Source: Pelotomaculum schinkii (GTDB lineage: Bacteria; Bacillota; Desulfotomaculia; Desulfotomaculales; Pelotomaculaceae). Taken from it: a DNA stretch of 64,000 nt. A program made the translations under genes and the position numbers. The stretch lies in contig NZ_QFGA01000001.1 in NCBI RefSeq assembly GCF_004369205.1, positions 62,001 to 126,000 on the forward strand, written 5' to 3'. This document shows, piece after piece, positions 1 through 64,000 of the stretch. Position 1 is the first letter of the stretch. The number at the start of each line of letters is the position of its first letter. Under the pieces are notes generated by a model. The model did no database searches, had not been told where the DNA came from, and saw only the letters and a list, made by a program, of their open reading frames with translations.

Positions 1-41
1 GCAGCAATCTGGTACGGAACCTCAAATTGTACGGGGCATAG
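1..41 (+). CDS. secD: SecD C-terminus (partial)
   Basis: Only the last 12 codons are inside the window, reading SNLVRNLKLYGA and then TAG. This tail resembles the C-terminal end of SecD, and secF begins 13-16 bases later, which is the normal secD-secF order. SecD and SecF together form the proton-driven accessory complex that helps the SecYEG channel pull proteins across the membrane. The call rests mainly on position; the peptide alone is too short to prove it. Confidence 0.6.
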   Translation, partial: SNLVRNLKLYGA

Positions 42-53
42 GGGGCGATTAAT

Positions 54-953
54 TTGATGTTAAGGGAAAGAATGCCTTTCCATTTTATTAAACTGAGGAA
101 AATATGGTATGCTTTATCCATCCTGATTATCATACCCGGGCTAATCTCCTTGTTTACACAGGGCCTGAACTTGGGTATTGATTTCAGCGGCGGCAGCCTT
201 TTGGATTTAAAATTCAACCAGGCAACTTCTGTTGAGCAGGTCAGGAATGTGCTGCAAGGATTTGATCTCGCTGATGCCTCGATCCAGAGCAGTAATGAAA
301 CTGATTTTATTATCAGGACCAGGGAACTGTCGGAGGAGGAAAATGAAAGTATTGTTACGGCTATTGACAGCCAACTGGGAGGCGTAACCCTGCAGCGGAG
401 TGAACGTGTCGGCCCGGTCATCGGCCGCGAATTAATCGCAAAGGCTATATATGCCCTGCTGGCCGCTTCAGTCTTGATGGTCATTTATATTTCCTGGCGT
501 TTTGAATTTAAACAGGGTGTCGCGGCGATTCTCGCGCTTTTGCATGATTCGCTGGTGGTGCTGGGTGTTTTCTCAATATTTCAGATTGAGATCGACAGTG
601 CTTTTATAGCTGCGATATTAACCATTATTGGTTATTCTATAAACGATACGATTATCATTTTTGACCGGATCAGGGAGAACCTGCTTAACAAGAAAAAGGG
701 CGAGGCTCTGGAGGACGTCATTAACTCCAGCCTCTGGCAGACCATAGCCCGTTCCATCAATACGGTGTTGATGGTGGAAATAATCCTTGTTTCTCTTTTC
801 TTACTGGGTGGAACGACCATCCGCGGTATGGTCCTGGCCCTGCTGGTTGGTATAACTGTCGGAGCCTACTCCTCAGTCTGTTTCGCCAGCCCGTTATGGT
901 TTGACCTGAAAAAACAGGAGCGCCGCGCCAAACCGGGTGCAGCACGGGCATAA
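54..953 (+). CDS. secF: Protein translocase subunit SecF
   Basis: SecF, 299 residues, near the usual length. It is an inner-membrane partner of SecD in the Sec export machinery. The first membrane helix lies at about residues 16-35, followed by the family signature GIDFSGGSLLDLKF (about 41-54). A soluble loop comes next, then a five-helix C-terminal block with the conserved stretch TIIGYSINDTIIIFDRIREN, as in RND-type SecF. The start is TTG at 54 or ATG at 57; the upstream GGGGGCG is a modest ribosome site. A rho-independent terminator lies 150 bases downstream, so secDF appears to end its operon here. Confidence 0.95.
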   Translation: MMLRERMPFHFIKLRKIWYALSILIIIPGLISLFTQGLNLGIDFSGGSLLDLKFNQATSVEQVRNVLQGFDLADASIQSSNETDFIIRTRELSEEENESIVTAIDSQLGGVTLQRSERVGPVIGRELIAKAIYALLAASVLMVIYISWRFEFKQGVAAILALLHDSLVVLGVFSIFQIEIDSAFIAAILTIIGYSINDTIIIFDRIRENLLNKKKGEALEDVINSSLWQTIARSINTVLMVEIILVSLFLLGGTTIRGMVLALLVGITVGAYSSVCFASPLWFDLKKQERRAKPGAARA

Positions 954-960
954 AGCAAAA

Positions 961-1004
961 GGAAGCAGGGGGACGGGAAGCAGGGGGACGGTTCTTTTGC
1001 TTCC
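961..1004 (+). repeat. Tandem 15-mer with flanking inverted hexamer
   Basis: The 16-base string GGAAGCAGGGGGACGG occurs twice, at 961-976 and 976-991, sharing one base. GGAAGC at 976-981 is inverted as GCTTCC at 999-1004, so the unit can fold. The GGGGGACGGTTCTT core resembles REP-like repeats I remember from Desulfotomaculum-type genomes, but I could not check this. Confidence 0.5.
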
Positions 1005-1056
1005 TACCCTGAAAACAAATGTACAGCTGTTCAGCCCACAGAGCGAAACCAAAAAA

Positions 1057-1086
1057 ATGCAGGTGAGAATTCATTCGCACAGATGC
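1057..1086. repeat. Interspersed palindromic repeat, copy 1
   Basis: A 30-base unit with a GAATTCATTC core that is nearly self-complementary (GTGAGAAT-TC-ATTCGCAC). It matches the unit at 38497-38526 at 26 of 30 positions. It lies between secF and its terminator and has no coding role that I can see. Confidence 0.6.
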
Positions 1087-1106
1087 TGAACGAAAATTCC
1101 GTCACG

Positions 1107-1136
1107 AAAGGCGTGTGGGAGACGACACGCCTTTTT
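1107..1136 (+). terminator. Rho-independent terminator after secDF
   Basis: Perfect 10-base stem AAAGGCGTGT / ACACGCCTTT around an 8-base loop, extended on the outside by CGTC/GACG and followed by a long T run at about 1141-1148. Confidence 0.85.
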
Positions 1137-1209
1137 GACGTTTTTTTTATGTTCTTTCAGGAAACATTAATTGAGGAGATGTTCCTTTTCCAGATAAGGG
1201 GATGTAGTT

Positions 1210-1500
1210 ATGGTGGAAGAGAGCCGCCTTCTAAAAGTCCTTGAAGAGAGGATTGCCTGGCTGGTCACCAGTATGGAAAAGATGAAACTTGCAGAATACG
1301 TAAAGCTTCTTGATAATCCCTGGCGGCTTATGTATGTCAACTTTATAGCCGGCTTGGCCAGAGGGGTCGGTATCGCTGTGGGGTTTACCATTCTGGGCGC
1401 AGTCCTTTTATATTTCTTAAGGAAGCTGGTTGTGCTGAATCTACCGTGGATTGGCGGAATTATCGCGGAAATAGTACGGATGGTCCAGTTGAAAATATGA
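1210..1500 (+). CDS. Small membrane protein, DUF5665-like
   Basis: A 96-residue protein with an amphipathic N-terminal half (residues 1-45, rich in E, K and R) and one strong hydrophobic segment at about residues 50-76 containing GLARGVGIAVGFTILGAVLL. This layout matches the DUF5665 family of small single-span proteins, whose function is unknown to me. The start ATG follows AAGGGGATGTAGTT. The next gene begins 30 bases after the stop behind its own strong ribosome site, so the two are probably co-transcribed. Confidence 0.7.
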   Translation: MVEESRLLKVLEERIAWLVTSMEKMKLAEYVKLLDNPWRLMYVNFIAGLARGVGIAVGFTILGAVLLYFLRKLVVLNLPWIGGIIAEIVRMVQLKI

Positions 1501-1529
1501 ACGTGATAATCAAGGAGGTTTTAGTCGCC

Positions 1530-2231
1530 GTGGACAAGGCTATGCTGATGGGCTTCAAAAAGCGTTTATTGGAAGAAAGAAAAAACCTGCTGGGTCGGAT
1601 CAATTTTATTGATGAACGAGGGCTGGGTGAAGCCTTGGAAGATTCTATCAGCGAACTTTCAACCTATGACAACCACCCTGCCGACATCGGTACGGAAGTC
1701 TTTGAAAGGAGCAAGGACTTTGCTCTACGGGAAAGCGCCATGATTAGCGTGGCTGCCGTTGACGATGCCCTTAACAGGATTAATGAAGGGACCTACGGCG
1801 TCTGTGACGTCTGCGGGAAGGAAATTGCGCTGGAGAGGTTGGAGGCGCTGCCTTCCACCACCATATGCCGGGACTGCAAAGAGGCTGAAGAGAAAATTCC
1901 TCGCCGTGACGAGCGGCCGGCAGAAGAGGACGTCCTGGCCAAACCTTTTGCCAGAAGCTTCACGGATGCTTCCGGCAACATCGAATACGACGGTGAAGAC
2001 GCCTGGCAGGAAGTGGCCAGGTATAGTGAAACCACCGATGAATGGTCCAGAGGGGGTTCATATTACGGCTATTCCGAATACGATATCGTGGAGGACAGGG
2101 GAGCCGTTGAGGAGGTTGACAATATTCCCTATGAAGTGGGCGACGATGGCGTTTTCTACAAGGATTTCCGTGGCGTGGATGATGAGAGCTCTCCCGCGGA
2201 GAAAATTGATGTAGGCGTTGAACACACATAA
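1530..2231 (+). CDS. TraR/DksA-type zinc-finger protein (YteA-like)
   Basis: A 233-residue protein starting at GTG 1530; the AAGGAGG at 1512-1518 decides this start over an upstream ATG that overlaps the previous gene. After an N-terminal coiled region (KKRLLEERKNLLGRI) it carries the four-cysteine finger CDVCGKEIALERLEAL...CRDC, the DksA/TraR C4 signature, with GTYGVCDVCGKEI typical of the YteA group in spore-formers. DksA proteins act in the secondary channel of RNA polymerase. YteA-type members are longer, with an acidic, tyrosine-rich tail, as here. The precise role is unknown. It converges on the next gene through a shared terminator. Confidence 0.85.
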   Translation: MDKAMLMGFKKRLLEERKNLLGRINFIDERGLGEALEDSISELSTYDNHPADIGTEVFERSKDFALRESAMISVAAVDDALNRINEGTYGVCDVCGKEIALERLEALPSTTICRDCKEAEEKIPRRDERPAEEDVLAKPFARSFTDASGNIEYDGEDAWQEVARYSETTDEWSRGGSYYGYSEYDIVEDRGAVEEVDNIPYEVGDDGVFYKDFRGVDDESSPAEKIDVGVEHT

Positions 2232-2253
2232 AAACCGGCTATGGCCGGTTTTT
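2230..2253. terminator. Bidirectional terminator
   Basis: Perfect 10-base stem AAAAACCGGC / GCCGGTTTTT with a 4-base loop, giving A and T runs on both sides. It serves the convergent genes on either side and overlaps the stop codon of the minus-strand gene. Confidence 0.85.
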
Positions 2254-2731
2254 AATGCAGTGATTTTTTTATGTCGCCGGGGTGGTTGTTTTCAAGCATT
2301 TGCTTTAAATCTTCCTGCTGTTCCTCGCTAAGCAGGTCCTTGATGGCCATGGAGTCCTGAGCGACTTTTTCGGTAAGGTAAATCGGGGCTTCGGTGCGGA
2401 TAGCCATTGCAATAGCGTCGCTGGGCCGGGAATCAATGACCAGTTCCTGACCGTGATGCCATATGTGCAGCTCGGCATAATAGGTCCCGTCTCTTACATC
2501 GTTGATAACGACCATGCTGAGCCTTGATTCAAGACGATCCAGTATGTCTTTTAAAAGGTCGGTAGTCTGGGGATTGTCAAGGTTAAAACCCTGCAGGGCC
2601 AAAGCGATAGCGTGCGCTTCAACAGGACCTATCCATATGGGCAGCGCTTTGAGTTCATGTTCATCTATCAGCAGGAGCACCGGGTTCATATTAATATCAT
2701 ATGCTATTTCTCTCACCTTGACGGGAATCAT
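2252..2731 (-). CDS. Bifunctional nuclease family protein (DUF151)
   Basis: A 159-residue protein that matches the DUF151 / bifunctional-nuclease family. It has the typical opening MIPVKVREIAYDINMNPVLLL, the LPIWIGPVEAHAIALAL block and the core motif SRPSDAIAMAIRTEAPIYL. Plant and bacterial relatives have been reported to have nuclease activity, but the role in Firmicutes is not settled. The ATG is preceded on its own strand by AAGGTG at good spacing. It is transcribed toward the zinc-finger gene. Confidence 0.9.
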   Translation of the reverse strand: MIPVKVREIAYDINMNPVLLLIDEHELKALPIWIGPVEAHAIALALQGFNLDNPQTTDLLKDILDRLESRLSMVVINDVRDGTYYAELHIWHHGQELVIDSRPSDAIAMAIRTEAPIYLTEKVAQDSMAIKDLLSEEQQEDLKQMLENNHPGDIKKSLH

Positions 2732-3011
2732 GCTTATTCACCTTCTTATAGCGTCAAGCAGCTTTTGATTTTTCAAAGAAAAGGAATTCTATACCTGTAT
2801 TCTAAAAGCAAGTGCTCTTAAATGTCAAACCTTGTTTTTGTGTGCATATGTTGTGGTAGCAGGTACAGCCCTGGTTTATTCATTATGGGCTCTATCAGTA
2901 CGCTACGTTGGCAGCCGGAAAAAATTTTTTTTCAAATTTTTATTTTTAGCTTATTTTTAACTAGATAGATGACCATACTATCAATAAAAACTGGTAGGAG
3001 GTTAGTAAAAA

Positions 3012-3281
3012 GTGACATCAACGCTTGCAGAATACTTTAGCGGAGTCCAGCACCGTTTGCCCGGTGAGGCGGAAAGGGTGCTAAGGGCGCTGGACAACCA
3101 GGGTTCGATGAATAAGGAAGACTTATCCTTAACATCAAACGTTAAAAGAGCTGTGCTGGACCATGTGGTGATGCAGCTCTATGCTCTGGGTCTGGTAGAA
3201 GTCGCCACGGAGGGCAAAAGCAAAATATGCAGCCTCACCAGGCTGGGGTATGATTTTATAAGTATCAGTAATGCCGGTTAA
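3012..3281 (+). CDS. Small winged-helix-like protein, unknown
   Basis: An 89-residue protein from GTG 3012 behind a strong TAGGAGG at 2996-3002. I do not recognise the family. The pattern RVLRALDNQGSMNKEDLSLT, then a helix with VKRAVLDHVVMQLYALGLVEV, then a short beta hairpin (KICSLTRLGYDF), suggests a small winged helix-turn-helix fold of the kind that senses or binds DNA. It stands alone, with a 280-base gap upstream and its own terminator downstream. Confidence 0.6.
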   Translation: MTSTLAEYFSGVQHRLPGEAERVLRALDNQGSMNKEDLSLTSNVKRAVLDHVVMQLYALGLVEVATEGKSKICSLTRLGYDFISISNAG

Positions 3282-3300
3282 TAATCGGCATTTTTTTTTT
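3270..3300 (+). terminator. Rho-independent terminator
   Basis: Stem ATGCCG / CGGCAT over a 9-base loop followed by ten T residues. It begins inside the last codons of the small winged-helix-like gene. Confidence 0.85.
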
Positions 3301-3338
3301 GCCAAACCACCCGGCCTTAGATTATAATCTTTATATCT

Positions 3339-6014
3339 ATGAATAATATTACCAGAAACAACCAGAAAATATGGCGGGTTAAAGCATCCGCTCCGGCACT
3401 CAGCCAGATATTATCGCGAAAACTTGGTATATCCCCGCTTATGGCACAGCTGTTGGTCAACCGCGGCATTTACACGGTGGAGCATGCCCGTGACTACTTG
3501 GGCTGTGAACTTGAAAGCTTGCACCGTCCCGGTCTTATGCGTGACATGCCAAAAGCTGTGGCACGGATTTTAAAGGCCATCCGGTTTAGAGATAAAATTA
3601 TGGTATACGGAGATTATGATGTAGACGGGGTTACTGCCACAGCGTTACTCATACGAGTTTTTCAGCGTTTGGGTGTCGACGTGAAATATCATATCCCCAA
3701 CCGTTTGACAGAGGGTTACGGACTGCGCCTCGATGTTTTAAAGCAAGCTGCGAGCGAGGGAATTAACCTGGTAATTACCCTGGATTGCGGCATTAGTTCT
3801 ATTGAGGAAGCTCTCTGGGCGCACGATAACGGTCTTGATTTAATTATTACCGATCACCACGAGCCTGGCGCGGAGTTGCCGCGAGCTTTTGCTGTAGTTA
3901 ACCCCAAAAGACCTGACTGCAAATACCCCTATAAAGACCTTGCCGGTGTCGGTGTGGCGCTGAAACTGGCCCAGGCGCTGCTGGAGGAAGCCGGTATGGG
4001 CAGCCTGGCATGGCAAGAATACCTGGATTTGGCCTGCCTTGGTACAATAGCGGATATTGTGCCGTTACAGGGAGAGAACCGCATTATCGTTAAACATGGT
4101 CTGACCAGGCTGGCCAGGACGGAAAATGCCGGTTTGCAGGCGCTGATTGCGGTGAGCGAGTTGGTGAAAGAGGAATTGGGAGCGCGTCAGGTTGGCTTCG
4201 GCCTCGCCCCGCGTCTCAACGCGGCGGGCAGGATGAAGAGCCCCGATCCGGCGTTAAAGCTATTGCTGTCAGACAACACGGCAGAGGCCTGGGAGTTGGC
4301 CGCCGAGCTAAACCGGCTTAATCAAGAAAGGCAGAAGATTGAGTCCGAGGTATTTGAAGAAATTAAAAAAATGCTTGACGAGCGTCCCGAAATGGCTGAA
4401 GACCGGGTACTGGTACTGGCCTCGCCGGGCTGGCATGTTGGCGTAATTGGAATTGTAGCCTCCCGTTTGGTAAATATTTATACTCGTCCGGTGCTTTTAA
4501 TAGCGCTGCAGGATGGGGAGGGTAAAGGCTCTGCCAGGAGTGTACCCGGTTTCAATATGCACCAGGCGCTTTCCCATTGTCAGGCGCTTCTTCTTAGTTA
4601 TGGAGGACACGCCTCAGCCGCGGGTTTTTCCATTGAAAAAGGCAGGATCGAGGATTTTCGCAGAGAGTTGAATCTTTATGCCGGGGAAACACTCCATGAT
4701 GAAGGTACAACCGCACTTGTGGAGCTCGACGGGATTATCAGTATGGAGCAGGTTTCAGAAAAACTGGTCAATGAGCTTGACCTGCTAAGGCCCATAGGGC
4801 ATCATAACCCCGGCCCGCTGCTGGGTTGCCGCCAGGCGACCGTGCTCAAATGCCGGGGTGTGGGTCGCGGAGCCGCCCATTTGAAAATGCTGCTGCAAAG
4901 TCAAAATTCAACATTTGACGGAATTGGCTTCAACCTTGGGGCTTACGCCGAGGTACTGGCCACCGCCGAAGAAGTGGACCTTGCCTTTGTGCCCGGTATT
5001 AACGAGTATAACGGCAGGTCTTCAATACAGCTGGAAGTTAAGGAATTAGGTATGCCTGCGGTTCTGGACACAGTAGAGGCGAAACAGACAGGCTTCCTGA
5101 GGAGGGTGGGCTATGTACCCACCGAGCTGTTCATTCCGGAATTTGTTCTGCTGAAACTTCGCTATGCGCTGCAGCACTCAGAAATGCACGGGCGGGTTAA
5201 CAAAATAACAAGGGCGCCGCTTAAGCTTGAAGATTGGCGGGGGTTGGATGACCGTCCGGGAGCCCTGGCGGGAATAGCTTCACGTGGGGAGCCAACTGTG
5301 GTGCTCACCTCATGCGGTTACAGGACCATAGAGTTAGCACATTTTCTGCAACTCGCCGTCCCATCCCTGGCCGGGAGGGTCGCTTTTTGCCACACCTCGT
5401 CACAGGAAGCTGAAAAGGATAGGATTGTTCAGTGTTTTAGAGACGGGACTATAAGCACTATCGTGACAACACCCGTTACGGCCGGAGAATTGGCACAACA
5501 TGCCGTCCAGACCATAATATATGACCTGCCCTATGAGCATGAAGCTTTTTGTTGTGGGGTAAATACGGTTCGTCCGGGCGGGAGCCTTTATCTGCTTTTT
5601 AGTCCGGATGATTTGCAAGAAAATAGAGAAGCGCTGGGAAACCTGGCTCCGGACAGGGAGTTCCTGGCATCCCTATATAGAATACTCCTCCGGGAACACA
5701 ACAAGGGAAACCTGGGGAACTGTACTGCTGAATTTATTACCGGGCGCATGCGGGCCGCCGGTCATCAATGGGTCCACCACGATATGGTGCGGGTCTGCCT
5801 GGGCATTCTGGAGGAACTGGAGCTTCTGACAGTTAAAGGAGTTGGACATGAGGGACGTTTGGAGCTTTATCCACCGCCCCGCCGCAAGAGGGATCTTATG
5901 GAAGCGAAGACCTATCAATATTTGCACCAGCTAAAAGATAAGGCTCTTTCCTGGATGGAAAAGTTAGTTGATGAGCGTTTACATAGCGATATGGATGACT
6001 TTCCCCTTAAGTAA
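3339..6014 (+). CDS. recJ: Single-stranded-DNA-specific exonuclease RecJ
   Basis: An 891-residue RecJ that degrades single-stranded DNA 5' to 3' in recombination and repair. The DHH phosphoesterase motifs are complete: DYDVDGVTAT (about 92-101), LDCGISS (about 149-154), TDHHEPG (about 171-177) and LACLGTIADIVPL. GLAPRLNAAGRM and the DHHA1 motif SYGGHASAAGFSIE follow. It is far longer than the E. coli protein (about 577). The extra C-terminal region after residue 570 resembles the long RecJ found in Firmicutes. No clear ribosome site precedes the ATG. It precedes relA as in many clostridia. Confidence 0.95.
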   Translation: MNNITRNNQKIWRVKASAPALSQILSRKLGISPLMAQLLVNRGIYTVEHARDYLGCELESLHRPGLMRDMPKAVARILKAIRFRDKIMVYGDYDVDGVTATALLIRVFQRLGVDVKYHIPNRLTEGYGLRLDVLKQAASEGINLVITLDCGISSIEEALWAHDNGLDLIITDHHEPGAELPRAFAVVNPKRPDCKYPYKDLAGVGVALKLAQALLEEAGMGSLAWQEYLDLACLGTIADIVPLQGENRIIVKHGLTRLARTENAGLQALIAVSELVKEELGARQVGFGLAPRLNAAGRMKSPDPALKLLLSDNTAEAWELAAELNRLNQERQKIESEVFEEIKKMLDERPEMAEDRVLVLASPGWHVGVIGIVASRLVNIYTRPVLLIALQDGEGKGSARSVPGFNMHQALSHCQALLLSYGGHASAAGFSIEKGRIEDFRRELNLYAGETLHDEGTTALVELDGIISMEQVSEKLVNELDLLRPIGHHNPGPLLGCRQATVLKCRGVGRGAAHLKMLLQSQNSTFDGIGFNLGAYAEVLATAEEVDLAFVPGINEYNGRSSIQLEVKELGMPAVLDTVEAKQTGFLRRVGYVPTELFIPEFVLLKLRYALQHSEMHGRVNKITRAPLKLEDWRGLDDRPGALAGIASRGEPTVVLTSCGYRTIELAHFLQLAVPSLAGRVAFCHTSSQEAEKDRIVQCFRDGTISTIVTTPVTAGELAQHAVQTIIYDLPYEHEAFCCGVNTVRPGGSLYLLFSPDDLQENREALGNLAPDREFLASLYRILLREHNKGNLGNCTAEFITGRMRAAGHQWVHHDMVRVCLGILEELELLTVKGVGHEGRLELYPPPRRKRDLMEAKTYQYLHQLKDKALSWMEKLVDERLHSDMDDFPLK

Positions 6015-6118
6015 CCGGGCTTTTAGTGTCATAGGCTAGCCGGCCTGATTGTATGATTCAAGGGGATTATGATACAATTTTATTAGTCCAGTATAAATAT
6101 AAAGAAAAAGGGTTTAAT

Positions 6119-8401
6119 ATGGAAATTAACGCTTGTCTCGCTTCAGGACAGCCACAGCCCAGCCGGAAGGAGACGCCGAATACAACTCAAAACCTGGATA
6201 CCGGCAAGTCCCTGGAGGAACTGTTGCAGATCATCAGGGGATATAACGCCAAAGCCGATCTGTCGGTTGTGAAGGACGCCTATGACTATGCCGCGAGCGC
6301 CCACCGGGGACAAAAACGTATTTCCGGTGAGCCTTATATAGTACATCCTCTGGAAGTAGCAAAGATTTTGGCGGAACTCGAGCTTGATTTGGAAACAATC
6401 GTAGCAGGGCTTTTGCATGATGTGGTGGAGGATACCGGGGAAACCCTCACCAGTATCAGTGAGCGCTTCGGCAGTGAAACAGCTCTATTGGTAGACGGTG
6501 TTACCAAGCTCAGCCGGATCGAGTTTAAATCAAAAGAAGAACAACAGGCGGAAAACTTGCGTAAGATGTTTTTAGCGATGGCCAAGGACATCAGGGTTAT
6601 TTTGATTAAGCTGGCCGACAGGCTGCACAACCTGCGCACCTTAAAATACCATCCGACCCCCAAGCAGGTGGAAATCGCTAAAGAAACACTGGAAATATTT
6701 GCGCCTTTAGCGCACCGGTTGGGGATTTACAGGATCAAGTGGGAACTTGAAGACCTGGCTTTCCGCTTTAATGAACCTGAAAAATATTTTGACCTGGTTG
6801 AAAGAATTGCCCAAACTCGCAAAAAACGCGAGGAATATATCAGTTCAGCAATATCCGTCCTCAAGGACAAGCTTTCCGGGATGGGCTTAGAGGTCGATAT
6901 AGAAGGACGCCCCAAACACCTTTACAGCATCAGTGTCAAAATGGCTAAACAGAAGGTGGGCCTAAACGAGATTTTCGACGTGCTGGCTGTCCGGTGCCTG
7001 GTGGAAACCGTGCGTGATTGTTACGCGACCCTGGGCATTGTGCACACGATGTGGACGCCCATCCCGGGACGCTTCAAGGATTTTATTGCCATGCCCAAAT
7101 CCAATATGTACCAATCGCTGCATACAACCGTCGTCGGCCCGCAGGGTGAGCCCCTGGAAATCCAAATCAGGACCAGGGAGATGCACAGGACTGCCGAATA
7201 TGGTATTGCCGCCCACTGGCGCTATAAAGAAGGCAGCCGGGGAGACCGTGAGTTCGACAAAAAACTGGCCTGGTTGCGTCAACTCCTGGAATGGCAGCAC
7301 GATTTGAGGGATGCCAGGGAGTTTATGGAAAACCTTAAAATTGACCTTTTCTCAGATACGGTTTTTGTTTTTTCACCCAAGGGTGACGTGGTTGAGTTGC
7401 CGGCCGGGTCAGTCCCTCTGGACTTTGCCTACCGTATTCATACCGATGTGGGCCACCGCTGCGTGGGCGCAAAAATAAACGGACGCATCGTGCCCCTGGA
7501 CTACGTGCTGAAAAACGGAGATATCGTAGAAATCCTGACTTCAAAAAACAGTTTTCCCAAGAGGGACTGGCTTAATATTGCCAAGACCTCGCAGTCCAAG
7601 ACCAAAATCAGGCAGTGGTTCAAGAAGGAGCAGCGGGAAGAGAACATTCTAAAAGGAAAGGAAATTCTTGAGCGTGAGGTGAAAAAGCAGGGTATCGAGG
7701 CGGATTTGCCAAAACCGGAAAAAATTATAGAAGCCGGCAAAAAATTTTCCCTCTTTACTCTCGATGATATATACGCCGCTATCGGGGACGGTGCGATTAC
7801 AGTCAACAGCGTTCTGTCCAAAATCAGGGCGGAAGAAGCAAAGCTGGAGAAAAAAGGCCTGCTGGCCGAAGAAGTCCAGAATATTAAAAATGATGTCAAG
7901 CCTGCTGCCGGGTGGGGCAAACCGATGCAGGGAATCCGGGTTAAAGGTATTGACAACATCCTAATCAGGCTTTCACACTGCTGCAACCCGGTGCCGGGCG
8001 ACCCTATTACCGGGTATATTACCAGAGGGCGCGGCATATCCATCCATCGTAACGACTGTATGAATTTAATCAATTATCAGCGGCAAGAGGGCGAGCGGCT
8101 GGTAGAAGTTGCCTGGGATCAGGAGTTTACGGAACCTTTTCAGGTTAAACTTGAAATCAACGGACTGGACCGGGCGGGTTTCTTAAGTGATGTTATGGCG
8201 GTCCTGGTGGAAATGAAAATCAGCGCCAACTGGGTAACCGCACGGGGCAGGAAGGACGGCGCCGCTGTAATTGAACTCGTCCTGACGATGAAAGGGATCG
8301 AACAACTGGATTATATCATGACCAAAATAAGCCGGGTAAAAGATGTCTATGATATGAGGCGGGTAAGTTTCAGCGGCCAGACACTTGGCACGTTGAACTG
8401 A
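6119..8401 (+). CDS. relA: Bifunctional (p)ppGpp synthetase/hydrolase
   Basis: Rel enzyme that makes and destroys the alarmone (p)ppGpp. I place the start at ATG 6119 (760 residues) rather than the more upstream ATG 6053, because the family alignment begins there and AAAAGGG precedes it. Order: HD hydrolase domain (GLLHDVVEDTG, about 97-107); synthetase domain with RFKDFIAMPKSNMYQSLHTT, whose RFKD charge pattern is that of bifunctional enzymes; TGS domain (VFVFSPKGDVVELPAGSV); a zinc-finger-like region with HCCNPVPGD; and a C-terminal ACT domain. It is followed after 18 bases by dtd, the standard order. Confidence 0.96.
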   Translation: MEINACLASGQPQPSRKETPNTTQNLDTGKSLEELLQIIRGYNAKADLSVVKDAYDYAASAHRGQKRISGEPYIVHPLEVAKILAELELDLETIVAGLLHDVVEDTGETLTSISERFGSETALLVDGVTKLSRIEFKSKEEQQAENLRKMFLAMAKDIRVILIKLADRLHNLRTLKYHPTPKQVEIAKETLEIFAPLAHRLGIYRIKWELEDLAFRFNEPEKYFDLVERIAQTRKKREEYISSAISVLKDKLSGMGLEVDIEGRPKHLYSISVKMAKQKVGLNEIFDVLAVRCLVETVRDCYATLGIVHTMWTPIPGRFKDFIAMPKSNMYQSLHTTVVGPQGEPLEIQIRTREMHRTAEYGIAAHWRYKEGSRGDREFDKKLAWLRQLLEWQHDLRDAREFMENLKIDLFSDTVFVFSPKGDVVELPAGSVPLDFAYRIHTDVGHRCVGAKINGRIVPLDYVLKNGDIVEILTSKNSFPKRDWLNIAKTSQSKTKIRQWFKKEQREENILKGKEILEREVKKQGIEADLPKPEKIIEAGKKFSLFTLDDIYAAIGDGAITVNSVLSKIRAEEAKLEKKGLLAEEVQNIKNDVKPAAGWGKPMQGIRVKGIDNILIRLSHCCNPVPGDPITGYITRGRGISIHRNDCMNLINYQRQEGERLVEVAWDQEFTEPFQVKLEINGLDRAGFLSDVMAVLVEMKISANWVTARGRKDGAAVIELVLTMKGIEQLDYIMTKISRVKDVYDMRRVSFSGQTLGTLN

Positions 8402-8419
8402 CCGGGGAGGAAGGTTGTC

Positions 8420-8872
8420 TTGAGGGCGGTGGTGCAAAGAGTTGTCCGTGGCTCCGTAACGGTTGAAGGACAGACAATGGCGAGGGAAATAGGTCCGGGC
8501 CTGGTAGTCCTGTTGGGTGTGGGATACGGTGACGACGCATCCGATGCTTGTTATCTAGCCGAAAAAATTGCAAATCTAAGGATTTTTGAAGACGATCAGG
8601 GGAAGATGAACCTCTCCGTGCTGGATACTGCGGGCTCTGTGCTGGCAATATCCCAATTTACCCTCTACGGGGACTGCCGGAAAGGCAGACGGCCCGGCTT
8701 TTCTGATGCGGCCGCGCCTGAAGAGGCGTTAGCACTGTATCATAAATTTGTTAAGGAGTTGGAGAAAGCGGGGTTGAAGGTAGCCACCGGGTGCTTTGGG
8801 GAGCATATGGTGGTTGAGATTATTAATGACGGCCCGGTCACCCTTCTGGTTGATAGCGACAGGAAATTTTAA
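8420..8872 (+). CDS. dtd: D-aminoacyl-tRNA deacylase
   Basis: A 150-residue Dtd that hydrolyses D-amino acids wrongly attached to tRNA. The two family signatures are present: SQFTLYGD (about 75-82) and [11 protein letters not shown] near the C-terminus. The start is TTG 8420, decided by GGAGGAAGG just upstream and the usual N-terminus MRAVVQRV. Length is normal for the family. It sits between relA and a metal-dependent hydrolase, as in Bacillus and clostridia. Confidence 0.96.
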
Positions 8873-8889
8873 GTTAATGGAGGTACAAA

Positions 8890-9528
8890 ATGGCATTGAT
8901 TTTTGACGGATTTTCGGTTGGCGCTTGGGAATCAAACTGCTACATCATTGGCTGCGGGGTAACTAAAGAAGGCGCTGTGGTTGACCCCGGCGCGGATGCC
9001 AAAAAGATTTTGAACAGGGTGAAAAAATTGGGGTTGCAAATAAATAAGATCATCCTCACCCACGGTCACCCGGACCACTTGAGCGCCCTGGCTGAGGTGC
9101 AGCAGGCCACCGGAGCCAAGGTTTTAATTCATGGCGATGATGCAGAAATGCTGGTAGACGCCCGCCGCAACCTCTCGTTCTACATGGGCAAAAGCGTGGA
9201 GCTGAAAGAGGCTGACGTCCTTCTGAAAGACGGGGACACGATCCAGGTCGGTAATATCACTCTGGAGGTAATACACACACCGGGCCACACTCCAGGCGGT
9301 ATTTGCCTTAAATGCGCGCGGGACATCGTAATAACAGGAGATACTCTTTTTGCCGGCTCGGTCGGGCGGTCCGACTTCCCCGGCGGCAGTCATTCCCAGC
9401 TTATCGCCTCAATTAAGAGCAAGCTTCTGAAATTCCCGCCGGATACAAAGGTTTATCCCGGTCACGGGCCGGCTTCAACCATAGGGGCGGAAATGCGCTA
9501 CAACCCGTTCCTTACGGGAGCCTTTTAG
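8890..9528 (+). CDS. Metallo-beta-lactamase-fold hydrolase
   Basis: A 212-residue hydrolase of the glyoxalase II-like (YcbL-type) branch of the metallo-beta-lactamase superfamily. The metal-binding motif is THGHPDHLSAL (about 56-66), with further ligands in HTPGHTPGG (about 126-134), GDTLFAGSVGRSDFPGG and YPGHGP. The substrate is not known from sequence; hydroxyacylglutathione-type thioesters are the usual guess. TGGAGGT precedes the ATG. It is the last gene of the relA-dtd group, closed by the terminator at 9574. Confidence 0.9.
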   Translation: MALIFDGFSVGAWESNCYIIGCGVTKEGAVVDPGADAKKILNRVKKLGLQINKIILTHGHPDHLSALAEVQQATGAKVLIHGDDAEMLVDARRNLSFYMGKSVELKEADVLLKDGDTIQVGNITLEVIHTPGHTPGGICLKCARDIVITGDTLFAGSVGRSDFPGGSHSQLIASIKSKLLKFPPDTKVYPGHGPASTIGAEMRYNPFLTGAF

Positions 9529-9573
9529 GCTGTTTGAACTGCCTTGATAAAAGGACCTGTTAACAAAAATAGA

Positions 9574-9630
9574 AAGAGGGCTTCTAGAAACCTGATGTAT
9601 GTAAGGTTGTTAGAAGCCCTCTTATTGTAA
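9574..9630 (+). terminator. Long hairpin terminator
   Basis: Perfect 13-base stem AAGAGGGCTTCTA (9574-9586) / TAGAAGCCCTCTT (9611-9623), with an inner AACC/GGTT pairing in the loop and a T-rich tail. It closes the relA group. Confidence 0.75.
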
Positions 9631-9694
9631 TTTTATTGCCTGACAGATGTGGGCGCGAATTAGTGTATCGCAATGGTAAAGGTCATAACTGGTT

Positions 9695-9915
9695 CTCGAA
9701 AAGCCTTTAGGGTAGTGGGCTTGGGGTTATCCTCCGCTCTCTTCGCAATTCTCCATTTGTGCTACTAGAGCCTTATGCCGACCGCATCTACAGACAGCCA
9801 TCCGGCAGCTACGCGCTATTTAAGCTTTTCTGCATGCAACGCACGCGCTAAGGAACGCACCCAGGTGCTCCGTTCGCTCCGGATAACCCCAAACCCGCAA
9901 GTCAAGCCTTTTCGA
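9695..9915. repeat. MITE-like element with inverted arms
   Basis: The 506 bases between 9529 and 10034 hold no convincing gene. Within them, the left arm 9695-9732 (CTCGAAAAGCC...GGGCTTGGGGTTATCC) is inverted at 9881-9915 (GGATAACCCCAAACCC...GCCTTTTCGAG). The inner 16 bases match at 15 positions and the outer 9 match exactly. About 150 bases lie between the arms without a usable reading frame. Such a layout suits a miniature transposable element or a large structured RNA; no clear target-site duplication is visible. Confidence 0.5.
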
Positions 9916-10034
9916 GCAATACTCTTGAGCCAGGTGAGGCAGGGACTAGCCCGCCGTATGCGATTGAAATAGCTTGTGCCACGTTAGCGGTAGGACAACT
10001 ACCTTTAAACGACAATGGGTTTGGCGCCCGTCCA

Positions 10035-10316
10035 TTAATGCAATAACCTGTACGGACCTGGCTCTTTGACTGAACCATTTTTGCCTTCACGCTGATCTTT
10101 GTCAGAGGCGCAGTGTTCACATTCACAGGCGCCGTTATGCTTTTTCCCGGGTTTAAACCCGGATGATTGCAAAGTATCAACTACCTGGGAGCGGATGCTC
10201 TTTAAGTATAAATTGCGGAGCTCTTGCTGTTCTTTTTTTTCCTCCGGAGTAAGGCCTTCGGCTCTCTGTTTGCGGGCCAGTTCATTAATCCGTTGGATAA
10301 GCTCTTTTGTTATCAT
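10035..10316 (-). CDS. DUF896 (YnzC-like) small protein
   Basis: A 93-residue protein whose first 55 residues carry the DUF896 / YnzC signature: MITKELIQRINELARKQRAE, then GLTPEEKKEQQELRNLYLKSIRSQV. The fold in this family is a two-helix hairpin; a role in the SOS response has been suggested for Bacillus relatives. The ATG at 10316 fits GGGTGA at good spacing better than the GTG at 10325. The C-terminal 35 residues, with a CECEHC cluster, are longer than the Bacillus form. It is divergent from hisS. Confidence 0.85.
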   Translation of the reverse strand: MITKELIQRINELARKQRAEGLTPEEKKEQQELRNLYLKSIRSQVVDTLQSSGFKPGKKHNGACECEHCASDKDQREGKNGSVKEPGPYRLLH

Positions 10317-10402
10317 TGAAATCACCCGTCAGTATTATATCATTGCTCAGGTTTTTTTATCCAGAGCTATTTAAGTTGACCTTGCTCATGACAGCTTTCA
10401 AA

Positions 10403-10431
10403 TTGACAATAAGGCTGATTTTGCATAAAAT
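10403..10431 (+). promoter_or_regulatory. Promoter of hisS-aspS
   Basis: Consensus -35 TTGACA (10403-10408) and -10 TAAAAT (10426-10431) separated by 17 bases, directly upstream of the T-box leader. Confidence 0.75.
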
Positions 10432-10439
10432 GTTTGTCA

Positions 10440-10712
10440 GGTATAGTGTCAAAGCGATGACCGGGAAAAGTAAACGCATATGTCTGCGGGCAGGGAGGGG
10501 AGGCCACGACTGAAAGTCTTCCTACGAAGACAGGCGGTGAAAAACACCCGGGAGCGGCCCCCGAAAGTGACTGGCTTATGATTAGGCGGGCACGGAGACC
10601 ACCGTTACCGGTATGAAAGGGATAAACTTAAAGTTTTCCGAGCAAGGGTGGCACCACGGGCTAAACAATCCGTCCCTCGCAATGCTTGCGCATGGCCAGG
10701 GACGGTTTTTAT
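10440..10712 (+). promoter_or_regulatory. T-box riboswitch leader of hisS-aspS
   Basis: A leader of about 270 bases that reads uncharged tRNA and controls termination. The T-box core AAGGGTGGCACCACGG lies at 10644-10659. It is followed by an intrinsic terminator with the perfect stem CCGTCCCT (10670-10677) / AGGGACGG (10698-10705) and a T run. A distal stem I loop of the GGTGAAAAACACC type is visible at about 10535-10548. The bulge TGGC (10649-10652) should pair with a tRNA ending GCCA. That fits discriminator G (tRNA-Asp), not the C73 of tRNA-His. A GAC triplet at 10569-10571 is a possible specifier, but I could not fold stem I with confidence. Confidence 0.9.
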
Positions 10713-10733
10713 TTTTGAAGGAGGGTTAAATTT

Positions 10734-12002
10734 ATGTTGACCACGCGGCCACGCGGCACTAACGATATTTTACCGGGTGAGGTTGAAAAGTGGCGTTACC
10801 TGGAAGACCATATGCGCCGTATTTGCCGTGAATACGGCTACTCTGAGATCAGGACACCCATTTTTGAGCACACCGAACTATTTCTACGTGGCGTAGGGGA
10901 CACCACGGATATTGTTGAAAAAGAGATGTACACCTTTATCGACCGGGGGAACCGTAGTATAACGTTGCGCCCGGAAAATACGGCGTCGGTGGTCAGGGCC
11001 TACCTGGAAGACAAACTGTATGCATTGCCGCAACCGGTGAAGCTGTTTTACATAGGTCCCATGTTCCGGTATGACCGGCCTCAGGCCGGGCGATTCCGCC
11101 AGTTTCACCAGTTTGGGGTGGAGGTATTCGGTTCGCATGACCCGGCAGTTGACGCTGAGGTTATGGCTATGTCCATGGATTTTTACCGCAGGCTGGGTCT
11201 TTCTAACCTGGAATTGCATGTTAACAGTGTCGGGTGCCCCCAATGCCGGCCTGGTTTAATCAAAAAACTGCAGGAATATTTCCGGCCTCATCTGAATGAC
11301 TTGTGTAAAAACTGCCGGGACCGTTTCGAGAAGAACCCCTTGCGCATCCTGGACTGCAAAGAGACCCGCTGTGGCGACATTGGGGTAGATGCCCCAACCA
11401 CCGTTGATTGCTTATGCACGGGTTGCTCGAGCCATTTTGCGGAGGTTAAAAAAAACCTGGAGTTAATGGATATCGCTTACCATGAGGACAGGCGGCTGGT
11501 GCGCGGCCTCGACTATTATACTCATACTGCTTTTGAGATCGTCGCTCCAGATATAGGCGCGCAGAGTTCTGTTGGCGGGGGCGGTCGCTATAACGGTCTG
11601 GTGGAGATTTGTGGCGGTCCGTCCATACCCGGCATTGGTTTTGCCCTGGGTATGGAAAGAATTATCCTTGCTATGCAACAGCAGGGTTTAACCTTTGGAG
11701 AAGCGGGCGGAACAGAGGTTTTCATAGTAACAGCCAACCAGGCAGCCGCCGGGGAAGCTGTCAAGCTGCTCTTTAAAATCCGTTCCGCAGGGATTTCAGC
11801 CGATAAGGACTATATGGACCGCAGTCTTAAAGCCCAGATGAAATATGCCGGAAAAACCGGTGTTGGATATGCGGTTATTATCGGTGAGGACGAAATGAAG
11901 CAAGGTACCGCGCTGGTCCGGAATATGGGTTTGGGGCGGCAAGAAAGTGTGCCGCTGGGTGAAGTGATTAGCTTTCTAAAAGAACAAGGGCTGGGAAAGT
12001 AA
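10734..12002 (+). CDS. hisS: Histidine-tRNA ligase
   Basis: A 422-residue class II synthetase that charges tRNA-His. It shows motif 2 (MFRYDRPQAGRFRQFHQFGVE), the histidine-specific block LVRGLDYYTHTAFEIV, motif 3 (GIGFALGMERII), and a C-terminal anticodon-binding domain (about residues 325-420). AAGGAGGG precedes the ATG at good spacing. It is followed by aspS after 66 bases, forming the classic hisS-aspS operon controlled by the T-box upstream. Confidence 0.97.
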   Translation: MLTTRPRGTNDILPGEVEKWRYLEDHMRRICREYGYSEIRTPIFEHTELFLRGVGDTTDIVEKEMYTFIDRGNRSITLRPENTASVVRAYLEDKLYALPQPVKLFYIGPMFRYDRPQAGRFRQFHQFGVEVFGSHDPAVDAEVMAMSMDFYRRLGLSNLELHVNSVGCPQCRPGLIKKLQEYFRPHLNDLCKNCRDRFEKNPLRILDCKETRCGDIGVDAPTTVDCLCTGCSSHFAEVKKNLELMDIAYHEDRRLVRGLDYYTHTAFEIVAPDIGAQSSVGGGGRYNGLVEICGGPSIPGIGFALGMERIILAMQQQGLTFGEAGGTEVFIVTANQAAAGEAVKLLFKIRSAGISADKDYMDRSLKAQMKYAGKTGVGYAVIIGEDEMKQGTALVRNMGLGRQESVPLGEVISFLKEQGLGK

Positions 12003-12068
12003 TTTCAAGGCAGTGTAAAACGGTTTAATAATATTGAAGCAAAAATAGATATTGGAGGTAGTTGCAGC

Positions 12069-13910
12069 ATGCCTGGAGAGCAGAGTACAAATACTATTGA
12101 TGCAAGCCGGATTGATTTTTTGAATGGTTTAAAAAGAAGTCATTACTGTGGCAGCCTCAGGGAAGGGCATGCCGGCGAGCAGGTTGTCCTGATGGGCTGG
12201 GTACAGCGCCGGCGAGATCATGGCGGCCTGATATTTATTGATTTGCGGGACCGGACCGGCTTAGTCCAGGTAGTATTCAGTCCTGAAATATATCGTGAAG
12301 CTTTCGAAAAGGCAGAATCGGCGCGCAGCGAGTACGTCCTGGCGCTGGAGGGGACTGTCCGCCAGCGTCCTGAAGGGACTGCAAATCCCAACCTGTCCAC
12401 CGGGGAAATTGAGGTGCTGGCTCACCGGCTGAAGATATTAAACCGCGCCAAAACACCTCCCTTTTATATAGAGGACGGCATTGAGGTGGACGAAAACCTT
12501 CGTTTACGCTACCGGTACCTTGACCTGCGCCGGCCGGAGATGCAACAGGCCCTGATCTTACGCCACCGCGCCGCCAAATCGGTGCGGGACTTTTTAGAGG
12601 AAAATGGTTTTTTGGAAATAGAAACACCCGTGCTTAACAGGAGCACACCGGAGGGCGCGAGGGACTATTTGGTGCCCAGCCGGCTGAATCCCGGCAAGTT
12701 TTACGCCCTGCCGCAATCGCCTCAACAGTTTAAACAGATGTTGATGGTGGCAGGTTTTGACAGGTATTACCAGATTGTACGCTGTTTCCGGGACGAAGAC
12801 CTGCGGGCCGACCGGCAGCCGGAGTTTACCCAGGTTGACATCGAAATGTCTTTTATCGACGTGCCGGAAATACTGGAACTTATGGAAAAGCTGGTCGTTA
12901 AGCTCTGCCGTGATACGATTAACCTGGATGTTGTCCAACCGTTTCCCAGGCTTTCCTATCAAGAAGCAATCGACCGCTTTGGTTCGGACAAACCAGATAC
13001 CCGTTTTGGCGTGGAGCTAAAGGATATTTCCGATATTGCCGCCGGCTGTGGTTTTAAAGTATTTGCCTCCGCGGTTGCCGGCGGGGGGCAGGTCAAAGGA
13101 ATCAACGCCTCTGGATGTGGTTTGTTCAGCCGCAAGGAAATCGACGACCTTACGGCATTTGCCGCCATTTACAAGGCCAAGGGACTGGCCTACATAGTAG
13201 TTACCGAAGACGGGGTCAAATCAGCTATCGCCAAATTCTTTACTGAGAGCGAAATGAAGGATATCGTTAGCCGGATGGAGGGAAAACCGGGCGACCTGTT
13301 GCTGTTTGTGGCCGATAAATCCAAGGTTGTGGCGGATGCTCTGGGAGCGTTGCGTGTGAGCCTGGCTGAAAAACTGGGCATGGTCCCGCTGGATCACTAT
13401 AATTTTGTGTGGGTATACGACTTCCCGCTGCTTGATTATGACGAAGAAGAAGGCCGTTATGTGGCTATGCATCACCCCTTTACCTCTCCGCGCGAAGACG
13501 ATCTGCGGCTTCTGGAAAGCAGCCCCGGTCAGGTAAGGGCCAAAGCCTACGATCTGGTACTCAATGGAGTTGAAGTCGGTGGGGGCAGCATCCGCATTCA
13601 CCGTAGAGATATCCAGGAAAGAATGTTTGCCGCCATTGGTATCGGAGAACAGGAAGCGGTGGATAAATTTGGTTTTATGCTGGAAGCCTTTGAATACGGT
13701 ACTCCTCCGCATGGAGGGATTGCCTTTGGCTTCGACCGGCTGGTCATGCTCCTGGCGGGCAAGAAGAGCATCCGGGAGGTCATCGCGTTTCCGAAGACGC
13801 AGAGTGCCAGTGATCTGATGACACAGGCGCCGGGTTATGTGTCGCCCGGCCAATTAAAGGAACTTAGCTTAAAGACGGATATAAAAAAGAGCCCAAAAAA
13901 CAATGAATAG
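12069..13910 (+). CDS. aspS: Aspartate-tRNA ligase
   Basis: A 613-residue bacterial-type AspRS. An N-terminal OB-fold anticodon-binding domain ([21 protein letters not shown], about 38-58) leads into the class II core with [15 protein letters not shown] and motif 2 ([22 protein letters not shown]). The bacterial GAD insertion domain spans roughly 290-420, and motif 3 is [15 protein letters not shown]. The first about 25 residues are an extension over the typical start, but TGGAGGT before ATG 12069 supports it. Whether it also charges tRNA-Asn cannot be read with certainty. Confidence 0.96.
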
Positions 13911-13928
13911 TATCATTGTGTACGGCAC

Positions 13929-13957
13929 TTGAAAATGACGAAACGTTATGTTAACAT
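13929..13957 (+). promoter_or_regulatory. Promoter upstream of probable 6S RNA
   Basis: TTGAAA (13929-13934), 17-base spacer, TAACAT (13952-13957), immediately before the candidate 6S RNA. Confidence 0.5.
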
Positions 13958-13959
13958 AA

Positions 13960-14166
13960 TGATGAAGATGTAAAGCCCTACTATGTACGTGAAAACCTTG
14001 AAGTTTTTTCCAACACATTTACAAAGGGAGTCCGGTTCTCTGGTTGTAGCTTGTATGCCTCCTTCGTTGAGGAAACAAAAATCATCCAGGAGGACACCCA
14101 CCTGTTACAGCAGGTTCAAACTTTTGGGCGTCACGGCATCGGTGGGGTTTCTACGAGTTACAACGA
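13960..14166 (+). ncRNA. ssrS: Probable 6S RNA
   Basis: No plausible protein is encoded here, and the position just after aspS matches that of bsrA (6S-1) in Bacillus as I recall it. The sequence can form the long, interrupted rod expected for 6S. The 5' segment GTGAAAACC pairs with the 3' segment GGTTTCTAC. A terminal arm pairs GCCTCCT with AGGAGG(A)C. A small hairpin ACCTG-TTACAG-CAGGT sits on the 3' side of the central bulge, as known for 6S. 6S RNA binds the main sigma-factor form of RNA polymerase. The exact ends are uncertain, and a covariance-model search would settle it. Confidence 0.55.
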
Positions 14167-14167
14167 T

Positions 14168-14210
14168 GGGTTTTCAATGCGCCCCTCAAGGGGTAGCTCT
14201 GAAAACCCTT
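14168..14210 (+). terminator. Hairpin terminator after 6S candidate
   Basis: Perfect stem GGGTTTTCA (14168-14176) / TGAAAACCC (14200-14208), with an inner CCCC/GGGG stem, followed by TTCTTGATTT. Confidence 0.55.
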
Positions 14211-14468
14211 CTTGATTTAAGGGAAACTGGGCATTTATAATATCAAAGTGATATGGGCACTTTGTGATCGATCGCCTATTAAACGAGTAGTATGTGGTCA
14301 TATTAGATAAGGTATAAAGCAACAATATGAACTTTGAGATGTGTAACATGACCTTTTTACCAGGGGCACAACTCGAATTTTCTAAATATTTGGCTACCAT
14401 CTAACACATATTTAAGGTTAGGTTGCTCTATATTAAAAATGACGCATAACAGATTAAATGTAGGGTGA
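14211..14468. other. Noncoding gap, nothing recognised
   Basis: About 260 AT-rich bases between the 6S candidate and the trxA promoter. Short open frames exist on both strands but lack ribosome sites and recognisable sequence. Confidence 0.5.
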
Positions 14469-14498
14469 TTGACAAAGGGATTTAATGGGTATTATAAT
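14469..14498 (+). promoter_or_regulatory. Promoter of trxA
   Basis: Perfect -35 TTGACA (14469-14474) and -10 TATAAT (14493-14498) with an 18-base spacer. Confidence 0.8.
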
Positions 14499-14620
14499 TT
14501 AGCCAGGAGTTCGTCGGTATAATATATATAAATTATTCGAATTATCGTCTTTTTCGTAGTTTAAAATGGGTTGATTGGTTGTATTGAAGAAATGAAAATG
14601 GGGAAGGGAGTCGAGCAGCT

Positions 14621-14950
14621 TTGGCAGGCGATAAAATTGTCGTTTTACAAGAAGAGAATTTCAAAGAGTTTATCGGTGAATCAGCAGCCCCCGTTCTGGT
14701 TGATTTTTGGGCTGAATGGTGCGGTCCATGCAAAATGATTGCTCCAGTGGTGGAAGAAGTTGCAGAAGAATTTGAAGGTAAAGTACGGGTGGCCAAGCTG
14801 GATGTGGATGAGAATCAGGATGTGGCTGCGAGCCTGAAGGTGATCAGCATCCCCACCTTGATCTTATTTAAGGGCGGCAATGAATTAGAACGTTCCATCG
14901 GCTATAAGACCAAAGATGAACTGAGCCGCATCATCAACAAACACCTGTAG
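14621..14950 (+). CDS. trxA: Thioredoxin
   Basis: A 109-residue thioredoxin, a cytoplasmic dithiol reductant. The active site FWAEWCGPCKM lies at about 29-39, and the cis-proline motif SIPTLILFKGG at about 75-85. The start is TTG 14621 behind AAGGGAG. It has its own strong promoter and terminator, so it is a single-gene unit placed between the 6S candidate and rarA. Confidence 0.97.
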   Translation: MAGDKIVVLQEENFKEFIGESAAPVLVDFWAEWCGPCKMIAPVVEEVAEEFEGKVRVAKLDVDENQDVAASLKVISIPTLILFKGGNELERSIGYKTKDELSRIINKHL

Positions 14951-14954
14951 GAAT

Positions 14955-14982
14955 AAAAAGCACGTTTGTACGTGCTTTTTTA
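14955..14982 (+). terminator. Terminator of trxA
   Basis: Perfect 10-base stem AAAAAGCACG / CGTGCTTTTT with a 6-base loop and T tail. Confidence 0.9.
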
Positions 14983-15013
14983 TTTATATACTAAAGGTAG
15001 GGTGATTACCGGT

Positions 15014-16330
15014 TTGAATCTATTTGTTCATGCTATGGACAAAAAAATAACACAAAATGCCCCCCTGGCCCTGCGCATGCGGCCCAGGACGTTGGATGAG
15101 TTTGAAGAACAGAGCGGGATCGTGGGTAAAGGGACTCCGCTGAGGCGCTCCATCGAAGCTGACCGCCTGGCCTCAGTAATTTTTTTTGGCCCGCCAGGCA
15201 CAGGCAAGACCACCCTGGCTACTATAATCGCCGGTATGACCAGGGCTCATTTTGAAACTCTCAACGCAGTAATGGCAGGAGTAGCCGATATCAGAAGGGT
15301 GATTGAGGAGGCCAGGGAGAGACGTTCTCTTTACAATAAAAAAACAATTATGTTTATTGATGAAATTCACCGTTTTAATAAAGCCCAGCAGGATGCGCTG
15401 CTCCCATTTGTGGAAAATGGCCTGGTGATTATGATCGGTTCAACCACAGAGAACCCTATGTTTGCAGTCAACCGCCCGCTGCTTTCCCGTTCCCAGTTGT
15501 ACCGTTTTGAGCTTCTGTCAACAGCGTCAGTCCGGCGTATTCTGCTAAGAGCGCTTCAGGACCAAGAGAGAGGATTGGGCTCATATCATGCCGAGGTAAG
15601 TCCTGAAGCGCTGGACCACCTGGCCGGTATAGCCAACGGTGACGCGCGGGTAGCTCTGAATGCCATAGAACTAGCGGTTATGACCACTATGCCCGGTGAT
15701 GACGGGGTAAGGCGGGTAACCCTGGAGGTGGCGGAGGAGTCCATCCAAAAAAGAGTCTTGAAGTATGACCGGGAAGATGAACACTACGACGTGATATCTG
15801 CCTTTATCAAGAGTATGAGGGGCTCTGACCCCGATGCCACCCTGTACTGGTTGGCCAGGATGCTCTATGCGGGTGAAGATCCGGAATTCATTTGCCGCCG
15901 TATTATGATTCATGCCGCCGAGGACGTAGGATTGGCTGATCCGCAAGCCCTGGTAGTTGCGTCGGCGGCAGCACAAGCGGTTGAAAGGATTGGGATGCCT
16001 GAAGCCAGGATTGTGCTGGCCGAGGCTGCCCTGTATATTGCAACCGCCCCCAAAAGCAATGCTGTAGTGGCAGGTATAAACGGTGCCCTGCAGGCAGTTG
16101 AAAAAGAACGGGTTGAGCCGGTACCCGCCCATTTAAGGGGGACCGGTTACCGGGGGGCGGCAATGTTGGGCAGCGGCAGAGGCTATAAATATCCTCATGA
16201 TTATCAGGGTAATTACGTCAAGCAGGAATATTTGCCCGGCAGCCTAATAGGGTCAAATTTTTACAAGCCTTCCGGTAATGGTTTGGAGCGGGAAATTAAG
16301 AGCAGAATGGAAAAACAAAACAATAAATAA
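15014..16330 (+). CDS. rarA: Replication-associated recombination protein RarA
   Basis: A 438-residue clamp-loader-like AAA+ ATPase (RarA/MgsA, WRNIP1 family) acting at stalled forks. The Walker A motif is FFGPPGTGKTT (about 57-67), Walker B is FIDEIHRFNKAQQD, and sensor 1 is IGSTTENP. The C-terminal half has the family blocks EDVGLADPQALVVA and YKYPHDY. The open frame runs upstream through the trxA terminator, so the start is better placed at TTG 15014 behind AGGTAGGGTGA, giving MNLFVHAM. It occupies the same place as yrvN in Bacillus, downstream of aspS. Confidence 0.93.
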   Translation: MNLFVHAMDKKITQNAPLALRMRPRTLDEFEEQSGIVGKGTPLRRSIEADRLASVIFFGPPGTGKTTLATIIAGMTRAHFETLNAVMAGVADIRRVIEEARERRSLYNKKTIMFIDEIHRFNKAQQDALLPFVENGLVIMIGSTTENPMFAVNRPLLSRSQLYRFELLSTASVRRILLRALQDQERGLGSYHAEVSPEALDHLAGIANGDARVALNAIELAVMTTMPGDDGVRRVTLEVAEESIQKRVLKYDREDEHYDVISAFIKSMRGSDPDATLYWLARMLYAGEDPEFICRRIMIHAAEDVGLADPQALVVASAAAQAVERIGMPEARIVLAEAALYIATAPKSNAVVAGINGALQAVEKERVEPVPAHLRGTGYRGAAMLGSGRGYKYPHDYQGNYVKQEYLPGSLIGSNFYKPSGNGLEREIKSRMEKQNNK

Positions 16331-16361
16331 TTATAAATGCATTCCAAGGCCCTTGTTTGAC

Positions 16362-16395
16362 AAGCCCTTTTCGGATGGGTCAGGCAGGGCTTTTT
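16362..16395 (+). terminator. Terminator of rarA
   Basis: Stem AAGCCCT / AGGGCTT with a 17-base loop, followed by a T run. Confidence 0.65.
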
Positions 16396-16423
16396 AGTGT
16401 TTACAAGAAATGTGCCGGGAAAA

Positions 16424-16452
16424 TTGACAACCGGAGTGTGTTGTGCTAATAT
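16424..16452 (+). promoter_or_regulatory. Promoter of the iron-sulfur gene block
   Basis: Perfect TTGACA (16424-16429), 17-base spacer, TAATAT (16447-16452), 98 bases before the cysteine desulfurase start. Confidence 0.75.
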
Positions 16453-16458
16453 TACCAT

Positions 16459-16484
16459 TATACCCGACGGTTTTCGTAGGAATA
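16459..16484. promoter_or_regulatory. Candidate IscR operator
   Basis: An imperfect dyad TATACCCGAC...CGTAGGAATA lies just downstream of the -10 box of the cysteine desulfurase promoter, where a repressor would block RNA polymerase. Only the outer arms (TATnCC/GGnATA) are symmetric. The assignment to the IscR-type regulator encoded nearby is inference. Confidence 0.35.
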
Positions 16485-16549
16485 AAATATTCAAGAATAA
16501 TCCATCAAGGAATTGACAGCGGGCCAATCATTAAAAGGGAGGAAATTTT

Positions 16550-17752
16550 ATGCGAAGGGTATATTTTGACCACAGTGCGACTACCCCGGTGCATCCGGCT
16601 GTAGCTGAGGAAATGTACCGCTACGTAAATAAAACCTTCGGCAATCCATCCAGCGTGCACTTTTTTGGCCGTGAGGCCAGGAAGGCAGTGGAGGAAGCCA
16701 GGGAAAAGGTGGCCAGGGCGATCGGGTCCAGGCCGGAAGAGGTAATCTTTACCAGCGGCGGCACCGAGTCGGATCTTATGGCCATTAAGGGTGTGGCCTA
16801 TGCCAACTGCAACAAAGGAAACCACATTATCACAAGTTCGGTGGAGCACCACGCGGTCCTTGATAACTGTAAAGCCCTCGAAAAAGAAGGTTTCGCGGTA
16901 ACAGTATTGCCGGTAGACGCGGATGGTATGGTCAGCCCTGACAGCGTTGCCGCGGCAATTACCGATAAGACCATATTGATTACCATAATGCATGCCAATA
17001 ATGAGGTCGGCACCATTCAACCCATACACGAAATAGGCCGGTTGGCAAGGGAAAAAGGCATTCTTTTTCACACCGACGCTGTCCAGAGCTTTGGCAAGAT
17101 TCCTGTAAACGTAGATGAACTGCTGGTTGATTTTGTTTCTATAAGCGGGCATAAAATCTATGGGCCCAAGGGAATTGGCGCTCTCTACATAAGGAAGGGC
17201 GTCCGCTGGTTGCCGATCAGCCTCGGGGGCGGGCAAGAAAGGAAGCGCCGCCCTGGTACTGAGAATGTTCCGGGTATAGCCGCCCTTGGCAAGGCGGCCG
17301 AAATTGCTATGGAAACCATGGCGGATGAGGCGGCGCGGCTCACCTTGCTGCGTGACAGAATTATCAAGGAGGTCATGGAAAACTACTCCAATGTCCGTCT
17401 CAACGGACACCCAACCAAGCGCCTTCCCAACCATGTTAATTTTGCATTTGAATTTATTGAAGGGGAAGCGTTGCTCCTGAGCCTTGATTTACAGGGAGTG
17501 GCGGCCTCCAGTGGGTCCGCCTGCACATCCGGTTCTTTAGAACCTTCCCACGTCCTCCTGGCTATGGGGATACCCCCTGAAATTGCCCATGGCTCACTCC
17601 GCATTACACTGGGTAAAGACAACAACGAGGAGGATGTCAGCTATTTTTTGGAAGTGCTGCCTGCCATCATTGATCGTCTTAGAGCAATGTCGCCGCTTTA
17701 CCACAAGGTATCGGATGATTGCGAAACCTGTGATAAAACATGGTGCAGATAA
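16550..17752 (+). CDS. Cysteine desulfurase (IscS/NifS family)
   Basis: A 400-residue PLP enzyme that takes sulfur from cysteine for iron-sulfur clusters and tRNA thiolation. The PLP lysine is in SISGHKIYGPKG (Lys about 202), and the persulfide cysteine is in SSGSACTSGSLEPSHV (Cys about 325), the mobile-loop form of group I enzymes. The N-terminus VYFDHSATTPVHP is typical. The C-terminal CETCDKTWC adds extra cysteines that I cannot explain. GGGAGG precedes the ATG. The neighbours (IscR-type regulator, IscU scaffold, MnmA) are its expected partners. Confidence 0.95.
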   Translation: MRRVYFDHSATTPVHPAVAEEMYRYVNKTFGNPSSVHFFGREARKAVEEAREKVARAIGSRPEEVIFTSGGTESDLMAIKGVAYANCNKGNHIITSSVEHHAVLDNCKALEKEGFAVTVLPVDADGMVSPDSVAAAITDKTILITIMHANNEVGTIQPIHEIGRLAREKGILFHTDAVQSFGKIPVNVDELLVDFVSISGHKIYGPKGIGALYIRKGVRWLPISLGGGQERKRRPGTENVPGIAALGKAAEIAMETMADEAARLTLLRDRIIKEVMENYSNVRLNGHPTKRLPNHVNFAFEFIEGEALLLSLDLQGVAASSGSACTSGSLEPSHVLLAMGIPPEIAHGSLRITLGKDNNEEDVSYFLEVLPAIIDRLRAMSPLYHKVSDDCETCDKTWCR

Positions 17753-17896
17753 CTTTGTCCGGCTGGCGGGTCGGCTAATTTGCTTCAGGTGATGTATCTT
17801 GAGTGTATCTTGAGCGAAGCTTATAGTTGGATGATCATATCCTGTTAATGCGCTATGAAACCCGGGATGCTCCGTTATTTTCAGGAGGTGCATGAA

Positions 17897-18349
17897 TTGC
17901 GGCTTTCCACCAGGGGACACTATGGTTTAAAAGCTGTGTTTGACCTGGCGCAGCATTACGGCGCTAAGCCAATTTCTTTAAAGAGTGTGGCAGAGCGCCA
18001 GCATCTTTCAGAAAACTATCTGGAACAGCTCATGGCCATGCTGCGCAAAGCCGGCCTGGTTAAAAGTGTGCGGGGCGCTCAGGGAGGATATATCCTGGCC
18101 AGGGAGCCCGGTTTGATTAAGGTGGGAGATATAGTCCGGGTATTGGAGGGGCCAATAGCGCCGGTCTACTGCGTTAGCGAAGAGGACCAGGGATGCTGCG
18201 ACGAGGCGGACTACTGTATCACCAGGACGGTATGGGCCAGGGTGCGGGACGGTATTGCCGCAGTGCTGGACGGAATCAGCTTGGCGGACTTATGCAGCGA
18301 GGCTGAGGAAGCCGGGATGTGCTGCAAGGAGGCTCCAAAGGGCGAATAG
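17897..18349 (+). CDS. iscR: Rrf2-family iron-sulfur regulator (IscR type)
   Basis: A 150-residue winged-helix regulator. The start is TTG 17897, with CAGGAGGTG upstream; the more distal ATG has no ribosome site. The N-terminus MRLSTRGHYGLKAVFDLA and the wing VKSVRGAQGGYILAR are Rrf2 hallmarks. Cysteines at 92, 100, 101 and 107 (CVSEEDQGCCDEADYC) match the three-cysteine cluster-binding pattern of IscR, so it probably senses iron-sulfur status rather than cysteine like CymR. It lies between the desulfurase and the scaffold, whose genes are its likely targets. Confidence 0.88.
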   Translation: MRLSTRGHYGLKAVFDLAQHYGAKPISLKSVAERQHLSENYLEQLMAMLRKAGLVKSVRGAQGGYILAREPGLIKVGDIVRVLEGPIAPVYCVSEEDQGCCDEADYCITRTVWARVRDGIAAVLDGISLADLCSEAEEAGMCCKEAPKGE

Positions 18350-18359
18350 ATACTAAAAA

Positions 18360-18387
18360 TTGCATCCCATGATAAGTGTGGGTGCAA
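18360..18387 (+). terminator. Hairpin after iscR, possible terminator
   Basis: TTGCATCCCA (18360-18369) pairs with TGGGTGCAA (18379-18387) with one bulge, over a 9-base loop. Only a weak T-rich tail follows. The rest of the 290-base gap before iscU holds nothing I recognise except a TATAAT at 18593-18598. Confidence 0.4.
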
Positions 18388-18639
18388 ATTATTATGAAAA
18401 TAGTCATGCATCCCAATATGTATACTAATGTATGGCGCCCGTATTTATGAGACAAAGTGAGGCCAAGAATGCTAATGTTTCACTTATCTCAAAAAGCTTA
18501 TTTGCGGAGACAAAACTTAAGGGCCAAGAATTTTTTTACAAAAAATTAAGCCCATATGAATTTGTTTGTACAGTGTATCCCGCCCCAAAGTATATAATTA
18601 GGGCTTTCCAAAAACTATAATAAAGGAGTCCTGAAAATT

Positions 18640-19011
18640 ATGTATACCGATAAAGTCATGGAGCATTTTACAAATCCCAGGAATGTCGGTGAAATAACAG
18701 ATCCAAGCGGAGTGGGAGAGGTTGGCAACCCAACTTGTGGGGATATCATGAAAATATTCTTAAAGGTTGAAGACAATATTATTAAGGACATAAAATTTAA
18801 GACTTTTGGCTGTGGCGCCGCTATTGCCACCAGCAGTATGGTTACGGAAATGGCAAAAGGTAAAACCCTGGATGAGGCTGAGCAAATTAGCAACAAAGCA
18901 GTGGCCGAGATGCTGGACGGTCTTCCTCCCCAAAAAATGCACTGCTCCAACCTGGCTGCGGACGCCTTAAAGAAGGCTATTGAGGATTACAAGAAAAAGC
19001 AGGCGGTATAA
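18640..19011 (+). CDS. iscU: Iron-sulfur cluster scaffold IscU
   Basis: A 123-residue scaffold on which new iron-sulfur clusters are built with sulfur from the desulfurase upstream. The three ligand cysteines are present: NPTCGD (Cys 33, with Asp 35), FGCGAA (Cys 58) and HCSNLA (Cys 102). AAAGGAG precedes the ATG. The downstream mnmA follows closely, a common clostridial arrangement. Confidence 0.95.
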   Translation: MYTDKVMEHFTNPRNVGEITDPSGVGEVGNPTCGDIMKIFLKVEDNIIKDIKFKTFGCGAAIATSSMVTEMAKGKTLDEAEQISNKAVAEMLDGLPPQKMHCSNLAADALKKAIEDYKKKQAV

Positions 19012-19106
19012 GTTTGGCAGGGTATTCCCATGCCGCCAACGGCGCCACGCATGATGAAAATGTATTGTCAGAGCAGCGTAAAAGTCATTTATATAAAGGT
19101 GATCCT

Positions 19107-20201
19107 GTGACGGCTAAAAAAAAGGTTGTTGTAGCAATGAGCGGCGGGGTTGACAGTTCAGTTGCCGCCGCGCTTTTGTTGGAACAGGGGTATGAAATAA
19201 TTGGTGTAACCATGCAGATTTGGGATTCCGGTATCACAGAAGTTGAGGGGGAGCACGTAGGATGCTGCTCCCTTACTGCTGTTGAGGATGCCAGGCGGGT
19301 GGCTTCACAACTTGGCATTCCCTACTATGTGATGAATTTTCGTAACATTTTTGAGGAGAGGGTAATTAAATACTTCACTGGCGAGTATATGCGCGGCCGT
19401 ACACCCAACCCGTGCATAGCCTGTAACCGTTATGTCAAGTTCGAAGCTCTTTTGGATAAGGCGATGGCGCTGGGCGCCGATTATATCGCCACCGGCCATT
19501 ACGCCAGGTTGGGGTACAGTCCAACGTACGGGCGCTATACGGTCCGGCGCGCGCACGATCAAAAAAAGGACCAGACCTACGTTTTATATAGCCTGACCCA
19601 GCGGCAGATAGCCCGCACCTTGATGCCTTTGGGTGAGTACAATAAGGACCAGGTGCGCAAAATAGCAGGTGATTTGGGTCTGTCCGTTGCCGCCAAAGCA
19701 GAAAGTCAAGAGATATGCTTTGTGGCAGATGACAACTACCGCAATTTCCTGCGTGGGAAATCAACGGATATCCAGCCGGGACCCTTCCTGAACATGAAGG
19801 GGGAGGTTATTGGTACACACCAGGGCATCCCTTTTTATACGATTGGCCAGCGGCGTGGCCTGGGTCTGGCGGGAGGGCAGCGTCTTTACGTGGTAAATAT
19901 AGACCGGGAGCATAATACCATCACCGTGGGTCCGGAAGAAGCCATCCTTGATACTGACTTAATCGCCGAAGATGTTAACATGGTCTTATACGATACGATC
20001 ACCAAAACGTTAGAAGTTGAGGCTCAGGTAAGGTATAACGGCAGCCCGTCACCAGCCACCCTCAAACTTCTGGAAGGTGGCCGGCTGCATGTTCACTTCC
20101 ATAACCCGCAGCGCTCTATTACCCCTGGACAGGCTGTTGTGTTCTACCAGGGAGATTACCTGGTGGGCGGGGCTACCATAGAGCGCGCCGGCTCCGAATA
20201 A
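19107..20201 (+). CDS. mnmA: tRNA-specific 2-thiouridylase MnmA
   Basis: A 364-residue MnmA that thiolates uridine 34 of Lys, Glu and Gln tRNAs. The ATP pyrophosphatase loop is AMSGGVDSS (about 10-18). The two catalytic cysteines are in NPCIACN (about 103) and EICFVAD (about 204). The open frame reaches back to a TTG at 19014, but GTG 19107, preceded by AAAGGTGA, gives the family's normal N-terminus. Sulfur would come from the cysteine desulfurase in the same block. Confidence 0.95.
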   Translation: MTAKKKVVVAMSGGVDSSVAAALLLEQGYEIIGVTMQIWDSGITEVEGEHVGCCSLTAVEDARRVASQLGIPYYVMNFRNIFEERVIKYFTGEYMRGRTPNPCIACNRYVKFEALLDKAMALGADYIATGHYARLGYSPTYGRYTVRRAHDQKKDQTYVLYSLTQRQIARTLMPLGEYNKDQVRKIAGDLGLSVAAKAESQEICFVADDNYRNFLRGKSTDIQPGPFLNMKGEVIGTHQGIPFYTIGQRRGLGLAGGQRLYVVNIDREHNTITVGPEEAILDTDLIAEDVNMVLYDTITKTLEVEAQVRYNGSPSPATLKLLEGGRLHVHFHNPQRSITPGQAVVFYQGDYLVGGATIERAGSE

Positions 20202-20292
20202 GCTTTATTCTTTTTTGCTGCATTTTTTATCAATAACATGGACATAATAGCCATTAAGAAATGGTTGATTTTTGTACGGGGGGCGACAAACT

Positions 20293-20466
20293 TTGAATTG
20301 CCCGTCTTGTGGCGGTAAAGCCACTGGTAAAGTGGGAATGGATCAGTATTACTGCTGGGATTGCTGTGTTGAATACCGGATCAATAAAGAAGGCGTGCAG
20401 ATTTACGAGGTGGCTGAGGACGGGAGCCTGGTTGCTTTTGACCCGCAAAACGAATTCTTACTTTAG
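20293..20466 (+). CDS. Small zinc-ribbon protein
   Basis: A 57-residue protein starting at TTG 20293 after GGGGGGCGACAAA. It has two cysteine pairs, CPSCGG (residues 3-6) and CWDCC (about 22-25), forming a zinc ribbon, followed by a short acidic strand region. I do not recognise a defined function. It is 92 bases after mnmA and 25 bases before another tiny gene, probably in one transcript. Confidence 0.65.
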   Translation: MNCPSCGGKATGKVGMDQYYCWDCCVEYRINKEGVQIYEVAEDGSLVAFDPQNEFLL

Positions 20467-20490
20467 TGACGGAAAGAGGGGTGTCCTAAT

Positions 20491-20679
20491 ATGCGTTCAG
20501 GGTTTTGGAGGGGCATAATTGCCGGGAGCATAATCGGAGCAGCCATTAGTATGATGGCCGGAAGTAATAGGGTCAGCCAGAAAAAGGGTTTGCTGGGGTA
20601 TAGGACCGGGCGGGCAGGTTCGAGAGCCCGCAGGATGTTCCGGGGTGTTTCGAAGACAGTAAACGACCTTATTAAATAG
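20491..20679 (+). CDS. Small glycine-rich membrane protein, YtxH-like
   Basis: A 62-residue protein behind GAAAGAGGGG. Residues 5-24 (FWRGIIAGSIIGAAISMMAG) form one short glycine-rich membrane helix, followed by a strongly basic tail (RTGRAGSRARRMFRG). This resembles small YtxH-type proteins. Function unknown. Confidence 0.6.
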   Translation: MRSGFWRGIIAGSIIGAAISMMAGSNRVSQKKGLLGYRTGRAGSRARRMFRGVSKTVNDLIK

Positions 20680-20685
20680 ATACTT

Positions 20686-20723
20686 AAAAAAAGTGGGGAG
20701 ATAAAAACTCCTCACTTTTTTAA
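20686..20723 (+). terminator. Rho-independent terminator
   Basis: Stem AGTGGGGAG / CTCCTCACT extended by A and T runs, loop ATAAAAA, T tail. It ends the mnmA transcript. Confidence 0.85.
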
Positions 20724-20740
20724 GTTGGTGGTGAGGATAT

Positions 20741-21781
20741 TTGAACTATCACATAGAAAAAGGGTTGCCGCGGCTGATTTTTTTTATTTTTGCCGCAGCG
20801 ATGTTAGTATATTTTTTTTACCTGCTAAAGGGGCTGATGGTATCTTTTATCCTGGCCGCCCTTTTAACTTATCTCCTGAACCCGGTCGTAAACGCAATCG
20901 AAAGAAGGGGTACACCCCGCAGCTATGCCATACTGCTGGCTTATCTGGCCCTTTCCTTCGTGGTCGCGGGCATCTTTCTCTACATCATACCGCGGGTCTT
21001 AAAGCAACTCTACGTCATGGAGGAAACCATTCCACTTTACATAGCTCAAACCCAGCAGGTTATTCAATCCATCCAGAATCATTACAGTGTCCTGAACATT
21101 CCCGACGGGGTCAGGGAGATTATTGACCAAAGGGTAGTTATGCTGGAAGAATACGTTCTTCAATGGGTAAGAACTGCGGTGACAGTGCTAATCGGTCTGG
21201 TGGGCTATGTTTTTAAGCTCCTGCTTGCTCCCGTACTGGCATTTTATCTATTAAAAGACCTCGATTCAATATCAAAAAAAGCGGCAGCCTGGCTGCCGGT
21301 AAATCTTAAAGATGAAATTACCGGGCTCTTTAGGCAGATCAACCAGGTCCTGGCGAGTTTTATCAGAGGGTATTTTTTGGTGGCAGCGATTGTCGGTGTG
21401 CTGACAGCTGTTTCCATGGCTTTACTGGGCGTAGATTTTGCGCTTATGCTTGGATTTATTGCGGGAGTGACCGAGTTAATCCCTTATTTCGGACCTGTAA
21501 TCGGCGCCGTACCTGCCATAGGCGTAGCGCTCTTAAAATCAAAATGGCTGGCGCTCAAAGTGGCGGTGGTATTTATTATCATTCACCAATTGGAAGGCAA
21601 CATCATCTCACCCAAGATAATGAGTGACAAGGTTGGTTTGCACCCGCTGCTTGTGATTTTTAGTTTACTGGCCGGCGGAGAACTGTATGGGCTCATGGGA
21701 ATGCTCCTGGCGATACCCTGTGCGGCTGTTTTAAAGGTAATCGTGAGTTTTGCCTATGCAAAAATAAAAAACCTCAATTAA
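20741..21781 (+). CDS. AI-2E family (PerM-like) transporter
   Basis: A 346-residue polytopic membrane protein with about seven to eight helices. Two helices follow the N-terminus, a long loop spans about residues 60-145, and a C-terminal bundle carries the family signature GVDFALMLGFIAGVTELIPYFGPVIG and HQLEGNIISPKIMSDKVGLHP. Members include sporulation YtvI and Na+/H+ antiporter-like proteins; the substrate here is unknown. The start is TTG 20741 after GAGGATA. In many clostridia it sits before alaS, as here. Confidence 0.88.
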   Translation: MNYHIEKGLPRLIFFIFAAAMLVYFFYLLKGLMVSFILAALLTYLLNPVVNAIERRGTPRSYAILLAYLALSFVVAGIFLYIIPRVLKQLYVMEETIPLYIAQTQQVIQSIQNHYSVLNIPDGVREIIDQRVVMLEEYVLQWVRTAVTVLIGLVGYVFKLLLAPVLAFYLLKDLDSISKKAAAWLPVNLKDEITGLFRQINQVLASFIRGYFLVAAIVGVLTAVSMALLGVDFALMLGFIAGVTELIPYFGPVIGAVPAIGVALLKSKWLALKVAVVFIIIHQLEGNIISPKIMSDKVGLHPLLVIFSLLAGGELYGLMGMLLAIPCAAVLKVIVSFAYAKIKNLN

Positions 21782-21819
21782 AATGAATATTAGCGATTTG
21801 TTTTGAAATATTAGAATTC

Positions 21820-21849
21820 TTGACACCTTACAGGTATATTTTGTATAAT
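21820..21849 (+). promoter_or_regulatory. Promoter of alaS
   Basis: Perfect TTGACA (21820-21825) and TATAAT (21844-21849) with an 18-base spacer. Confidence 0.8.
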
Positions 21850-21855
21850 TATAGC

Positions 21856-21975
21856 GCAAAAGTATGAGTTGTTTTCCAAAACGTTTGCTGGTTGATAAAA
21901 TCCGTACTAATCGGGGTGGCGCCTTGGAGAACCTTCTGTCCCGTAGGGATATTCTTTAGGGGGAAGGTTCTTTTT
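21856..21975 (+). promoter_or_regulatory. Short attenuator leader of alaS, T-box-like
   Basis: Between the promoter and alaS lies a leader that ends in a terminator with perfect stem AGAACCTTC (21928-21936) / GAAGGTTCT (21963-21971) and a T run. Just before it is GGGGTGGCGCC (21913-21923), which resembles a T-box core. However, the leader is only about 120 bases, too short for a full T-box stem I, and the TGGC bulge would not pair with the A73 of tRNA-Ala. It is probably an attenuator of unknown type or a decayed T-box. Confidence 0.45.
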
Positions 21976-22096
21976 ATTGAGGAGCACGGTTTGATGCTTG
22001 TACCCTGTAGATTGCGGCCTGCGAACGATTGGAAATGGCATCAAAGACGGCCATCTTGTAAAATGATGCCGATATAAAAGCGGGAGGGTTTTCATC

Positions 22097-24733
22097 TTGA
22101 TGACTGGTAATGAACTGAGGGAGAGCTTTTTGAAATTCTTTGAAAGCAAGGGACATAAGATTTTACCGAGCGCCTCCCTGATACCCGTCAATGATCCCAG
22201 TATACTATGGACTGCTGCCGGCATGGTTCCTTTTAAACCCTTTTTTACCGGCGCCGCCAAACCTGAATTCAACAGGGTAACCACCTGCCAGAAGTGTCTC
22301 CGGACTCCCGATATTGAAGCTGTCGGCAGGACTGCCAGACACCATACCTTTTTTGAAATGCTGGGCAATTTCTCTTTCGGAGACTACTTTAAGGAGTCTG
22401 CCATTCCTTGGGCTTGGGAATACGTGACCGAAAATCTGGGTCTGCCGGCTGACAAGCTCTGGGTAACTATTTACCTGGACGATGACGAAGCTTATGATAT
22501 CTGGCATAAGAGCGTGGGTGTGCCAAGCGAACGTATCGTCAGGCTTGGCAAGGATACCAACTTTTGGGAGATCGGGGTCGGCCCCTGCGGTCCATGCTCA
22601 GAGATTTACGTGGACTTGGGACCTGAGAGAGGATGTGGATCTCCGGAATGTGGTGTCGGCTGTGACTGTGACCGTTACCTGGAGATATGGAACCTGGTTT
22701 TTATCCAGTATTTCAAGGATGAGGAGGGCAATTACACGCCCCTGGCCAACAAAGGTATAGACACCGGTTTTGGTTTGGAGAGGGTGGCTTCCGTCCTGCA
22801 GGGTGTCCCCTCCAATTTCGATACGGACCTTTTGCGCGAGATCATGGATTTTACCGCTGAGCTTTTCGGCATGGATTACGGCAAGGATGAAAAGGTTGAT
22901 TTGGCTTTGAAGGTTATAGCCGACCACTCCAGGGCGATTACCTTTGCCATTTCAGATGGGGCGTTGCCTTCCAACGAAGGCCGCGGCTATGTAATCCGCC
23001 GCCTGCTGCGGCGGGCGGTCCGCTTCGGCCGTCTTCTCGGCATTCATGAGCCCTTCCTGCACAAGGCGGCAGAAGCAGTGATCCGGCAAATGAGCAACGC
23101 CTACCCTGAATTGTCCGATCGGGAAAAGCACGTCCTGAGAGTGATCCGGACCGAGGAAGATCGTTTTGGGGAAACTCTGGTCCAGGGCACTGAAATACTG
23201 AATCGGCTGATCGAGGAAGCAAAATCAGCCGGTGGCTCGGTTATTTCCGGTGAGGATGCTTTTAAACTTTACGATACTTATGGTTTTCCTCTGGAACTGA
23301 CTCAGGAAATGACTGCGGAGCAGGGCTTAACTGTTGCTACGGACGGTTTCACCGAAGCTATGGAACAGCAGCGTCGCCGCGCCCGTAGCGCCCGGCAGGA
23401 AACTGAGTATATATCCGAGCGGGATGCCGAATTCAGGAAAGTGCGTGAAGAGCTGGGAGAAACCAACTTTACCGGCTATGAATCCCTGTCGGATCGGGCC
23501 AGTGTGCTGGCGATATTTAAGGACGGCAAAAGGGCCAAGGAAGCGAACGCCGGTGAGGAAATAGAATTTATCCTGGACGTAACGCCGTGTTATGCGGAAT
23601 CCGGCGGCCAGGTCAGCGACCGGGGACGTTTGACCGGATCGGGTTTGGAAGTTGAAATCATCGAGGTAGTAAAGCCTGTTGAAAATCTCTTTGTCCACCG
23701 CGGCAGGGTTATTGACGGGATCATAAAGGAAAACCAGCAGGTTGACGTAGCTGTTGACTTAAAAAGGAGAATGGCGACCTGCCGCAACCACTCCGCCACC
23801 CACCTCCTGCACAAGGCCCTCAAGGAAGTCCTGGGCGCCCATGTCAACCAGGCCGGTTCTCTGGTGGAACCTGACCGGCTGAGGTTTGACTTTACTCACT
23901 ATACCGCTGTAGCGCCTGAGGAATTGCGTAAGGTTGAGGAGATGGTCAACCAGGCTGTTCTTTCCAACCTGCCTGTCGATACCCAGGTATCAACACTGGA
24001 TGAAGCCCGGGATATGGGAGCAACCGCCCTTTTTGGCGAAAAGTACGGGGACCGGGTCAGAGTTGTCAAGATGGGCGACTTCAGCATGGAGCTGTGCGGC
24101 GGGACCCACCTGCATTCGACCGCCGAGGTGGGACTTTTAAAACTGGTGGGCGAGAGCAGTGTCGGCGCAGGACTGCGGCGTATTGAGGCTGTTACCGGTG
24201 AAGGCGCCCTGCGCTATATCAACGCCAAGGAAGAGCAGTTGGAGGCTGTGGCCGGGCTGGTAAAGGCCGCTCCCAATGAACTGTTCCAGCGGGTCGAAAA
24301 CCTGGTGCAGACTATCAAGCAGCTGGAAAACGAGAGCGATGCCCTGCAAGCCAAACTGGCCAAATATCAGGTCCAGGACCTGCTCGACTGCAAAAGAGAG
24401 ATCAAGGGTGTCACGGTGCTGGCGGGACAGGCGGCAGCGCCCGATATGGACAGCTTAAGGGGTATGGTCGATCTTTTGAGGGACAAGCTGGGTTCCGGTG
24501 TGATTGTCCTGGGCAGCGTCATGGGGGATAAAGTCAGCCTGGTAGCAGCGGTCACAAAAGACCTGCAAAGTAGCGGCCTGCATGCCGGCAAGCTGATCAA
24601 AGAAATAGCCGCAGTCGTAGGCGGCAGCGGAGGGGGACGTCCCGATATGGCCCAGGCCGGCGGCAAGGAACCCGCCAGGCTCGCCGAAGCGCTGGAAAAA
24701 GCCTATAAGGTAGCGGAACAACAAATAAAATAA
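22097..24733 (+). CDS. alaS: Alanine-tRNA ligase
   Basis: An 878-residue AlaRS of normal length. The class II catalytic core starts with LRESFLKFFESKGHKILPSASL and contains FFEMLGNFSFGDYFKE. The editing domain has HSATHLLHKALKEVLGAH and the zinc-binding CGGTHLHSTAEVG. A DHHA1/C-Ala domain ends with GGSGGGRPDMAQAGGK. The start is TTG 22097 or ATG 22100, both served by GGGAGGG. In most Firmicutes alaS is followed directly by ireB and ruvX; here about 10 kb of other genes intervenes. Confidence 0.97.
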   Translation: MMTGNELRESFLKFFESKGHKILPSASLIPVNDPSILWTAAGMVPFKPFFTGAAKPEFNRVTTCQKCLRTPDIEAVGRTARHHTFFEMLGNFSFGDYFKESAIPWAWEYVTENLGLPADKLWVTIYLDDDEAYDIWHKSVGVPSERIVRLGKDTNFWEIGVGPCGPCSEIYVDLGPERGCGSPECGVGCDCDRYLEIWNLVFIQYFKDEEGNYTPLANKGIDTGFGLERVASVLQGVPSNFDTDLLREIMDFTAELFGMDYGKDEKVDLALKVIADHSRAITFAISDGALPSNEGRGYVIRRLLRRAVRFGRLLGIHEPFLHKAAEAVIRQMSNAYPELSDREKHVLRVIRTEEDRFGETLVQGTEILNRLIEEAKSAGGSVISGEDAFKLYDTYGFPLELTQEMTAEQGLTVATDGFTEAMEQQRRRARSARQETEYISERDAEFRKVREELGETNFTGYESLSDRASVLAIFKDGKRAKEANAGEEIEFILDVTPCYAESGGQVSDRGRLTGSGLEVEIIEVVKPVENLFVHRGRVIDGIIKENQQVDVAVDLKRRMATCRNHSATHLLHKALKEVLGAHVNQAGSLVEPDRLRFDFTHYTAVAPEELRKVEEMVNQAVLSNLPVDTQVSTLDEARDMGATALFGEKYGDRVRVVKMGDFSMELCGGTHLHSTAEVGLLKLVGESSVGAGLRRIEAVTGEGALRYINAKEEQLEAVAGLVKAAPNELFQRVENLVQTIKQLENESDALQAKLAKYQVQDLLDCKREIKGVTVLAGQAAAPDMDSLRGMVDLLRDKLGSGVIVLGSVMGDKVSLVAAVTKDLQSSGLHAGKLIKEIAAVVGGSGGGRPDMAQAGGKEPARLAEALEKAYKVAEQQIK

Positions 24734-24737
24734 TTGT

Positions 24738-24910
24738 TCACCTTAATATTATTAATGCACTTCTGCGTATCTCGTTGGTAGATACATTGGCGATGGAAGC
24801 CTGCAGCTTTTCGACCCGTTCAACGGCCTGAGGGATTCGCTCCTTCAGGCTGTTCTGTTCGCCGTTGTAGTCGGCGTCGAAACAGCGTCTTTGGGGAACA
24901 CCGAGTTGAC
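24738..24910 (-). pseudogene. Possible remnant of a serine recombinase
   Basis: On the minus strand the peptide DADYNGEQNSLKERIP followed by a coiled stretch ending LQASIANVS resembles the C-terminal coiled region of large serine recombinases of mobile elements. No catalytic domain is left, and the sequence upstream is not recognisable. An ATG with a good ribosome site at about 25117 on the same strand hits a stop after three codons. If right, it marks the edge of the inserted island. Confidence 0.35.
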
Positions 24911-25027
24911 GGCGAACTTTTTCCCGGCCACAATCATGGCGTACTATATCCATCGAAGATGAACAGATAAGAAATGGAATGTAGCTGATAGCTTCAAGAC
25001 CGTGCGAAGGCAAACAGCAGAGAGTAA

Positions 25028-25064
25028 GAGCGCATTCGGCCTGTAAAGGCTTTATGCGCTCGTT
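25028..25064. terminator. Hairpin in the gap after alaS
   Basis: Perfect stem GAGCGCAT (25028-25035) / ATGCGCTC (25054-25061) with an inner GCC/GGC pairing. It could end transcription from either side. Otherwise the 572 bases between alaS and the XRE gene hold only the remnant listed above. Confidence 0.4.
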
Positions 25065-25305
25065 TGATATCCTATGGATTCTGTGGAGGCGTTGTTCCAG
25101 TGATGATCTTTTACTTTTTCATTTGAACTACCTCCCTTCAGCGACATATACTACCACAGACTGTTGGAGATAGCTATACTATTTGCGATATATCTACACG
25201 TTAATGCTGTTCTTCTTTATTATCATGTAATTATATTGAGTTTGGTGCAGAAATAAAGTATGATTTTGGCATAGATATTCCACCATTGCTAATGAGGTGA
25301 AGAAC

Positions 25306-25536
25306 ATGGCTGTTAGCTACAAAAAGCTATGGAAATTATTAATCGACAGAGATATGAAAAAGAAAGATCTCCAAGCTACGGCAGATATCAGTTCCGGCGC
25401 CATCGCTAAGCTTGGCCGAAATGAAAACATAACTACAGCAGTGCTGGTGAAAATATGCAATGCGTTAAAATGCGATATCGGAGATATCATGGAAATAATT
25501 CCAGACGAACCGAAAGGCGGTGATGGTAATGAGTAA
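25306..25536 (+). CDS. XRE-family helix-turn-helix regulator
   Basis: A 76-residue Cro/CI-type DNA-binding protein consisting of little more than one HTH. Residues 5-60 fit the five-helix fold: YKKLWKLLIDRDMKKKDLQ, then ISSGAIAKLGRNENIT as the turn and recognition helix, then VLVKICNALKCDIGDIMEI. GAGGTGAAG precedes ATG 25306. Its stop overlaps the start of the RhuM gene by 8 bases, so the two are translationally coupled. The DNA of its last codons is repeated at 26951. It is the likely regulator of the island. Confidence 0.85.
   Translation: MAVSYKKLWKLLIDRDMKKKDLQATADISSGAIAKLGRNENITTAVLVKICNALKCDIGDIMEIIPDEPKGGDGNE
25489..25523 (+). repeat. Direct repeat, copy 1 (3' end of XRE gene)
   Basis: 35 bases encoding MEIIPDEPKGG, matched at 32 of 35 positions by 26951-26985. 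All three differences are transitions. Confidence 0.85.
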
Positions 25537-26602
25537 AAAGAAAGTACCTGAGGAAAAAAGCATTCGATCCTCCGCCGCTGAATATCTGACATACATCGCT
25601 GCTACAGGCGATAATCCTCAAAGCGTTGAAATGCGTTATGAAGACGAGAATATTTGGCTCACGCAGAAAATGCTCGCTACGCTTTATGATGTGGATGTAC
25701 GGACAATAAACGAACATATACAAAAAATATATTCTGACCATGAACTTGAATCTGAATCAACTATCCGGAATTTCCGGATAGTTCAAACTGAAGGTTCACG
25801 ACAGGTCGCTCGTGAAGTTAAGCACTACAACCTGCAAATGATTATTGCTGTCGGTTTTAAAATCAACTCAGATCGCGCCGTGCAGTTCCGCAAATGGGTC
25901 AATAAAATTGCAAAGGACTACACGATTCAAGGCTGGGTTATGGATGATGACCGTCTGAAAAACGGTGGTTCGGTTTTGAACGAAAAGTATTATGATAAGT
26001 TGCTTGAAAAAATCCGTGAGATACGGCTTTCTGAGCGCAGGTTTTATCAAAAGGTCACAGATATTTACGCTACTGCTCTCGATTATGATAAGAACGCAAA
26101 GACAACACATGAGTTCTTCGCTAAAGTGCAGAACAAAATGCACTTTGCCGTTCATGGTCAGACGGCTGCGGAAGTGATTTATAACCGAGCCGATGCAAAA
26201 AAAGAACATATGGGGCTGACCACTTGGGATGATGCGCCGGATGGAAAAATCCAGCGTTACGATGTTTCTGTTGCGAAAAATTATCTGTCGCGTGACGAGC
26301 TATTTTCCTTGGAACGTATTGTGTCCGCCTATCTCGACTTGGCAGAGGACAGAGCCCGACGTCATATCCCAATGACTATGGAGGATTGGGCTAAGCGGCT
26401 TGATATATTCCTACAAGCGGATGACCGCGAGATTTTAACAGACGCAGGGAAAATATCTGCTCAAATTGCCAAGGAACATGCTGAAAGCGAATTCGAAAAA
26501 TACAGGATCATACAGGACAAGCTGTTTGAGTCAGATTATGATAAACAGCTTAAGCTTCTTGAACAGCAAATAACAAAAAGGACAGATGATGACGAGACAT
26601 AA
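25529..26602 (+). CDS. RhuM family protein
   Basis: A 357-residue member of the virulence RhuM family (first named in a Salmonella pathogenicity island). Features are the N-terminal wHTH-like block IWLTQKMLATLYDVDVRTINEHI, the core EVKHYNLQMIIAVGFKINSDRAVQFRKW, and the C-terminal HFAVHGQTAAEVIYNRADAKK. The biochemical role is not established. Such genes are often found beside restriction-modification systems, as here. The start ATG 25529 lies inside the end of the XRE gene. The C-terminal 90 residues are helical and charged. Confidence 0.88.
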   Translation: MSKKKVPEEKSIRSSAAEYLTYIAATGDNPQSVEMRYEDENIWLTQKMLATLYDVDVRTINEHIQKIYSDHELESESTIRNFRIVQTEGSRQVAREVKHYNLQMIIAVGFKINSDRAVQFRKWVNKIAKDYTIQGWVMDDDRLKNGGSVLNEKYYDKLLEKIREIRLSERRFYQKVTDIYATALDYDKNAKTTHEFFAKVQNKMHFAVHGQTAAEVIYNRADAKKEHMGLTTWDDAPDGKIQRYDVSVAKNYLSRDELFSLERIVSAYLDLAEDRARRHIPMTMEDWAKRLDIFLQADDREILTDAGKISAQIAKEHAESEFEKYRIIQDKLFESDYDKQLKLLEQQITKRTDDDET

Positions 26603-26629
26603 AGTGATTCATTTATCTGGGGGATGAAA

Positions 26630-26941
26630 ATGAACAATTTTACTGGGATAAATCGGTTTCTTGAGGAACCTCGTTGGTTGAGGTCAGTAAAGGAAATGAC
26701 CGAGCGTTTTAAAGAGCCTGAATGGTTAAGAACAATCAATGAGGCAAACTCTCCGATTAGCCAGATTTCACAAATACAAAATATATGGGATCAGAATAAG
26801 TGGGTGCTGGAGTTTTCATCAAAGATTGATATGGCTACTGAAACGATGCGTATATTAGAAGCCGTGCAGCCGATACTTGACACTCAGAATAGGCTCAATG
26901 ATATTTATTGGCTGGATTTCAAAAATCAGCGTGACAACTGA
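26630..26941 (+). CDS. Small protein of unknown function
   Basis: A 103-residue protein after GGGGGATG; ATG 26630 is better spaced than ATG 26624. I do not recognise it. It contains an internal repeat: EEPRWLRSVKEM (about 13-24) and KEPEWLRTINEA (about 29-40). The rest is predicted helical with aromatic residues. Its style (short W/L-rich helices) is similar to the middle of the HEPN-like protein at 31836, so it could be a fragment of a related protein, but I cannot show this. Confidence 0.55.
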   Translation: MNNFTGINRFLEEPRWLRSVKEMTERFKEPEWLRTINEANSPISQISQIQNIWDQNKWVLEFSSKIDMATETMRILEAVQPILDTQNRLNDIYWLDFKNQRDN

Positions 26942-26950
26942 AGATTGATT

Positions 26951-26985
26951 ATGGAAATAATTCCGGATGAACCGAAAGACGGTGA
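26951..26985 (+). repeat. Direct repeat, copy 2 (XRE 3' end fragment)
   Basis: Copy of 25489-25523. It still encodes MEIIPDEPKDGE followed by a stop, but no HTH region precedes it. It lies immediately before the next gene's start, as copy 1 lies before the RhuM start. Confidence 0.85.
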
Positions 26986-26990
26986 ATAGC

Positions 26991-27425
26991 ATGGAACCAG
27001 TGAAAGCCACTGCAATAGAAATAGCATATAGCTCAGGAGCCCTAATGGGAGCTGACGAATTTCGGGCTTGCAAGACCTTCATTTCCAGAAATGGTGTCAT
27101 CAGAACAACCTTTGAAAGAAATATGAGGTATAGCGATTCCTTTGACTTCGGAGTAGAGCATATGCTGCCGGTTAAAGAGAGCTATGAATATAAGCTTCAA
27201 GAAAACATAGCAGCTTCATTATTTGAAGAATTCGACCTGCTTGAATTGAAGCCAGCAGAAAATGATATCCCCTTTCCTGACGGCGGCAGCTGGCAAATCA
27301 CAATATACACAAATGGCGAAAACATCAAGATGAAGGGCTTTTCACCGCCAGCACCCTTTGGTGAGAGATTAGCTGATAAAATAACGGGGCTAATAAAATA
27401 CAAAATTGACCCGATGCTTTTTTAA
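26991..27425 (+). CDS. Hypothetical protein, first gene of unknown cassette
   Basis: A 144-residue soluble protein; ATG 26991 follows the duplicated GACGGTGA. I do not recognise a family. It shows an alternating strand pattern (YKLQENIAASLFEEFDLLEL, then SWQITIYTNGENIKMKGF) that suggests an alpha/beta fold. The following genes are 11, 9 and -4 bases apart, so this is the first gene of a tight four-gene unit. Confidence 0.6.
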   Translation: MEPVKATAIEIAYSSGALMGADEFRACKTFISRNGVIRTTFERNMRYSDSFDFGVEHMLPVKESYEYKLQENIAASLFEEFDLLELKPAENDIPFPDGGSWQITIYTNGENIKMKGFSPPAPFGERLADKITGLIKYKIDPMLF

Positions 27426-27436
27426 GGAGGTGCGCT

Positions 27437-27907
27437 ATGGGCAGCAGTTACGCAATCAGCTGTAAGAGTTGTGATTATAAAAAGAGCTTTATAACAGGCA
27501 TTGGAATGATGTACGCTCCACACAACCTTACGGACTTTGAAGCTGATAATCCTTTACTGCCCTCGCTGATCCGTTCAGAAAGGTCGGTTGACTTTATAAA
27601 AGCATTATTGGCGAATAAGGATGCGGTGATTGCTGACAGCTATAGCCACGAGATATATCGCTGCCCCAAATGCGGCGAATTTTATGGGCGTTTTTTCATT
27701 CAATTGGATTATTATGACGGCGGCAGTTTTGAGGTGGAATATAAATGCCCCAAATGCAAGGTTGCACTAAAACCGATTGAGTATGATGCTTTTGATGACG
27801 ATGTTTGTGAAGATAAAAGAATAAGCCTTGAAAAATATCCGTGTCGTCCTAAATGTGGTAAGCATAGCTTATTCGAGGGTGGAGAGGCTTATGTCTTATG
27901 GAATTGA
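27437..27907 (+). CDS. Double zinc-ribbon protein, unknown
   Basis: A 156-residue protein behind AAGGAGGTG. It has cysteine pairs at CKSC (9-12), CPKCGEFYGRFF (about 75-78) and CPKCKVALK (about 103-106), and further cysteines near the C-terminus (CRPKCGKHSLFEGG). These suggest at least two zinc ribbons. No enzymatic motif is visible. Because it sits in a tight operon with a peptidase-fold protein, it may be a binding or assembly subunit, which is inference. Confidence 0.65.
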   Translation: MGSSYAISCKSCDYKKSFITGIGMMYAPHNLTDFEADNPLLPSLIRSERSVDFIKALLANKDAVIADSYSHEIYRCPKCGEFYGRFFIQLDYYDGGSFEVEYKCPKCKVALKPIEYDAFDDDVCEDKRISLEKYPCRPKCGKHSLFEGGEAYVLWN

Positions 27908-27916
27908 GGTGTAAAG

Positions 27917-28432
27917 ATGAGTGAAGGTTCTGGAGTAATCCGCTACGGTATTCTGAGTGCTGTAATGGATTACTATCAAAATGTACCCTCCGGTATAGAA
28001 ACAGCCCATACTCGGCATTTTCAAGGGCGGGGCGATGAGTCAATGCCAATGCAACGGTTAGGACGAGCCTTATCCAATGCTTGCGATTCGGAGGCAAAGG
28101 CTACATATTCTCGGTTTGCTATATGGGGAGCAGACATAAACACAATTGCCCATGAAGCTATTGATGCTGTTTCTGTTGACAATAAAAAAGTCGCAATGCA
28201 AAAGTTATCATTGATTTTGAAAAACATGCGGGCATTCATTGATTGCTTCAGCTTGCTTGATTCTCAACCTGGCTATATGCAATTTGAAACTGCTGCTGAT
28301 ATATTGACCGAAATAAAGCAACGTATGGAGGACACAAAGGAAAATAAGGCGCCTCAGTATGAGGATATATACATGCGCATTTGCGATGCGTTGAAAAACG
28401 AGGATTTTATAGAAACGGGAGAACAATTATGA
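27917..28432 (+). CDS. Hypothetical helical protein
   Basis: A 171-residue protein behind GAGGTGTAAAG. Predicted mainly alpha-helical, with no motif I recognise. Notable stretches are MQRLGRALSNACDSEA and IAHEAIDAVSVDNKK. Its stop TGA overlaps the ATG of the next gene (ATGA), so the two products are made together. Confidence 0.6.
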   Translation: MSEGSGVIRYGILSAVMDYYQNVPSGIETAHTRHFQGRGDESMPMQRLGRALSNACDSEAKATYSRFAIWGADINTIAHEAIDAVSVDNKKVAMQKLSLILKNMRAFIDCFSLLDSQPGYMQFETAADILTEIKQRMEDTKENKAPQYEDIYMRICDALKNEDFIETGEQL

Positions 28433-29052
28433 AGATACCTTTCCGATATCAGGCGACCAATTATGACTGTGTTCCGACAACTTTTATAAATGCTTTGCAA
28501 TACTTGTTTGAGCGTGAAGATTTGCCTCCCGAAGTAATTCATAAGGTTATGCAATACTCTCTTGACAGTATAAACAAGCGTGGAGAATTAGGACGAGGCA
28601 CGACCGGCCTTGCCTGCCAGTTAATATTACAGTGGGTTGAATCGTACAAGCCAAAAGATTTCAAAAACTTCTCGGTGGATTATCGTTATTTGCAAGGCAT
28701 AGACGTTCATCTTAAGCAAAACAACAACATTGTCTCCTGCTTAAACCGAGGCGGTGTGGCGCTTGTCAGGCTGTGCAACGGCAGAACAGGTTCAGAATTC
28801 CACTATGCTTTAGCATTGAGCGCCGATGCCGAATTTTTATATTTTTTTGATCCTTATTACAGAGTAAAAAACTTTTCAGGCGCTGACGCAGAGGCTATGG
28901 AATGGCTTGGGGAGGAATATACAGAAGGCTTTAGCAAAGGTCAAAGCCCCAATTTAAGAATCAGACGTGAGCGACTTGATTCAGAGAAATATGAAAAATA
29001 CAGCATGAGCCCTATCGATGAACGGGAATGCTGTTTGATTGAGCGTACATAA
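28429..29052 (+). CDS. C39-like cysteine-peptidase-fold protein
   Basis: A 207-residue protein starting at ATG 28429, coupled to the previous gene by ATGA. The layout is that of papain-like C39 or BtrH-type folds: IPFRYQATNYDCVPTTF with Cys 14 at a helix start, SEFHYALALSAD with His 125 and FFDPYY with Asp 141, a plausible catalytic triad. Such folds either cut leader peptides or act as acyltransferases. No membrane or ABC transporter domain is attached, so it is not a bacteriocin exporter. Function in this cassette is unknown. Confidence 0.7.
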   Translation: MKIPFRYQATNYDCVPTTFINALQYLFEREDLPPEVIHKVMQYSLDSINKRGELGRGTTGLACQLILQWVESYKPKDFKNFSVDYRYLQGIDVHLKQNNNIVSCLNRGGVALVRLCNGRTGSEFHYALALSADAEFLYFFDPYYRVKNFSGADAEAMEWLGEEYTEGFSKGQSPNLRIRRERLDSEKYEKYSMSPIDERECCLIERT

Positions 29053-29086
29053 ACATAATTATTTCAATTAATTACGATTTCTGGGG

Positions 29087-31843
29087 GTGGACGTTATAAA
29101 ACTTACATGGGATGACATAAAAGGCAACGCAGTTGCATTCTCAAAACGATGGAAGGATGCGCACAACGAGGAAGCTCAAGCGCAAGCCTTTGAAATGGAT
29201 TTCTTCCGTGTGTTCGGTATTGACGATCCTGAGCAGTCCGGTGACTTTGAATACAAGGTACCGCTGGACGACGGACGCACGGGCTACATAGATTATCTAT
29301 GGAAAAAACAGATTGCTGTTGAGATGAAATCGCGCGGCAAGGAGTTGTCACGCGCATATGAACAGCTCAAAGAATATGTCGTACACCTTCCTGCGGAAGA
29401 TATTCCTGACCTCTTGATGGTCTGCGATTTTGAAAACATTGTTCTGCATCGCCGTAGCACTGGTGAAAAATTTGCATTCAAAACAAAGGATTTACACAAA
29501 AACATAAAGCGATTCGCCAATATTTCCGGATATGAAACAACCCGTGAATTTGATAATCAAGTAGAGGTCAACGTTAAAGCTGCCGAGAAAATGGCAAAGC
29601 TGCATGATGCTCTGAAAGAGCATGGGTATGAAGGACATGACCTTGAGGTATATCTCGTAAGGATTCTGTTTTGTCTTTTTGCTGATGATACAGGCATCTT
29701 CCCAGAGGATAGCTTTATTAATTACATTGCCAATTCTAAGGAGGACGGCAGCGACCTTTCGGATCGTATTGGCAAATTGTTTGAAGTCCTTAATATGCCG
29801 AACGAGGTAAGGGCGAAGCGCACCTTGTTGTCAGCGGATCTCAAGCAGTTCCGCTATATCAATGGCGGCCTTTTTGCCTCTCTTTTACCTACAGCTGAGT
29901 TCGACGCAAAAATGCGCGGTATACTTCTGGACTGCTGTAATTTCGACTGGAATAAAATTTCTCCCGCTATCTTTGGTGCTATGTTTCAAGGCGTCATGGA
30001 CAAGGATCAGCGTCGTGAGCTTGGGGCGCACTATACCAGTGAAGAGAACATACTGAAGCTGATAGACCCTCTGTTTATGGACGATCTCTGGCAGGAATAT
30101 GACCGCATAAAAACAGCTCCCAAACAACTTGATCTCTTTCATGAAAAAATCAGTCGCATGAAGTTTCTCGATCCTGCTTGCGGCTGCGGCAACTTCCTTA
30201 TCATTACATACCGTGAACTTCGCATATTGGAGCTGGAACTGTTGAAGATGAAGGTCAACACCAATCAGCTTATGCTTGATATGTCTGCACTTCTGAAGGT
30301 AAACGTGGAGCAGTTTTATGGCATTGAGTATGAAGATTTCCCCTGCCAGATAGCTCAGGTAGGCATGTGGCTGATGGATCACCAGATGAACATTCGTGCC
30401 GCTGAACAGTTTGGCATGTATTATGCACGTCTGCCGTTGACTCAATCGGCTACGATTATCCATGGAAATGCCTTGACGATTGACTGGCCGAGTGTCGTGC
30501 CTAAGCACGAGCTGAGTTATATTCTCGGCAATCCACCGTTTGTCGGCGCAAGGATGATGAATGAAACACAGAAGAAAGAAATTACACAGGTAGTTGAAGC
30601 TGAGGCAACTACACCGCTTCGCTATGAAAATATGGCTGACAATTTGGATTATGTAACCGCTTGGTATTTTAAAGCGGCGCGCTATATTATCGGTACACGA
30701 ATTCCTGTCGGGTTTGTTTCGACAAATAGTATTTGTCAGGGCGAACAGGTTGCTCCGCTATGGGATACGCTGATTCATGATTATGGAATGGAAATCAATT
30801 ATGCCTATCGCACATTCAAGTGGAGCAATGCTGCAAAGGGTAAAGCTGCTGTACATTGTGTGATCGTTGGATTTAGTGTAGCTGGTACCAAGCGGGGGAA
30901 GAAGATTATTGTTGATGGAGAAAATATAGTGGAGGTTGCTAATATTTCTCCATACCTCGTCGATGCTCCAAGTATTATCATTCAGCCTCAGAAAAAGCCG
31001 CTTTGCGACGTACCGGAAATGAAGTTTGGCAGTCAGCCACGTGATGGCGGATATTTTGTATTATCTCCAGAAGAACGTGAGCAGATACTTGCGCTAGAGC
31101 CATTGCTTGATGCTGTTATTAAGCCGTATGTTGGCGCCGAAGAATTTATCAACAATAAAGAGCGTTATTGCATCTGGCTCCTGAATGCACCAATCGAAAT
31201 CATCAAAAATAGCAAGATTCTTCGTGACCGGATTGCGGCGGTACAAGAATTCAGGCTTTCAAGCAAAGCAAAGACAACAAACGGATATGCCAAGGTGCCC
31301 TCTAGATTCGCACAAATAGCCCAGCCAGATGGGAATTACCTTATAGTCCCCAGCGTATCGTCGGAGAATCGCCGTTATGTTCCGATAGGGTTTCTTGATG
31401 CCGACAGTATTGCCTCGAACGCTGTTCAAATTGTACCAGACGCTACCCTTTATCATTTCGGTGTCCTCACATCTAATGTTCATATGGCATGGATGAGAGC
31501 AGTCTGCGGCCGCCTGAAAAGCGATTATCGTTATTCAAAGGAATTGGTATACAATACATTCCCGTGGCCAGATGCGACCGAAGAACAAATTAAGGCCATC
31601 GAAGCAGCGGCACAAAAAGTTTTAGATGAACGCGCGAAGTATCCTAATATGAGCCTTGCAGATCTCTACGACCCCATACTTATAACGACCACCGGCCTGC
31701 AAAACGCACATTATGCTCTTGACCGTGCTGTTATGGCTGCCTACGGATTCCCTATAAAAGGGACAACGGAAGCTGTTTGCGTGGCGCAATTGATGGAGAG
31801 ATATAAAAAGCTGGTGGAAACAGGGGGTGAAGCTCATGAGTGA
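29087..31843 (+). CDS. Type IIL (MmeI-like) restriction-modification enzyme
   Basis: A 918-residue single-chain enzyme combining nuclease, adenine methyltransferase and target recognition, nearly the length of MmeI (919). The nuclease motif D69-x9-E79-x-K81 (IDYLWKKQIAVEMKSRGK) matches that of MmeI closely. Methylase motif I is FLDPACGCGNFL (about 360-371), and motif IV is NPPF (482-485), typical of N6-adenine enzymes. The C-terminal target-recognition part includes VGAEEFINNKERYCIWL and GRLKSDYRYSKELVYNTFPWP. One protein modifies and cuts, so no separate methylase or specificity gene is needed. Start GTG 29087 behind CTGGGGG. Confidence 0.9.
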   Translation: MDVIKLTWDDIKGNAVAFSKRWKDAHNEEAQAQAFEMDFFRVFGIDDPEQSGDFEYKVPLDDGRTGYIDYLWKKQIAVEMKSRGKELSRAYEQLKEYVVHLPAEDIPDLLMVCDFENIVLHRRSTGEKFAFKTKDLHKNIKRFANISGYETTREFDNQVEVNVKAAEKMAKLHDALKEHGYEGHDLEVYLVRILFCLFADDTGIFPEDSFINYIANSKEDGSDLSDRIGKLFEVLNMPNEVRAKRTLLSADLKQFRYINGGLFASLLPTAEFDAKMRGILLDCCNFDWNKISPAIFGAMFQGVMDKDQRRELGAHYTSEENILKLIDPLFMDDLWQEYDRIKTAPKQLDLFHEKISRMKFLDPACGCGNFLIITYRELRILELELLKMKVNTNQLMLDMSALLKVNVEQFYGIEYEDFPCQIAQVGMWLMDHQMNIRAAEQFGMYYARLPLTQSATIIHGNALTIDWPSVVPKHELSYILGNPPFVGARMMNETQKKEITQVVEAEATTPLRYENMADNLDYVTAWYFKAARYIIGTRIPVGFVSTNSICQGEQVAPLWDTLIHDYGMEINYAYRTFKWSNAAKGKAAVHCVIVGFSVAGTKRGKKIIVDGENIVEVANISPYLVDAPSIIIQPQKKPLCDVPEMKFGSQPRDGGYFVLSPEEREQILALEPLLDAVIKPYVGAEEFINNKERYCIWLLNAPIEIIKNSKILRDRIAAVQEFRLSSKAKTTNGYAKVPSRFAQIAQPDGNYLIVPSVSSENRRYVPIGFLDADSIASNAVQIVPDATLYHFGVLTSNVHMAWMRAVCGRLKSDYRYSKELVYNTFPWPDATEEQIKAIEAAAQKVLDERAKYPNMSLADLYDPILITTTGLQNAHYALDRAVMAAYGFPIKGTTEAVCVAQLMERYKKLVETGGEAHE

Positions 31844-33320
31844 ATCATTAAATGATATGTTCATGAAAAAACCAAGGTCGCACAAAACGCTCACCTTTTC
31901 TGGTAAATCGGCAGTGATTGATGTGTTTTTCAGCATGAATTGTCTGAAAGAATTGAGCGATTATTACGAACAGAGCGGCGATTATAGACTTGCCTTCTCT
32001 AAGATTGCCTTTTATATGTACCAGGAAACAGATGGTGGCGACTCGGAAATAAACTTAGAAGAAAATGATTTCACAGCTGCATCCGACGAGGAGTTGGAGA
32101 CGCTATTAGTCAGCATACTCGAAACCGATGAGCGTCTCAAAGATGTCTATGAGCAAACACAGGCCGATAATGTATTTGAGCGCTTTTATAAAGCAAACGA
32201 TAATCTCATAAAGAGTGCCATATCTCCTATTGCAAAAACCTTGAGCCAAAATCCAAAAGCAATCAATCTTTCGAACTCGTCAGCAATTAAAAAAATGCTT
32301 GAGGAGTATAACGCCATTACGCGGTCAATAGATTTCCCTTATATCAAAAAAATGCAAGAGCTTTCTGCGATTTATAATAAGGCAGAGAACCTTTCCCGTA
32401 TAACTGAGGCTTTCCGTTACACAGAGCACTTCCGGGGATTAGATTTAAGCTATTTGAACGCTATCCCTAAATTTGATTATCCTGAAATAAAACCAATATT
32501 GGAGAGCGTTTCTAAGATAAATTTTAACATTGCAGAAATTATTAAGCCCGTTACCCTGCAATTAGCTCAGCTCCAAACAGATTTATTAAGCTGGATGCAG
32601 CCAGTATTTTCAGACATTACGGACTTTATGTCATCGATAGATTTTTCTATGCTGACATACCACTATCAGTGGAGCGAAAAGCATGATTTGTTGGTCAAAT
32701 TCGGATGGTTTTATCTTAATGAGCTATCAACGGAAGTGATTGATGAGATTTATGATAAGAAAGATACGATTACCCAAGATGAAGTAGACCGATTAGTAGT
32801 TCAGGATTTCAGAAAAAACAGATGCGAAAGATTAAAAAAAGTCGTAAATAAATGGGATGACTCCCCCTATTTCAAACCAAGAAAACTCGTTTTACATCAA
32901 GCATTGGTAAGTCATTCACGGCGCTGTTATAATGCATCCACAACGCTGTTGAGCATACATACCGAGGGTGTTATAACTGATTTCATGAGAATAGGTCTAC
33001 AGACGCCGAAATTCCGCGCGCAAGAAGCACTAAATGATATTACAGAATATTTAAATATACAGCCGATGGGCAGCCTATCTTTCTCAGATTGGCAGATATA
33101 TTCGGAGGTTCTTGAACGTATTTTGTCCGCATTTGTAGAGCATTTTGATTGTGCTAATCCGGATGGGGCATCAAATGATTCAAGGCATAAAATAGCTCAT
33201 GGCCATGTTATTGAGGCTGAGACCGAAGTAAATTCGTTGAAACGTTTTCTGTATTTGAATGAAGTGTACAGGCTTTTCTCTTATCTGGATAAACGTGTAC
33301 AGGCAAAGAAAAATGCATAA
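31836..33320 (+). CDS. Large protein with C-terminal HEPN-like motif
   Basis: A 494-residue protein whose ATG 31836 overlaps the end of the restriction enzyme gene by 8 bases, with GGGGGTGA as ribosome site, so it is co-translated. The middle (about 100-270) is long and helical, with repeated short aromatic motifs. The C-terminus has SRHKIAHGH, giving R450-x4-H455, the signature of HEPN RNases that act in abortive infection and toxin systems. I do not recognise the rest. Coupling to an MmeI-type enzyme suggests a defence role, possibly a back-up effector. Confidence 0.65.
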   Translation: MSESLNDMFMKKPRSHKTLTFSGKSAVIDVFFSMNCLKELSDYYEQSGDYRLAFSKIAFYMYQETDGGDSEINLEENDFTAASDEELETLLVSILETDERLKDVYEQTQADNVFERFYKANDNLIKSAISPIAKTLSQNPKAINLSNSSAIKKMLEEYNAITRSIDFPYIKKMQELSAIYNKAENLSRITEAFRYTEHFRGLDLSYLNAIPKFDYPEIKPILESVSKINFNIAEIIKPVTLQLAQLQTDLLSWMQPVFSDITDFMSSIDFSMLTYHYQWSEKHDLLVKFGWFYLNELSTEVIDEIYDKKDTITQDEVDRLVVQDFRKNRCERLKKVVNKWDDSPYFKPRKLVLHQALVSHSRRCYNASTTLLSIHTEGVITDFMRIGLQTPKFRAQEALNDITEYLNIQPMGSLSFSDWQIYSEVLERILSAFVEHFDCANPDGASNDSRHKIAHGHVIEAETEVNSLKRFLYLNEVYRLFSYLDKRVQAKKNA

Positions 33321-33356
33321 AACCGATATATAACATCAAAAAGGTGGTGATTGATA

Positions 33357-33790
33357 ATGTCTGTTCAACTCGTGTCAGCCGATCACGAGGCTCGCCTTCA
33401 AGAGATACTTGAAGGTACTGAGGCAAAGCTGTGCATCATAAGTCCGTTCATAGGACTTGATATATCAAAGAGATTGGCTGCAATCCTCGAAATAAATCCA
33501 GCAATATGTTGTGAGATTATCACTCTCTTCTCCCGTGAGGATTTTGTTAACGGCGCAAGCAGTTTATACGCACTAAAAGCCTTGAATGAGGCTGTGTTAC
33601 GATTTATGCACTTCAAGGGTTGCATACCAAACTATATCTAATCGATAAAGCTGCTGGGATGCTGGGCTCAGCAAATTTCACTTCTGGAGGATTTCGGCTG
33701 AACCATGAGCTTTCGATTTTTGTTAGGGATGAAGTGGACATACTCACTGATATGCACTCGTATTACAACGATACGCTCACAAAAATTTAG
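33357..33790 (+). pseudogene. Frameshifted phospholipase-D-like protein
   Basis: Starts at ATG 33357 behind AAGGTGGTGA. The first frame encodes a PLD-like N-terminal half (LCIISPFIGLDISKRLAAIL) but ends at 33641. A -1 frame shift near 33600-33612 restores the missing half: LQGLHTKLYLIDKAAGMLG (H-x-K-x4-D, the HKD motif) followed by SANFTSGGFRLNHELSIFV, ending at TAG 33788-33790. I see no classic slippery heptamer, so a mutation is likelier than programmed shifting. The joined product of about 144 residues would have a single HKD motif, as in stand-alone PLD nucleases. Confidence 0.75.
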
Positions 33791-33901
33791 GAAAAAGGCG
33801 ACTATAAAATACTGCACAGTTGCCATGATATCCGGCGGATATATTTGCAGATGTAAGCCAGACCAGTGTTCCCTTAAAGCCATATTATCTTTGTGAAACT
33901 T

Positions 33902-33941
33902 AAAAAGAGAAGCAATACCTTTGTGGCATTGCCTCTCTTTT
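33902..33941 (+). terminator. Terminator at end of accessory island
   Basis: Stem AAAGAGAAGCAAT (33904-33916) / ATTGCCTCTCTTT (33928-33940) with one mismatch, followed by T-rich sequence. It closes the defence gene block. A run of nine or ten G residues follows near 34003-34014. Confidence 0.75.
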
Positions 33942-34069
33942 CGCTTTTCCGTATCGGTTTGGGGTATGGTTCAATAACTTTCCCTATTAAACCGTGCCCT
34001 TAGGCCGGGGGGGGGTTCATTATTTACAGATGTAAATAAAAGTTAGTGTCTGGCAATACTAAGTAATAA

Positions 34070-34534
34070 TTAGCCTTGTATTTGAACATCTAAAATCATG
34101 GCAATTTCCTCACAGTTGGGGAACTTGGGACAATTGACACATTCCTTCCAGACTTTTTGGGGCAGGGATTCCTTGGGGACTACATGAAAACCGCATTTTT
34201 CAAAAAAGACCTGCTGGTAAGTGAGGGCAAAGAGACGAGGAAGCCCCAGTTCTCCGGCTTCTTCGATGAACATATCGACAAGCTTGCGTCCCACACCTTT
34301 TTTAGCGTATTCAGGCGCCACGGCCAGGGCTCTGACTTCTGCTATGTCCTCCCAAATAATGTGTAGAGAACCTGCCGCCACGACCTTTCCGCGGTCCCTG
34401 GCTACGGTGAACTCCCGCAGGCTTTCATATAACATGGTTCGGGGTCTGGCCAGCATCAGGCCCTTTTCTGCATAATAGTTGATCAAAGCATGGATTGGCT
34501 CAACATCGGTAATTTTGGCTTTAACAAATTCCAT
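34070..34534 (-). CDS. GNAT N-acetyltransferase (ArgA-like)
   Basis: A 154-residue GNAT enzyme. ATG 34534, preceded on its strand by AAGGGTGA, gives the N-terminus MEFVKAKITDVEPIHALINYY, typical of the short N-acetylglutamate-synthase-like group. The acetyl-CoA loop is VAPEYAKKGVGRKLV (about 83-97). The tail with CGFHVVPKESLPQKVW and the cysteine pair CVNCPKFPNC is characteristic of this group. It may start arginine synthesis by acetylating glutamate, but substrate is inference. It is divergent from ireB. Confidence 0.85.
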   Translation of the reverse strand: MEFVKAKITDVEPIHALINYYAEKGLMLARPRTMLYESLREFTVARDRGKVVAAGSLHIIWEDIAEVRALAVAPEYAKKGVGRKLVDMFIEEAGELGLPRLFALTYQQVFFEKCGFHVVPKESLPQKVWKECVNCPKFPNCEEIAMILDVQIQG

Positions 34535-34721
34535 CAGCAGTATTTCACCCTTCATAATTAATACGATCACTATTATATATTACTTTAAACAGGACGTACA
34601 ATCATCTTTTAAAGTAGATTTTAAGAATGAAGGAAAAGAAATAATGCTGGAGAATATTAATAATAATTGATTACTTTTGCCAAAACGGTAATTTTGGTCT
34701 ATGATAAAACTAGTTATCAAC

Positions 34722-34735
34722 CAGTGAAGTCACTG
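34722..34735. promoter_or_regulatory. Palindrome upstream of ireB, possible operator
   Basis: Perfect inverted repeat CAGTGA-AG-TCACTG in the noncoding gap before ireB. No known regulator can be assigned. Confidence 0.3.
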
Positions 34736-34813
34736 CTGTTGTAAAAGTAAATAAATGCCATTATCCGGTCGTCTTGTTTTAGTATTAATAAAGTTTTGGA
34801 AGGTGGTCTACCT

Positions 34814-35074
34814 ATGTCCTGGGATGTATCAGAAGAAACCATGATGTTTAAGGTCCAGGCCGAAGAAGTTAACCAGGCCAGGGATATCCTTCAACAGGTC
34901 CATGAAGCGTTAAAAGAGAAGGGATATAATCCGATCAACCAGCTTGTGGGGTATCTTTTATCAGGGGATCCGGCGTATATAACCAGCCATGGCAACGCCC
35001 GCAGCTTGATCCGGCGGCTTGAGCGCGATGAAATCCTTGAGGAACTTGTCAAAAGCTACCTGGAAAAAAAGTAA
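34814..35074 (+). CDS. ireB: IreB family regulatory phosphoprotein (DUF965)
   Basis: An 86-residue protein matching IreB, a small target of the Ser/Thr kinase IreK/PrkC in enterococci, linked to cell-envelope stress. The whole protein aligns in style: an N-terminal threonine (EETMMFKV), then [44 protein letters not shown] is unmistakable in its [17 protein letters not shown] core. ATG 34814 follows GGAAGGTGG. It leads the ireB-reductase-ruvX group, which elsewhere follows alaS directly. Confidence 0.92.
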
Positions 35075-35098
35075 GGCGTTTAGGGGAGATGTCGGGAG

Positions 35099-36046
35099 TT
35101 GCAATATAGATATCTGGCAAGGACCGGTATGCGAGTATCCCGGCTTTGTTTTGGGGCGCTGACTATCGGTCCGCTCCAGGCCAACCTACCCCTGGTTGAA
35201 GGAGCCCGCATTATCCGTACGGCTCTGGAAGCAGGGGTGAATTTTATTGATACGGCTGAACTTTACCGCACTTATAGTTATATTCGTGAAGCAATCCGGG
35301 GTTACCAGGGAGAAGTCATCATTGCGTCGAAATGTTACGCCTACACCTCGCAGGGGATGCAAGACAGCCTGGAACTTGCGCTAAGGGAGCTTAAAAGGGA
35401 CTACATCGATATTTTCATGCTCCATGAACAGGAGTCAATTTTGACCATCCGGGGGCATTGGGAGGCTATTGAGTACCTTTCGCAGGCCAAAAAAAAGGGT
35501 TTGGTCCGGGCCATCGGTATCTCCACCCATCATGTGGAGGGGGTATTGGGAGCGGCCTCAGTTCCCGAGATAGAAATAATCCAACCCCTCGTTAACTTAT
35601 CCGGTATTGGTATCAAGGGAGGAAACATCCAGGACATGCTGGCGGCCATACACAATGCGGCAGAAGCAGGTAAAGGGTTGTATGGGATGAAAGCGCTGGG
35701 CGGTGGAAACCTATTGGAAAGGCCTGAGGAAGCCTTTGCTTTTATCCTGTCCATCCCGGAATTTGCTTCGGTCGCGGTGGGCATGAGCACTGAGGAGGAA
35801 GTGGCCTATAACACTTGTCTTTTCAGCGGGAAGGCGGTGCCGGAAGAAGTCAAAGCAAAGGTCAGGCGCCAACCCAGGCGGCTGCACATTGAGGAGTATT
35901 GCTGCGGGTGTGGAGAGTGTTTGGCCAAATGCTCCTCCGGGGCTTTGCGGTTAAACGAGGGTAAGGCGGTTGTGGACCACCAGCTTTGCACTCGCTGTGG
36001 TTATTGCAGCCCGGTGTGTCCAGATTTCTGTATAAAGGTGATATAA
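35099..36046 (+). CDS. Aldo/keto reductase with C-terminal ferredoxin domain
   Basis: A 315-residue protein made of a TIM-barrel aldo/keto reductase (TGMRVSRLCFGALTIGPLQ at the start, then NFIDTAELYRTY with the catalytic-type Asp and Tyr) and a C-terminal pair of [4Fe-4S] motifs: CCGCGECLAKC and CTRCGYCSPVCP. Such fused enzymes are common in anaerobes and probably exchange electrons with ferredoxin; the substrate is unknown. Start TTG 35099 after GGGGAGATG. Its stop overlaps the ATG of ruvX by one base (TAATG). Confidence 0.9.
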   Translation: MQYRYLARTGMRVSRLCFGALTIGPLQANLPLVEGARIIRTALEAGVNFIDTAELYRTYSYIREAIRGYQGEVIIASKCYAYTSQGMQDSLELALRELKRDYIDIFMLHEQESILTIRGHWEAIEYLSQAKKKGLVRAIGISTHHVEGVLGAASVPEIEIIQPLVNLSGIGIKGGNIQDMLAAIHNAAEAGKGLYGMKALGGGNLLERPEEAFAFILSIPEFASVAVGMSTEEEVAYNTCLFSGKAVPEEVKAKVRRQPRRLHIEEYCCGCGECLAKCSSGALRLNEGKAVVDHQLCTRCGYCSPVCPDFCIKVI

Positions 36047-36465
36047 TGCGTATTTTAGGGATTGATTTGGGTGATAAGAAGATTGGACTGGCTTTGAGCG
36101 ATCCTATGGGGTGGACTGCCCAGGGGCTTGAGGTTATAAACAGCAAAGGATCTATTGAGGCCGACATCGCTAAAATCAAGGAATACGTGGAGCGCTATGA
36201 GGTCGAAAAGGTAATTGTTGGTCTGCCCTTGAACATGGACGGCAGCTCCGGCCCGCGCGCCGAGAAAGCAAGGTCTTTTGCAGCCCGGATGGGCAAGAAA
36301 TTGAAGGTAGCAGTTGAAATGACCGATGAGCGTTTGACCACGGTAGCTGCCGAGAAGCTTTTGATAGAGGCCGACTTGAGCAGGACCAGGCGCAGGCAGG
36401 TAATTGACAAGATGGCCGCGGTGTTAATTTTACAAAGCTATCTTGACTTAAAAGCGGCCAAATAA
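36046..36465 (+). CDS. ruvX: RuvX / YqgF family Holliday-junction resolvase
   Basis: A 139-residue RNase H-fold protein. The N-terminal motif ILGIDLGDKKIGLALSDP carries the first catalytic Asp, followed by VGLPLNMDGSSGPRAEKARSF and ERLTTVAAEKLL and a final Asp in RQVIDKMAAVLILQSYL. YqgF proteins are linked to 16S rRNA 5' processing and proposed as Holliday-junction nucleases. ATG 36046 is preceded by AAAGGTGA and is coupled to the reductase gene. Confidence 0.93.
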   Translation: MRILGIDLGDKKIGLALSDPMGWTAQGLEVINSKGSIEADIAKIKEYVERYEVEKVIVGLPLNMDGSSGPRAEKARSFAARMGKKLKVAVEMTDERLTTVAAEKLLIEADLSRTRRRQVIDKMAAVLILQSYLDLKAAK

Positions 36466-36503
36466 AACAAAATAAATACCGAACTGAGCTAAAACGGGAA
36501 TTC

Positions 36504-36532
36504 TTGACAGGTAGACTGATTTAATATAAAAT
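36504..36532 (+). promoter_or_regulatory. Promoter of DUF1292 gene
   Basis: Perfect TTGACA (36504-36509), 17-base spacer, TAAAAT (36527-36532). Confidence 0.75.
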
Positions 36533-36562
36533 GAGCTATAAACTTTAGAAGAGGTGGATATA

Positions 36563-36826
36563 GTGACCGAACAAGAAGAGGTTATCACCCTGGTCGATGA
36601 AGAAGGGGCGGAACATGACTTTACAGTCGTTGATATCATAAATGTTGACGGATCTGAATATGCTATCCTGCTGCCGGTTGAGGAAGAAAATGACGAAGCA
36701 ATCATTCTCAAGTTTACCCATGATGATGAAGGTAATGAACTCCTGGTAGATATTGAGGATGACGAGGAATGGGAAAAAGTAGCAGACGCCTGGGAAGAGA
36801 TGCTGGCTGAGGAAGAAGTGGAGTAA
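36563..36826 (+). CDS. DUF1292 protein (YrzB-like)
   Basis: An 87-residue, strongly acidic protein of the DUF1292 family: EVITLVDEEGAEHDFTVVD, then SEYAILLPVEEENDEAIILKF, then a highly acidic tail. Function unknown in the family. GTG 36563 is preceded by AGAGGTGG. In Bacillus the equivalent yrzB follows yrrK (ruvX), as here. It has its own promoter and terminator. Confidence 0.92.
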   Translation: MTEQEEVITLVDEEGAEHDFTVVDIINVDGSEYAILLPVEEENDEAIILKFTHDDEGNELLVDIEDDEEWEKVADAWEEMLAEEEVE

Positions 36827-36842
36827 TTCTCAAATCCAATGT

Positions 36843-36878
36843 GCTGGTTGCGGGTTAACCCACAGTCCGGCTTTTTTT
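36843..36878 (+). terminator. Terminator after DUF1292 gene
   Basis: Outer stem GCTGG / CCGGC (one G-T pair) and inner GGGTT / AACCC, followed by seven T residues. Confidence 0.65.
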
Positions 36879-36899
36879 ATGGATGAAGGGTGATTCGTT

Positions 36900-38456
36900 G
36901 TGTCCGCTAAAAGTGACCGGATACTATATGGCCTCATCATAGCTGCTGTGTTTATACTGCCCCTGGTTTTATTTGGCTCGGGCTTTTTTCGCTCTGCCAC
37001 GGAAAGGGTTCTACCGGGGGTTGAAGTATTGGGTGTTCAACTGGGAGGACTGACGAAGGCTGAAGGAGTAACCAGGCTGGGTGAAGTAGAGAAAACTCTG
37101 CGGGCTTCCAGGGTGGTTCTGCGCTATCAGGACCGGACATGGAACTTATTGCTGAATGAGGTTGGTTTCAATCTCAACGAAGAAGCGGTGATGGATGCCG
37201 CGCTGCAGGCCGGCAGAACCGGGTCGCTATATAAGCGCTGGCAGGAAAGGAAGCAGTTTCAAAAAACGGGTCTGGCGCTTTCGCCTGTTTTTGAATATGA
37301 CCGGGAAAAGCTGTCCTCCCAAGTCGGGGAACTGGCCGATGAGATCATTGTCGAACCGGTTGACGCCACTTTTAGGGTAAACAGCAATGATACGGTTTCT
37401 ATAGTGCCCGCCAAAGACGGTATTGGGGTGGATCTGGACCGCCTGGAAAAAGATATTAATAATTTTCTGGGGGCAGGCTTGAAGCAAGAGGTTAACCTCA
37501 CGCTGATTCCGGTAGCCCCCTCCCGTTCAACCGATTTTGTCGAGTCTATGAAGGTTGATGGGCTTCTGGCCAGTTATACCACAGCATTTGACCCCTCTAA
37601 AACAAGTCGGAGTTATAATGTCAGCGTTGCAGCTCAGGCCTTTGACGAGCTATTGATTATGCCGGGGCATGAGGTATCCTTTAATAAAGTGGTCGGGCCG
37701 CGCAGTACGGAGGCGGGCTATAAGAATGCTCCGGTGATCGTCAACAATGAATTTGTTGATGGGCCCGGCGGTGGTGTGTGCCAGGTTTCTACAACGCTTT
37801 ATAACTGCATCCTCCTGGCCAACCTGGACATCATAGAACGATCCAGTCACTCTCTGCCTGTTTCATATGTACCTATCGGGCGTGACGCCACGGTGGTTTA
37901 TGACGCCATTGACATGAAATTCAGGAACAATACAGACAGCTACCTGTATATAAAGTCCTATGTGTCAGGCGGTCTGCTTACCATTAAAATTTATGGCAAC
38001 ACCAAGTTTAAAAGAGATGTCACAGTTAACTCATGGATTATCCGGGAGATTGAACCCCAGGTAATTTATGAAACTGACGCCAGCCTGCCGAAAGGCGAGG
38101 AAGTCGTCAAGCAGGAAGGTTCCAAGGGGTTCATAGCTGCTGCTGAACGAGTTGTAAGGCTCAAGGGCGTGGTGGAAAAAAGAGAAAGACTTCCGTCCAG
38201 TGACTACAACCCGGTTAACAAGATTATTGCTGTTGGGACGGCAGTGCAGTCTGTACCTCAGATAGCCCCTTCTACTCCGTCACCGTCCGGCCCTCCAAAG
38301 GGAGGACAAGACGCTGTTCCAATCAACAATAATGGCGGGAGCAACAGAAACAGTACTGCGAATCCGGCCATTCCCACGTCCGCTACCGGGCGCGGCATCA
38401 CGGCCGGCGGGCCGGCTTCCGCTGATACCGTTACTCCGGGAACAACAGGAATATAA
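36900..38456 (+). CDS. VanW family protein with PG-binding-4 and G5-like domains
   Basis: A 518-residue exported or membrane-anchored protein. One hydrophobic segment (ILYGLIIAAVFILPLVLFG, about 7-25) is followed by a domain like peptidoglycan-binding 4 (about 40-200). The VanW core follows with SYNVSVAAQAFDELLIMPG, GPRSTEAGYKNAPVI and GGGVCQVSTTLYN. A G5-like segment (about 390-445) and a proline-, serine- and glycine-rich tail end it. VanW proteins occur with vancomycin resistance and as cell-wall proteins; the function is unclear. Start GTG 36900. Confidence 0.9.
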   Translation: MSAKSDRILYGLIIAAVFILPLVLFGSGFFRSATERVLPGVEVLGVQLGGLTKAEGVTRLGEVEKTLRASRVVLRYQDRTWNLLLNEVGFNLNEEAVMDAALQAGRTGSLYKRWQERKQFQKTGLALSPVFEYDREKLSSQVGELADEIIVEPVDATFRVNSNDTVSIVPAKDGIGVDLDRLEKDINNFLGAGLKQEVNLTLIPVAPSRSTDFVESMKVDGLLASYTTAFDPSKTSRSYNVSVAAQAFDELLIMPGHEVSFNKVVGPRSTEAGYKNAPVIVNNEFVDGPGGGVCQVSTTLYNCILLANLDIIERSSHSLPVSYVPIGRDATVVYDAIDMKFRNNTDSYLYIKSYVSGGLLTIKIYGNTKFKRDVTVNSWIIREIEPQVIYETDASLPKGEEVVKQEGSKGFIAAAERVVRLKGVVEKRERLPSSDYNPVNKIIAVGTAVQSVPQIAPSTPSPSGPPKGGQDAVPINNNGGSNRNSTANPAIPTSATGRGITAGGPASADTVTPGTTGI

Positions 38457-38477
38457 AAACTAACCTGAGAGCATTTC

Positions 38478-38539
38478 GGCCGCTAATGTTGCTTAAATGC
38501 AGATGCGAATTCATTCCCACAAATGCAACATTGGCTGCC
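38478..38539. repeat. Interspersed palindromic repeat, copy 2, inside hairpin
   Basis: Copy of the 1057-1086 unit (38497-38526, 26 of 30 identical) lies in the loop of a 15-base stem, GGCCGCTAATGTTGC (38478-38492) / GCAACATTGGCTGCC (38525-38539), with two mismatches. A further partial copy (GAGATGCGAATTAACTAAGC) starts at 38675, and smaller hairpins lie between (GCGAT-TAAA-ATCGC; GCCGC-GATA-GCGGC). The whole 297-base gap between the VanW gene and mltG is therefore repeat-rich and noncoding. Confidence 0.6.
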
Positions 38540-38753
38540 ACAAGTTCGGCGCTGGCGCGCCGTGTGCGATTAAAATCGCGCCTACATCGGCTGATATTTT
38601 CATGATACGTGGCGCCGCGATAGCGGCGTGGGCAACTACACTGAGAATAAACTTGCTGACTGGCCTTAAAATTTGAGATGCGAATTAACTAAGCACAATG
38701 AGCTGTTTATTATATTATAATTGGCCATGCCGGCATGTTAAACCGGAGCGATC

Positions 38754-39809
38754 ATGAGATTTTCTCGCAGCAAGCCTAAAAATAAATCAAAAGCAAACAA
38801 AGTGGTAGCCCTTTACCGTTATGCGGTCCTAAGCCTGGCAGGTACATTTTGTCTTGCCTTTTTTTTTGTTCTCGCCATGCTGTCCCCGGTGTCATCCAAG
38901 GATGAGTCAAAGGAAGTAGTGGTGGCCATACCCCAACAGGCAACCGCCGGAATGGTCGGAGAAATACTGAAAAAAGAGGGACTGGTGCGCAGTTCTTTAG
39001 CGTTCAGGCTATATACCAGGTGGAAGAGTATGGACAGCGGCATTAAGGCAGGTCAATACCGGTTGAGCAGTGCACTATCCACGCCCCAAATAATTATGGA
39101 ACTGGTGGATGGACGTTTAGCCGTCCAGTCCATTACCATACCTGAAGGGCTTAACACTGCTCAGGTGGCAGATTTGCTTGCTGCGAAAGGGCTGGTCAAC
39201 CGGGAGAAGTTTATTTCCGTAGTTGCCAACCAGGAATTTCCTTATAGCTTTCTTAGCGGGGCGCCTCAAGGAGATAAGCGTCTGGAAGGCTATCTTTTCC
39301 CCGATACCTATAACTTCAACATCGGCGACAGTGAAAGCGCAATAGTTGAAACCATGTTAAAGCGCTTTCAACGGGAGATGGAGGAACTAGGATTTGCGGC
39401 TTTGGCTGAAAGAAACGGGATATCCCTGCATCAGGCTGTCACCATTGCTTCCCTGGTGGAAAGGGAAGCAATGGCTGATGAAGAAAGGCCATTAATCGCT
39501 GGGGTTATTTATAACCGGCTTAAAATTTCGATGCCGCTTCAGATAGACGCCACCATCCAGTATGCGCTGGGTGAGAACAAGCCTGAAATATATTATAAGG
39601 ATCTGGAAGTTGATTCACCGTACAACACCTACAAAAATTATGGGCTCCCACCGGGCCCCATCGCCATGCCCGGCAGGCCCTCGCTCCTGGCCGCCGTTAA
39701 CCCGGCAGACACGGATTATCTTTATTATGTCGCCAAACCCGATGGCTATCACGCTTTTGCCACCACACTGGCGCAGCATAATGTCAATAAGGAGATGTAC
39801 CAGCGGTGA
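38754..39809 (+). CDS. mltG: Endolytic murein transglycosylase MltG
   Basis: A 351-residue YceG/MltG family enzyme that cuts nascent peptidoglycan strands and limits their length. A basic N-terminus and one membrane helix (about 22-44) are followed by a LysM-like region with the VQSITIPEGLNTAQVADLLA block, and the catalytic motif ASLVEREAMADEERPLIAGVIYNRL, whose first Glu is the active residue. GPPPGPIAMPG-type ending (YGLPPGPIAMPGRPSLLA) is conserved. GGAGCG precedes the ATG. The next gene starts within its last codons. Confidence 0.95.
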   Translation: MRFSRSKPKNKSKANKVVALYRYAVLSLAGTFCLAFFFVLAMLSPVSSKDESKEVVVAIPQQATAGMVGEILKKEGLVRSSLAFRLYTRWKSMDSGIKAGQYRLSSALSTPQIIMELVDGRLAVQSITIPEGLNTAQVADLLAAKGLVNREKFISVVANQEFPYSFLSGAPQGDKRLEGYLFPDTYNFNIGDSESAIVETMLKRFQREMEELGFAALAERNGISLHQAVTIASLVEREAMADEERPLIAGVIYNRLKISMPLQIDATIQYALGENKPEIYYKDLEVDSPYNTYKNYGLPPGPIAMPGRPSLLAAVNPADTDYLYYVAKPDGYHAFATTLAQHNVNKEMYQR

Positions 39810-41017
39810 TTGAACTTTTAGCCCCGGCGGGTGATTTGGAAAAGTTGAAAATTGCCATTCTCTATGGCGCCGATGCCGTCTACCTCGGTGGGCGGCATTT
39901 TGGCTTGAGGGCTGGCGCAGGCAATTTTGAGCACGATGAGCTGGTCGAAGGAGTACGCTTTGCGCATGCGCATGGCGCAAAAGTTTACGTGACCGTAAAC
40001 ATATTTGCCCATAACCAGGACCTGGAGCTTATTCCCGGTTACCTGGGGTCAATCGTGGAAGCAGGGGTGGACGGGGTAATTATGTCCGACCCGGGTCTGG
40101 TGGAGCTGTCCAGGACTTTGTATCCGGACCTGCCGGTCCACCTCAGCACCCAGGCCAACACTACCAACTGGGCTGCCGCCAGGTTTTGGCAGAGGATGGG
40201 AGTATCCCGCATTGTTCTGGCCCGTGAGCTGTCCCTGGATGAAATTAAAGAAATCATTGAACGAGTGCCGGTCGACCTGGAGGTATTTGTCCATGGCGCC
40301 ATGTGCATGGCTTATTCCGGCCGTTGCCTGCTCAGTAATTATCTTACCGGCAGGGACGCCAACCGTGGTGATTGTGCCCAATCCTGCCGCTGGCAGTACG
40401 CGCTGCTGGAGGAAAAAAGGCCTGGCGAATTTATCCCTGTTGAGGAGGATACCAGGGGAACCTACATCTTAAGCTCACGAGACCTCTGCCTGATTGAGCA
40501 TATTCCAGAACTCATCGGGGCCGGAGTCAAGAGTTTTAAAATAGAAGGCCGGATGAAAAGCGCCAACTACGTGGCAGGTGTTGTGAAGGCCTACCGTGCG
40601 GCGCTGGACGCCTACCAAAAGGACCCGCACAGCTACCGTTTTGATCCAGCCTGGCTGGAGGATATCAGCAAGGTCAGCCACCGCAATTACACTACCGGCT
40701 TTATGTTTGGGAACCCCGGCGCTTCCGGTCAGCATTACGGGGCAGGCGTCTACCGGCGGAGCCATATATTCGCGGGACTGGTCAGGGAATACGAACCTCG
40801 CACGGGTTTGGCTCTGGTGGAACAGCGGAACCGGTTTGCCGTGGGGGACCTGTTGGAGGTAATGGTTCCAAGGGATAATGACTTTGTGCAAAAAGCAGCA
40901 GAGATAATAGACGATGAAGGCCGGCTGGTTGAGGCTGCCCCTCATCCCAGGCAGCTGGTGCGGATTCCTTTTGACCGGCCTGTGCCGCCCTATGCCATAA
41001 TCAGAAGAATTGTATAA
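39806..41017 (+). CDS. U32 family protein (TrhP-like tRNA hydroxylation)
   Basis: A 403-residue member of peptidase family U32, now associated with prephenate-dependent 5-hydroxylation of uridine 34 in tRNA (TrhP/YrrO). The family signature is EVFVHGAMCMAYSGRCLLSN (about 156-175), followed by GRDANRGDCAQSCRW with conserved cysteines. YILSSRDLCLIEHIPELI and SFKIEGRMKS follow. It overlaps mltG by 4 bases (GTGA), as in Bacillus-type yrrL-yrrN-yrrO order. True protease activity is doubtful in this family. Confidence 0.9.
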   Translation: MIELLAPAGDLEKLKIAILYGADAVYLGGRHFGLRAGAGNFEHDELVEGVRFAHAHGAKVYVTVNIFAHNQDLELIPGYLGSIVEAGVDGVIMSDPGLVELSRTLYPDLPVHLSTQANTTNWAAARFWQRMGVSRIVLARELSLDEIKEIIERVPVDLEVFVHGAMCMAYSGRCLLSNYLTGRDANRGDCAQSCRWQYALLEEKRPGEFIPVEEDTRGTYILSSRDLCLIEHIPELIGAGVKSFKIEGRMKSANYVAGVVKAYRAALDAYQKDPHSYRFDPAWLEDISKVSHRNYTTGFMFGNPGASGQHYGAGVYRRSHIFAGLVREYEPRTGLALVEQRNRFAVGDLLEVMVPRDNDFVQKAAEIIDDEGRLVEAAPHPRQLVRIPFDRPVPPYAIIRRIV

Positions 41018-41078
41018 AATTAGCCATAACCGGCCATGCTAATGCCAAATGCCCTGAAGTGAGAAGGGACTGCAGATT

Positions 41079-42782
41079 GTGGATCTTTTAAGGCAGAAGA
41101 GGCTGGTAAATCTTTTTATCCTGTTAATAGTTTGTTTTTTAGCGTTAGCGGGGCGGCTATGGTATGTCCAGGTAAGGCAGGGCGCCCTGTATTCCGGTCT
41201 GGCCCTGGAACAGGTGAGTCGCTGGGTCCCCTTGGAGGAAACAGCCAGGGGCGAAATTTTGGACCGGAATTTAATACCCTTAACCGGAACAAAAGAAGAA
41301 AACAGAATTATTATTTTCCCCGACGCTGTGGGCGACAAAGCAGAGGTCTCCCGCGGTCTGGCCGAAATCCTGGGGATTGACACTGCTCTTGTCTCGGGTT
41401 ATCTGCAGGGAGAGCCCTGTACTCTACCCTTTCTTCCTACGCCTGTGCAGGCCTCTTCCATTCAAAACAGGGGCTGGACAGGCGTGATGGTCTTTCCGGT
41501 GAAGTTTCGTTATGGGGACCGCCAGCTGGCCGCACAAGTCATCGGCCATGTGGGGAAGATTTCTTCCTGGCAGGAATTTGTGGACCTTTCGAAACAGAGC
41601 AGAAAGTTGTACCATTTCGGTGACATGGTCGGGAAAGCCGGCCTGGAAAAATATTATGAAGGAGCCTTAAAAGGCTCCTGGCCGCAGAAAGCTGTCCGGG
41701 TATTTGCAGACGCCCGGGGCAACCTTTTGGGCGGGCCGGGTTTTTTAGTTGATGAAAGGGCTGGGGACAGCGGCCGGCAGGATCTGGTGCTTACTTTGGA
41801 TGCCCGGATCCAAGAGATTGTAGAGGACGTTATGGACAGGAAGGTTGGTAAAGGCGCGGTAGTGGTGATGGAAGCCGGTTCAGGTGATATCCTGGCTTTG
41901 GCCAGCCGCCCCGGATTTAATCCGGAGCATCTTGAGGACAATGGCGCTTTAGCCGGCGGCAATTATTTTGACCACTGTACTGCTCTATATCAACCCGGTT
42001 CCATATTTAAGATTGTGGTTGCCACCGCCGCCCTTGAGGAAGGAATTTTTACCCCCGCCAGCCGTTTTGAGTGTACAGGGGAAAAGGACCAGTTGGTGCC
42101 CTGCTGGAAGAAGGAAGGTCATGGGGAACTTGATTTCAGGCAGGCTTTTGCCGAGTCCTGCAACCCGGTTTTTGCCAGGGTTGGCTTGGAATTAGGGGCA
42201 GGCAAAGTAATTGAGTATGCCAGGCGCCTGGGATTAGATAACCAGTCCATAGGTGGTTACCCGGCGCCAGCCGACCCCCGTCAGGATTTAAACCTTATAG
42301 CGGCTCCCTATAACCTGGCGGGTTGCAGTGTGGGCCAGGGTCCTGTCCTGGTCACCCCGATCCAGATAGCTGCCATGACCAATGCTATTCTTACGGATGG
42401 AATGTACCAGGAGCCTCGCCTGGTAAAGGAGATTCGTAACGGCACAGGAAAAGGTGAACAGGTGGCCCCGCCGGAGAAAGTTAGAGCAATGTCCCCGTCG
42501 ACAGCCGGGGTGATGCGCTCGCTTCTGGAGGAAGTTACCGCCAAGGGTTCCGGCCAGGAAGCTATGGTTCCTGTAAACGGCAGCGCCGGCAAGACGGGTT
42601 CGGCTCAGATTGCGAACAATGAAGGGCTGGTAAACGCCTGGTTTACAGGTTACGCTCCGCTTACACAATCCCGCTATATCATAACTGTTCTCGTTGAGGA
42701 TGGCGAGAGCGGCAGTAAATCGGCGGCTCCCGTATTCAAGGAGATCATGGAGCAAATATTGGCGCTGCCTGATACTTTTTAA
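41079..42782 (+). CDS. Penicillin-binding protein, class B transpeptidase
   Basis: A 567-residue cell-wall transpeptidase with one N-terminal membrane helix (LVNLFILLIVCFLALAGRLW, about 7-26), a dimerisation region, and a penicillin-binding domain. It shows the active-site serine tetrad in PGSIFKI (about 307-310), the SxN motif SCN (about 365) and KTGSAQ (about 505). It resembles the PBP2/FtsI or SpoVD-like group but lacks PASTA domains. Start GTG 41079. It is 61 bases after the U32 gene and is closed by the terminator at 42831. Confidence 0.9.
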   Translation: MDLLRQKRLVNLFILLIVCFLALAGRLWYVQVRQGALYSGLALEQVSRWVPLEETARGEILDRNLIPLTGTKEENRIIIFPDAVGDKAEVSRGLAEILGIDTALVSGYLQGEPCTLPFLPTPVQASSIQNRGWTGVMVFPVKFRYGDRQLAAQVIGHVGKISSWQEFVDLSKQSRKLYHFGDMVGKAGLEKYYEGALKGSWPQKAVRVFADARGNLLGGPGFLVDERAGDSGRQDLVLTLDARIQEIVEDVMDRKVGKGAVVVMEAGSGDILALASRPGFNPEHLEDNGALAGGNYFDHCTALYQPGSIFKIVVATAALEEGIFTPASRFECTGEKDQLVPCWKKEGHGELDFRQAFAESCNPVFARVGLELGAGKVIEYARRLGLDNQSIGGYPAPADPRQDLNLIAAPYNLAGCSVGQGPVLVTPIQIAAMTNAILTDGMYQEPRLVKEIRNGTGKGEQVAPPEKVRAMSPSTAGVMRSLLEEVTAKGSGQEAMVPVNGSAGKTGSAQIANNEGLVNAWFTGYAPLTQSRYIITVLVEDGESGSKSAAPVFKEIMEQILALPDTF

Positions 42783-42830
42783 TTGTAAAATACGTTGACC
42801 TTGTCATAAGTTATCTAATACTCTAACTCG

Positions 42831-42853
42831 AAAAAGCCCTCATGGGGCTTTTT
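42831..42853. terminator. Bidirectional terminator
   Basis: Perfect stem AAAAAGCCC / GGGCTTTTT with a 5-base loop. It ends both the penicillin-binding protein gene and the minus-strand glutaredoxin-like gene, whose stop codon abuts it. Confidence 0.85.
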
Positions 42854-43087
42854 TTATGTGATGAGCTTATCTAATTTGTTCTTATCAAATCCTACCACAG
42901 CCTGGCTTCCCACTAAGATAGTAGGAACGGCCATACGGCCAGTTTTTTTAATCATTTCATCCCTGGCCTTTTCGTCTGCGGCAACATTTAATTCCGTGTA
43001 TTTTACTCCTCTTTGTGAAAGAAACTCTTTCACGTGGCTGCAATGAGGTCAGGTAGGAGTGGTATAAACAGTAACATTATTTTCCAT
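42854..43087 (-). CDS. Glutaredoxin-like selenoprotein (YruB type), in-frame TGA
   Basis: Reading the minus strand from ATG 43087 (GGAGGA upstream, good spacing) gives a 77-residue glutaredoxin/NrdH-like protein, MENNVTVYTTPT-U-PHCSHVKEF..., ending at TAA 42854-42856. Codon 13 is TGA (43049-43051), exactly where the first cysteine of the CPxC redox motif belongs; Cys 16 is intact. The cis-Pro region MAVPTILVG and the ending VVGFDKNKLDKLI are family-typical. A hairpin GTGAAAG-AGTTT-CTTTCAC starts 15 bases after the TGA, the distance expected of a bacterial SECIS. I therefore call it selenocysteine rather than a nonsense mutation. Confidence 0.85.
43023..43041 (-). promoter_or_regulatory. Candidate bacterial SECIS hairpin
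   Basis: On the minus strand, the 7-base perfect stem GTGAAAG / CTTTCAC encloses the loop AGTTT. The apical loop begins 22 bases after the in-frame TGA at 43051-43049. SelB-dependent SECIS elements of bacteria lie in this position inside the coding region. Confidence 0.65.
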
Positions 43088-43322
43088 TGTTATCCTCCAG
43101 TTGTTTTTTTTTAGTATTAGCAATGGTCAAAGAAGTATACACTGTTCCAGGATATACCCCCTGTTTCAGATCTTCAGGGCCGATACTTCCCTTGCAAAGA
43201 AGACTAACGGAACGACGGGAGTTGGTGTTTGATGTTATACCCCGTTTTTGGCTGTAACCATATATCTTGATCCCCCATATCATGAAATAAATGTATGCAG
43301 AAGGAATAGAAGGAGTTTAATA
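43088..43322. other. Noncoding gap before exopolysaccharide cluster
   Basis: About 235 bases. A minus-strand frame of 68 codons (43077-43283) ends over the ribosome site of the selenoprotein gene and could be the remnant of an upstream gene, but I do not recognise it. No confident promoter for the exopolysaccharide operon was found. Confidence 0.35.
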
Positions 43323-44795
43323 ATGGTTGAAGAGAGGGCAGAAGCAGCTAGGGTAAATAAGCCGGTTTTAATCGTTGGGGCTGGTGTGGCGGGTGGAGTA
43401 GTGGCAGAAATCCTGACCAAAAGACAAAACAGCGATTATAAGCCTGTTGGCTTCGTGGACGACGACATAAGTAAGCAAAGGCAAAGCATACATGGTTTAC
43501 CTGTCTTAGGATGCCGCAAAGACATCCCCACCCTTGTTAACCGATATAACATCAGCGAGATTATTATTGCTATACCCTCCGCAGCGGGGCGGGTAATCAG
43601 CCAGATTGTTGAAATCAGTCAGACGAGCAAAGCGCGGCTAAAGATATTACCTGGTTTTTATGACTTCATAACTGGAAGGATAGGAATAGGTCATATTCGG
43701 GACATCGAGATGAATGACCTTCTTTTGCGGGAGCCGGTGTCCCTGGATATAGGAAAAATTGCACAGTATTTAACAGGTCAGAATGTGCTGATTACTGGAG
43801 CGGGTGGTTCCATAGGTTCTGAATTGTGCCTTCAAGTCGCTAAATTTTCACCTGGAGAGCTTATTTTACTGGGGCGTGGAGAAAACAGCATATATGAAAT
43901 CGAGTCAAAATTAAAAGAAAAGTTTCCAGGTTTATGTTTTAAAACAGAAATTGCTGATATTAAAGACAGTGTTCGCATGAAAAAAATATTTGATAAATAC
44001 CGCCCAAAAGTAGCATATCACGCTGCTGCTCACAAACATGTCCGTTTTATGGAGAAATTTCCTGGCGAAGCGGTAAAGAATAATATTATTGGAACTCAAA
44101 TTGTAGCTGAAGCAGCTTATCTGGCTGGAACTGATATATTTGTCATGCTTTCCACAGACAAAGCAGTAAATCCTACCAGTATCATGGGCGCAACGAAGCG
44201 TGTGGCGGAAATGGTTATTCAGGGGATGAATGCCAGGGGTGGAACTCGTTATGTCGCTGTCCGTTTTGGCAATGTTTTGGGAAGCAGGGGGAGTGTTATC
44301 CCTTTGTTTAAAAGACAAATTGCAAGGGGTGGCCCGTTAACAATAACACATCCGGATATGGTGCGTTATTTTATGACTACGCTGGAGGCAGCGCAACTTG
44401 TTATCCAGGCCGGTGTAATGGCAAAAGGCGGAGAAATCTTTGTTTTAGATATGGGCCAGCCTGTTAAGATTCTCGATTTAGCTAAAAAACTTATAAGGTT
44501 ATCGGGCTACGAGCCTGAAAAAGATATCAAGTTACTTTTTACTGGAATCTCCCCGGGAGAAAAACTGGTAGAACAGCTGCTTGCAGAAAATGAAAAGCCC
44601 ATACCCACCAGTCATCAACGTATTTTTGCTGTTAGTGGTTGCAAGCAGGACTCCGCCAAAGTTGATGCTTTTATGAATACCATAACAAACCCGGAGTTTT
44701 CATTTCAAGAAGAAAAAGTAATTGATTTATTGCAAGAAGTATTACCTGGCTTTAGAAAAGCAAGTAGTTTTTTGGGGATGGTGTCTGCTGAATGA
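43323..44795 (+). CDS. Nucleotide-sugar dehydratase/epimerase, CapD/FlaA1 type
   Basis: A 490-residue soluble enzyme. An N-terminal CoA-binding-like Rossmann domain (VLIVGAGVAGGVVAEIL, about 15-31) is followed by an extended SDR domain with VLITGAGGSIGSELC (about 157-171) and the active region MLSTDKAVNPTSIMGATKR. The usual Tyr of YxxxK is Met here, as in PglF/FlaA1/CapD dehydratases of UDP-GlcNAc. The four N-terminal membrane helices found in most large relatives are missing. ATG 43323 follows AGAAGGAG. It opens the exopolysaccharide cluster and overlaps the next gene by 4 bases. Confidence 0.9.
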   Translation: MVEERAEAARVNKPVLIVGAGVAGGVVAEILTKRQNSDYKPVGFVDDDISKQRQSIHGLPVLGCRKDIPTLVNRYNISEIIIAIPSAAGRVISQIVEISQTSKARLKILPGFYDFITGRIGIGHIRDIEMNDLLLREPVSLDIGKIAQYLTGQNVLITGAGGSIGSELCLQVAKFSPGELILLGRGENSIYEIESKLKEKFPGLCFKTEIADIKDSVRMKKIFDKYRPKVAYHAAAHKHVRFMEKFPGEAVKNNIIGTQIVAEAAYLAGTDIFVMLSTDKAVNPTSIMGATKRVAEMVIQGMNARGGTRYVAVRFGNVLGSRGSVIPLFKRQIARGGPLTITHPDMVRYFMTTLEAAQLVIQAGVMAKGGEIFVLDMGQPVKILDLAKKLIRLSGYEPEKDIKLLFTGISPGEKLVEQLLAENEKPIPTSHQRIFAVSGCKQDSAKVDAFMNTITNPEFSFQEEKVIDLLQEVLPGFRKASSFLGMVSAE

Positions 44796-46138
44796 AAGGT
44801 TTAGAAGACCGTGGAGAGCAATTAGCAAGAATTATCAAAGAAAAAATTATAAAGCGTGAGACTAGTGTCGCTGTAGTCGGTCTGGGTTATGTTGGTTTGC
44901 CGATGGCTGTGGAACAAGCAAAAGCAGGCTTTTTCGTAACAGGAATTGATAAAGATATCAGTAAAGTCGAAAAAATCAACAATGGAAAAAGTTATAACCC
45001 CGATGTTCCAGATGATGTTCTCAAAAACCTTGTGGAAAATGGATGCCTAAGGGCGAGCCATTCATACAATCTGCTTCATGCAGTGGATATTATCATTATT
45101 TGCGTTCCAACTCCTCTAAAAATGATGAAACAACCGGACCTGTCTTATGTCCTTACTGTTACCAGAGAAATAGCCGGCCATTTAAAACCCGGGCAATTGA
45201 TATGTCTGGAAAGCACCACTTTTCCGGGAACAACCCAGGAGGTGGTCCTGCCGATCCTGGAGTCTACCGGCCTAAAAGCAGGAATAGATTTCTTTTTGGC
45301 GTTTTCCCCTGAAAGAGTGGATCCCGGCAATAAAAATTTCAAACCGGAGGATATATCAAAAGTCGTTGGTGGAGTAACTGCTCTATGTCATGAGGTGGCG
45401 TGTGTTTTTTACAACCAAATAATTAAACATGTTGTACCGGTTACATCAACTGAGGTTGCTGAAATGACAAAAATTTTTGAAAACACATATAGGGCGGTTA
45501 ATATTGCCCTGGTTAACGAGTTTATGATCTTATGCGACAGGATGGGGCTTGATATGTGGGAGGTTGTAGACGCTGCGGCCACCAAGCCTTTTGGTATCCA
45601 ATCATTTTATCCCGGACCCGGTGTGGGAGGGCATTGTATTCCAGTTGATCCGTTGTACCTTGCCTGGAAGGCCCTGGATTATGATTTTAGGCTTCGTTTT
45701 ATCGACCTCGCCGAGGAAGTAAATAATCAAGCCACGGATTATGTAATTAACAAATTGGTCAGATTACTCAATCAGCACAAAAAGTGCCTGAATGATTCAA
45801 GAATTCTGGTTCTGGGTGTAGCTTATAAAAAGGACATTGATGATATCAGGGAATCGCCTGCTATCAAAATTATAAGTTCGCTCCAGAAAAATCATGCTGA
45901 TGTGGTTTATCACGACCCTTATGTACCGAAATTCAAAATGCCTGGCAAGAATGGGATATACCTTGAGAATATGGATCTGTCGGTGGAAGAAATAAACAGA
46001 GCGGATTGTGTTCTGATTTTAACCGACCACACCTGTCTCGATTATCAATGGGTTGTCGACAACGCCAGGATTATTCTGGACGCGCGAAATGCAACAAAAT
46101 TAGTACAAAGAGGCAAAGAAAAAATCACAAAAATCTAA
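44792..46138 (+). CDS. UDP-sugar 6-dehydrogenase (WbpA/WecC type)
   Basis: A 448-residue nucleotide-sugar dehydrogenase that oxidises a UDP-N-acetylhexosamine (probably GlcNAc or ManNAc) to its uronic acid, using NAD. The Rossmann motif VAVVGLGYVGLPMAVEQAKAG lies at about 27-47; CLESTTFPGTT follows. The catalytic Cys is 282 in GVGGHCIPVDPLYLAW. The C-terminal domain has LGVAYKKDIDDIRESPA. Starts at ATG 44792, coupled to the previous gene (ATGA). Confidence 0.92.
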   Translation: MKGLEDRGEQLARIIKEKIIKRETSVAVVGLGYVGLPMAVEQAKAGFFVTGIDKDISKVEKINNGKSYNPDVPDDVLKNLVENGCLRASHSYNLLHAVDIIIICVPTPLKMMKQPDLSYVLTVTREIAGHLKPGQLICLESTTFPGTTQEVVLPILESTGLKAGIDFFLAFSPERVDPGNKNFKPEDISKVVGGVTALCHEVACVFYNQIIKHVVPVTSTEVAEMTKIFENTYRAVNIALVNEFMILCDRMGLDMWEVVDAAATKPFGIQSFYPGPGVGGHCIPVDPLYLAWKALDYDFRLRFIDLAEEVNNQATDYVINKLVRLLNQHKKCLNDSRILVLGVAYKKDIDDIRESPAIKIISSLQKNHADVVYHDPYVPKFKMPGKNGIYLENMDLSVEEINRADCVLILTDHTCLDYQWVVDNARIILDARNATKLVQRGKEKITKI

Positions 46139-46167
46139 ATCAATAAGGGGGTGATTACATTAAATTA

Positions 46168-47466
46168 TTGCTGTATATTTTAGTCCCGGCCGGCATCATA
46201 GCAGGCGCTTTAACAAACGAAAATTTGCTTATGATACCATTATTGTTGGTAATTAGCGCGGCAATTTTATTGCTTGCCGGAATCCACCATGTACCCGTAT
46301 CAGACAGAAAATTTTTGTTTCTTCTGGCGCTTGGCGCCTTATTGATCAGGTTAATCCTTATCGTATCAACCCATTGCTTTGAAACTTCCTTTATTCAATA
46401 TGTTAAAACCTCGGATGCGATTTATTACGAGCAAATAGGCAGGTTAATCGCCGAAGCCTGGCATAACGGCACTCATCTGGACATAAATAAAAATAATTTT
46501 GGCTATCAATACTGGAATGGAATTATTTATTACTTTGCCGGGTTTAAGCCTGACTTGATAATTATTATTAACAGTATCGCCTCTGTTTGCACCGGCTTAA
46601 ATTTATATTTTATTGCCTTGAAACTTAGCGGCTCTAAAGCGGCAAAAATCAGCTATACGCTTGCTATTTATTTTCCGTCCGCAATCCTTTGGTCGTCTTT
46701 AAACTTGAAGGATAGTTTGGTTATTTTTTTAATTACGTTGATTGTAAAGCATACTCTTGAATTAATTGAGGAGTATAAACTGGGAAGGGTACTATTTATA
46801 TCGTTGTTATTAATGGCGCTAGTTACAATGAGATTTTACGCCGGTATTTTAATTGCAGTCTGTATCGCGCTTTCTTATATTTTTGCAGCTTCGAAATTTC
46901 CCTGGCTGCAAAGAATAGCGTATTCGTTTGCCATCGTGATCATAGCCGGATTTGTCTTGCAGCAAATGGGATACGGTTTTATGGGCACAGAGTATATTTT
47001 AAGCCAGAGCTTTGAAACCATAGGTGAACAGCATCAAAATGCCGCTTATGGAGAAGGGGCTTTTGCCGAAGACGTTCAATTTGATTCGTTTTTTGACGCA
47101 TTAAAATATTTGCCCGTTGGTGTAGTCTATTTTTTATTTGCCCCCTTTCCCTGGCAATCAATTGGCGCCATACGTATCCTGGCAGTACCTGAAATGATCT
47201 TTTTGTACTTTTTATACAGTTATTTTATCGCAGGTTTTAAACAACTTTGGAGGACGCAACGAGGAGCATGTTTGTTTCTATTGCTTTTTATTTTAACTTT
47301 TGGTTTGATTTACAGCCTGGGCTCCGCCAATATAGGCGGTATTTACCGTGTCCGGCTGCAGGTAATAATGGTGGCTTTACTTTTTATCAGTGAAGGTATG
47401 CAAAAAAGTTGGGCCTTAAATAAGATATTTGGCCGGTTTACCAAGAAAAATTATCTTATGAGCTAA
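46168..47466 (+). CDS. Polytopic membrane protein, probable polymerase or glycosyltransferase
   Basis: About 432 residues with ten or more hydrophobic helices. The loop after the third helix has KTSDAIYYEQIGRLIAEAWH, resembling the acidic catalytic loop of GT-C membrane glycosyltransferases. Its place among polysaccharide genes without another obvious polymerase also fits a Wzy-like role. I cannot choose between these. TTG 46168 is the nearest standard start, but GGGGGTGA (46147-46154) is 13 bases away; an in-frame ATT at 46159 (ATT AAA TTA) has ideal spacing and may be the true start. Confidence 0.7.
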   Translation: MLYILVPAGIIAGALTNENLLMIPLLLVISAAILLLAGIHHVPVSDRKFLFLLALGALLIRLILIVSTHCFETSFIQYVKTSDAIYYEQIGRLIAEAWHNGTHLDINKNNFGYQYWNGIIYYFAGFKPDLIIIINSIASVCTGLNLYFIALKLSGSKAAKISYTLAIYFPSAILWSSLNLKDSLVIFLITLIVKHTLELIEEYKLGRVLFISLLLMALVTMRFYAGILIAVCIALSYIFAASKFPWLQRIAYSFAIVIIAGFVLQQMGYGFMGTEYILSQSFETIGEQHQNAAYGEGAFAEDVQFDSFFDALKYLPVGVVYFLFAPFPWQSIGAIRILAVPEMIFLYFLYSYFIAGFKQLWRTQRGACLFLLLFILTFGLIYSLGSANIGGIYRVRLQVIMVALLFISEGMQKSWALNKIFGRFTKKNYLMS

Positions 47467-47508
47467 CATGTTTATAGCCTATCACGTAAATAATCGGGAG
47501 TGTTTCGT

Positions 47509-48576
47509 TTGAAGGCTCTTATTTTATGCGGTGGAAAGGGAACACGTCTGCGGCCGCTGACCCATACCATGGCAAAACAGCTTATTCCGGTAGCGAATAA
47601 ACCCATCATACAAATTGTAATTGAACAGGTCCGGGACGCGGGTATTAGTGATATAGGGATTGTTATCTCCCCCGAAACCGGGGAGCAGGTGCGAAAGGCT
47701 ATAGGAAACGGCGCGCGCTGGGATGCCACCATTAATTATATTCTACAAAACGAGCCTGGGGGACTCGCCCATGCGGTAAAATCGGCAAGGCTTTTCCTGG
47801 AGGACTACCCGTTTCTTATGTTCTTAGGTGACAATTTGATTCAGGGTGGAGTCAGTCAATCAGTAAAGGATTTTAATAACTCGTCAAATGAAGCCATGAT
47901 CCACTTAAAGGAGGTCGCCAATCCGTGCCAGTTCGGAGTTGCCGTACTTGGCGACAATAAGCAGGTTGTAAGGCTTATAGAAAAGCCGGCAGAACCGCCC
48001 AGCAATCTGGCCATGGTGGGCATATATCTTTTTCGACCGGCTATCCACAGCGCTATAGACAGGATTAAACCATCCTGGCGCGGGGAGCTGGAAATAACGG
48101 ACGCCATACAAGCGATGATTGAATCAGGCAATCCTGTTGAGGCCAAAATTTTGGAAGGATGGTGGCTGGATACGGGTAAAAAGGACGACATCCTGGAAGC
48201 AAACCGTGTGGTTCTGGACGAATATACCCGCCCCGTATGCAACGGGCAGGTGGACCAGAACAGCAGGGTTGTGGGTAGGGTTGCGATCGGCAGCGGGAGC
48301 AAGGTTGTAAATAGTGTCATTCGCGGGCCGGCAGTGATCGGTGAAAATGTGATGATAGAAGATTCCTTTATTGGACCATATACTGCTTTAGGCAATAAGA
48401 GCGTGCTTGAAAATGTAAGCATTGAGCATTCGGTTGTCCTTAACAACTGTTTTTTAAAAGATGTAGAGAGAATTGAGGACAGCCTTATCGGCAACAACAC
48501 CAGGGTTAGCCGGGTTATGGACCAGCGCAAGGCCGTCCGTATATTCCTTGGTGATGATTCGGAAGTATTGATTTGA
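47509..48576 (+). CDS. rmlA: Glucose-1-phosphate thymidylyltransferase, long form
   Basis: A 355-residue enzyme that makes dTDP-glucose, first step to dTDP-rhamnose. The nucleotide-binding signature is [20 protein letters not shown] (residues 1-20), then [24 protein letters not shown]. After residue 245 it has a left-handed beta-helix of hexapeptide repeats ([20 protein letters not shown]), so it belongs to the long RmlA form like StrD. TTG 47509 fits GGGAG better than GTG 47500. It is followed by rmlC, rmlD and rmlB. Confidence 0.93.
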
Positions 48577-49055
48577 GACTGGAGGTGTACACCATCAAAT
48601 TTATTGAAGGCGTAGAGGTAAGGAGCCTAAAGGTAGTACCCGACGAAAGAGGCTTTCTGATGGAGATGCTGCGCTGTGATTGGCCTGAATTTATGAAATT
48701 CTCCCAGGCTTATATAACCGCCTGCTATCCGGGGGTAGTTAAGGCCTGGCATTATCATAAATTGCAGTGGGACCACTTCGTCTGCATATCCGGCATGGCA
48801 AGAACGGTCCTCTGTGACCTGCGTGACGGAAGCCCAACCAAAGGGTTGGTGAATGTGTTCCATTTAGGTTCTCTCAATCCGGTATTATTGAAAATCCCCC
48901 CTTTTATTTACCATGGTTTTGCAGCGGAGGGGAACGAAACCTCGCTTATCGTGAATTTTCCAACAGAGTTGTATAATTACAACCAACCTGACGAGTATCG
49001 CCTGCCGTATAATGATCCTTCAATTCCGTATTCGTGGGAGGATATCAATAGGTGA
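48573..49055 (+). CDS. rmlC: dTDP-4-dehydrorhamnose 3,5-epimerase
   Basis: A cupin enzyme of 153-160 residues, second-last step to dTDP-rhamnose. Motifs are [17 protein letters not shown] near the N-terminus, the active-site region [20 protein letters not shown] and [13 protein letters not shown]. The first standard start is TTG 48573, which overlaps rmlA by 4 bases. However, the strong GGAGGTG at 48581-48587 lies inside the reading frame and points to ATC at 48594 (IKFIEGV), where family members usually begin. The true start may thus be a rare ATC codon. Confidence 0.9.
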
Positions 49056-49912
49056 GAGTAATGGTTACAGGCGCTGCGGGCATGCTGGGAAAGGCCGTTA
49101 CGGCTGAATATATCAGCCGTGGTATGGAAGTAATTGCTTTGAGACGGGATGAACTGGATATTACTGAATTTGACAGGGTAAGGGATGTTATCAGAGCCCG
49201 GGAGCCTGATATTGTTGTTAACTGTGCCGCCTATACAAATGTGGACGGCGCGGAAAGTGAGCGGCGCCGGGCTTTCCTCACGAACGGCCTGGGACCGCGC
49301 AATCTGGCGGCCTCGTGCAGGGCGCTGGGAGCAGTACTGGTTCATATCAGCACTGATTATATTTTTGACGGGAGTAAGAAGGACCCTTACGGTATTTATG
49401 ATGTTCCACACCCCCTGAATATATATGGAAGCAGCAAACTCTGGGGCGAAAGGGCGCTAAAGGAGATTGCATGTCCCTGTTATATCGTCCGTACCAGCTG
49501 GCTTTTTGGACCTGGCGGCAATAATTTTGTTGCAAACATGATCAAGCTGGGTAAGGCGAAGGGAAAAGCAAGTGTCGTTAACGACCAGTCGGGAAGCCCC
49601 ACTTTTACTGTTGACCTGGCCCGGGCTATAGCTGATTTAAGCGGCAGCGGTTGCTACGGTACTTACCATATTACCAATCAGGGGAGTACCACCTGGTATG
49701 ATTTTGCGAAGGAAATATATGACATGTGCGGCCTGGCAGTAAACTTATCTTCATGTGATAGCGCAGCGCTGGCCCGCCCGGCCAGGCGTCCTGCTTACTC
49801 TATATTGGATCCTTTCCCTTTGGAGGAAACCATTGGCTACCTGCTCCCCTCCTGGGAAAAAGCCCTTGCAAGATATCTAGAGATGATCAAGAAACAGGGA
49901 GTATTAATATAA
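49052..49912 (+). CDS. rmlD: dTDP-4-dehydrorhamnose reductase
   Basis: A 286-residue SDR enzyme completing dTDP-L-rhamnose. The NAD(P) motif VTGAAGMLGKAV is at residues 5-16, NCAAYTNVDGAES at about 56-68, ISTDYIFDG at about 98-106, and the catalytic YGSSKLWGE (Tyr-x3-Lys) at about 123-131. The start GTG 49052 overlaps the rmlC stop (GTGA). It is a normal family length. Confidence 0.95.
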   Translation: MRVMVTGAAGMLGKAVTAEYISRGMEVIALRRDELDITEFDRVRDVIRAREPDIVVNCAAYTNVDGAESERRRAFLTNGLGPRNLAASCRALGAVLVHISTDYIFDGSKKDPYGIYDVPHPLNIYGSSKLWGERALKEIACPCYIVRTSWLFGPGGNNFVANMIKLGKAKGKASVVNDQSGSPTFTVDLARAIADLSGSGCYGTYHITNQGSTTWYDFAKEIYDMCGLAVNLSSCDSAALARPARRPAYSILDPFPLEETIGYLLPSWEKALARYLEMIKKQGVLI

Positions 49913-49928
49913 TTGGGGGTAATTGTCC

Positions 49929-50915
49929 GTGAAGCTTCTCGTAACCGGTGGAGCAGGCTTTATTGGCTCAAATTTTATTCACTATATTCTCGGTGAACAC
50001 CGTGATTGGCAGATCATAATCCTAGATAAGCTAACCTACGCAGGCAACCTGAGGAACTTGGAAGGACTGGAGCAAAAACGCTGTCATTTTGTCAGGGGTG
50101 ACATTGCCGACCCCGAGTTGGTGAAAAGGCTTGTCAGCGAAGGTGTGGATATAATTGTAAATTTCGCTGCCGAATCACATGTTGACCGGAGTATTGATAA
50201 CGCAGACCCTTTTATCGAAAGTAATATTAAAGGAGTTCAGGTTCTCCTGGAAGCTGTGCGGCATAACGGGGTTAAAAAGTTTATTCAGGTTTCTACAGAT
50301 GAAGTATACGGTTCACTTGGTTTAACCGGTAGTTTTGACGAAAATTCGCCTCTTGCTCCTAACAGCCCCTACTCGGCCAGCAAGGCGGCAGCCGATCTTC
50401 TCTGCCGGGCTTATTTCAAAACATACCAACTGCCGGTAATTGTGACCCGTTGCGTAAACAATTATGGCCCGGCTCAGTACCCCGAAAAACTCATTCCGGT
50501 AATTATCAATAACGCTATGAATGATAAGCCGGTTCCAATTTACGGCGACGGACTGAACGTCCGCGAATGGATTTATGTAATGGACTATTGCCGTGCCCTG
50601 AGGGAAGTAATTTTGGCTGGCAGGATTGGAGAAGTTTATAATATCGGCAGCGGCAGGGAACTCAACAATCTTGAACTGGCCAAGGAGATATTGACGTATT
50701 TAGAAAAGCCGCATAGTCTCATTCAATTTGTAAAAGACCGCCCGGGGCATGACCGGCGGTACGCGATAGACAACGGTAAAATTTGCCGCGAACTTGGCTG
50801 GAGGCCGGCATATGATTTTACCGCGGCGCTGCATGATACCATAGAGTGGTATCTCAGCCACAGCAGTTGGTTTGAGAGTTGGAACGCAGCGTCTAAAAAA
50901 AGTCTGACCAGCTAG
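49929..50915 (+). CDS. rmlB: dTDP-glucose 4,6-dehydratase
   Basis: A 328-residue SDR enzyme turning dTDP-glucose into the 4-keto-6-deoxy form. The motifs are LLVTGGAGFIGSNFIHYIL (residues 3-21), FAAESHVDRSI, the active-site STDEVYGSLG, and YSASKAAADLL (catalytic Tyr and Lys). NNYGPAQYPEKLIP is family-specific. GTG 49929 has GGGGGT at good spacing, while TTG 49923 is too close. With rmlA, rmlC and rmlD it makes the rhamnose pathway complete. Confidence 0.95.
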   Translation: MKLLVTGGAGFIGSNFIHYILGEHRDWQIIILDKLTYAGNLRNLEGLEQKRCHFVRGDIADPELVKRLVSEGVDIIVNFAAESHVDRSIDNADPFIESNIKGVQVLLEAVRHNGVKKFIQVSTDEVYGSLGLTGSFDENSPLAPNSPYSASKAAADLLCRAYFKTYQLPVIVTRCVNNYGPAQYPEKLIPVIINNAMNDKPVPIYGDGLNVREWIYVMDYCRALREVILAGRIGEVYNIGSGRELNNLELAKEILTYLEKPHSLIQFVKDRPGHDRRYAIDNGKICRELGWRPAYDFTAALHDTIEWYLSHSSWFESWNAASKKSLTS

Positions 50916-50964
50916 AGTCCATAGTATGGAAAACCAGGTAATTTGTGAATCAGAGGGGTTAAAA

Positions 50965-52044
50965 TTGAAAGCGCTTTTTTTGCCGACAGCGTCAATGAAT
51001 GACCCGGCCAGCCGGTACAGGGTTTACCAGTACCTGGATTATTTGCGCCGCACCGGGATGGTTGCTGATTACAGGGCGGGTATATCTGATTTTATGTATA
51101 CCATGTTCGCTCCCTATAAAGGTTTATTTCATAAGGCCATTTTTTTTGGACTAAGAGCATTAAACCGTATTTTAGCTGTCTTTATTATCTGGCGTTATGA
51201 TGTGATAATTATCCAGCGCCTGGTTTTACCGCACGTGTACCCGTTTCCTGAAATACTGATCTGTATGGTTGGGAAAATGATTGGCAAACGGATTATATTT
51301 GATTTTGACGACGCTATTTTTACAACTTATGCCCACCGTGACAAAACGCCGGCAGAACGGTTTAGTGACGCCAACAGGTTAGCCAGGGTACTGGCGCGGT
51401 GTGATACTGTTATTGCCGGCAATGCATATCTGGCGTCTTACGCCGGGGCTTATAACGCTAATGTAGTTATAATACCAACAACAATTGATATGAACAGGTA
51501 TCCGGCTAAGAAATATGAAGACAAAAATGCGGGCGCCCCATATATTATCGGCTGGATAGGCACGCCCAGTTCACTGCCTTACTTGAACATATTAAAGCCC
51601 GTTTTTCAAGAACTTGCCCAAAAGCATAATATCTTAATCCGTATTATCGGAGGACTAAGTTATCAATGCCCCGGTGTTCATGTAGAACAACTGCCCTGGT
51701 CGTTACAGGATGAAGTAAGCCATATTCTAACCTTTGACATCGGGGTAATGCCGCTGCCCGGAGATGAATATGATCAGGGAAAATGCGGGTTAAAGCTGCT
51801 TCAATACATGGCCGCGGGAATTCCCGCCGTGGCCTCGCCTGTCGGAGTAAATAAGGATATTATTAAAGACTGGTTAAACGGTTGTCTGGCCTGTTCTATT
51901 GAGGAATGGGTAGTAAAAATCAGCAGTCTGCTCCAATCAACCCAACTCCGGATGGAACTGGGCAGGCGGGGTAGGGAAACGGTTGAACGTAAGTATTCAA
52001 TACAGGCTGTTTTACCTGATTTTTTAGAGGTTCTAAGAGGTTAG
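50965..52044 (+). CDS. Glycosyltransferase, GT4-like
   Basis: A 359-residue GT-B glycosyltransferase. TTG 50965, after AGAGGGG, gives MKALFLPTASMNDPASRYRV, a typical family start; an upstream ATG at 50926 lacks a ribosome site. The C-terminal donor-binding half shows IIGWIGTPSSLPYL, DIGVMPLPGDEYDQGKCGLKLLQ and YMAAGIPAVASPVGVNKDII. The middle FDFDDAIFTTYAHRDK block is common in this subgroup. Sugar donor and acceptor cannot be read. Confidence 0.88.
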   Translation: MKALFLPTASMNDPASRYRVYQYLDYLRRTGMVADYRAGISDFMYTMFAPYKGLFHKAIFFGLRALNRILAVFIIWRYDVIIIQRLVLPHVYPFPEILICMVGKMIGKRIIFDFDDAIFTTYAHRDKTPAERFSDANRLARVLARCDTVIAGNAYLASYAGAYNANVVIIPTTIDMNRYPAKKYEDKNAGAPYIIGWIGTPSSLPYLNILKPVFQELAQKHNILIRIIGGLSYQCPGVHVEQLPWSLQDEVSHILTFDIGVMPLPGDEYDQGKCGLKLLQYMAAGIPAVASPVGVNKDIIKDWLNGCLACSIEEWVVKISSLLQSTQLRMELGRRGRETVERKYSIQAVLPDFLEVLRG

Positions 52045-52062
52045 AAAGATAGGAGGATGGAA

Positions 52063-53142
52063 GTGCCGTTCACCGAATATGAAGAAAATCCTGTGTTATC
52101 TCCGCAAAGTGATAATAAAATCCACACTAAAAATTGTCCATGTTGTTACATTTGCGGCCATCAAGGCCATAACTTGTACCATGGGTTAATAGACCGTCTC
52201 TTTTGCGCGCCAGGAGAATGGAATCTCAAAAAGTGTTCAAACCCTGAATGCGGCCTGGTGTGGCTGGATCCGGAGCCATTGATGGAAGAAGTGGGTAAGG
52301 CTTATAAAAACTACTATACCCACCAGGACAACAGTTGTAATTCTGATACTTTGCCACGGCGCTTATATAAATCGGCAAAAGAAGGTTACTTGGCTCGGAG
52401 ATACGGTTATTACAGAGAGTCGGTCAATATTTATAAGAAGCTGCTGGGGCTGTTGCTTTACTTTCATCCGGGCCGGCGGGAAAACATGGATTTCAGTGTT
52501 ATGTATCAGCAGTCACAGCCCAATAGGCTATTGCTTGACATTGGATGCGGCAGTGGACATAAGCTAAAGTTTTTGCAAGACCTGGGCTGGGATACAGAAG
52601 GTCTGGATTTGGATCCCGTGGCAGTTGATAACGCAAGAGCTAAAGGACTGAAAGTGCGCCTTGGTGACCTTCAGTCCCAGAATTATCCGGACCATTGTTT
52701 TGATGTCATAACCATGAGCCACCTTATTGAGCACGTTTATGATCCCCTCGGACTTTTATGTGAATGCCGCCGTATTCTTAAACCTGGCGGGCGCCTGGTG
52801 GTGATTACACCGAATAGTGAAAGTTGGGGGCATAAGCTGTTTAAAAACAGTTGGCTTGCTCTGGACCCTCCAAGGCATTTGCATATTTTTTCTCTCGCGT
52901 CGCTGCAACTGCTCGCGAGAAAATCGGGTTTTGAAAAATATAAAATATCAACTACAATCAGAGAGGCGAACGGACTTTTCGCAGCCAGTAAAATAATTCA
53001 GCGTACCGGTAAATACTTATGGGGCAGCCGCATACCATTCACCCTTCGTCTTTGGTCACGCGGCATGCAATTTGTGGAATGGGCGTTATTAAAATTGAAA
53101 CCGGGCTGCGGTGAAGAAATTGCCATGGTGGTGGAGAAATAG
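52063..53142 (+). CDS. SAM-dependent methyltransferase with zinc-ribbon start
   Basis: A 359-residue class I methyltransferase. The N-terminus has cysteines in CPCCYICGHQGH and CSNPECGLVW, suggesting a zinc ribbon. The SAM site is LLLDIGCGSGHKLKFL (about 157-172), with LKPGGRLVVITPNSES later. AGGAGG touches ATG 52057, so GTG 52063, with 6-base spacing, is the better start. It probably methylates a sugar or lipid-linked intermediate of the exopolysaccharide. Confidence 0.88.
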   Translation: MPFTEYEENPVLSPQSDNKIHTKNCPCCYICGHQGHNLYHGLIDRLFCAPGEWNLKKCSNPECGLVWLDPEPLMEEVGKAYKNYYTHQDNSCNSDTLPRRLYKSAKEGYLARRYGYYRESVNIYKKLLGLLLYFHPGRRENMDFSVMYQQSQPNRLLLDIGCGSGHKLKFLQDLGWDTEGLDLDPVAVDNARAKGLKVRLGDLQSQNYPDHCFDVITMSHLIEHVYDPLGLLCECRRILKPGGRLVVITPNSESWGHKLFKNSWLALDPPRHLHIFSLASLQLLARKSGFEKYKISTTIREANGLFAASKIIQRTGKYLWGSRIPFTLRLWSRGMQFVEWALLKLKPGCGEEIAMVVEK

Positions 53143-54119
53143 TGGCAGGACTAAGTATTGCAATGTGTACATTCAACGGCTCTCAATATATAAGGGAACA
53201 ACTTGACAGTATTGCTTCACAGACACGCCTGCCGGATGAACTGATTGTTTGTGATGACTGCTCTACGGATTACACGGTGGAGATAGTAAAAGATTTTGCT
53301 GCCAGGGCAGGTTTTCCGGTGCGTTTAAGTATTAATGAAAAAAACCTGGGGTCGACAAAAAATTTTGAAAAAGCTATCAGTTTGTGTACAGGTGGCATGA
53401 TCGCCTTATCTGATCAGGATGATGTTTGGCAGCCAGAAAAGTTAAGGTTTATTGAGGCTGTATTGTTAAATTCACCCAATACAGGCGCTGTTTTTACGGA
53501 CGCTGAAGTCGTCGATGCACGCTTGTGTCCGTTGGGTTACCGGCTCTGGCAGTCCAAGGACTTCAGCTCTTCTGCGCAAAAAAAAGTCACCCATGGAAAA
53601 GCTGTTGAAGTACTGCTTAAACGTAATGTGGTAACAGGCGCGACTATGGCTTTCAGAGAAAAGTTCAGGGGGCTCATCCTGCCTATTCCGGAAGGCTGGG
53701 TGCATGACGCGTGGATTGCTTTGATTGTAGCCGCCAATGCGGATTTAGCGTTTATCTGTCAGTCACTGATAAAATACCGCCAACATGATAGACAACAATT
53801 AGGGGCAAGAAAAAACAGCTTTGTGGAGCGGCTGTCTGTGTCACGCGGGACGGACTCAAGCAGTTATGTTCACCAGCTAAATAATTTCACAGCTGCTCAT
53901 GAACGGCTAATGTCCGGCAACACCGGCCATTACAACAGAGACGCAATTTCATTACTTGAAGCGAAGATAGAGCATTTAAAAGTACGCGGCAATATGCCCG
54001 GGCAAAAACTGCGGCGATTGCAAACAGTGATAAAAGAATTATGCACTTTTCGCTATCACCGTTTTTCCTATGGATGGAAAAGCGCGGCAAAGGATCTTTT
54101 GGGGGCTAAGCCTTTTTGA
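53142..54119 (+). CDS. Glycosyltransferase family 2
   Basis: A 325-residue GT-A glycosyltransferase. The N-terminus LSIAMCTFNGSQYIREQLDSI is classic, DELIVCDDCSTDYT follows, and the metal-binding region is ALSDQDDVWQPEKL (about 88-101). A second conserved acidic block is EGWVHDAWIALIVAANAD. Such enzymes are often rhamnosyltransferases, fitting the neighbouring dTDP-rhamnose genes, but this is inference. GTG 53142 overlaps the previous stop by one base. It is the last plus-strand gene before a four-gene minus-strand block. Confidence 0.92.
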   Translation: MAGLSIAMCTFNGSQYIREQLDSIASQTRLPDELIVCDDCSTDYTVEIVKDFAARAGFPVRLSINEKNLGSTKNFEKAISLCTGGMIALSDQDDVWQPEKLRFIEAVLLNSPNTGAVFTDAEVVDARLCPLGYRLWQSKDFSSSAQKKVTHGKAVEVLLKRNVVTGATMAFREKFRGLILPIPEGWVHDAWIALIVAANADLAFICQSLIKYRQHDRQQLGARKNSFVERLSVSRGTDSSSYVHQLNNFTAAHERLMSGNTGHYNRDAISLLEAKIEHLKVRGNMPGQKLRRLQTVIKELCTFRYHRFSYGWKSAAKDLLGAKPF

Positions 54120-54174
54120 AAGCTTTCATTTACTAAACTATGAAGCGTTCATGATTGAAGAGGAATAATAGTAT

Positions 54175-55659
54175 TTACGAACGTTTTTTGAAATATATCC
54201 ATGGCCAGCCCCCCAATAATCGATATATCCTTAAGCACGAATAACTACCCATTGCCAGGGTTAGTGTTAAACCCAATACCAAGGGAACAATACCCGGGAA
54301 AAGTCTGGCCCATGAAATGATCGCTGCACAACTCATTAAGACAATCAGTAGGATAAGATTTGTTTTTCTCCAGTAAAAACGGTTCACTCGAAAAATGATT
54401 ATCCACAGCAGAAAAAAGTAAAATGTATGGGTCAAGAAGTAAGCGATTCCTGTCGCCTTGAGATTCCAGATTGGTAAACCTCCCCAAACCAATCCCAAAT
54501 ACATGAGATTCCAGGAAAGTTCGGTGGTAAAAAATAAACGGCTGCGTCCCTGGGCCAGCAGAAGGAAACCCATAGTCCAGCTGGCGACCTTAAACAGGTC
54601 TCCGAGGAACTGCCAGCGCAGAATACCAACTGTTTCTCCAAATACTCCAGAGTATAGGATACTAACCACTTGTGAGGTCAGGGTAAGCATGCCCAGGATA
54701 ACCGGGGCGCCCAGGAGCAAAGCCAATTCGGCCTGATCGTTAACCAGGGTGTTGGCGGTTTTACGGTCATCGGCAACTGCAGTCAGCCGGGGATAAAAGT
54801 CCTTACCCATGGATTCCAGGATAAAACCCAGGTAAAGTGCGGAAATACTCCATGCCGCCTGGAAATGACCGGTGGCAGTCACACCTAATGTTCCTGTAAT
54901 AAGAACCCTTACAGCAAATTGACTGGCTGTCCTGATCAGGTTTGTGATCATAAAAGTAAAACCCAGGCTGAATAGCCCGCGTAAAGGTTTTGAGACGGCT
55001 TGCCAGGTTGCGTGAATGCGAATCTTGACGATCCTGCGCGTATAATGCCAGGAAACTACCAGAAGGACTAGGGGCGTGCTTACTACTGCGACGGCTATAC
55101 CTGCTTCTCTCCATTGCCATACCGCCAGCACAGCTATGAGCATGCCACCCAGTGCGCTGAGAATATATACCCTGGCAAGATCGCCCAGATAGCGTAAGCC
55201 GTTTAGTATAGCGGTTTGAGCGCCGGAGACGGTAGTCGCCCAGACACCGGCGGCCAGCCAGGTTATCGCCCCGGCATATCCGTCGGCGCCTATGACCAGA
55301 CGGGTAACCGGTTGGCGAAGGATTATTAACAGCAGGGCGCCCAATAATCCTGTTATTACTGCGGACCACCATAATGCTATATGGGTATGGGCAAGATAAT
55401 CCGTATCGCCGGAGGCCTTCGCCTCAGCAATCTGACGCACGCCGCTTGCAGCCAGGCCCATCCCGGACACTGTGCCTGCAGTATTCAGAACAGACTGCAA
55501 CAGCCCCAGGAGTCCGATGCCTTCCGGCCCCAGCAGTACCGCCATTACTTTGCTCTTGACAATACCGGAAACGATGGTGAATGTTGAACTTCCGCCAATG
55601 ATGGCGGAGGCCTTCAGTATTTGCGCCGTTGAGCTTTTCCTGTCACTGATCGGCTGCAT
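54175..55659 (-). CDS. Polysaccharide flippase (Wzx-like)
   Basis: A 494-residue membrane protein with about 12-14 helices of the MATE/Wzx superfamily, closest in style to the O-antigen translocase WzxE group: KASAIIGGSSTFTIVSGIVKSKVMAVLLGPEGIGL at the start is typical in its GPEGIGLLGL element. It should move the lipid-linked repeat unit across the membrane. ATG 55659 overlaps the end of the upstream glycosyltransferase by 17 bases, so both are co-translated. Confidence 0.9.
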   Translation of the reverse strand: MQPISDRKSSTAQILKASAIIGGSSTFTIVSGIVKSKVMAVLLGPEGIGLLGLLQSVLNTAGTVSGMGLAASGVRQIAEAKASGDTDYLAHTHIALWWSAVITGLLGALLLIILRQPVTRLVIGADGYAGAITWLAAGVWATTVSGAQTAILNGLRYLGDLARVYILSALGGMLIAVLAVWQWREAGIAVAVVSTPLVLLVVSWHYTRRIVKIRIHATWQAVSKPLRGLFSLGFTFMITNLIRTASQFAVRVLITGTLGVTATGHFQAAWSISALYLGFILESMGKDFYPRLTAVADDRKTANTLVNDQAELALLLGAPVILGMLTLTSQVVSILYSGVFGETVGILRWQFLGDLFKVASWTMGFLLLAQGRSRLFFTTELSWNLMYLGLVWGGLPIWNLKATGIAYFLTHTFYFFLLWIIIFRVNRFYWRKTNLILLIVLMSCAAIISWARLFPGIVPLVLGLTLTLAMGSYSCLRIYRLLGGWPWIYFKKRS

Positions 55660-56824
55660 ATTCACTCACGTCATTACATATGACTTCTTTATATAATTCT
55701 TCATACCGGTTGACGATTAGCGGCAGGCTAAAATGCTCCTTGATCCGGAGCCTGGCCGCTTGACCCAACCGGCTTCTGCCCACCGGACCAAGCTCGATAA
55801 GTTCGCTCCATGCCTGCGCCAATGTCCGGTGGTCTTTAGGAGGAACAGCTTTGCCCGTTTGGCCCACAACCAGTGCGGAATCCCCCACGTCCGTTGCAAC
55901 GCAGGGTACGCCGCAGGCCATAGCTTCACCGATAACGTTGGAAAATCCCTCACTATATGAAGAAGAAGTGGCGATGTCCAGGGACGCGGTGAGACGGGCG
56001 ATATCGTCCCGCCGGCCCAAAAGATGGCACCTGTCAAGGATTCCTGCCGCTTTGGTCCACGCAACCAACTCAGGGTTTTCCCAGGTTACCCCATCCCCAC
56101 AAAGCAGGAAGTGAACATCCGGCCGGCAGGTGTTCAGCCGGGCCGCGGCATAAATAAAGTTGCGGTGATCCTTGTCGGGAGCGTAGCGTGCCACCATTCC
56201 TATTAACAACGCCTCTTCGGGGATGCCCAGTTCCCTGCGAACGTATATGCGTGAAGAAGGATCCGGTTTGTAAGCCGAAAGGTCAAAGCCGTTGGGGATG
56301 ACCACCATTTTCCCCGTTTCGTAGCCTAATTCAGCGTGTACCTGGCGGGAGGCTTCTGAACAACAAACAATTTTTGCCGGCAGCTTTCGGGATAGCCGGG
56401 CACAGATCCCGGCAATCCAAAGGGTTGTTCGTTTGGTGCTTTGCGGATCAAGTCTGCTGTGCCGTATCCCCCAGATCACAGGGATACGGCCGGCTAGTAC
56501 GGAGGCCAGACCGCCTGCGAGATCTGCGTGGTACATCCAGGTTTGGATGCAGTGAGGGGGAGATTGACGGATCTGACGGGCAAATTGCAGCAACTTTAAA
56601 GGATTCGGCGCTTTTTTGCGGATTTCCAAAGCTCGCACCGGCACCCCCAGTTCCCTGATTTTTATACCGACTGGCCCGGTATCCGTCAAAGAAACCACCT
56701 CAACCTCAAACACTTCCCGGTCAATATTTGAGAGGAGCTTGTAAAGCATCATCTCGGCGCCCCCGACGTGCAGGTCCGTGATGAGGTGGAGCAACTTTAT
56801 TTTAAAACCTTTTTTCCATGTCAC
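55643..56824 (-). CDS. Glycosyltransferase family 4
   Basis: A 393-residue GT-B enzyme. The N-terminus LLHLITDLHVGGAEMML is characteristic of EpsD/EpsF-like glycosyltransferases. The donor site region is SYSEGFSNVIGEAMACGVPCVATDVGDSALVV (E-x7-E pattern, about 285-316). The standard start is GTG 56824 with a weak ribosome site. AAAAAAGG points instead to an in-frame ATA at 56800 (IKLLHLITD), which fits the usual family N-terminus. It leads the minus-strand pair with the flippase. Confidence 0.92.
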   Translation of the reverse strand: MTWKKGFKIKLLHLITDLHVGGAEMMLYKLLSNIDREVFEVEVVSLTDTGPVGIKIRELGVPVRALEIRKKAPNPLKLLQFARQIRQSPPHCIQTWMYHADLAGGLASVLAGRIPVIWGIRHSRLDPQSTKRTTLWIAGICARLSRKLPAKIVCCSEASRQVHAELGYETGKMVVIPNGFDLSAYKPDPSSRIYVRRELGIPEEALLIGMVARYAPDKDHRNFIYAAARLNTCRPDVHFLLCGDGVTWENPELVAWTKAAGILDRCHLLGRRDDIARLTASLDIATSSSYSEGFSNVIGEAMACGVPCVATDVGDSALVVGQTGKAVPPKDHRTLAQAWSELIELGPVGRSRLGQAARLRIKEHFSLPLIVNRYEELYKEVICNDVSEYAADQ

Positions 56825-56912
56825 TAATTAATATCACTTCTCATCAACTAATCTATAAGAAAGTAGCGGAGCCATTGCTCCTTGCTTCAAACTATTTTGG
56901 AGCCGGTTGGTT

Positions 56913-57893
56913 TTAAGCGCTTGCTCCGCCTTTTTCAAGGGGACGTTCCCTGTAATTCCATTCTCTAAATCCGCCGTAGTAATTCTTCACGCTGGGATAA
57001 CCCATCAATTCATGAAGCACATACCAGACCAGGGAAGATTCTTCGCCCTGAGTTGAATAAACGTATACGTTTTTGTTCTGGGTAACGCCACGGCTGGTGA
57101 AGATGTCGGCTAGTTCCTGCGCTGTTTTAAAGGTTTTGTCATCGTTTAAGATATCGTTGATACTGATATTAACGCTGGAGGGGATATGTCCGCTTAAGTA
57201 GTCATTGTTTGGACGGGCGTCAACAATAATGTTGTTTGGGTCGTTGCTGCCTACAACAGCCCCCATTTCTTTTAAATCTGTTTTAAAGCTCAAGTCTTCT
57301 TTAACCGGATTGAACCCAAAGTTGCTGCGGGGGAGTTTTGTCGGCTTTGCTATGTTTTCCTGAAGACCGGCCTCTTGCCACTTTTCAAAACCACCATCTA
57401 AAATCTTGACTTCGTTATCACAGCCGTACATTTTCAGCATCCAGTAAACCCGGCCCTGCAGGCAGTTGTCGTTTCCATAGATGACAATTTTACTGTAATT
57501 GTCAAGGCCTAGTTCTCGCAGGTACCTTTCAATATATTTCGCGGGGGCGATGCTGTTCCAGCGAGCCGGATCCTGATAATGAGAAGCTATGATTTGAATC
57601 GCTCCCGGCAAGTACCCCTCCGCCAGGATTGCTTTCAGTGTCCTGGAAGTACCGCCGCGCGCGTCCAGGATTACCAGGTTGGGATCATTGATCATGTCGT
57701 TGAGTTCATAAACGCTGATCACAGCGTCCGGGTTGCTGTAGCCCGATATCTTTTGGGCGGCCTGTTCAGCCGGACTTAACTGTACTGTTTTGATACCGGT
57801 TGAGGAGCGTTTGCAACCTGCCAGTATACAAAGGAAGCCGGCCATCATAAATATTAACAGGCTGAATAGGAATATCTTTTTTTTTCTGTTCAT
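56913..57893 (-). CDS. Rhodanese-like lipoprotein, catalytic Cys replaced
   Basis: A 326-residue exported lipoprotein with signal MNRKKKIFLFSLLIF and lipobox LAGC (Cys 27), followed by two rhodanese domains (about 55-175 and 195-320). Rhodaneses move sulfur through a cysteine in the C-terminal domain loop. Here that loop reads YSTQGEESS, with Ser 280 in place of Cys, so normal sulfurtransferase activity is unlikely. The adjacent paralog keeps its cysteine. It could bind rather than transfer sulfur species. Why such genes sit in an exopolysaccharide cluster is unclear. Confidence 0.88.
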   Translation of the reverse strand: MNRKKKIFLFSLLIFMMAGFLCILAGCKRSSTGIKTVQLSPAEQAAQKISGYSNPDAVISVYELNDMINDPNLVILDARGGTSRTLKAILAEGYLPGAIQIIASHYQDPARWNSIAPAKYIERYLRELGLDNYSKIVIYGNDNCLQGRVYWMLKMYGCDNEVKILDGGFEKWQEAGLQENIAKPTKLPRSNFGFNPVKEDLSFKTDLKEMGAVVGSNDPNNIIVDARPNNDYLSGHIPSSVNISINDILNDDKTFKTAQELADIFTSRGVTQNKNVYVYSTQGEESSLVWYVLHELMGYPSVKNYYGGFREWNYRERPLEKGGASA

Positions 57894-57937
57894 GTTCTCA
57901 CCCTGCCCTTTCTTTCAAAGCTTATATACTTTCTTCA

Positions 57938-58915
57938 TTATATTTGGGGCGAACTTGCGGACTGTTGCGCCACGGGCTTGCCGTTTTGTTGCCACTCATT
58001 AAAAGAACCGTCATAACTTTTTACATCCGGATACCCCAAAAGTTCTGAAAGGGTAAACCAAATCATGGTGCATTGCACACCGTTGTTGCAGTAAACAATA
58101 ATTTTCTTATCCTGCGTAACATTTTTGCTTGCAAACAGACTTGTTAGACTGGGAGCAGGCTTAAAGGTCATGTCTTTATTGAAAACCGAAGACCAGGGAA
58201 TATTCACGCTGCCGGGTATGTGCCCTTTGGCGTACTCGTCGCTGGTCCGGGCGTCTATAACGACGCAATTGTTGTTGCCGGCCGCAGCCGCTACGTCACG
58301 CATGGTTGCATACATCAGATCAGCCTTTAATTTTGTTAAGTCAAACTCGAATACGGCGCGTTTAGGCCTGGAAACAGTGGTGGATATTTCGTAGCCGGAC
58401 CCCTGCCAGTTATCCAGACCGCCGTCTAAAATTCTTACATTGTCATAACCATACATTTTGATTGCCCAGTACAACCGGGTTTGCAGACCCTGGTCACCGT
58501 AAAGAATGATTTTGGTGTTGCTGCCGGCCCCGCTTTCCCCAAGTGTGTTTTGGAGCTGAAGCGGCGGCGCAATACGGCCAGGGTAGTTGGGATGGCAGTA
58601 TAGGCTGTGTAAAATTGCTGTCGCCCCAGGTATGTGCCCTTTGGGGTAGGTATTTTGATAAATTCTATATGTACTGCCGCGTGTATCAATAATAAGTGTA
58701 TCGGGAGCGGAAATTATTTCGTTTAATGCATAAGCGCTGATGAGAGCTTCCGGGTGCGCATAGCCTGCTATTTTTTCTGCAATGTCCTGGCGTTCCAAAT
58801 TTTTCTTTACTTCCTCAATCGCTTCAGGCTGGATAATTGTTGTTTGCTTTTGACTGCAGCCGCCAACCAACCCAATTCCCAAGAATACAGTTGTTAATGA
58901 AATTATTAAACCCAA
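57938..58915 (-). CDS. Rhodanese-like sulfurtransferase lipoprotein
   Basis: A 325-residue two-domain rhodanese, paralog of the next gene downstream. The active loop is VYCNNGVQCT with Cys 276. The N-terminal domain is the inactive type. The lipobox is VGGC (Cys 20). From the standard TTG 58915 the signal peptide lacks positive charges. Seven codons further up, the frame reads KRFTFALG after a GTA at 58936, with GGAGTGA well placed before it, which would give a proper signal peptide. The real start may therefore be non-standard. It probably acts outside the membrane on thiosulfate or polysulfide. Confidence 0.88.
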   Translation of the reverse strand: MGLIISLTTVFLGIGLVGGCSQKQTTIIQPEAIEEVKKNLERQDIAEKIAGYAHPEALISAYALNEIISAPDTLIIDTRGSTYRIYQNTYPKGHIPGATAILHSLYCHPNYPGRIAPPLQLQNTLGESGAGSNTKIILYGDQGLQTRLYWAIKMYGYDNVRILDGGLDNWQGSGYEISTTVSRPKRAVFEFDLTKLKADLMYATMRDVAAAAGNNNCVVIDARTSDEYAKGHIPGSVNIPWSSVFNKDMTFKPAPSLTSLFASKNVTQDKKIIVYCNNGVQCTMIWFTLSELLGYPDVKSYDGSFNEWQQNGKPVAQQSASSPQI

Positions 58916-59165
58916 CGCAAAAGTAAATCTTTTTACAGTTACATCACTCCATTTTTAGTAAATTCAATGTTATTGACTTGCCAAACTATTTTAGAAAGAG
59001 TTCCCCATCTTTCTCCATCCATCAGCCAATTGCCCGGAATCTCCGAATATCATATGAAGTTCCTGAAGGGAAAGTTACATTCCGGGAAAGCAAAAAAAGT
59101 AGCAATATTTAGGTGTCACATGCCCGATTTAACAGACATAAAATAACAAGGAATGGGTAGAGAAG

Positions 59166-59978
59166 ATGCTAAGGCGTGTTTTAGGGGGAGAGGCAAATTT
59201 GATGTGGTCATGGATGCTCGTTGCAAGCGCCGTTTTGACTGCTATTTTTATTGTCATAACATTGGCTCAATTAGAAGCGGGGGCAAGGGTAAAGTTTAAG
59301 AAATCGCTGGCGTTGTCCTGTTGTGTTCTGGCCATACTGGCGGGTTTAATCATAATAAAACCCAAGACGGATATTAAACAAGTTGATTATATACCTAATA
59401 TTCAACCTGTCCAGGAAAACACAAGTAAACCGGAGGATACGCTGAAAAAAGAAACCGTTACCAATTCTGCAAGCTCTGTGGAAAGCCCTCTTGGCGCTGA
59501 GCAACCGCAGGAAAAAATTATAGAGACCCAGCCGGTTCAGGAACAGGGCGCACAGGATAAAGTTGTAGTTGAAGGCGTGGATCCTGTGCTTGAAGAGATT
59601 ATGGCCGCAAAGCGTCAGGCCGAAGAAAAACAGAAATTGATAAACGCGGGGGTGGCTGCGGAAGAACTAAAATCGGAAGAATCAGAAATTGAGGAAGAAC
59701 AGCAAAAAGAAAATCCCGATCAGGATGGGCAGACCGGTCAACAGCCCGGAGAGAGCAATCAAACAGAAAACCTGCAGGCGGTGAAAGCCAGGGTTCAGGC
59801 GTCGAGCCTTAACGTCAGAGCTAAAGAGAGCCTGGAGGGTCCGATTATAGGTACTCTCAATTCCGGTGATATCGTAGAAATTATTGGTCAATCCGAGACA
59901 AGTGAATGGCTTAATATAAAATTTGATTCCGGGCAGACAGGATGGGTTATGAAAAAATATTTGCTGCCTTTACAGTAA
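59166..59978 (+). CDS. Membrane protein with bacterial SH3 domain
   Basis: A 270-residue protein with two membrane helices (about 12-37 and 46-62), a long acidic, glutamine-rich linker (about 70-205) and a C-terminal SH3b domain: VQASSLNVRAKESLEGPIIG ... SEWLNIKFDSGQTGWVMKKYL. SH3b domains usually bind the cell wall. ATG 59166 follows GGGTAGAGAAG. Directly followed by the Wzz-like gene after 17 bases, so it may help anchor or sense polymer export. Confidence 0.85.
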   Translation: MLRRVLGGEANLMWSWMLVASAVLTAIFIVITLAQLEAGARVKFKKSLALSCCVLAILAGLIIIKPKTDIKQVDYIPNIQPVQENTSKPEDTLKKETVTNSASSVESPLGAEQPQEKIIETQPVQEQGAQDKVVVEGVDPVLEEIMAAKRQAEEKQKLINAGVAAEELKSEESEIEEEQQKENPDQDGQTGQQPGESNQTENLQAVKARVQASSLNVRAKESLEGPIIGTLNSGDIVEIIGQSETSEWLNIKFDSGQTGWVMKKYLLPLQ

Positions 59979-59995
59979 ACCAGGGAGGATAGGCA

Positions 59996-60691
59996 ATGAG
60001 ACTTAAGGAGTTCGGAAGAATTCTGGGCGAACTTAAACTGGTGCTGGTTTTAATACCGGTTATAGCTATGTTTACAAGTGCGATAGTTAACTTATTCGTA
60101 TTGATGCCAGTCTATAAATCAACTACAAATCTTATTGTGTTAAGAGACGAAATGAACCCTGCTTCTGAAATAAATATTAATACCCTGTCATTAAATCAAA
60201 GGCTTGTTAAAACCTACAGTGAGTTGGCCAAAAGCCGGACAGTCGCAGAAGAAGTTATTAAGAACAACAATTTAGATATTACCCCGGAGGAATTTAGCAA
60301 AAGAATTCAGGTGGAACTGGCCGGTGATACCGAGGTGTTGAAAATTACGGCAAGCGACTCCAGTCCGACGGTTGCCGCTTTAATGGCTAACGGAGTGGCC
60401 CAGACGCTTACCAGCAAGGTTTACAAAGTCCTGAACGTGAAAAATATTCAAGTACTTGACCCGGCCTTACCGCCTGTTTCGCCGGTTAGCCCCAACGTGA
60501 TTCTAAATATTATACTAGCCGGTATTTTTGGTCTGGTTCTAACAGTGGCAATTGTATTTGCCAGGGAATACCTGGATGACACCATCAGGGACGCCGACGA
60601 AATTGAGAACAATATAAAGCTCCCAGTAATTGGCTTAATACCTGTGGCTGTTTATGAAACCGGTGGAGAAGGGAGAGCAAAGATTGAATAG
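59996..60691 (+). CDS. Wzz-type chain-length regulator (CapA/YveK-like)
   Basis: A 231-residue co-polymerase protein with two membrane helices (about 18-38 and 168-190) around an extracellular loop. The loop-proximal PVYKSTTNLIV motif after helix 1 and the proline-rich PALPPVSPVSPN before helix 2 are typical of Wzz/CapA. In Gram-positive bacteria this adaptor activates the partner tyrosine kinase, encoded here by the next gene, which overlaps it by 8 bases. CAGGGAGG precedes the ATG. Confidence 0.92.
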   Translation: MRLKEFGRILGELKLVLVLIPVIAMFTSAIVNLFVLMPVYKSTTNLIVLRDEMNPASEININTLSLNQRLVKTYSELAKSRTVAEEVIKNNNLDITPEEFSKRIQVELAGDTEVLKITASDSSPTVAALMANGVAQTLTSKVYKVLNVKNIQVLDPALPPVSPVSPNVILNIILAGIFGLVLTVAIVFAREYLDDTIRDADEIENNIKLPVIGLIPVAVYETGGEGRAKIE

Positions 60692-61430
60692 CTACGAACT
60701 GGTTGCTTACAGCCGGCCCCAATCTTTTATAACGGAATCTTTTCGAACTTTGCGGACGAACCTGCAGTTTTTAGGGGTTGGTGATACGTTAAAGACCATC
60801 CTTATAGCCGGCAGCGGATTTGGTGAAGGAGCGTCTTTTATAACTGCAAACCTTGGAATTGTTTTGGCGCAAGCGGGTCAGCGGGTGATTATCGTAGACT
60901 GTGACCTGCGCAAACCGCGGCAGCATTTGATATTCAACCTGGATAACCAGTTAGGTTTAACCAGTGTTTTATCTGGATTTAAAGATCTTGATCAGGTCAT
61001 AAAGGATGTTCCTATAGCCGGGGTCAGGATACTAACGGCTGGTTTGCTGCCTACCAACCCCGCGGAATTATTGGGCAGCCAGGAAATGAGCCGGCTTGTG
61101 GCAGCCCTGAAAGAAAAGGCTGATGTGATCTTGCTGGACGGTTCCCCGTTAACGGTGTTTGCCGACGCAGCAGTTTTGTCCAAATCCGTGGACGGTGTTC
61201 TTATAGTGGTAAGATCCAGGGTTGCATCGCAAAATTCGGTGACAAACACCAGGGAACTCTTAACCAACGCTAAAGCAAGTATTCTGGGTGTGGCTTTAAA
61301 CTGCGCCAGAATGGATGCGCTTAAAGATGATTATCATGCTTATTATGCTAATGCGGCCGCAGTTCCTCGACAGAAAAAGAAAAAAACCGAAAAACCCCGT
61401 AAGACAGAAGGGAAAAAGCAAGCTAAGTAA
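60684..61430 (+). CDS. CpsD/CapB-like tyrosine-kinase-fold protein, Walker A altered
   Basis: A 248-residue BY-kinase homologue. The opening YSRPQSFITESFRTLRTNLQF is family-typical. The Walker A loop reads AGSGFGEGASF, with Ala 50 where the essential Lys should be. Walker A' is intact (IIVDCDLRKP, Asp 72), and Walker B is VILLDGSPL. A small tyrosine cluster (DDYHAYYAN) and a lysine-rich tail end the protein. ATP binding may be weak or lost, so it could be a pseudokinase scaffold for the Wzz partner. TTG 60684 follows GAAGGGAGAG. Confidence 0.88.
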   Translation: MNSYELVAYSRPQSFITESFRTLRTNLQFLGVGDTLKTILIAGSGFGEGASFITANLGIVLAQAGQRVIIVDCDLRKPRQHLIFNLDNQLGLTSVLSGFKDLDQVIKDVPIAGVRILTAGLLPTNPAELLGSQEMSRLVAALKEKADVILLDGSPLTVFADAAVLSKSVDGVLIVVRSRVASQNSVTNTRELLTNAKASILGVALNCARMDALKDDYHAYYANAAAVPRQKKKKTEKPRKTEGKKQAK

Positions 61431-61445
61431 GATGGAGGTTGTTGC

Positions 61446-62387
61446 ATGGGTACCATTTTGGTTACCGGCGGGGGAGGTTTTATTGGTTCCAATTTGACCG
61501 TTGCCCTGGTGAAGTTAGGCCATAAGGTTAAGGTGCTGGACAATTTTTCTACCGGGAGCATTGATAATTTACAGCCGGTATTAAAGGAAATTGAGTTATA
61601 TAAAGGAGATCTGCGCTGTCTGGATGATGTCCGGCGGGCCGTTGCAGGCGCAGAGGTTGTTTTTCATCAGGGCGCCTTGCCGTCGGTGCCCAGGTCAATC
61701 GCCGACCCCCTGACTACCAATGCGGTAAATATTGAGGGAACCTTGAACGTTTTATTGGCTTCACGGGATGCCGGGGTCAGGAGAGTGGTATATGCGTCCT
61801 CTTCTTCCGTGTACGGCAGCAATGAGGTTCTTCCGAAGGTGGAAAATATGTCTTTGTGTCCGATGTCACCTTATGCGGCAACCAAGCTGGCCGGGGAGGT
61901 TTACGGAAAAATCTTTTATGAGCTGTACAGTCTGGAAACCGTCGGGCTGAGATATTTTAATGTTTTCGGGCCGCGGCAAAATCCAAAGTCAGAGTATGCC
62001 GCGGCTATTCCCCGTTTCATCAAGGCTTTACTTAATAAAGCATCGCCGGTGATATACGGCGATGGAAATCAATCCAGGGATTTTACGTTCATTGACAACG
62101 TTGTTCAGGCGAATCTTTTGTCCATGCAGACTTGCGCAGCAGCCGGGGAAGTGTTTAATATTGCCTGCGGCAAGAGAATCACTTTAAATGGATTATTAGA
62201 AATCTTAATGGACATTACCGGTACCCGGGTGGACGTTGTCTATACAGCTGCCCGTCCGGGCGACGTAAAGCACTCGCTGGCCGGCGTGGAAAAGGCGGCC
62301 GGCGTGCTCGGCTACTGTCCCAAAACTGACATTAAAGAGGGCCTAAGGCTGACGGTCGAATGGTTCACTAAGGAAAGCGGTTTATAA
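61446..62387 (+). CDS. UDP-N-acetylglucosamine 4-epimerase-like (WbpP type)
   Basis: A 313-residue extended SDR epimerase. The NAD motif is ILVTGGGGFIGSNLTVALV (residues 4-22). QGALPSVPRSIADPLTTNAV resembles the WbpP/UDP-GlcNAc epimerase group. The catalytic part is ASSSSVYGSNEV and YAATKLAGEVYG, then LRYFNVFGPRQNP. It could supply a UDP-GalNAc or related sugar for the polymer. TGGAGGTTGTTGC precedes the ATG; it is 15 bases after the kinase gene. Confidence 0.9.
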   Translation: MGTILVTGGGGFIGSNLTVALVKLGHKVKVLDNFSTGSIDNLQPVLKEIELYKGDLRCLDDVRRAVAGAEVVFHQGALPSVPRSIADPLTTNAVNIEGTLNVLLASRDAGVRRVVYASSSSVYGSNEVLPKVENMSLCPMSPYAATKLAGEVYGKIFYELYSLETVGLRYFNVFGPRQNPKSEYAAAIPRFIKALLNKASPVIYGDGNQSRDFTFIDNVVQANLLSMQTCAAAGEVFNIACGKRITLNGLLEILMDITGTRVDVVYTAARPGDVKHSLAGVEKAAGVLGYCPKTDIKEGLRLTVEWFTKESGL

Positions 62388-62588
62388 GTAATTGAATATC
62401 ATGCAGGAGGTGGGGGAGAGGAGGTCGATAGTGAAGTCCTAAACAAAGTGTTGCGCAGAGCTGTTGCCGGACCTGAATTGCTCCTCCGGATAGGAAAGCA
62501 GGACAGCTGTGCGGGTGTACCGTCACTTTTATGAGGCAGAAGTGGCCCGGGGGAAGAAGTTTCAATTTAATTTGCAAAGGAGGTCAGG
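62388..62588 (+). other. Noncoding leader, possible structured RNA
   Basis: About 200 GC-rich, purine-biased bases without a credible gene before the SLH protein. Several short complementary segments exist (for example CAGAGCTGTT with GGACAGCTGTG, and TCCGG with CCGGA), so an RNA fold is possible. It did not match the c-di-GMP, c-di-AMP, SAM or cobalamin riboswitch consensus as I know them. AAAGGAGGTC at 62577-62586 is the ribosome site of the next gene. Confidence 0.35.
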
Positions 62589-63848
62589 ATGAAAAAATAT
62601 TTATTGGTTCTGTTGTTTACCCTGGCATGTTTTTGTCCCGGGCAGAATGTCTTTGCCCAGACCTTTAATGATATTCAGGACCACTGGGCGAAAGGCTATA
62701 TCAGCCAACTATCTGATGCCAATGTTATCAGAGGCTATCCAGACGGCACTTTCAAACCGGAAGGCAATATTACCAGGGCTGAATTCACCAAAGCGCTGGT
62801 GCTAAGCCGCGGCCTTCCTTTAAAACCTACGGTAAATCCCACATTCACAAATGTCGGAGCTTATCATTGGTGTTACCCCTACGTTGAATCGGCTATAGCT
62901 GCCGGAATTATTGTCCCCGATGAATATGTGCAAACAGCCTTTATTCCTGACGAACCAATAACCAGGGTGGAAGCCGCTATATTTCTGTCCCGGTCACTTG
63001 GCCTGGCAGAGGGATCCGGCTTTACCGGATTTGACGACGGTAACCAAATTCCTGTTGAGTTCAGGGGATATATCAGAGCGGTTAAAGAGCGCGGCTTGAT
63101 TGCCGGTTATCCCGACGGGACTTTCAGGCCGTGGAATCCTATCTCAAGGGCAGAAGCCAGTACTATTCTAGTACGTTACATGTATGAGCAGGGCAAGGGC
63201 AAAGGGTTGGTCACCATCAGCTATGACCATCAGTTTTCATCAGTATTTGAAAACGCCTTTCCTCTCCACAAGGCTTACGGTTATCCGGGAGTAAACTACG
63301 TCTGTACTTCGTCTGTGGGCTCAGAGGGGGCCATGACGGTAAAGCAATTAAAAGAAATGGAAGACGCAGGCTGGGAAACAGCTTCACACAGCGCCAATCA
63401 TCTGCACTTTAAAGATTTGGACGAAAAAGGTATACGCGATCAGCTGGAGAGATCAAAACAGTGGTTGAAGCAGTACAGCCTGACAGGGGAAAACTTTGCT
63501 TATCCTTTCAGGTTTGCTGCCGCCCCTAACCCGCTGGTGCGGGAGTATTACAACTCCGGCGCGACCTCCTATGACAAGCAGATTAATGTAAAACCTTTTA
63601 ATTCATATAAGCTAAGCAGGTATTACTTGCAAAAGCCGGGTGAGGAAGAAATTAAAGAGGTTCTGGACAAAACCGTGGCAGAGGGAGGTTGGACCATTTT
63701 CTATACACACAATGTTTACAAAGGCAACCAGACTCCAGATGATAAAAGCATCAATCAAGATACATTGCAATTCCTGTTTGACGAAATAGCAAAGAGGAAC
63801 ATGCAGGTAGTCACAGTGAAACAAGGCCTGCAACTGATGAGCCGGTAA
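62589..63848 (+). CDS. S-layer-homology polysaccharide deacetylase
   Basis: A 419-residue exported enzyme. The signal peptide (KKYLLVLLFTLACFCPGQNVFAQ, cut about residue 24) is followed by three SLH domains (about 26-70, 85-135, 150-200) that bind secondary cell-wall polymer. A NodB-type deacetylase domain follows (about 205-415). The metal-binding HSxxH is present as HSANHLH. The usual DD pair appears as SYDHQF, so one metal ligand Asp is replaced by His. It probably trims acetyl groups from wall or exopolysaccharide at the cell surface. The start is ATG 62589. Confidence 0.9.
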   Translation: MKKYLLVLLFTLACFCPGQNVFAQTFNDIQDHWAKGYISQLSDANVIRGYPDGTFKPEGNITRAEFTKALVLSRGLPLKPTVNPTFTNVGAYHWCYPYVESAIAAGIIVPDEYVQTAFIPDEPITRVEAAIFLSRSLGLAEGSGFTGFDDGNQIPVEFRGYIRAVKERGLIAGYPDGTFRPWNPISRAEASTILVRYMYEQGKGKGLVTISYDHQFSSVFENAFPLHKAYGYPGVNYVCTSSVGSEGAMTVKQLKEMEDAGWETASHSANHLHFKDLDEKGIRDQLERSKQWLKQYSLTGENFAYPFRFAAAPNPLVREYYNSGATSYDKQINVKPFNSYKLSRYYLQKPGEEEIKEVLDKTVAEGGWTIFYTHNVYKGNQTPDDKSINQDTLQFLFDEIAKRNMQVVTVKQGLQLMSR

Positions 63849-63968
63849 ATCTGACAACTGGAGTATCATTTTGGCTGGAAGAGTCATGAATCATGAGATA
63901 AAATGCCATTCACCCCTATGGAAGATTATCGGCTAGTTGGTTAGACAAAGAATGGGAGGGTGATACCG

Positions 63969-64000
63969 ATTAGCCAAAGGGGTTGGTGGATCATCGTGAG
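63969..64000 (+). CDS. Start of next gene (partial)
   Basis: A strong GGGAGGG ribosome site (63954-63960) precedes a frame reading ISQRGWWIIV, which looks like the start of a membrane protein, but only ten codons are inside the window. A GTG at 63960 lies within the ribosome site; an ATT at 63969 has better spacing. Function cannot be judged. Confidence 0.35.
   Translation, partial: MSQRGWWIIV

Follow-up and report, generated by a model that had tools for sequence, protein, structure and literature searches.

Known Selenocysteine Glutaredoxins

Glutaredoxins with selenocysteine (Sec) in a UPxC active site are already known and have been characterised biochemically, and the kind of gene considered here is not, that is, a new one. 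Sec-glutaredoxin was listed for the Sargasso Sea in 2005 (PMC1088965), and for Moorella thermoacetica, Geobacter sulfurreducens, and Alkaliphilus metalliredigenes in 2006 (PMC1794560). The selenoprotein glutaredoxin, as defined by a UxxC motif, is now counted as an experimentally verified family (PMC13188914). Of PDB sequences, the nearest to the protein described below is Grx1 of Clostridium (Alkaliphilus) oremlandii (7C10, 7C12), at 53% identity over 72 amino acids. This Grx1 (PDB 7C10, 7C12, 7C13) is natively a selenoprotein, and its active site is of the form U(or C)PXC, residue 13 being catalytic and Cys 16 resolving (PMC7642778). A U13C/C16S mutant has been described as well (PMC4479559), and the protein has been proposed to reduce a Sec-containing methionine sulfoxide reductase A (Sec-MsrA). 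Work on the same Grx1 by Kim et al. (2011, Mol Microbiol) is referred to here as cited in PMC4333827 and PMC4479559.

The window, i.e., the whole stretch of DNA that was analysed, consists of 64,000 nucleotides of Pelotomaculum schinkii (contig NZ_QFGA01000001.1, positions 62,001 to 126,000). The glutaredoxin that it appears to encode resembles C. oremlandii Grx1 in possessing a predicted Sec13 within a U13-P-H-C16 motif, with the same residue numbers, the same fold, and a similar length. It differs as regards the proposed partner, Sec-MsrA, as the MsrA of the window's genome is of the Cys type. The Sec-glutaredoxins of Moorella, Geobacter, Alkaliphilus, and the Sargasso Sea are set alongside by description, i.e., as TGA/Sec glutaredoxins, with Moorella also being one of the selenoprotein-using Bacillota; the glutaredoxin of a Thermanaeromonas, which is placed with Moorella's family, is 51% identical to that of the window (locus L084). 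One open-access paper in which both ‘Pelotomaculum’ and ‘selenoprotein’ occur names only positions of selenium-metabolism genes.

As read from its sequence, the Pelotomaculum gene almost certainly belongs to the glutaredoxin/YruB family and functions as a bacterial selenoprotein gene, one in which UGA at codon 13 would be read as Sec via SelB and a hairpin. This is the best explanation because the reading frame is intact, the TGA is conserved, both the frame and the hairpin codons are under selection, and the full Sec machinery is present.

The Gene and Its Family

A preliminary description of this DNA had claimed that a simple scan for open reading frames misses a gene here, that reading through one TGA yields a complete protein of 77 residues, and that a ribosome site, start, stop, and shared terminator are all in place. 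Each of these claims was borne out. The plain list of open reading frames lacks the glutaredoxin gene at 42854-43087, an omission now corrected, and the minus strand, from 43087 to 42854, runs from ATG via TGA at codon 13 to a TAA at 42856-42854, giving a 77-residue product with the active-site context TTPT-U-PHC. The features of the gene are as follows:

42854-43087, minus strand: coding sequence of the predicted selenocysteine glutaredoxin, 77 aa, TGA at codon 13 read as Sec (from profile match, conserved TGA, and downstream frame)
43049-43051, minus strand: in-frame TGA, the predicted Sec codon (Sec13; from alignment of homologous loci)
43040-43051, minus strand: predicted redox motif U-P-H-C (Sec13, resolving Cys16)
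43094-43098, minus strand: ribosome binding site GGAGG, 6 nt 5' of the ATG
42831-42853, bidirectional: terminator hairpin, common to the convergent penicillin-binding protein (PBP) gene

The terminator hairpin is of 9 bp and is flanked by A/T, with equal folding seen in 4 of 200 shuffles. It lies 3' of the glutaredoxin stop and is positioned such that it could serve the convergent PBP gene too. A scan for consensus promoters found nothing on the strand of the glutaredoxin gene. Elsewhere in the window are a 6S RNA (13972-14152, plus strand; Rfam RF00013, 104.8 bits) and a T-box leader (10448-10680, plus strand; RF00230, just over the gathering score).

The read-through protein matches the glutaredoxin profile PF00462 over positions 1-58 of 60 (E=3.8e-20; 72.3 bits versus a gathering score of 22.9) and, over nearly its full length, the YruB family profile TIGR02196 (99.6 bits versus a curated cut-off of 88.55); the reading frame therefore is not a product of chance. 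The earlier family label of ‘YruB/NrdH-like’ is right, with the match to YruB over its cut-off and that to NrdH (TIGR02194), at 52 bits, under that profile's curated cut-off of 85.75. The protein otherwise is distinguished from YruB-family proteins by many of its more distant homologues having Cys at the position of the window's predicted Sec. The UXX-star (seleno)proteins (NF041212, NF041114, NF041211) are related Sec-containing glutaredoxin-like proteins, but the window's protein scores short of the curated cut-off of all three, and narrowly so with NF041212 (64.8 versus 66 bits).

Selenocysteine Machinery

The genome searched is of 4.44 Mb in 8 contigs and is 100% complete. Genes selA, selB, selC, and selD, all predicted in the preliminary description to lie elsewhere in this genome, are indeed found, and the observation that it had held would count against Sec, i.e., no selB/selC, did not occur. 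Genes selA and selB are adjacent (C1:632059-635229), and tRNA-Sec (selC) is found at C1:569016, with anticodon TCA and 68.9 bits versus a threshold of 47 bits. Gene selD (C1:1112651-1113571; L015:1400-1700) contains a single in-frame TGA close to the start, because of which SelD itself probably is also a selenoprotein.

Among the genomes carrying a TGA copy of the glutaredoxin (next section), SelA is over its cut-off in 48 of 51, with the three others (G017, G085, G100) being 64-84% complete. SelA is found, though, in 135 of the 150 genomes of the search set, and its co-occurrence with a TGA copy therefore is, on its own, weak evidence. One genome lacking a SelA match (G075) has a weak, more distant TGA match (E 1.8e-5).

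Conservation of the TGA Codon

The search for relatives covered 150 genomes, i.e., the window's own plus 149 relatives, with copies taken as strong at E<=1e-20. At that threshold a TGA copy is present in 51 of the 150, the window's own included (50 others), and a copy without the stop in two. The nearest named homologues are from Pelotomaculum and other Desulfotomaculaceae, and the Sec form prevails in the genome's family as well as in much of its order. As aligned, the homologous loci have TGA in 36 distinct cases and a Cys codon in 20, which is in keeping with the earlier claim that U replaces the first Cys of CPxC. Some genomes have several copies, with two strong TGA copies in one (G012) and one strong plus two weaker copies in another (G020).

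The lack of a gene at this point in the plain list of open reading frames is what would be seen also given a decaying pseudogene or a sequencing error, that is, if this TGA were a real stop and the frame downstream of it dead. Fifty other genomes, however, have TGA at this codon, so the TGA is not a sequencing error. Selection was computed on 32 TGA copies over the region following the TGA, with the hairpin excluded for pN/pS, and mean pN is 0.19 versus a pS of 0.75; the downstream frame therefore is not dead. Purifying selection, as judged from these copies, maintains the amino-acid frame downstream of the TGA. Relatives with TGA followed by a scrambled frame, another outcome named beforehand as contrary to a Sec reading, were not seen, TGA relatives instead retaining the frame. 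With ribosome site, stop, and terminator intact as well, the original argument against decay stands, and pseudogene or error is virtually excluded.

The Predicted SECIS Hairpin

Downstream of the TGA are the following:

43015-43033, minus strand: candidate SECIS hairpin GUGAAAG-AGUUU-CUUUCAC, 7 bp, 5-nt apical loop
43045-43048, minus strand: possible outer helix, 5' side, CCUC, pairing with GAGG at 43011-43008 (in this form not conserved among relatives)
43008-43011, minus strand: possible outer helix, 3' side, GAGG

The hairpin corresponds to codons 19-24, its loop lying 22 nt, and the start of its stem 15 nt, after the UGA, the latter being where a 7-bp hairpin had been claimed to begin. A 2026 review gives as constraints on bacterial SECIS elements (bSECIS) a loop of 3-9 nt, a stem of 4-16 bp, a G within the first two nucleotides of the loop, commonly with G or U after it, a UGA-to-loop distance of 16-37 nt, and an energy of <= -7.5 kcal/mol (PMC13188914). 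The window's hairpin agrees with all four of the model constraints quoted there; its apical loop, AGUUU, has G second and then U, and the predicted folding energy is -8.6 kcal/mol (33-nt region).

As a single sequence the hairpin is mildly unusual only, with equal folding in 9% of synonymous-codon shuffles (p 0.09; z-score -1.3), and evidence for it comes instead from conservation across relatives. Codons 19-24 are the gene's top window for synonymous conservation, a level which 1.8% of column shuffles reach. V19=GTG and E21=GAG are found in 32 of 32 TGA copies, while most comparable codons elsewhere vary, and the hairpin's pairs are kept in 91.8% of cells versus 34-71% for slid helices. Two-sided changes in the helix are seen in 2 cells only, and RNAalifold, given 35 sequences, chose another weak helix; support for the hairpin therefore comes from fixed codon choice and model fit, not from covariation. 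No curated Rfam family matched the hairpin, even with a permissive search threshold.

From a different perspective, the hairpin might be viewed as a mere by-product of the conserved VKEFLS peptide, with the Sec-directing element located elsewhere or not needed. TGA copies show almost no variation in that peptide, and the helix, as noted, is not the one which RNAalifold recovers, both of which fit with such a by-product. Synonymous choices in the hairpin codons, however, are far more fixed than those in the rest of the gene. In addition, a distant TGA glutaredoxin (L088:519-749, plus strand), with a different peptide (AKRFFA), still has a 7-bp hairpin, made up of different bases (GGCAAAG-AGGUU-CUUUGCC) and one nucleotide out of register with the others. 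The by-product explanation consequently is to be viewed as very improbable.

In seven relatives (L039, L043, L044, L045, L047, L067, L084) the hairpin has one unpaired base on its 5' strand (GG-U-GAAAG...CUUUCCC, with C for U in L067), whereas in the window's copy the stem is fully paired. The SECIS element of E. coli fdhF has a bulged U, and the unpaired U of these relatives recalls the bulged U of SelB-binding hairpins.

The TGA could be read, too, as some other amino acid, i.e., as Trp or Cys, by an altered code or by near-cognate read-through that does without SelB. Homologues do have Cys at this position, and read-through of this kind would require no hairpin. The genome nevertheless possesses the whole Sec pathway, and TGA copies conserve the hairpin, whereas most Cys homologues, which are also the more distant ones, lack it. 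Reading of the TGA as an amino acid other than Sec thus is exceedingly improbable.

Predicted Function

Upon meeting UGA at codon 13, a ribosome would be supplied with Sec-tRNA(Sec) by SelB attached to the predicted SECIS hairpin, 22 nt past the UGA. UGA would thereby be read as Sec, and the full, 77-residue thioredoxin-fold protein would result. Sec13 would stand in for the attacking Cys of CPxC, its selenolate attacking a target protein at a disulfide or sulfenic acid, with Cys16 then resolving the intermediate as an Se-S bond. That bond would be re-reduced, probably by an enzyme of the thioredoxin-reductase type or by a non-glutathione thiol. The likely function is that of a Sec-boosted thiol-disulfide reductase; Sec insertion, catalytic cycle, reductant, and target alike are inferred, with the roles of Sec13 and Cys16 taken from the family. 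Two families of gamma-glutamylcysteine ligase, PF04262 and PF04107, have no match in the genome, and two thioredoxin reductases, at C1:485044 and C1:756735, are over cut-off, so reduction without glutathione is favoured.

The protein's main job might instead be reduction of MsrA rather than general thiol-disulfide exchange. Such a role has been proposed for C. oremlandii Grx1 with its Sec-MsrA, and the Pelotomaculum genome does have one MsrA. This MsrA is of the Cys form (GCFWC), however, so that the tandem-Sec pair is absent, and its gene and that of the glutaredoxin are not neighbours. Specialisation on MsrA accordingly is unlikely, and pairing with it is possible but not indicated. Service to a Sec-MsrA, as in C. 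oremlandii, is weakened by this MsrA being Cys-type.

Gene context was considered as well. The immediate neighbours, both outside of the system proper, are:

41079-42782, plus strand: convergent neighbour, penicillin-binding protein transpeptidase
43248-44795, plus strand: divergent neighbour, nucleotide-sugar epimerase/dehydratase (Polysacc_synt_2; true start may be further in)

The glutaredoxin gene lies beside the PBP gene in several Desulfotomaculaceae contigs and keeps other company elsewhere. A search across relatives' contigs found no conserved neighbourhood that would name a partner, neighbours being cell-wall and sugar-nucleotide genes. Given this variable company, context therefore supplies no substrate.

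Selenocysteine Versus Cysteine

On a tree built from few columns, with many of its forks unresolved, Sec copies group strongly with Sec and Cys with Cys (6 changes, where shuffles give about 17). Found inside of a well-supported Sec group is a copy from Pelotomaculum MAG PtaU1.Bin035 (L033:1498-1725, plus strand, the same as L056:3001-3228) which has TGT instead of TGA while retaining an intact SECIS hairpin. The simplest reading, and a probable one, is of a recent Sec-to-Cys change with leftover SECIS. More broadly, one may tentatively picture a syntroph that makes no glutathione and whose Sec-glutaredoxin is fed by thioredoxin reductase, in a lineage still switching between Sec and Cys, with the TGT copy being a SECIS ‘fossil’ from just after such a switch; this fuller picture is plausible, if somewhat short of an even chance. 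A close Cys relative that has kept the hairpin provides, together with the Sec form, a natural pair for testing both the benefit of Sec and the rate at which a SECIS decays once it is unneeded.
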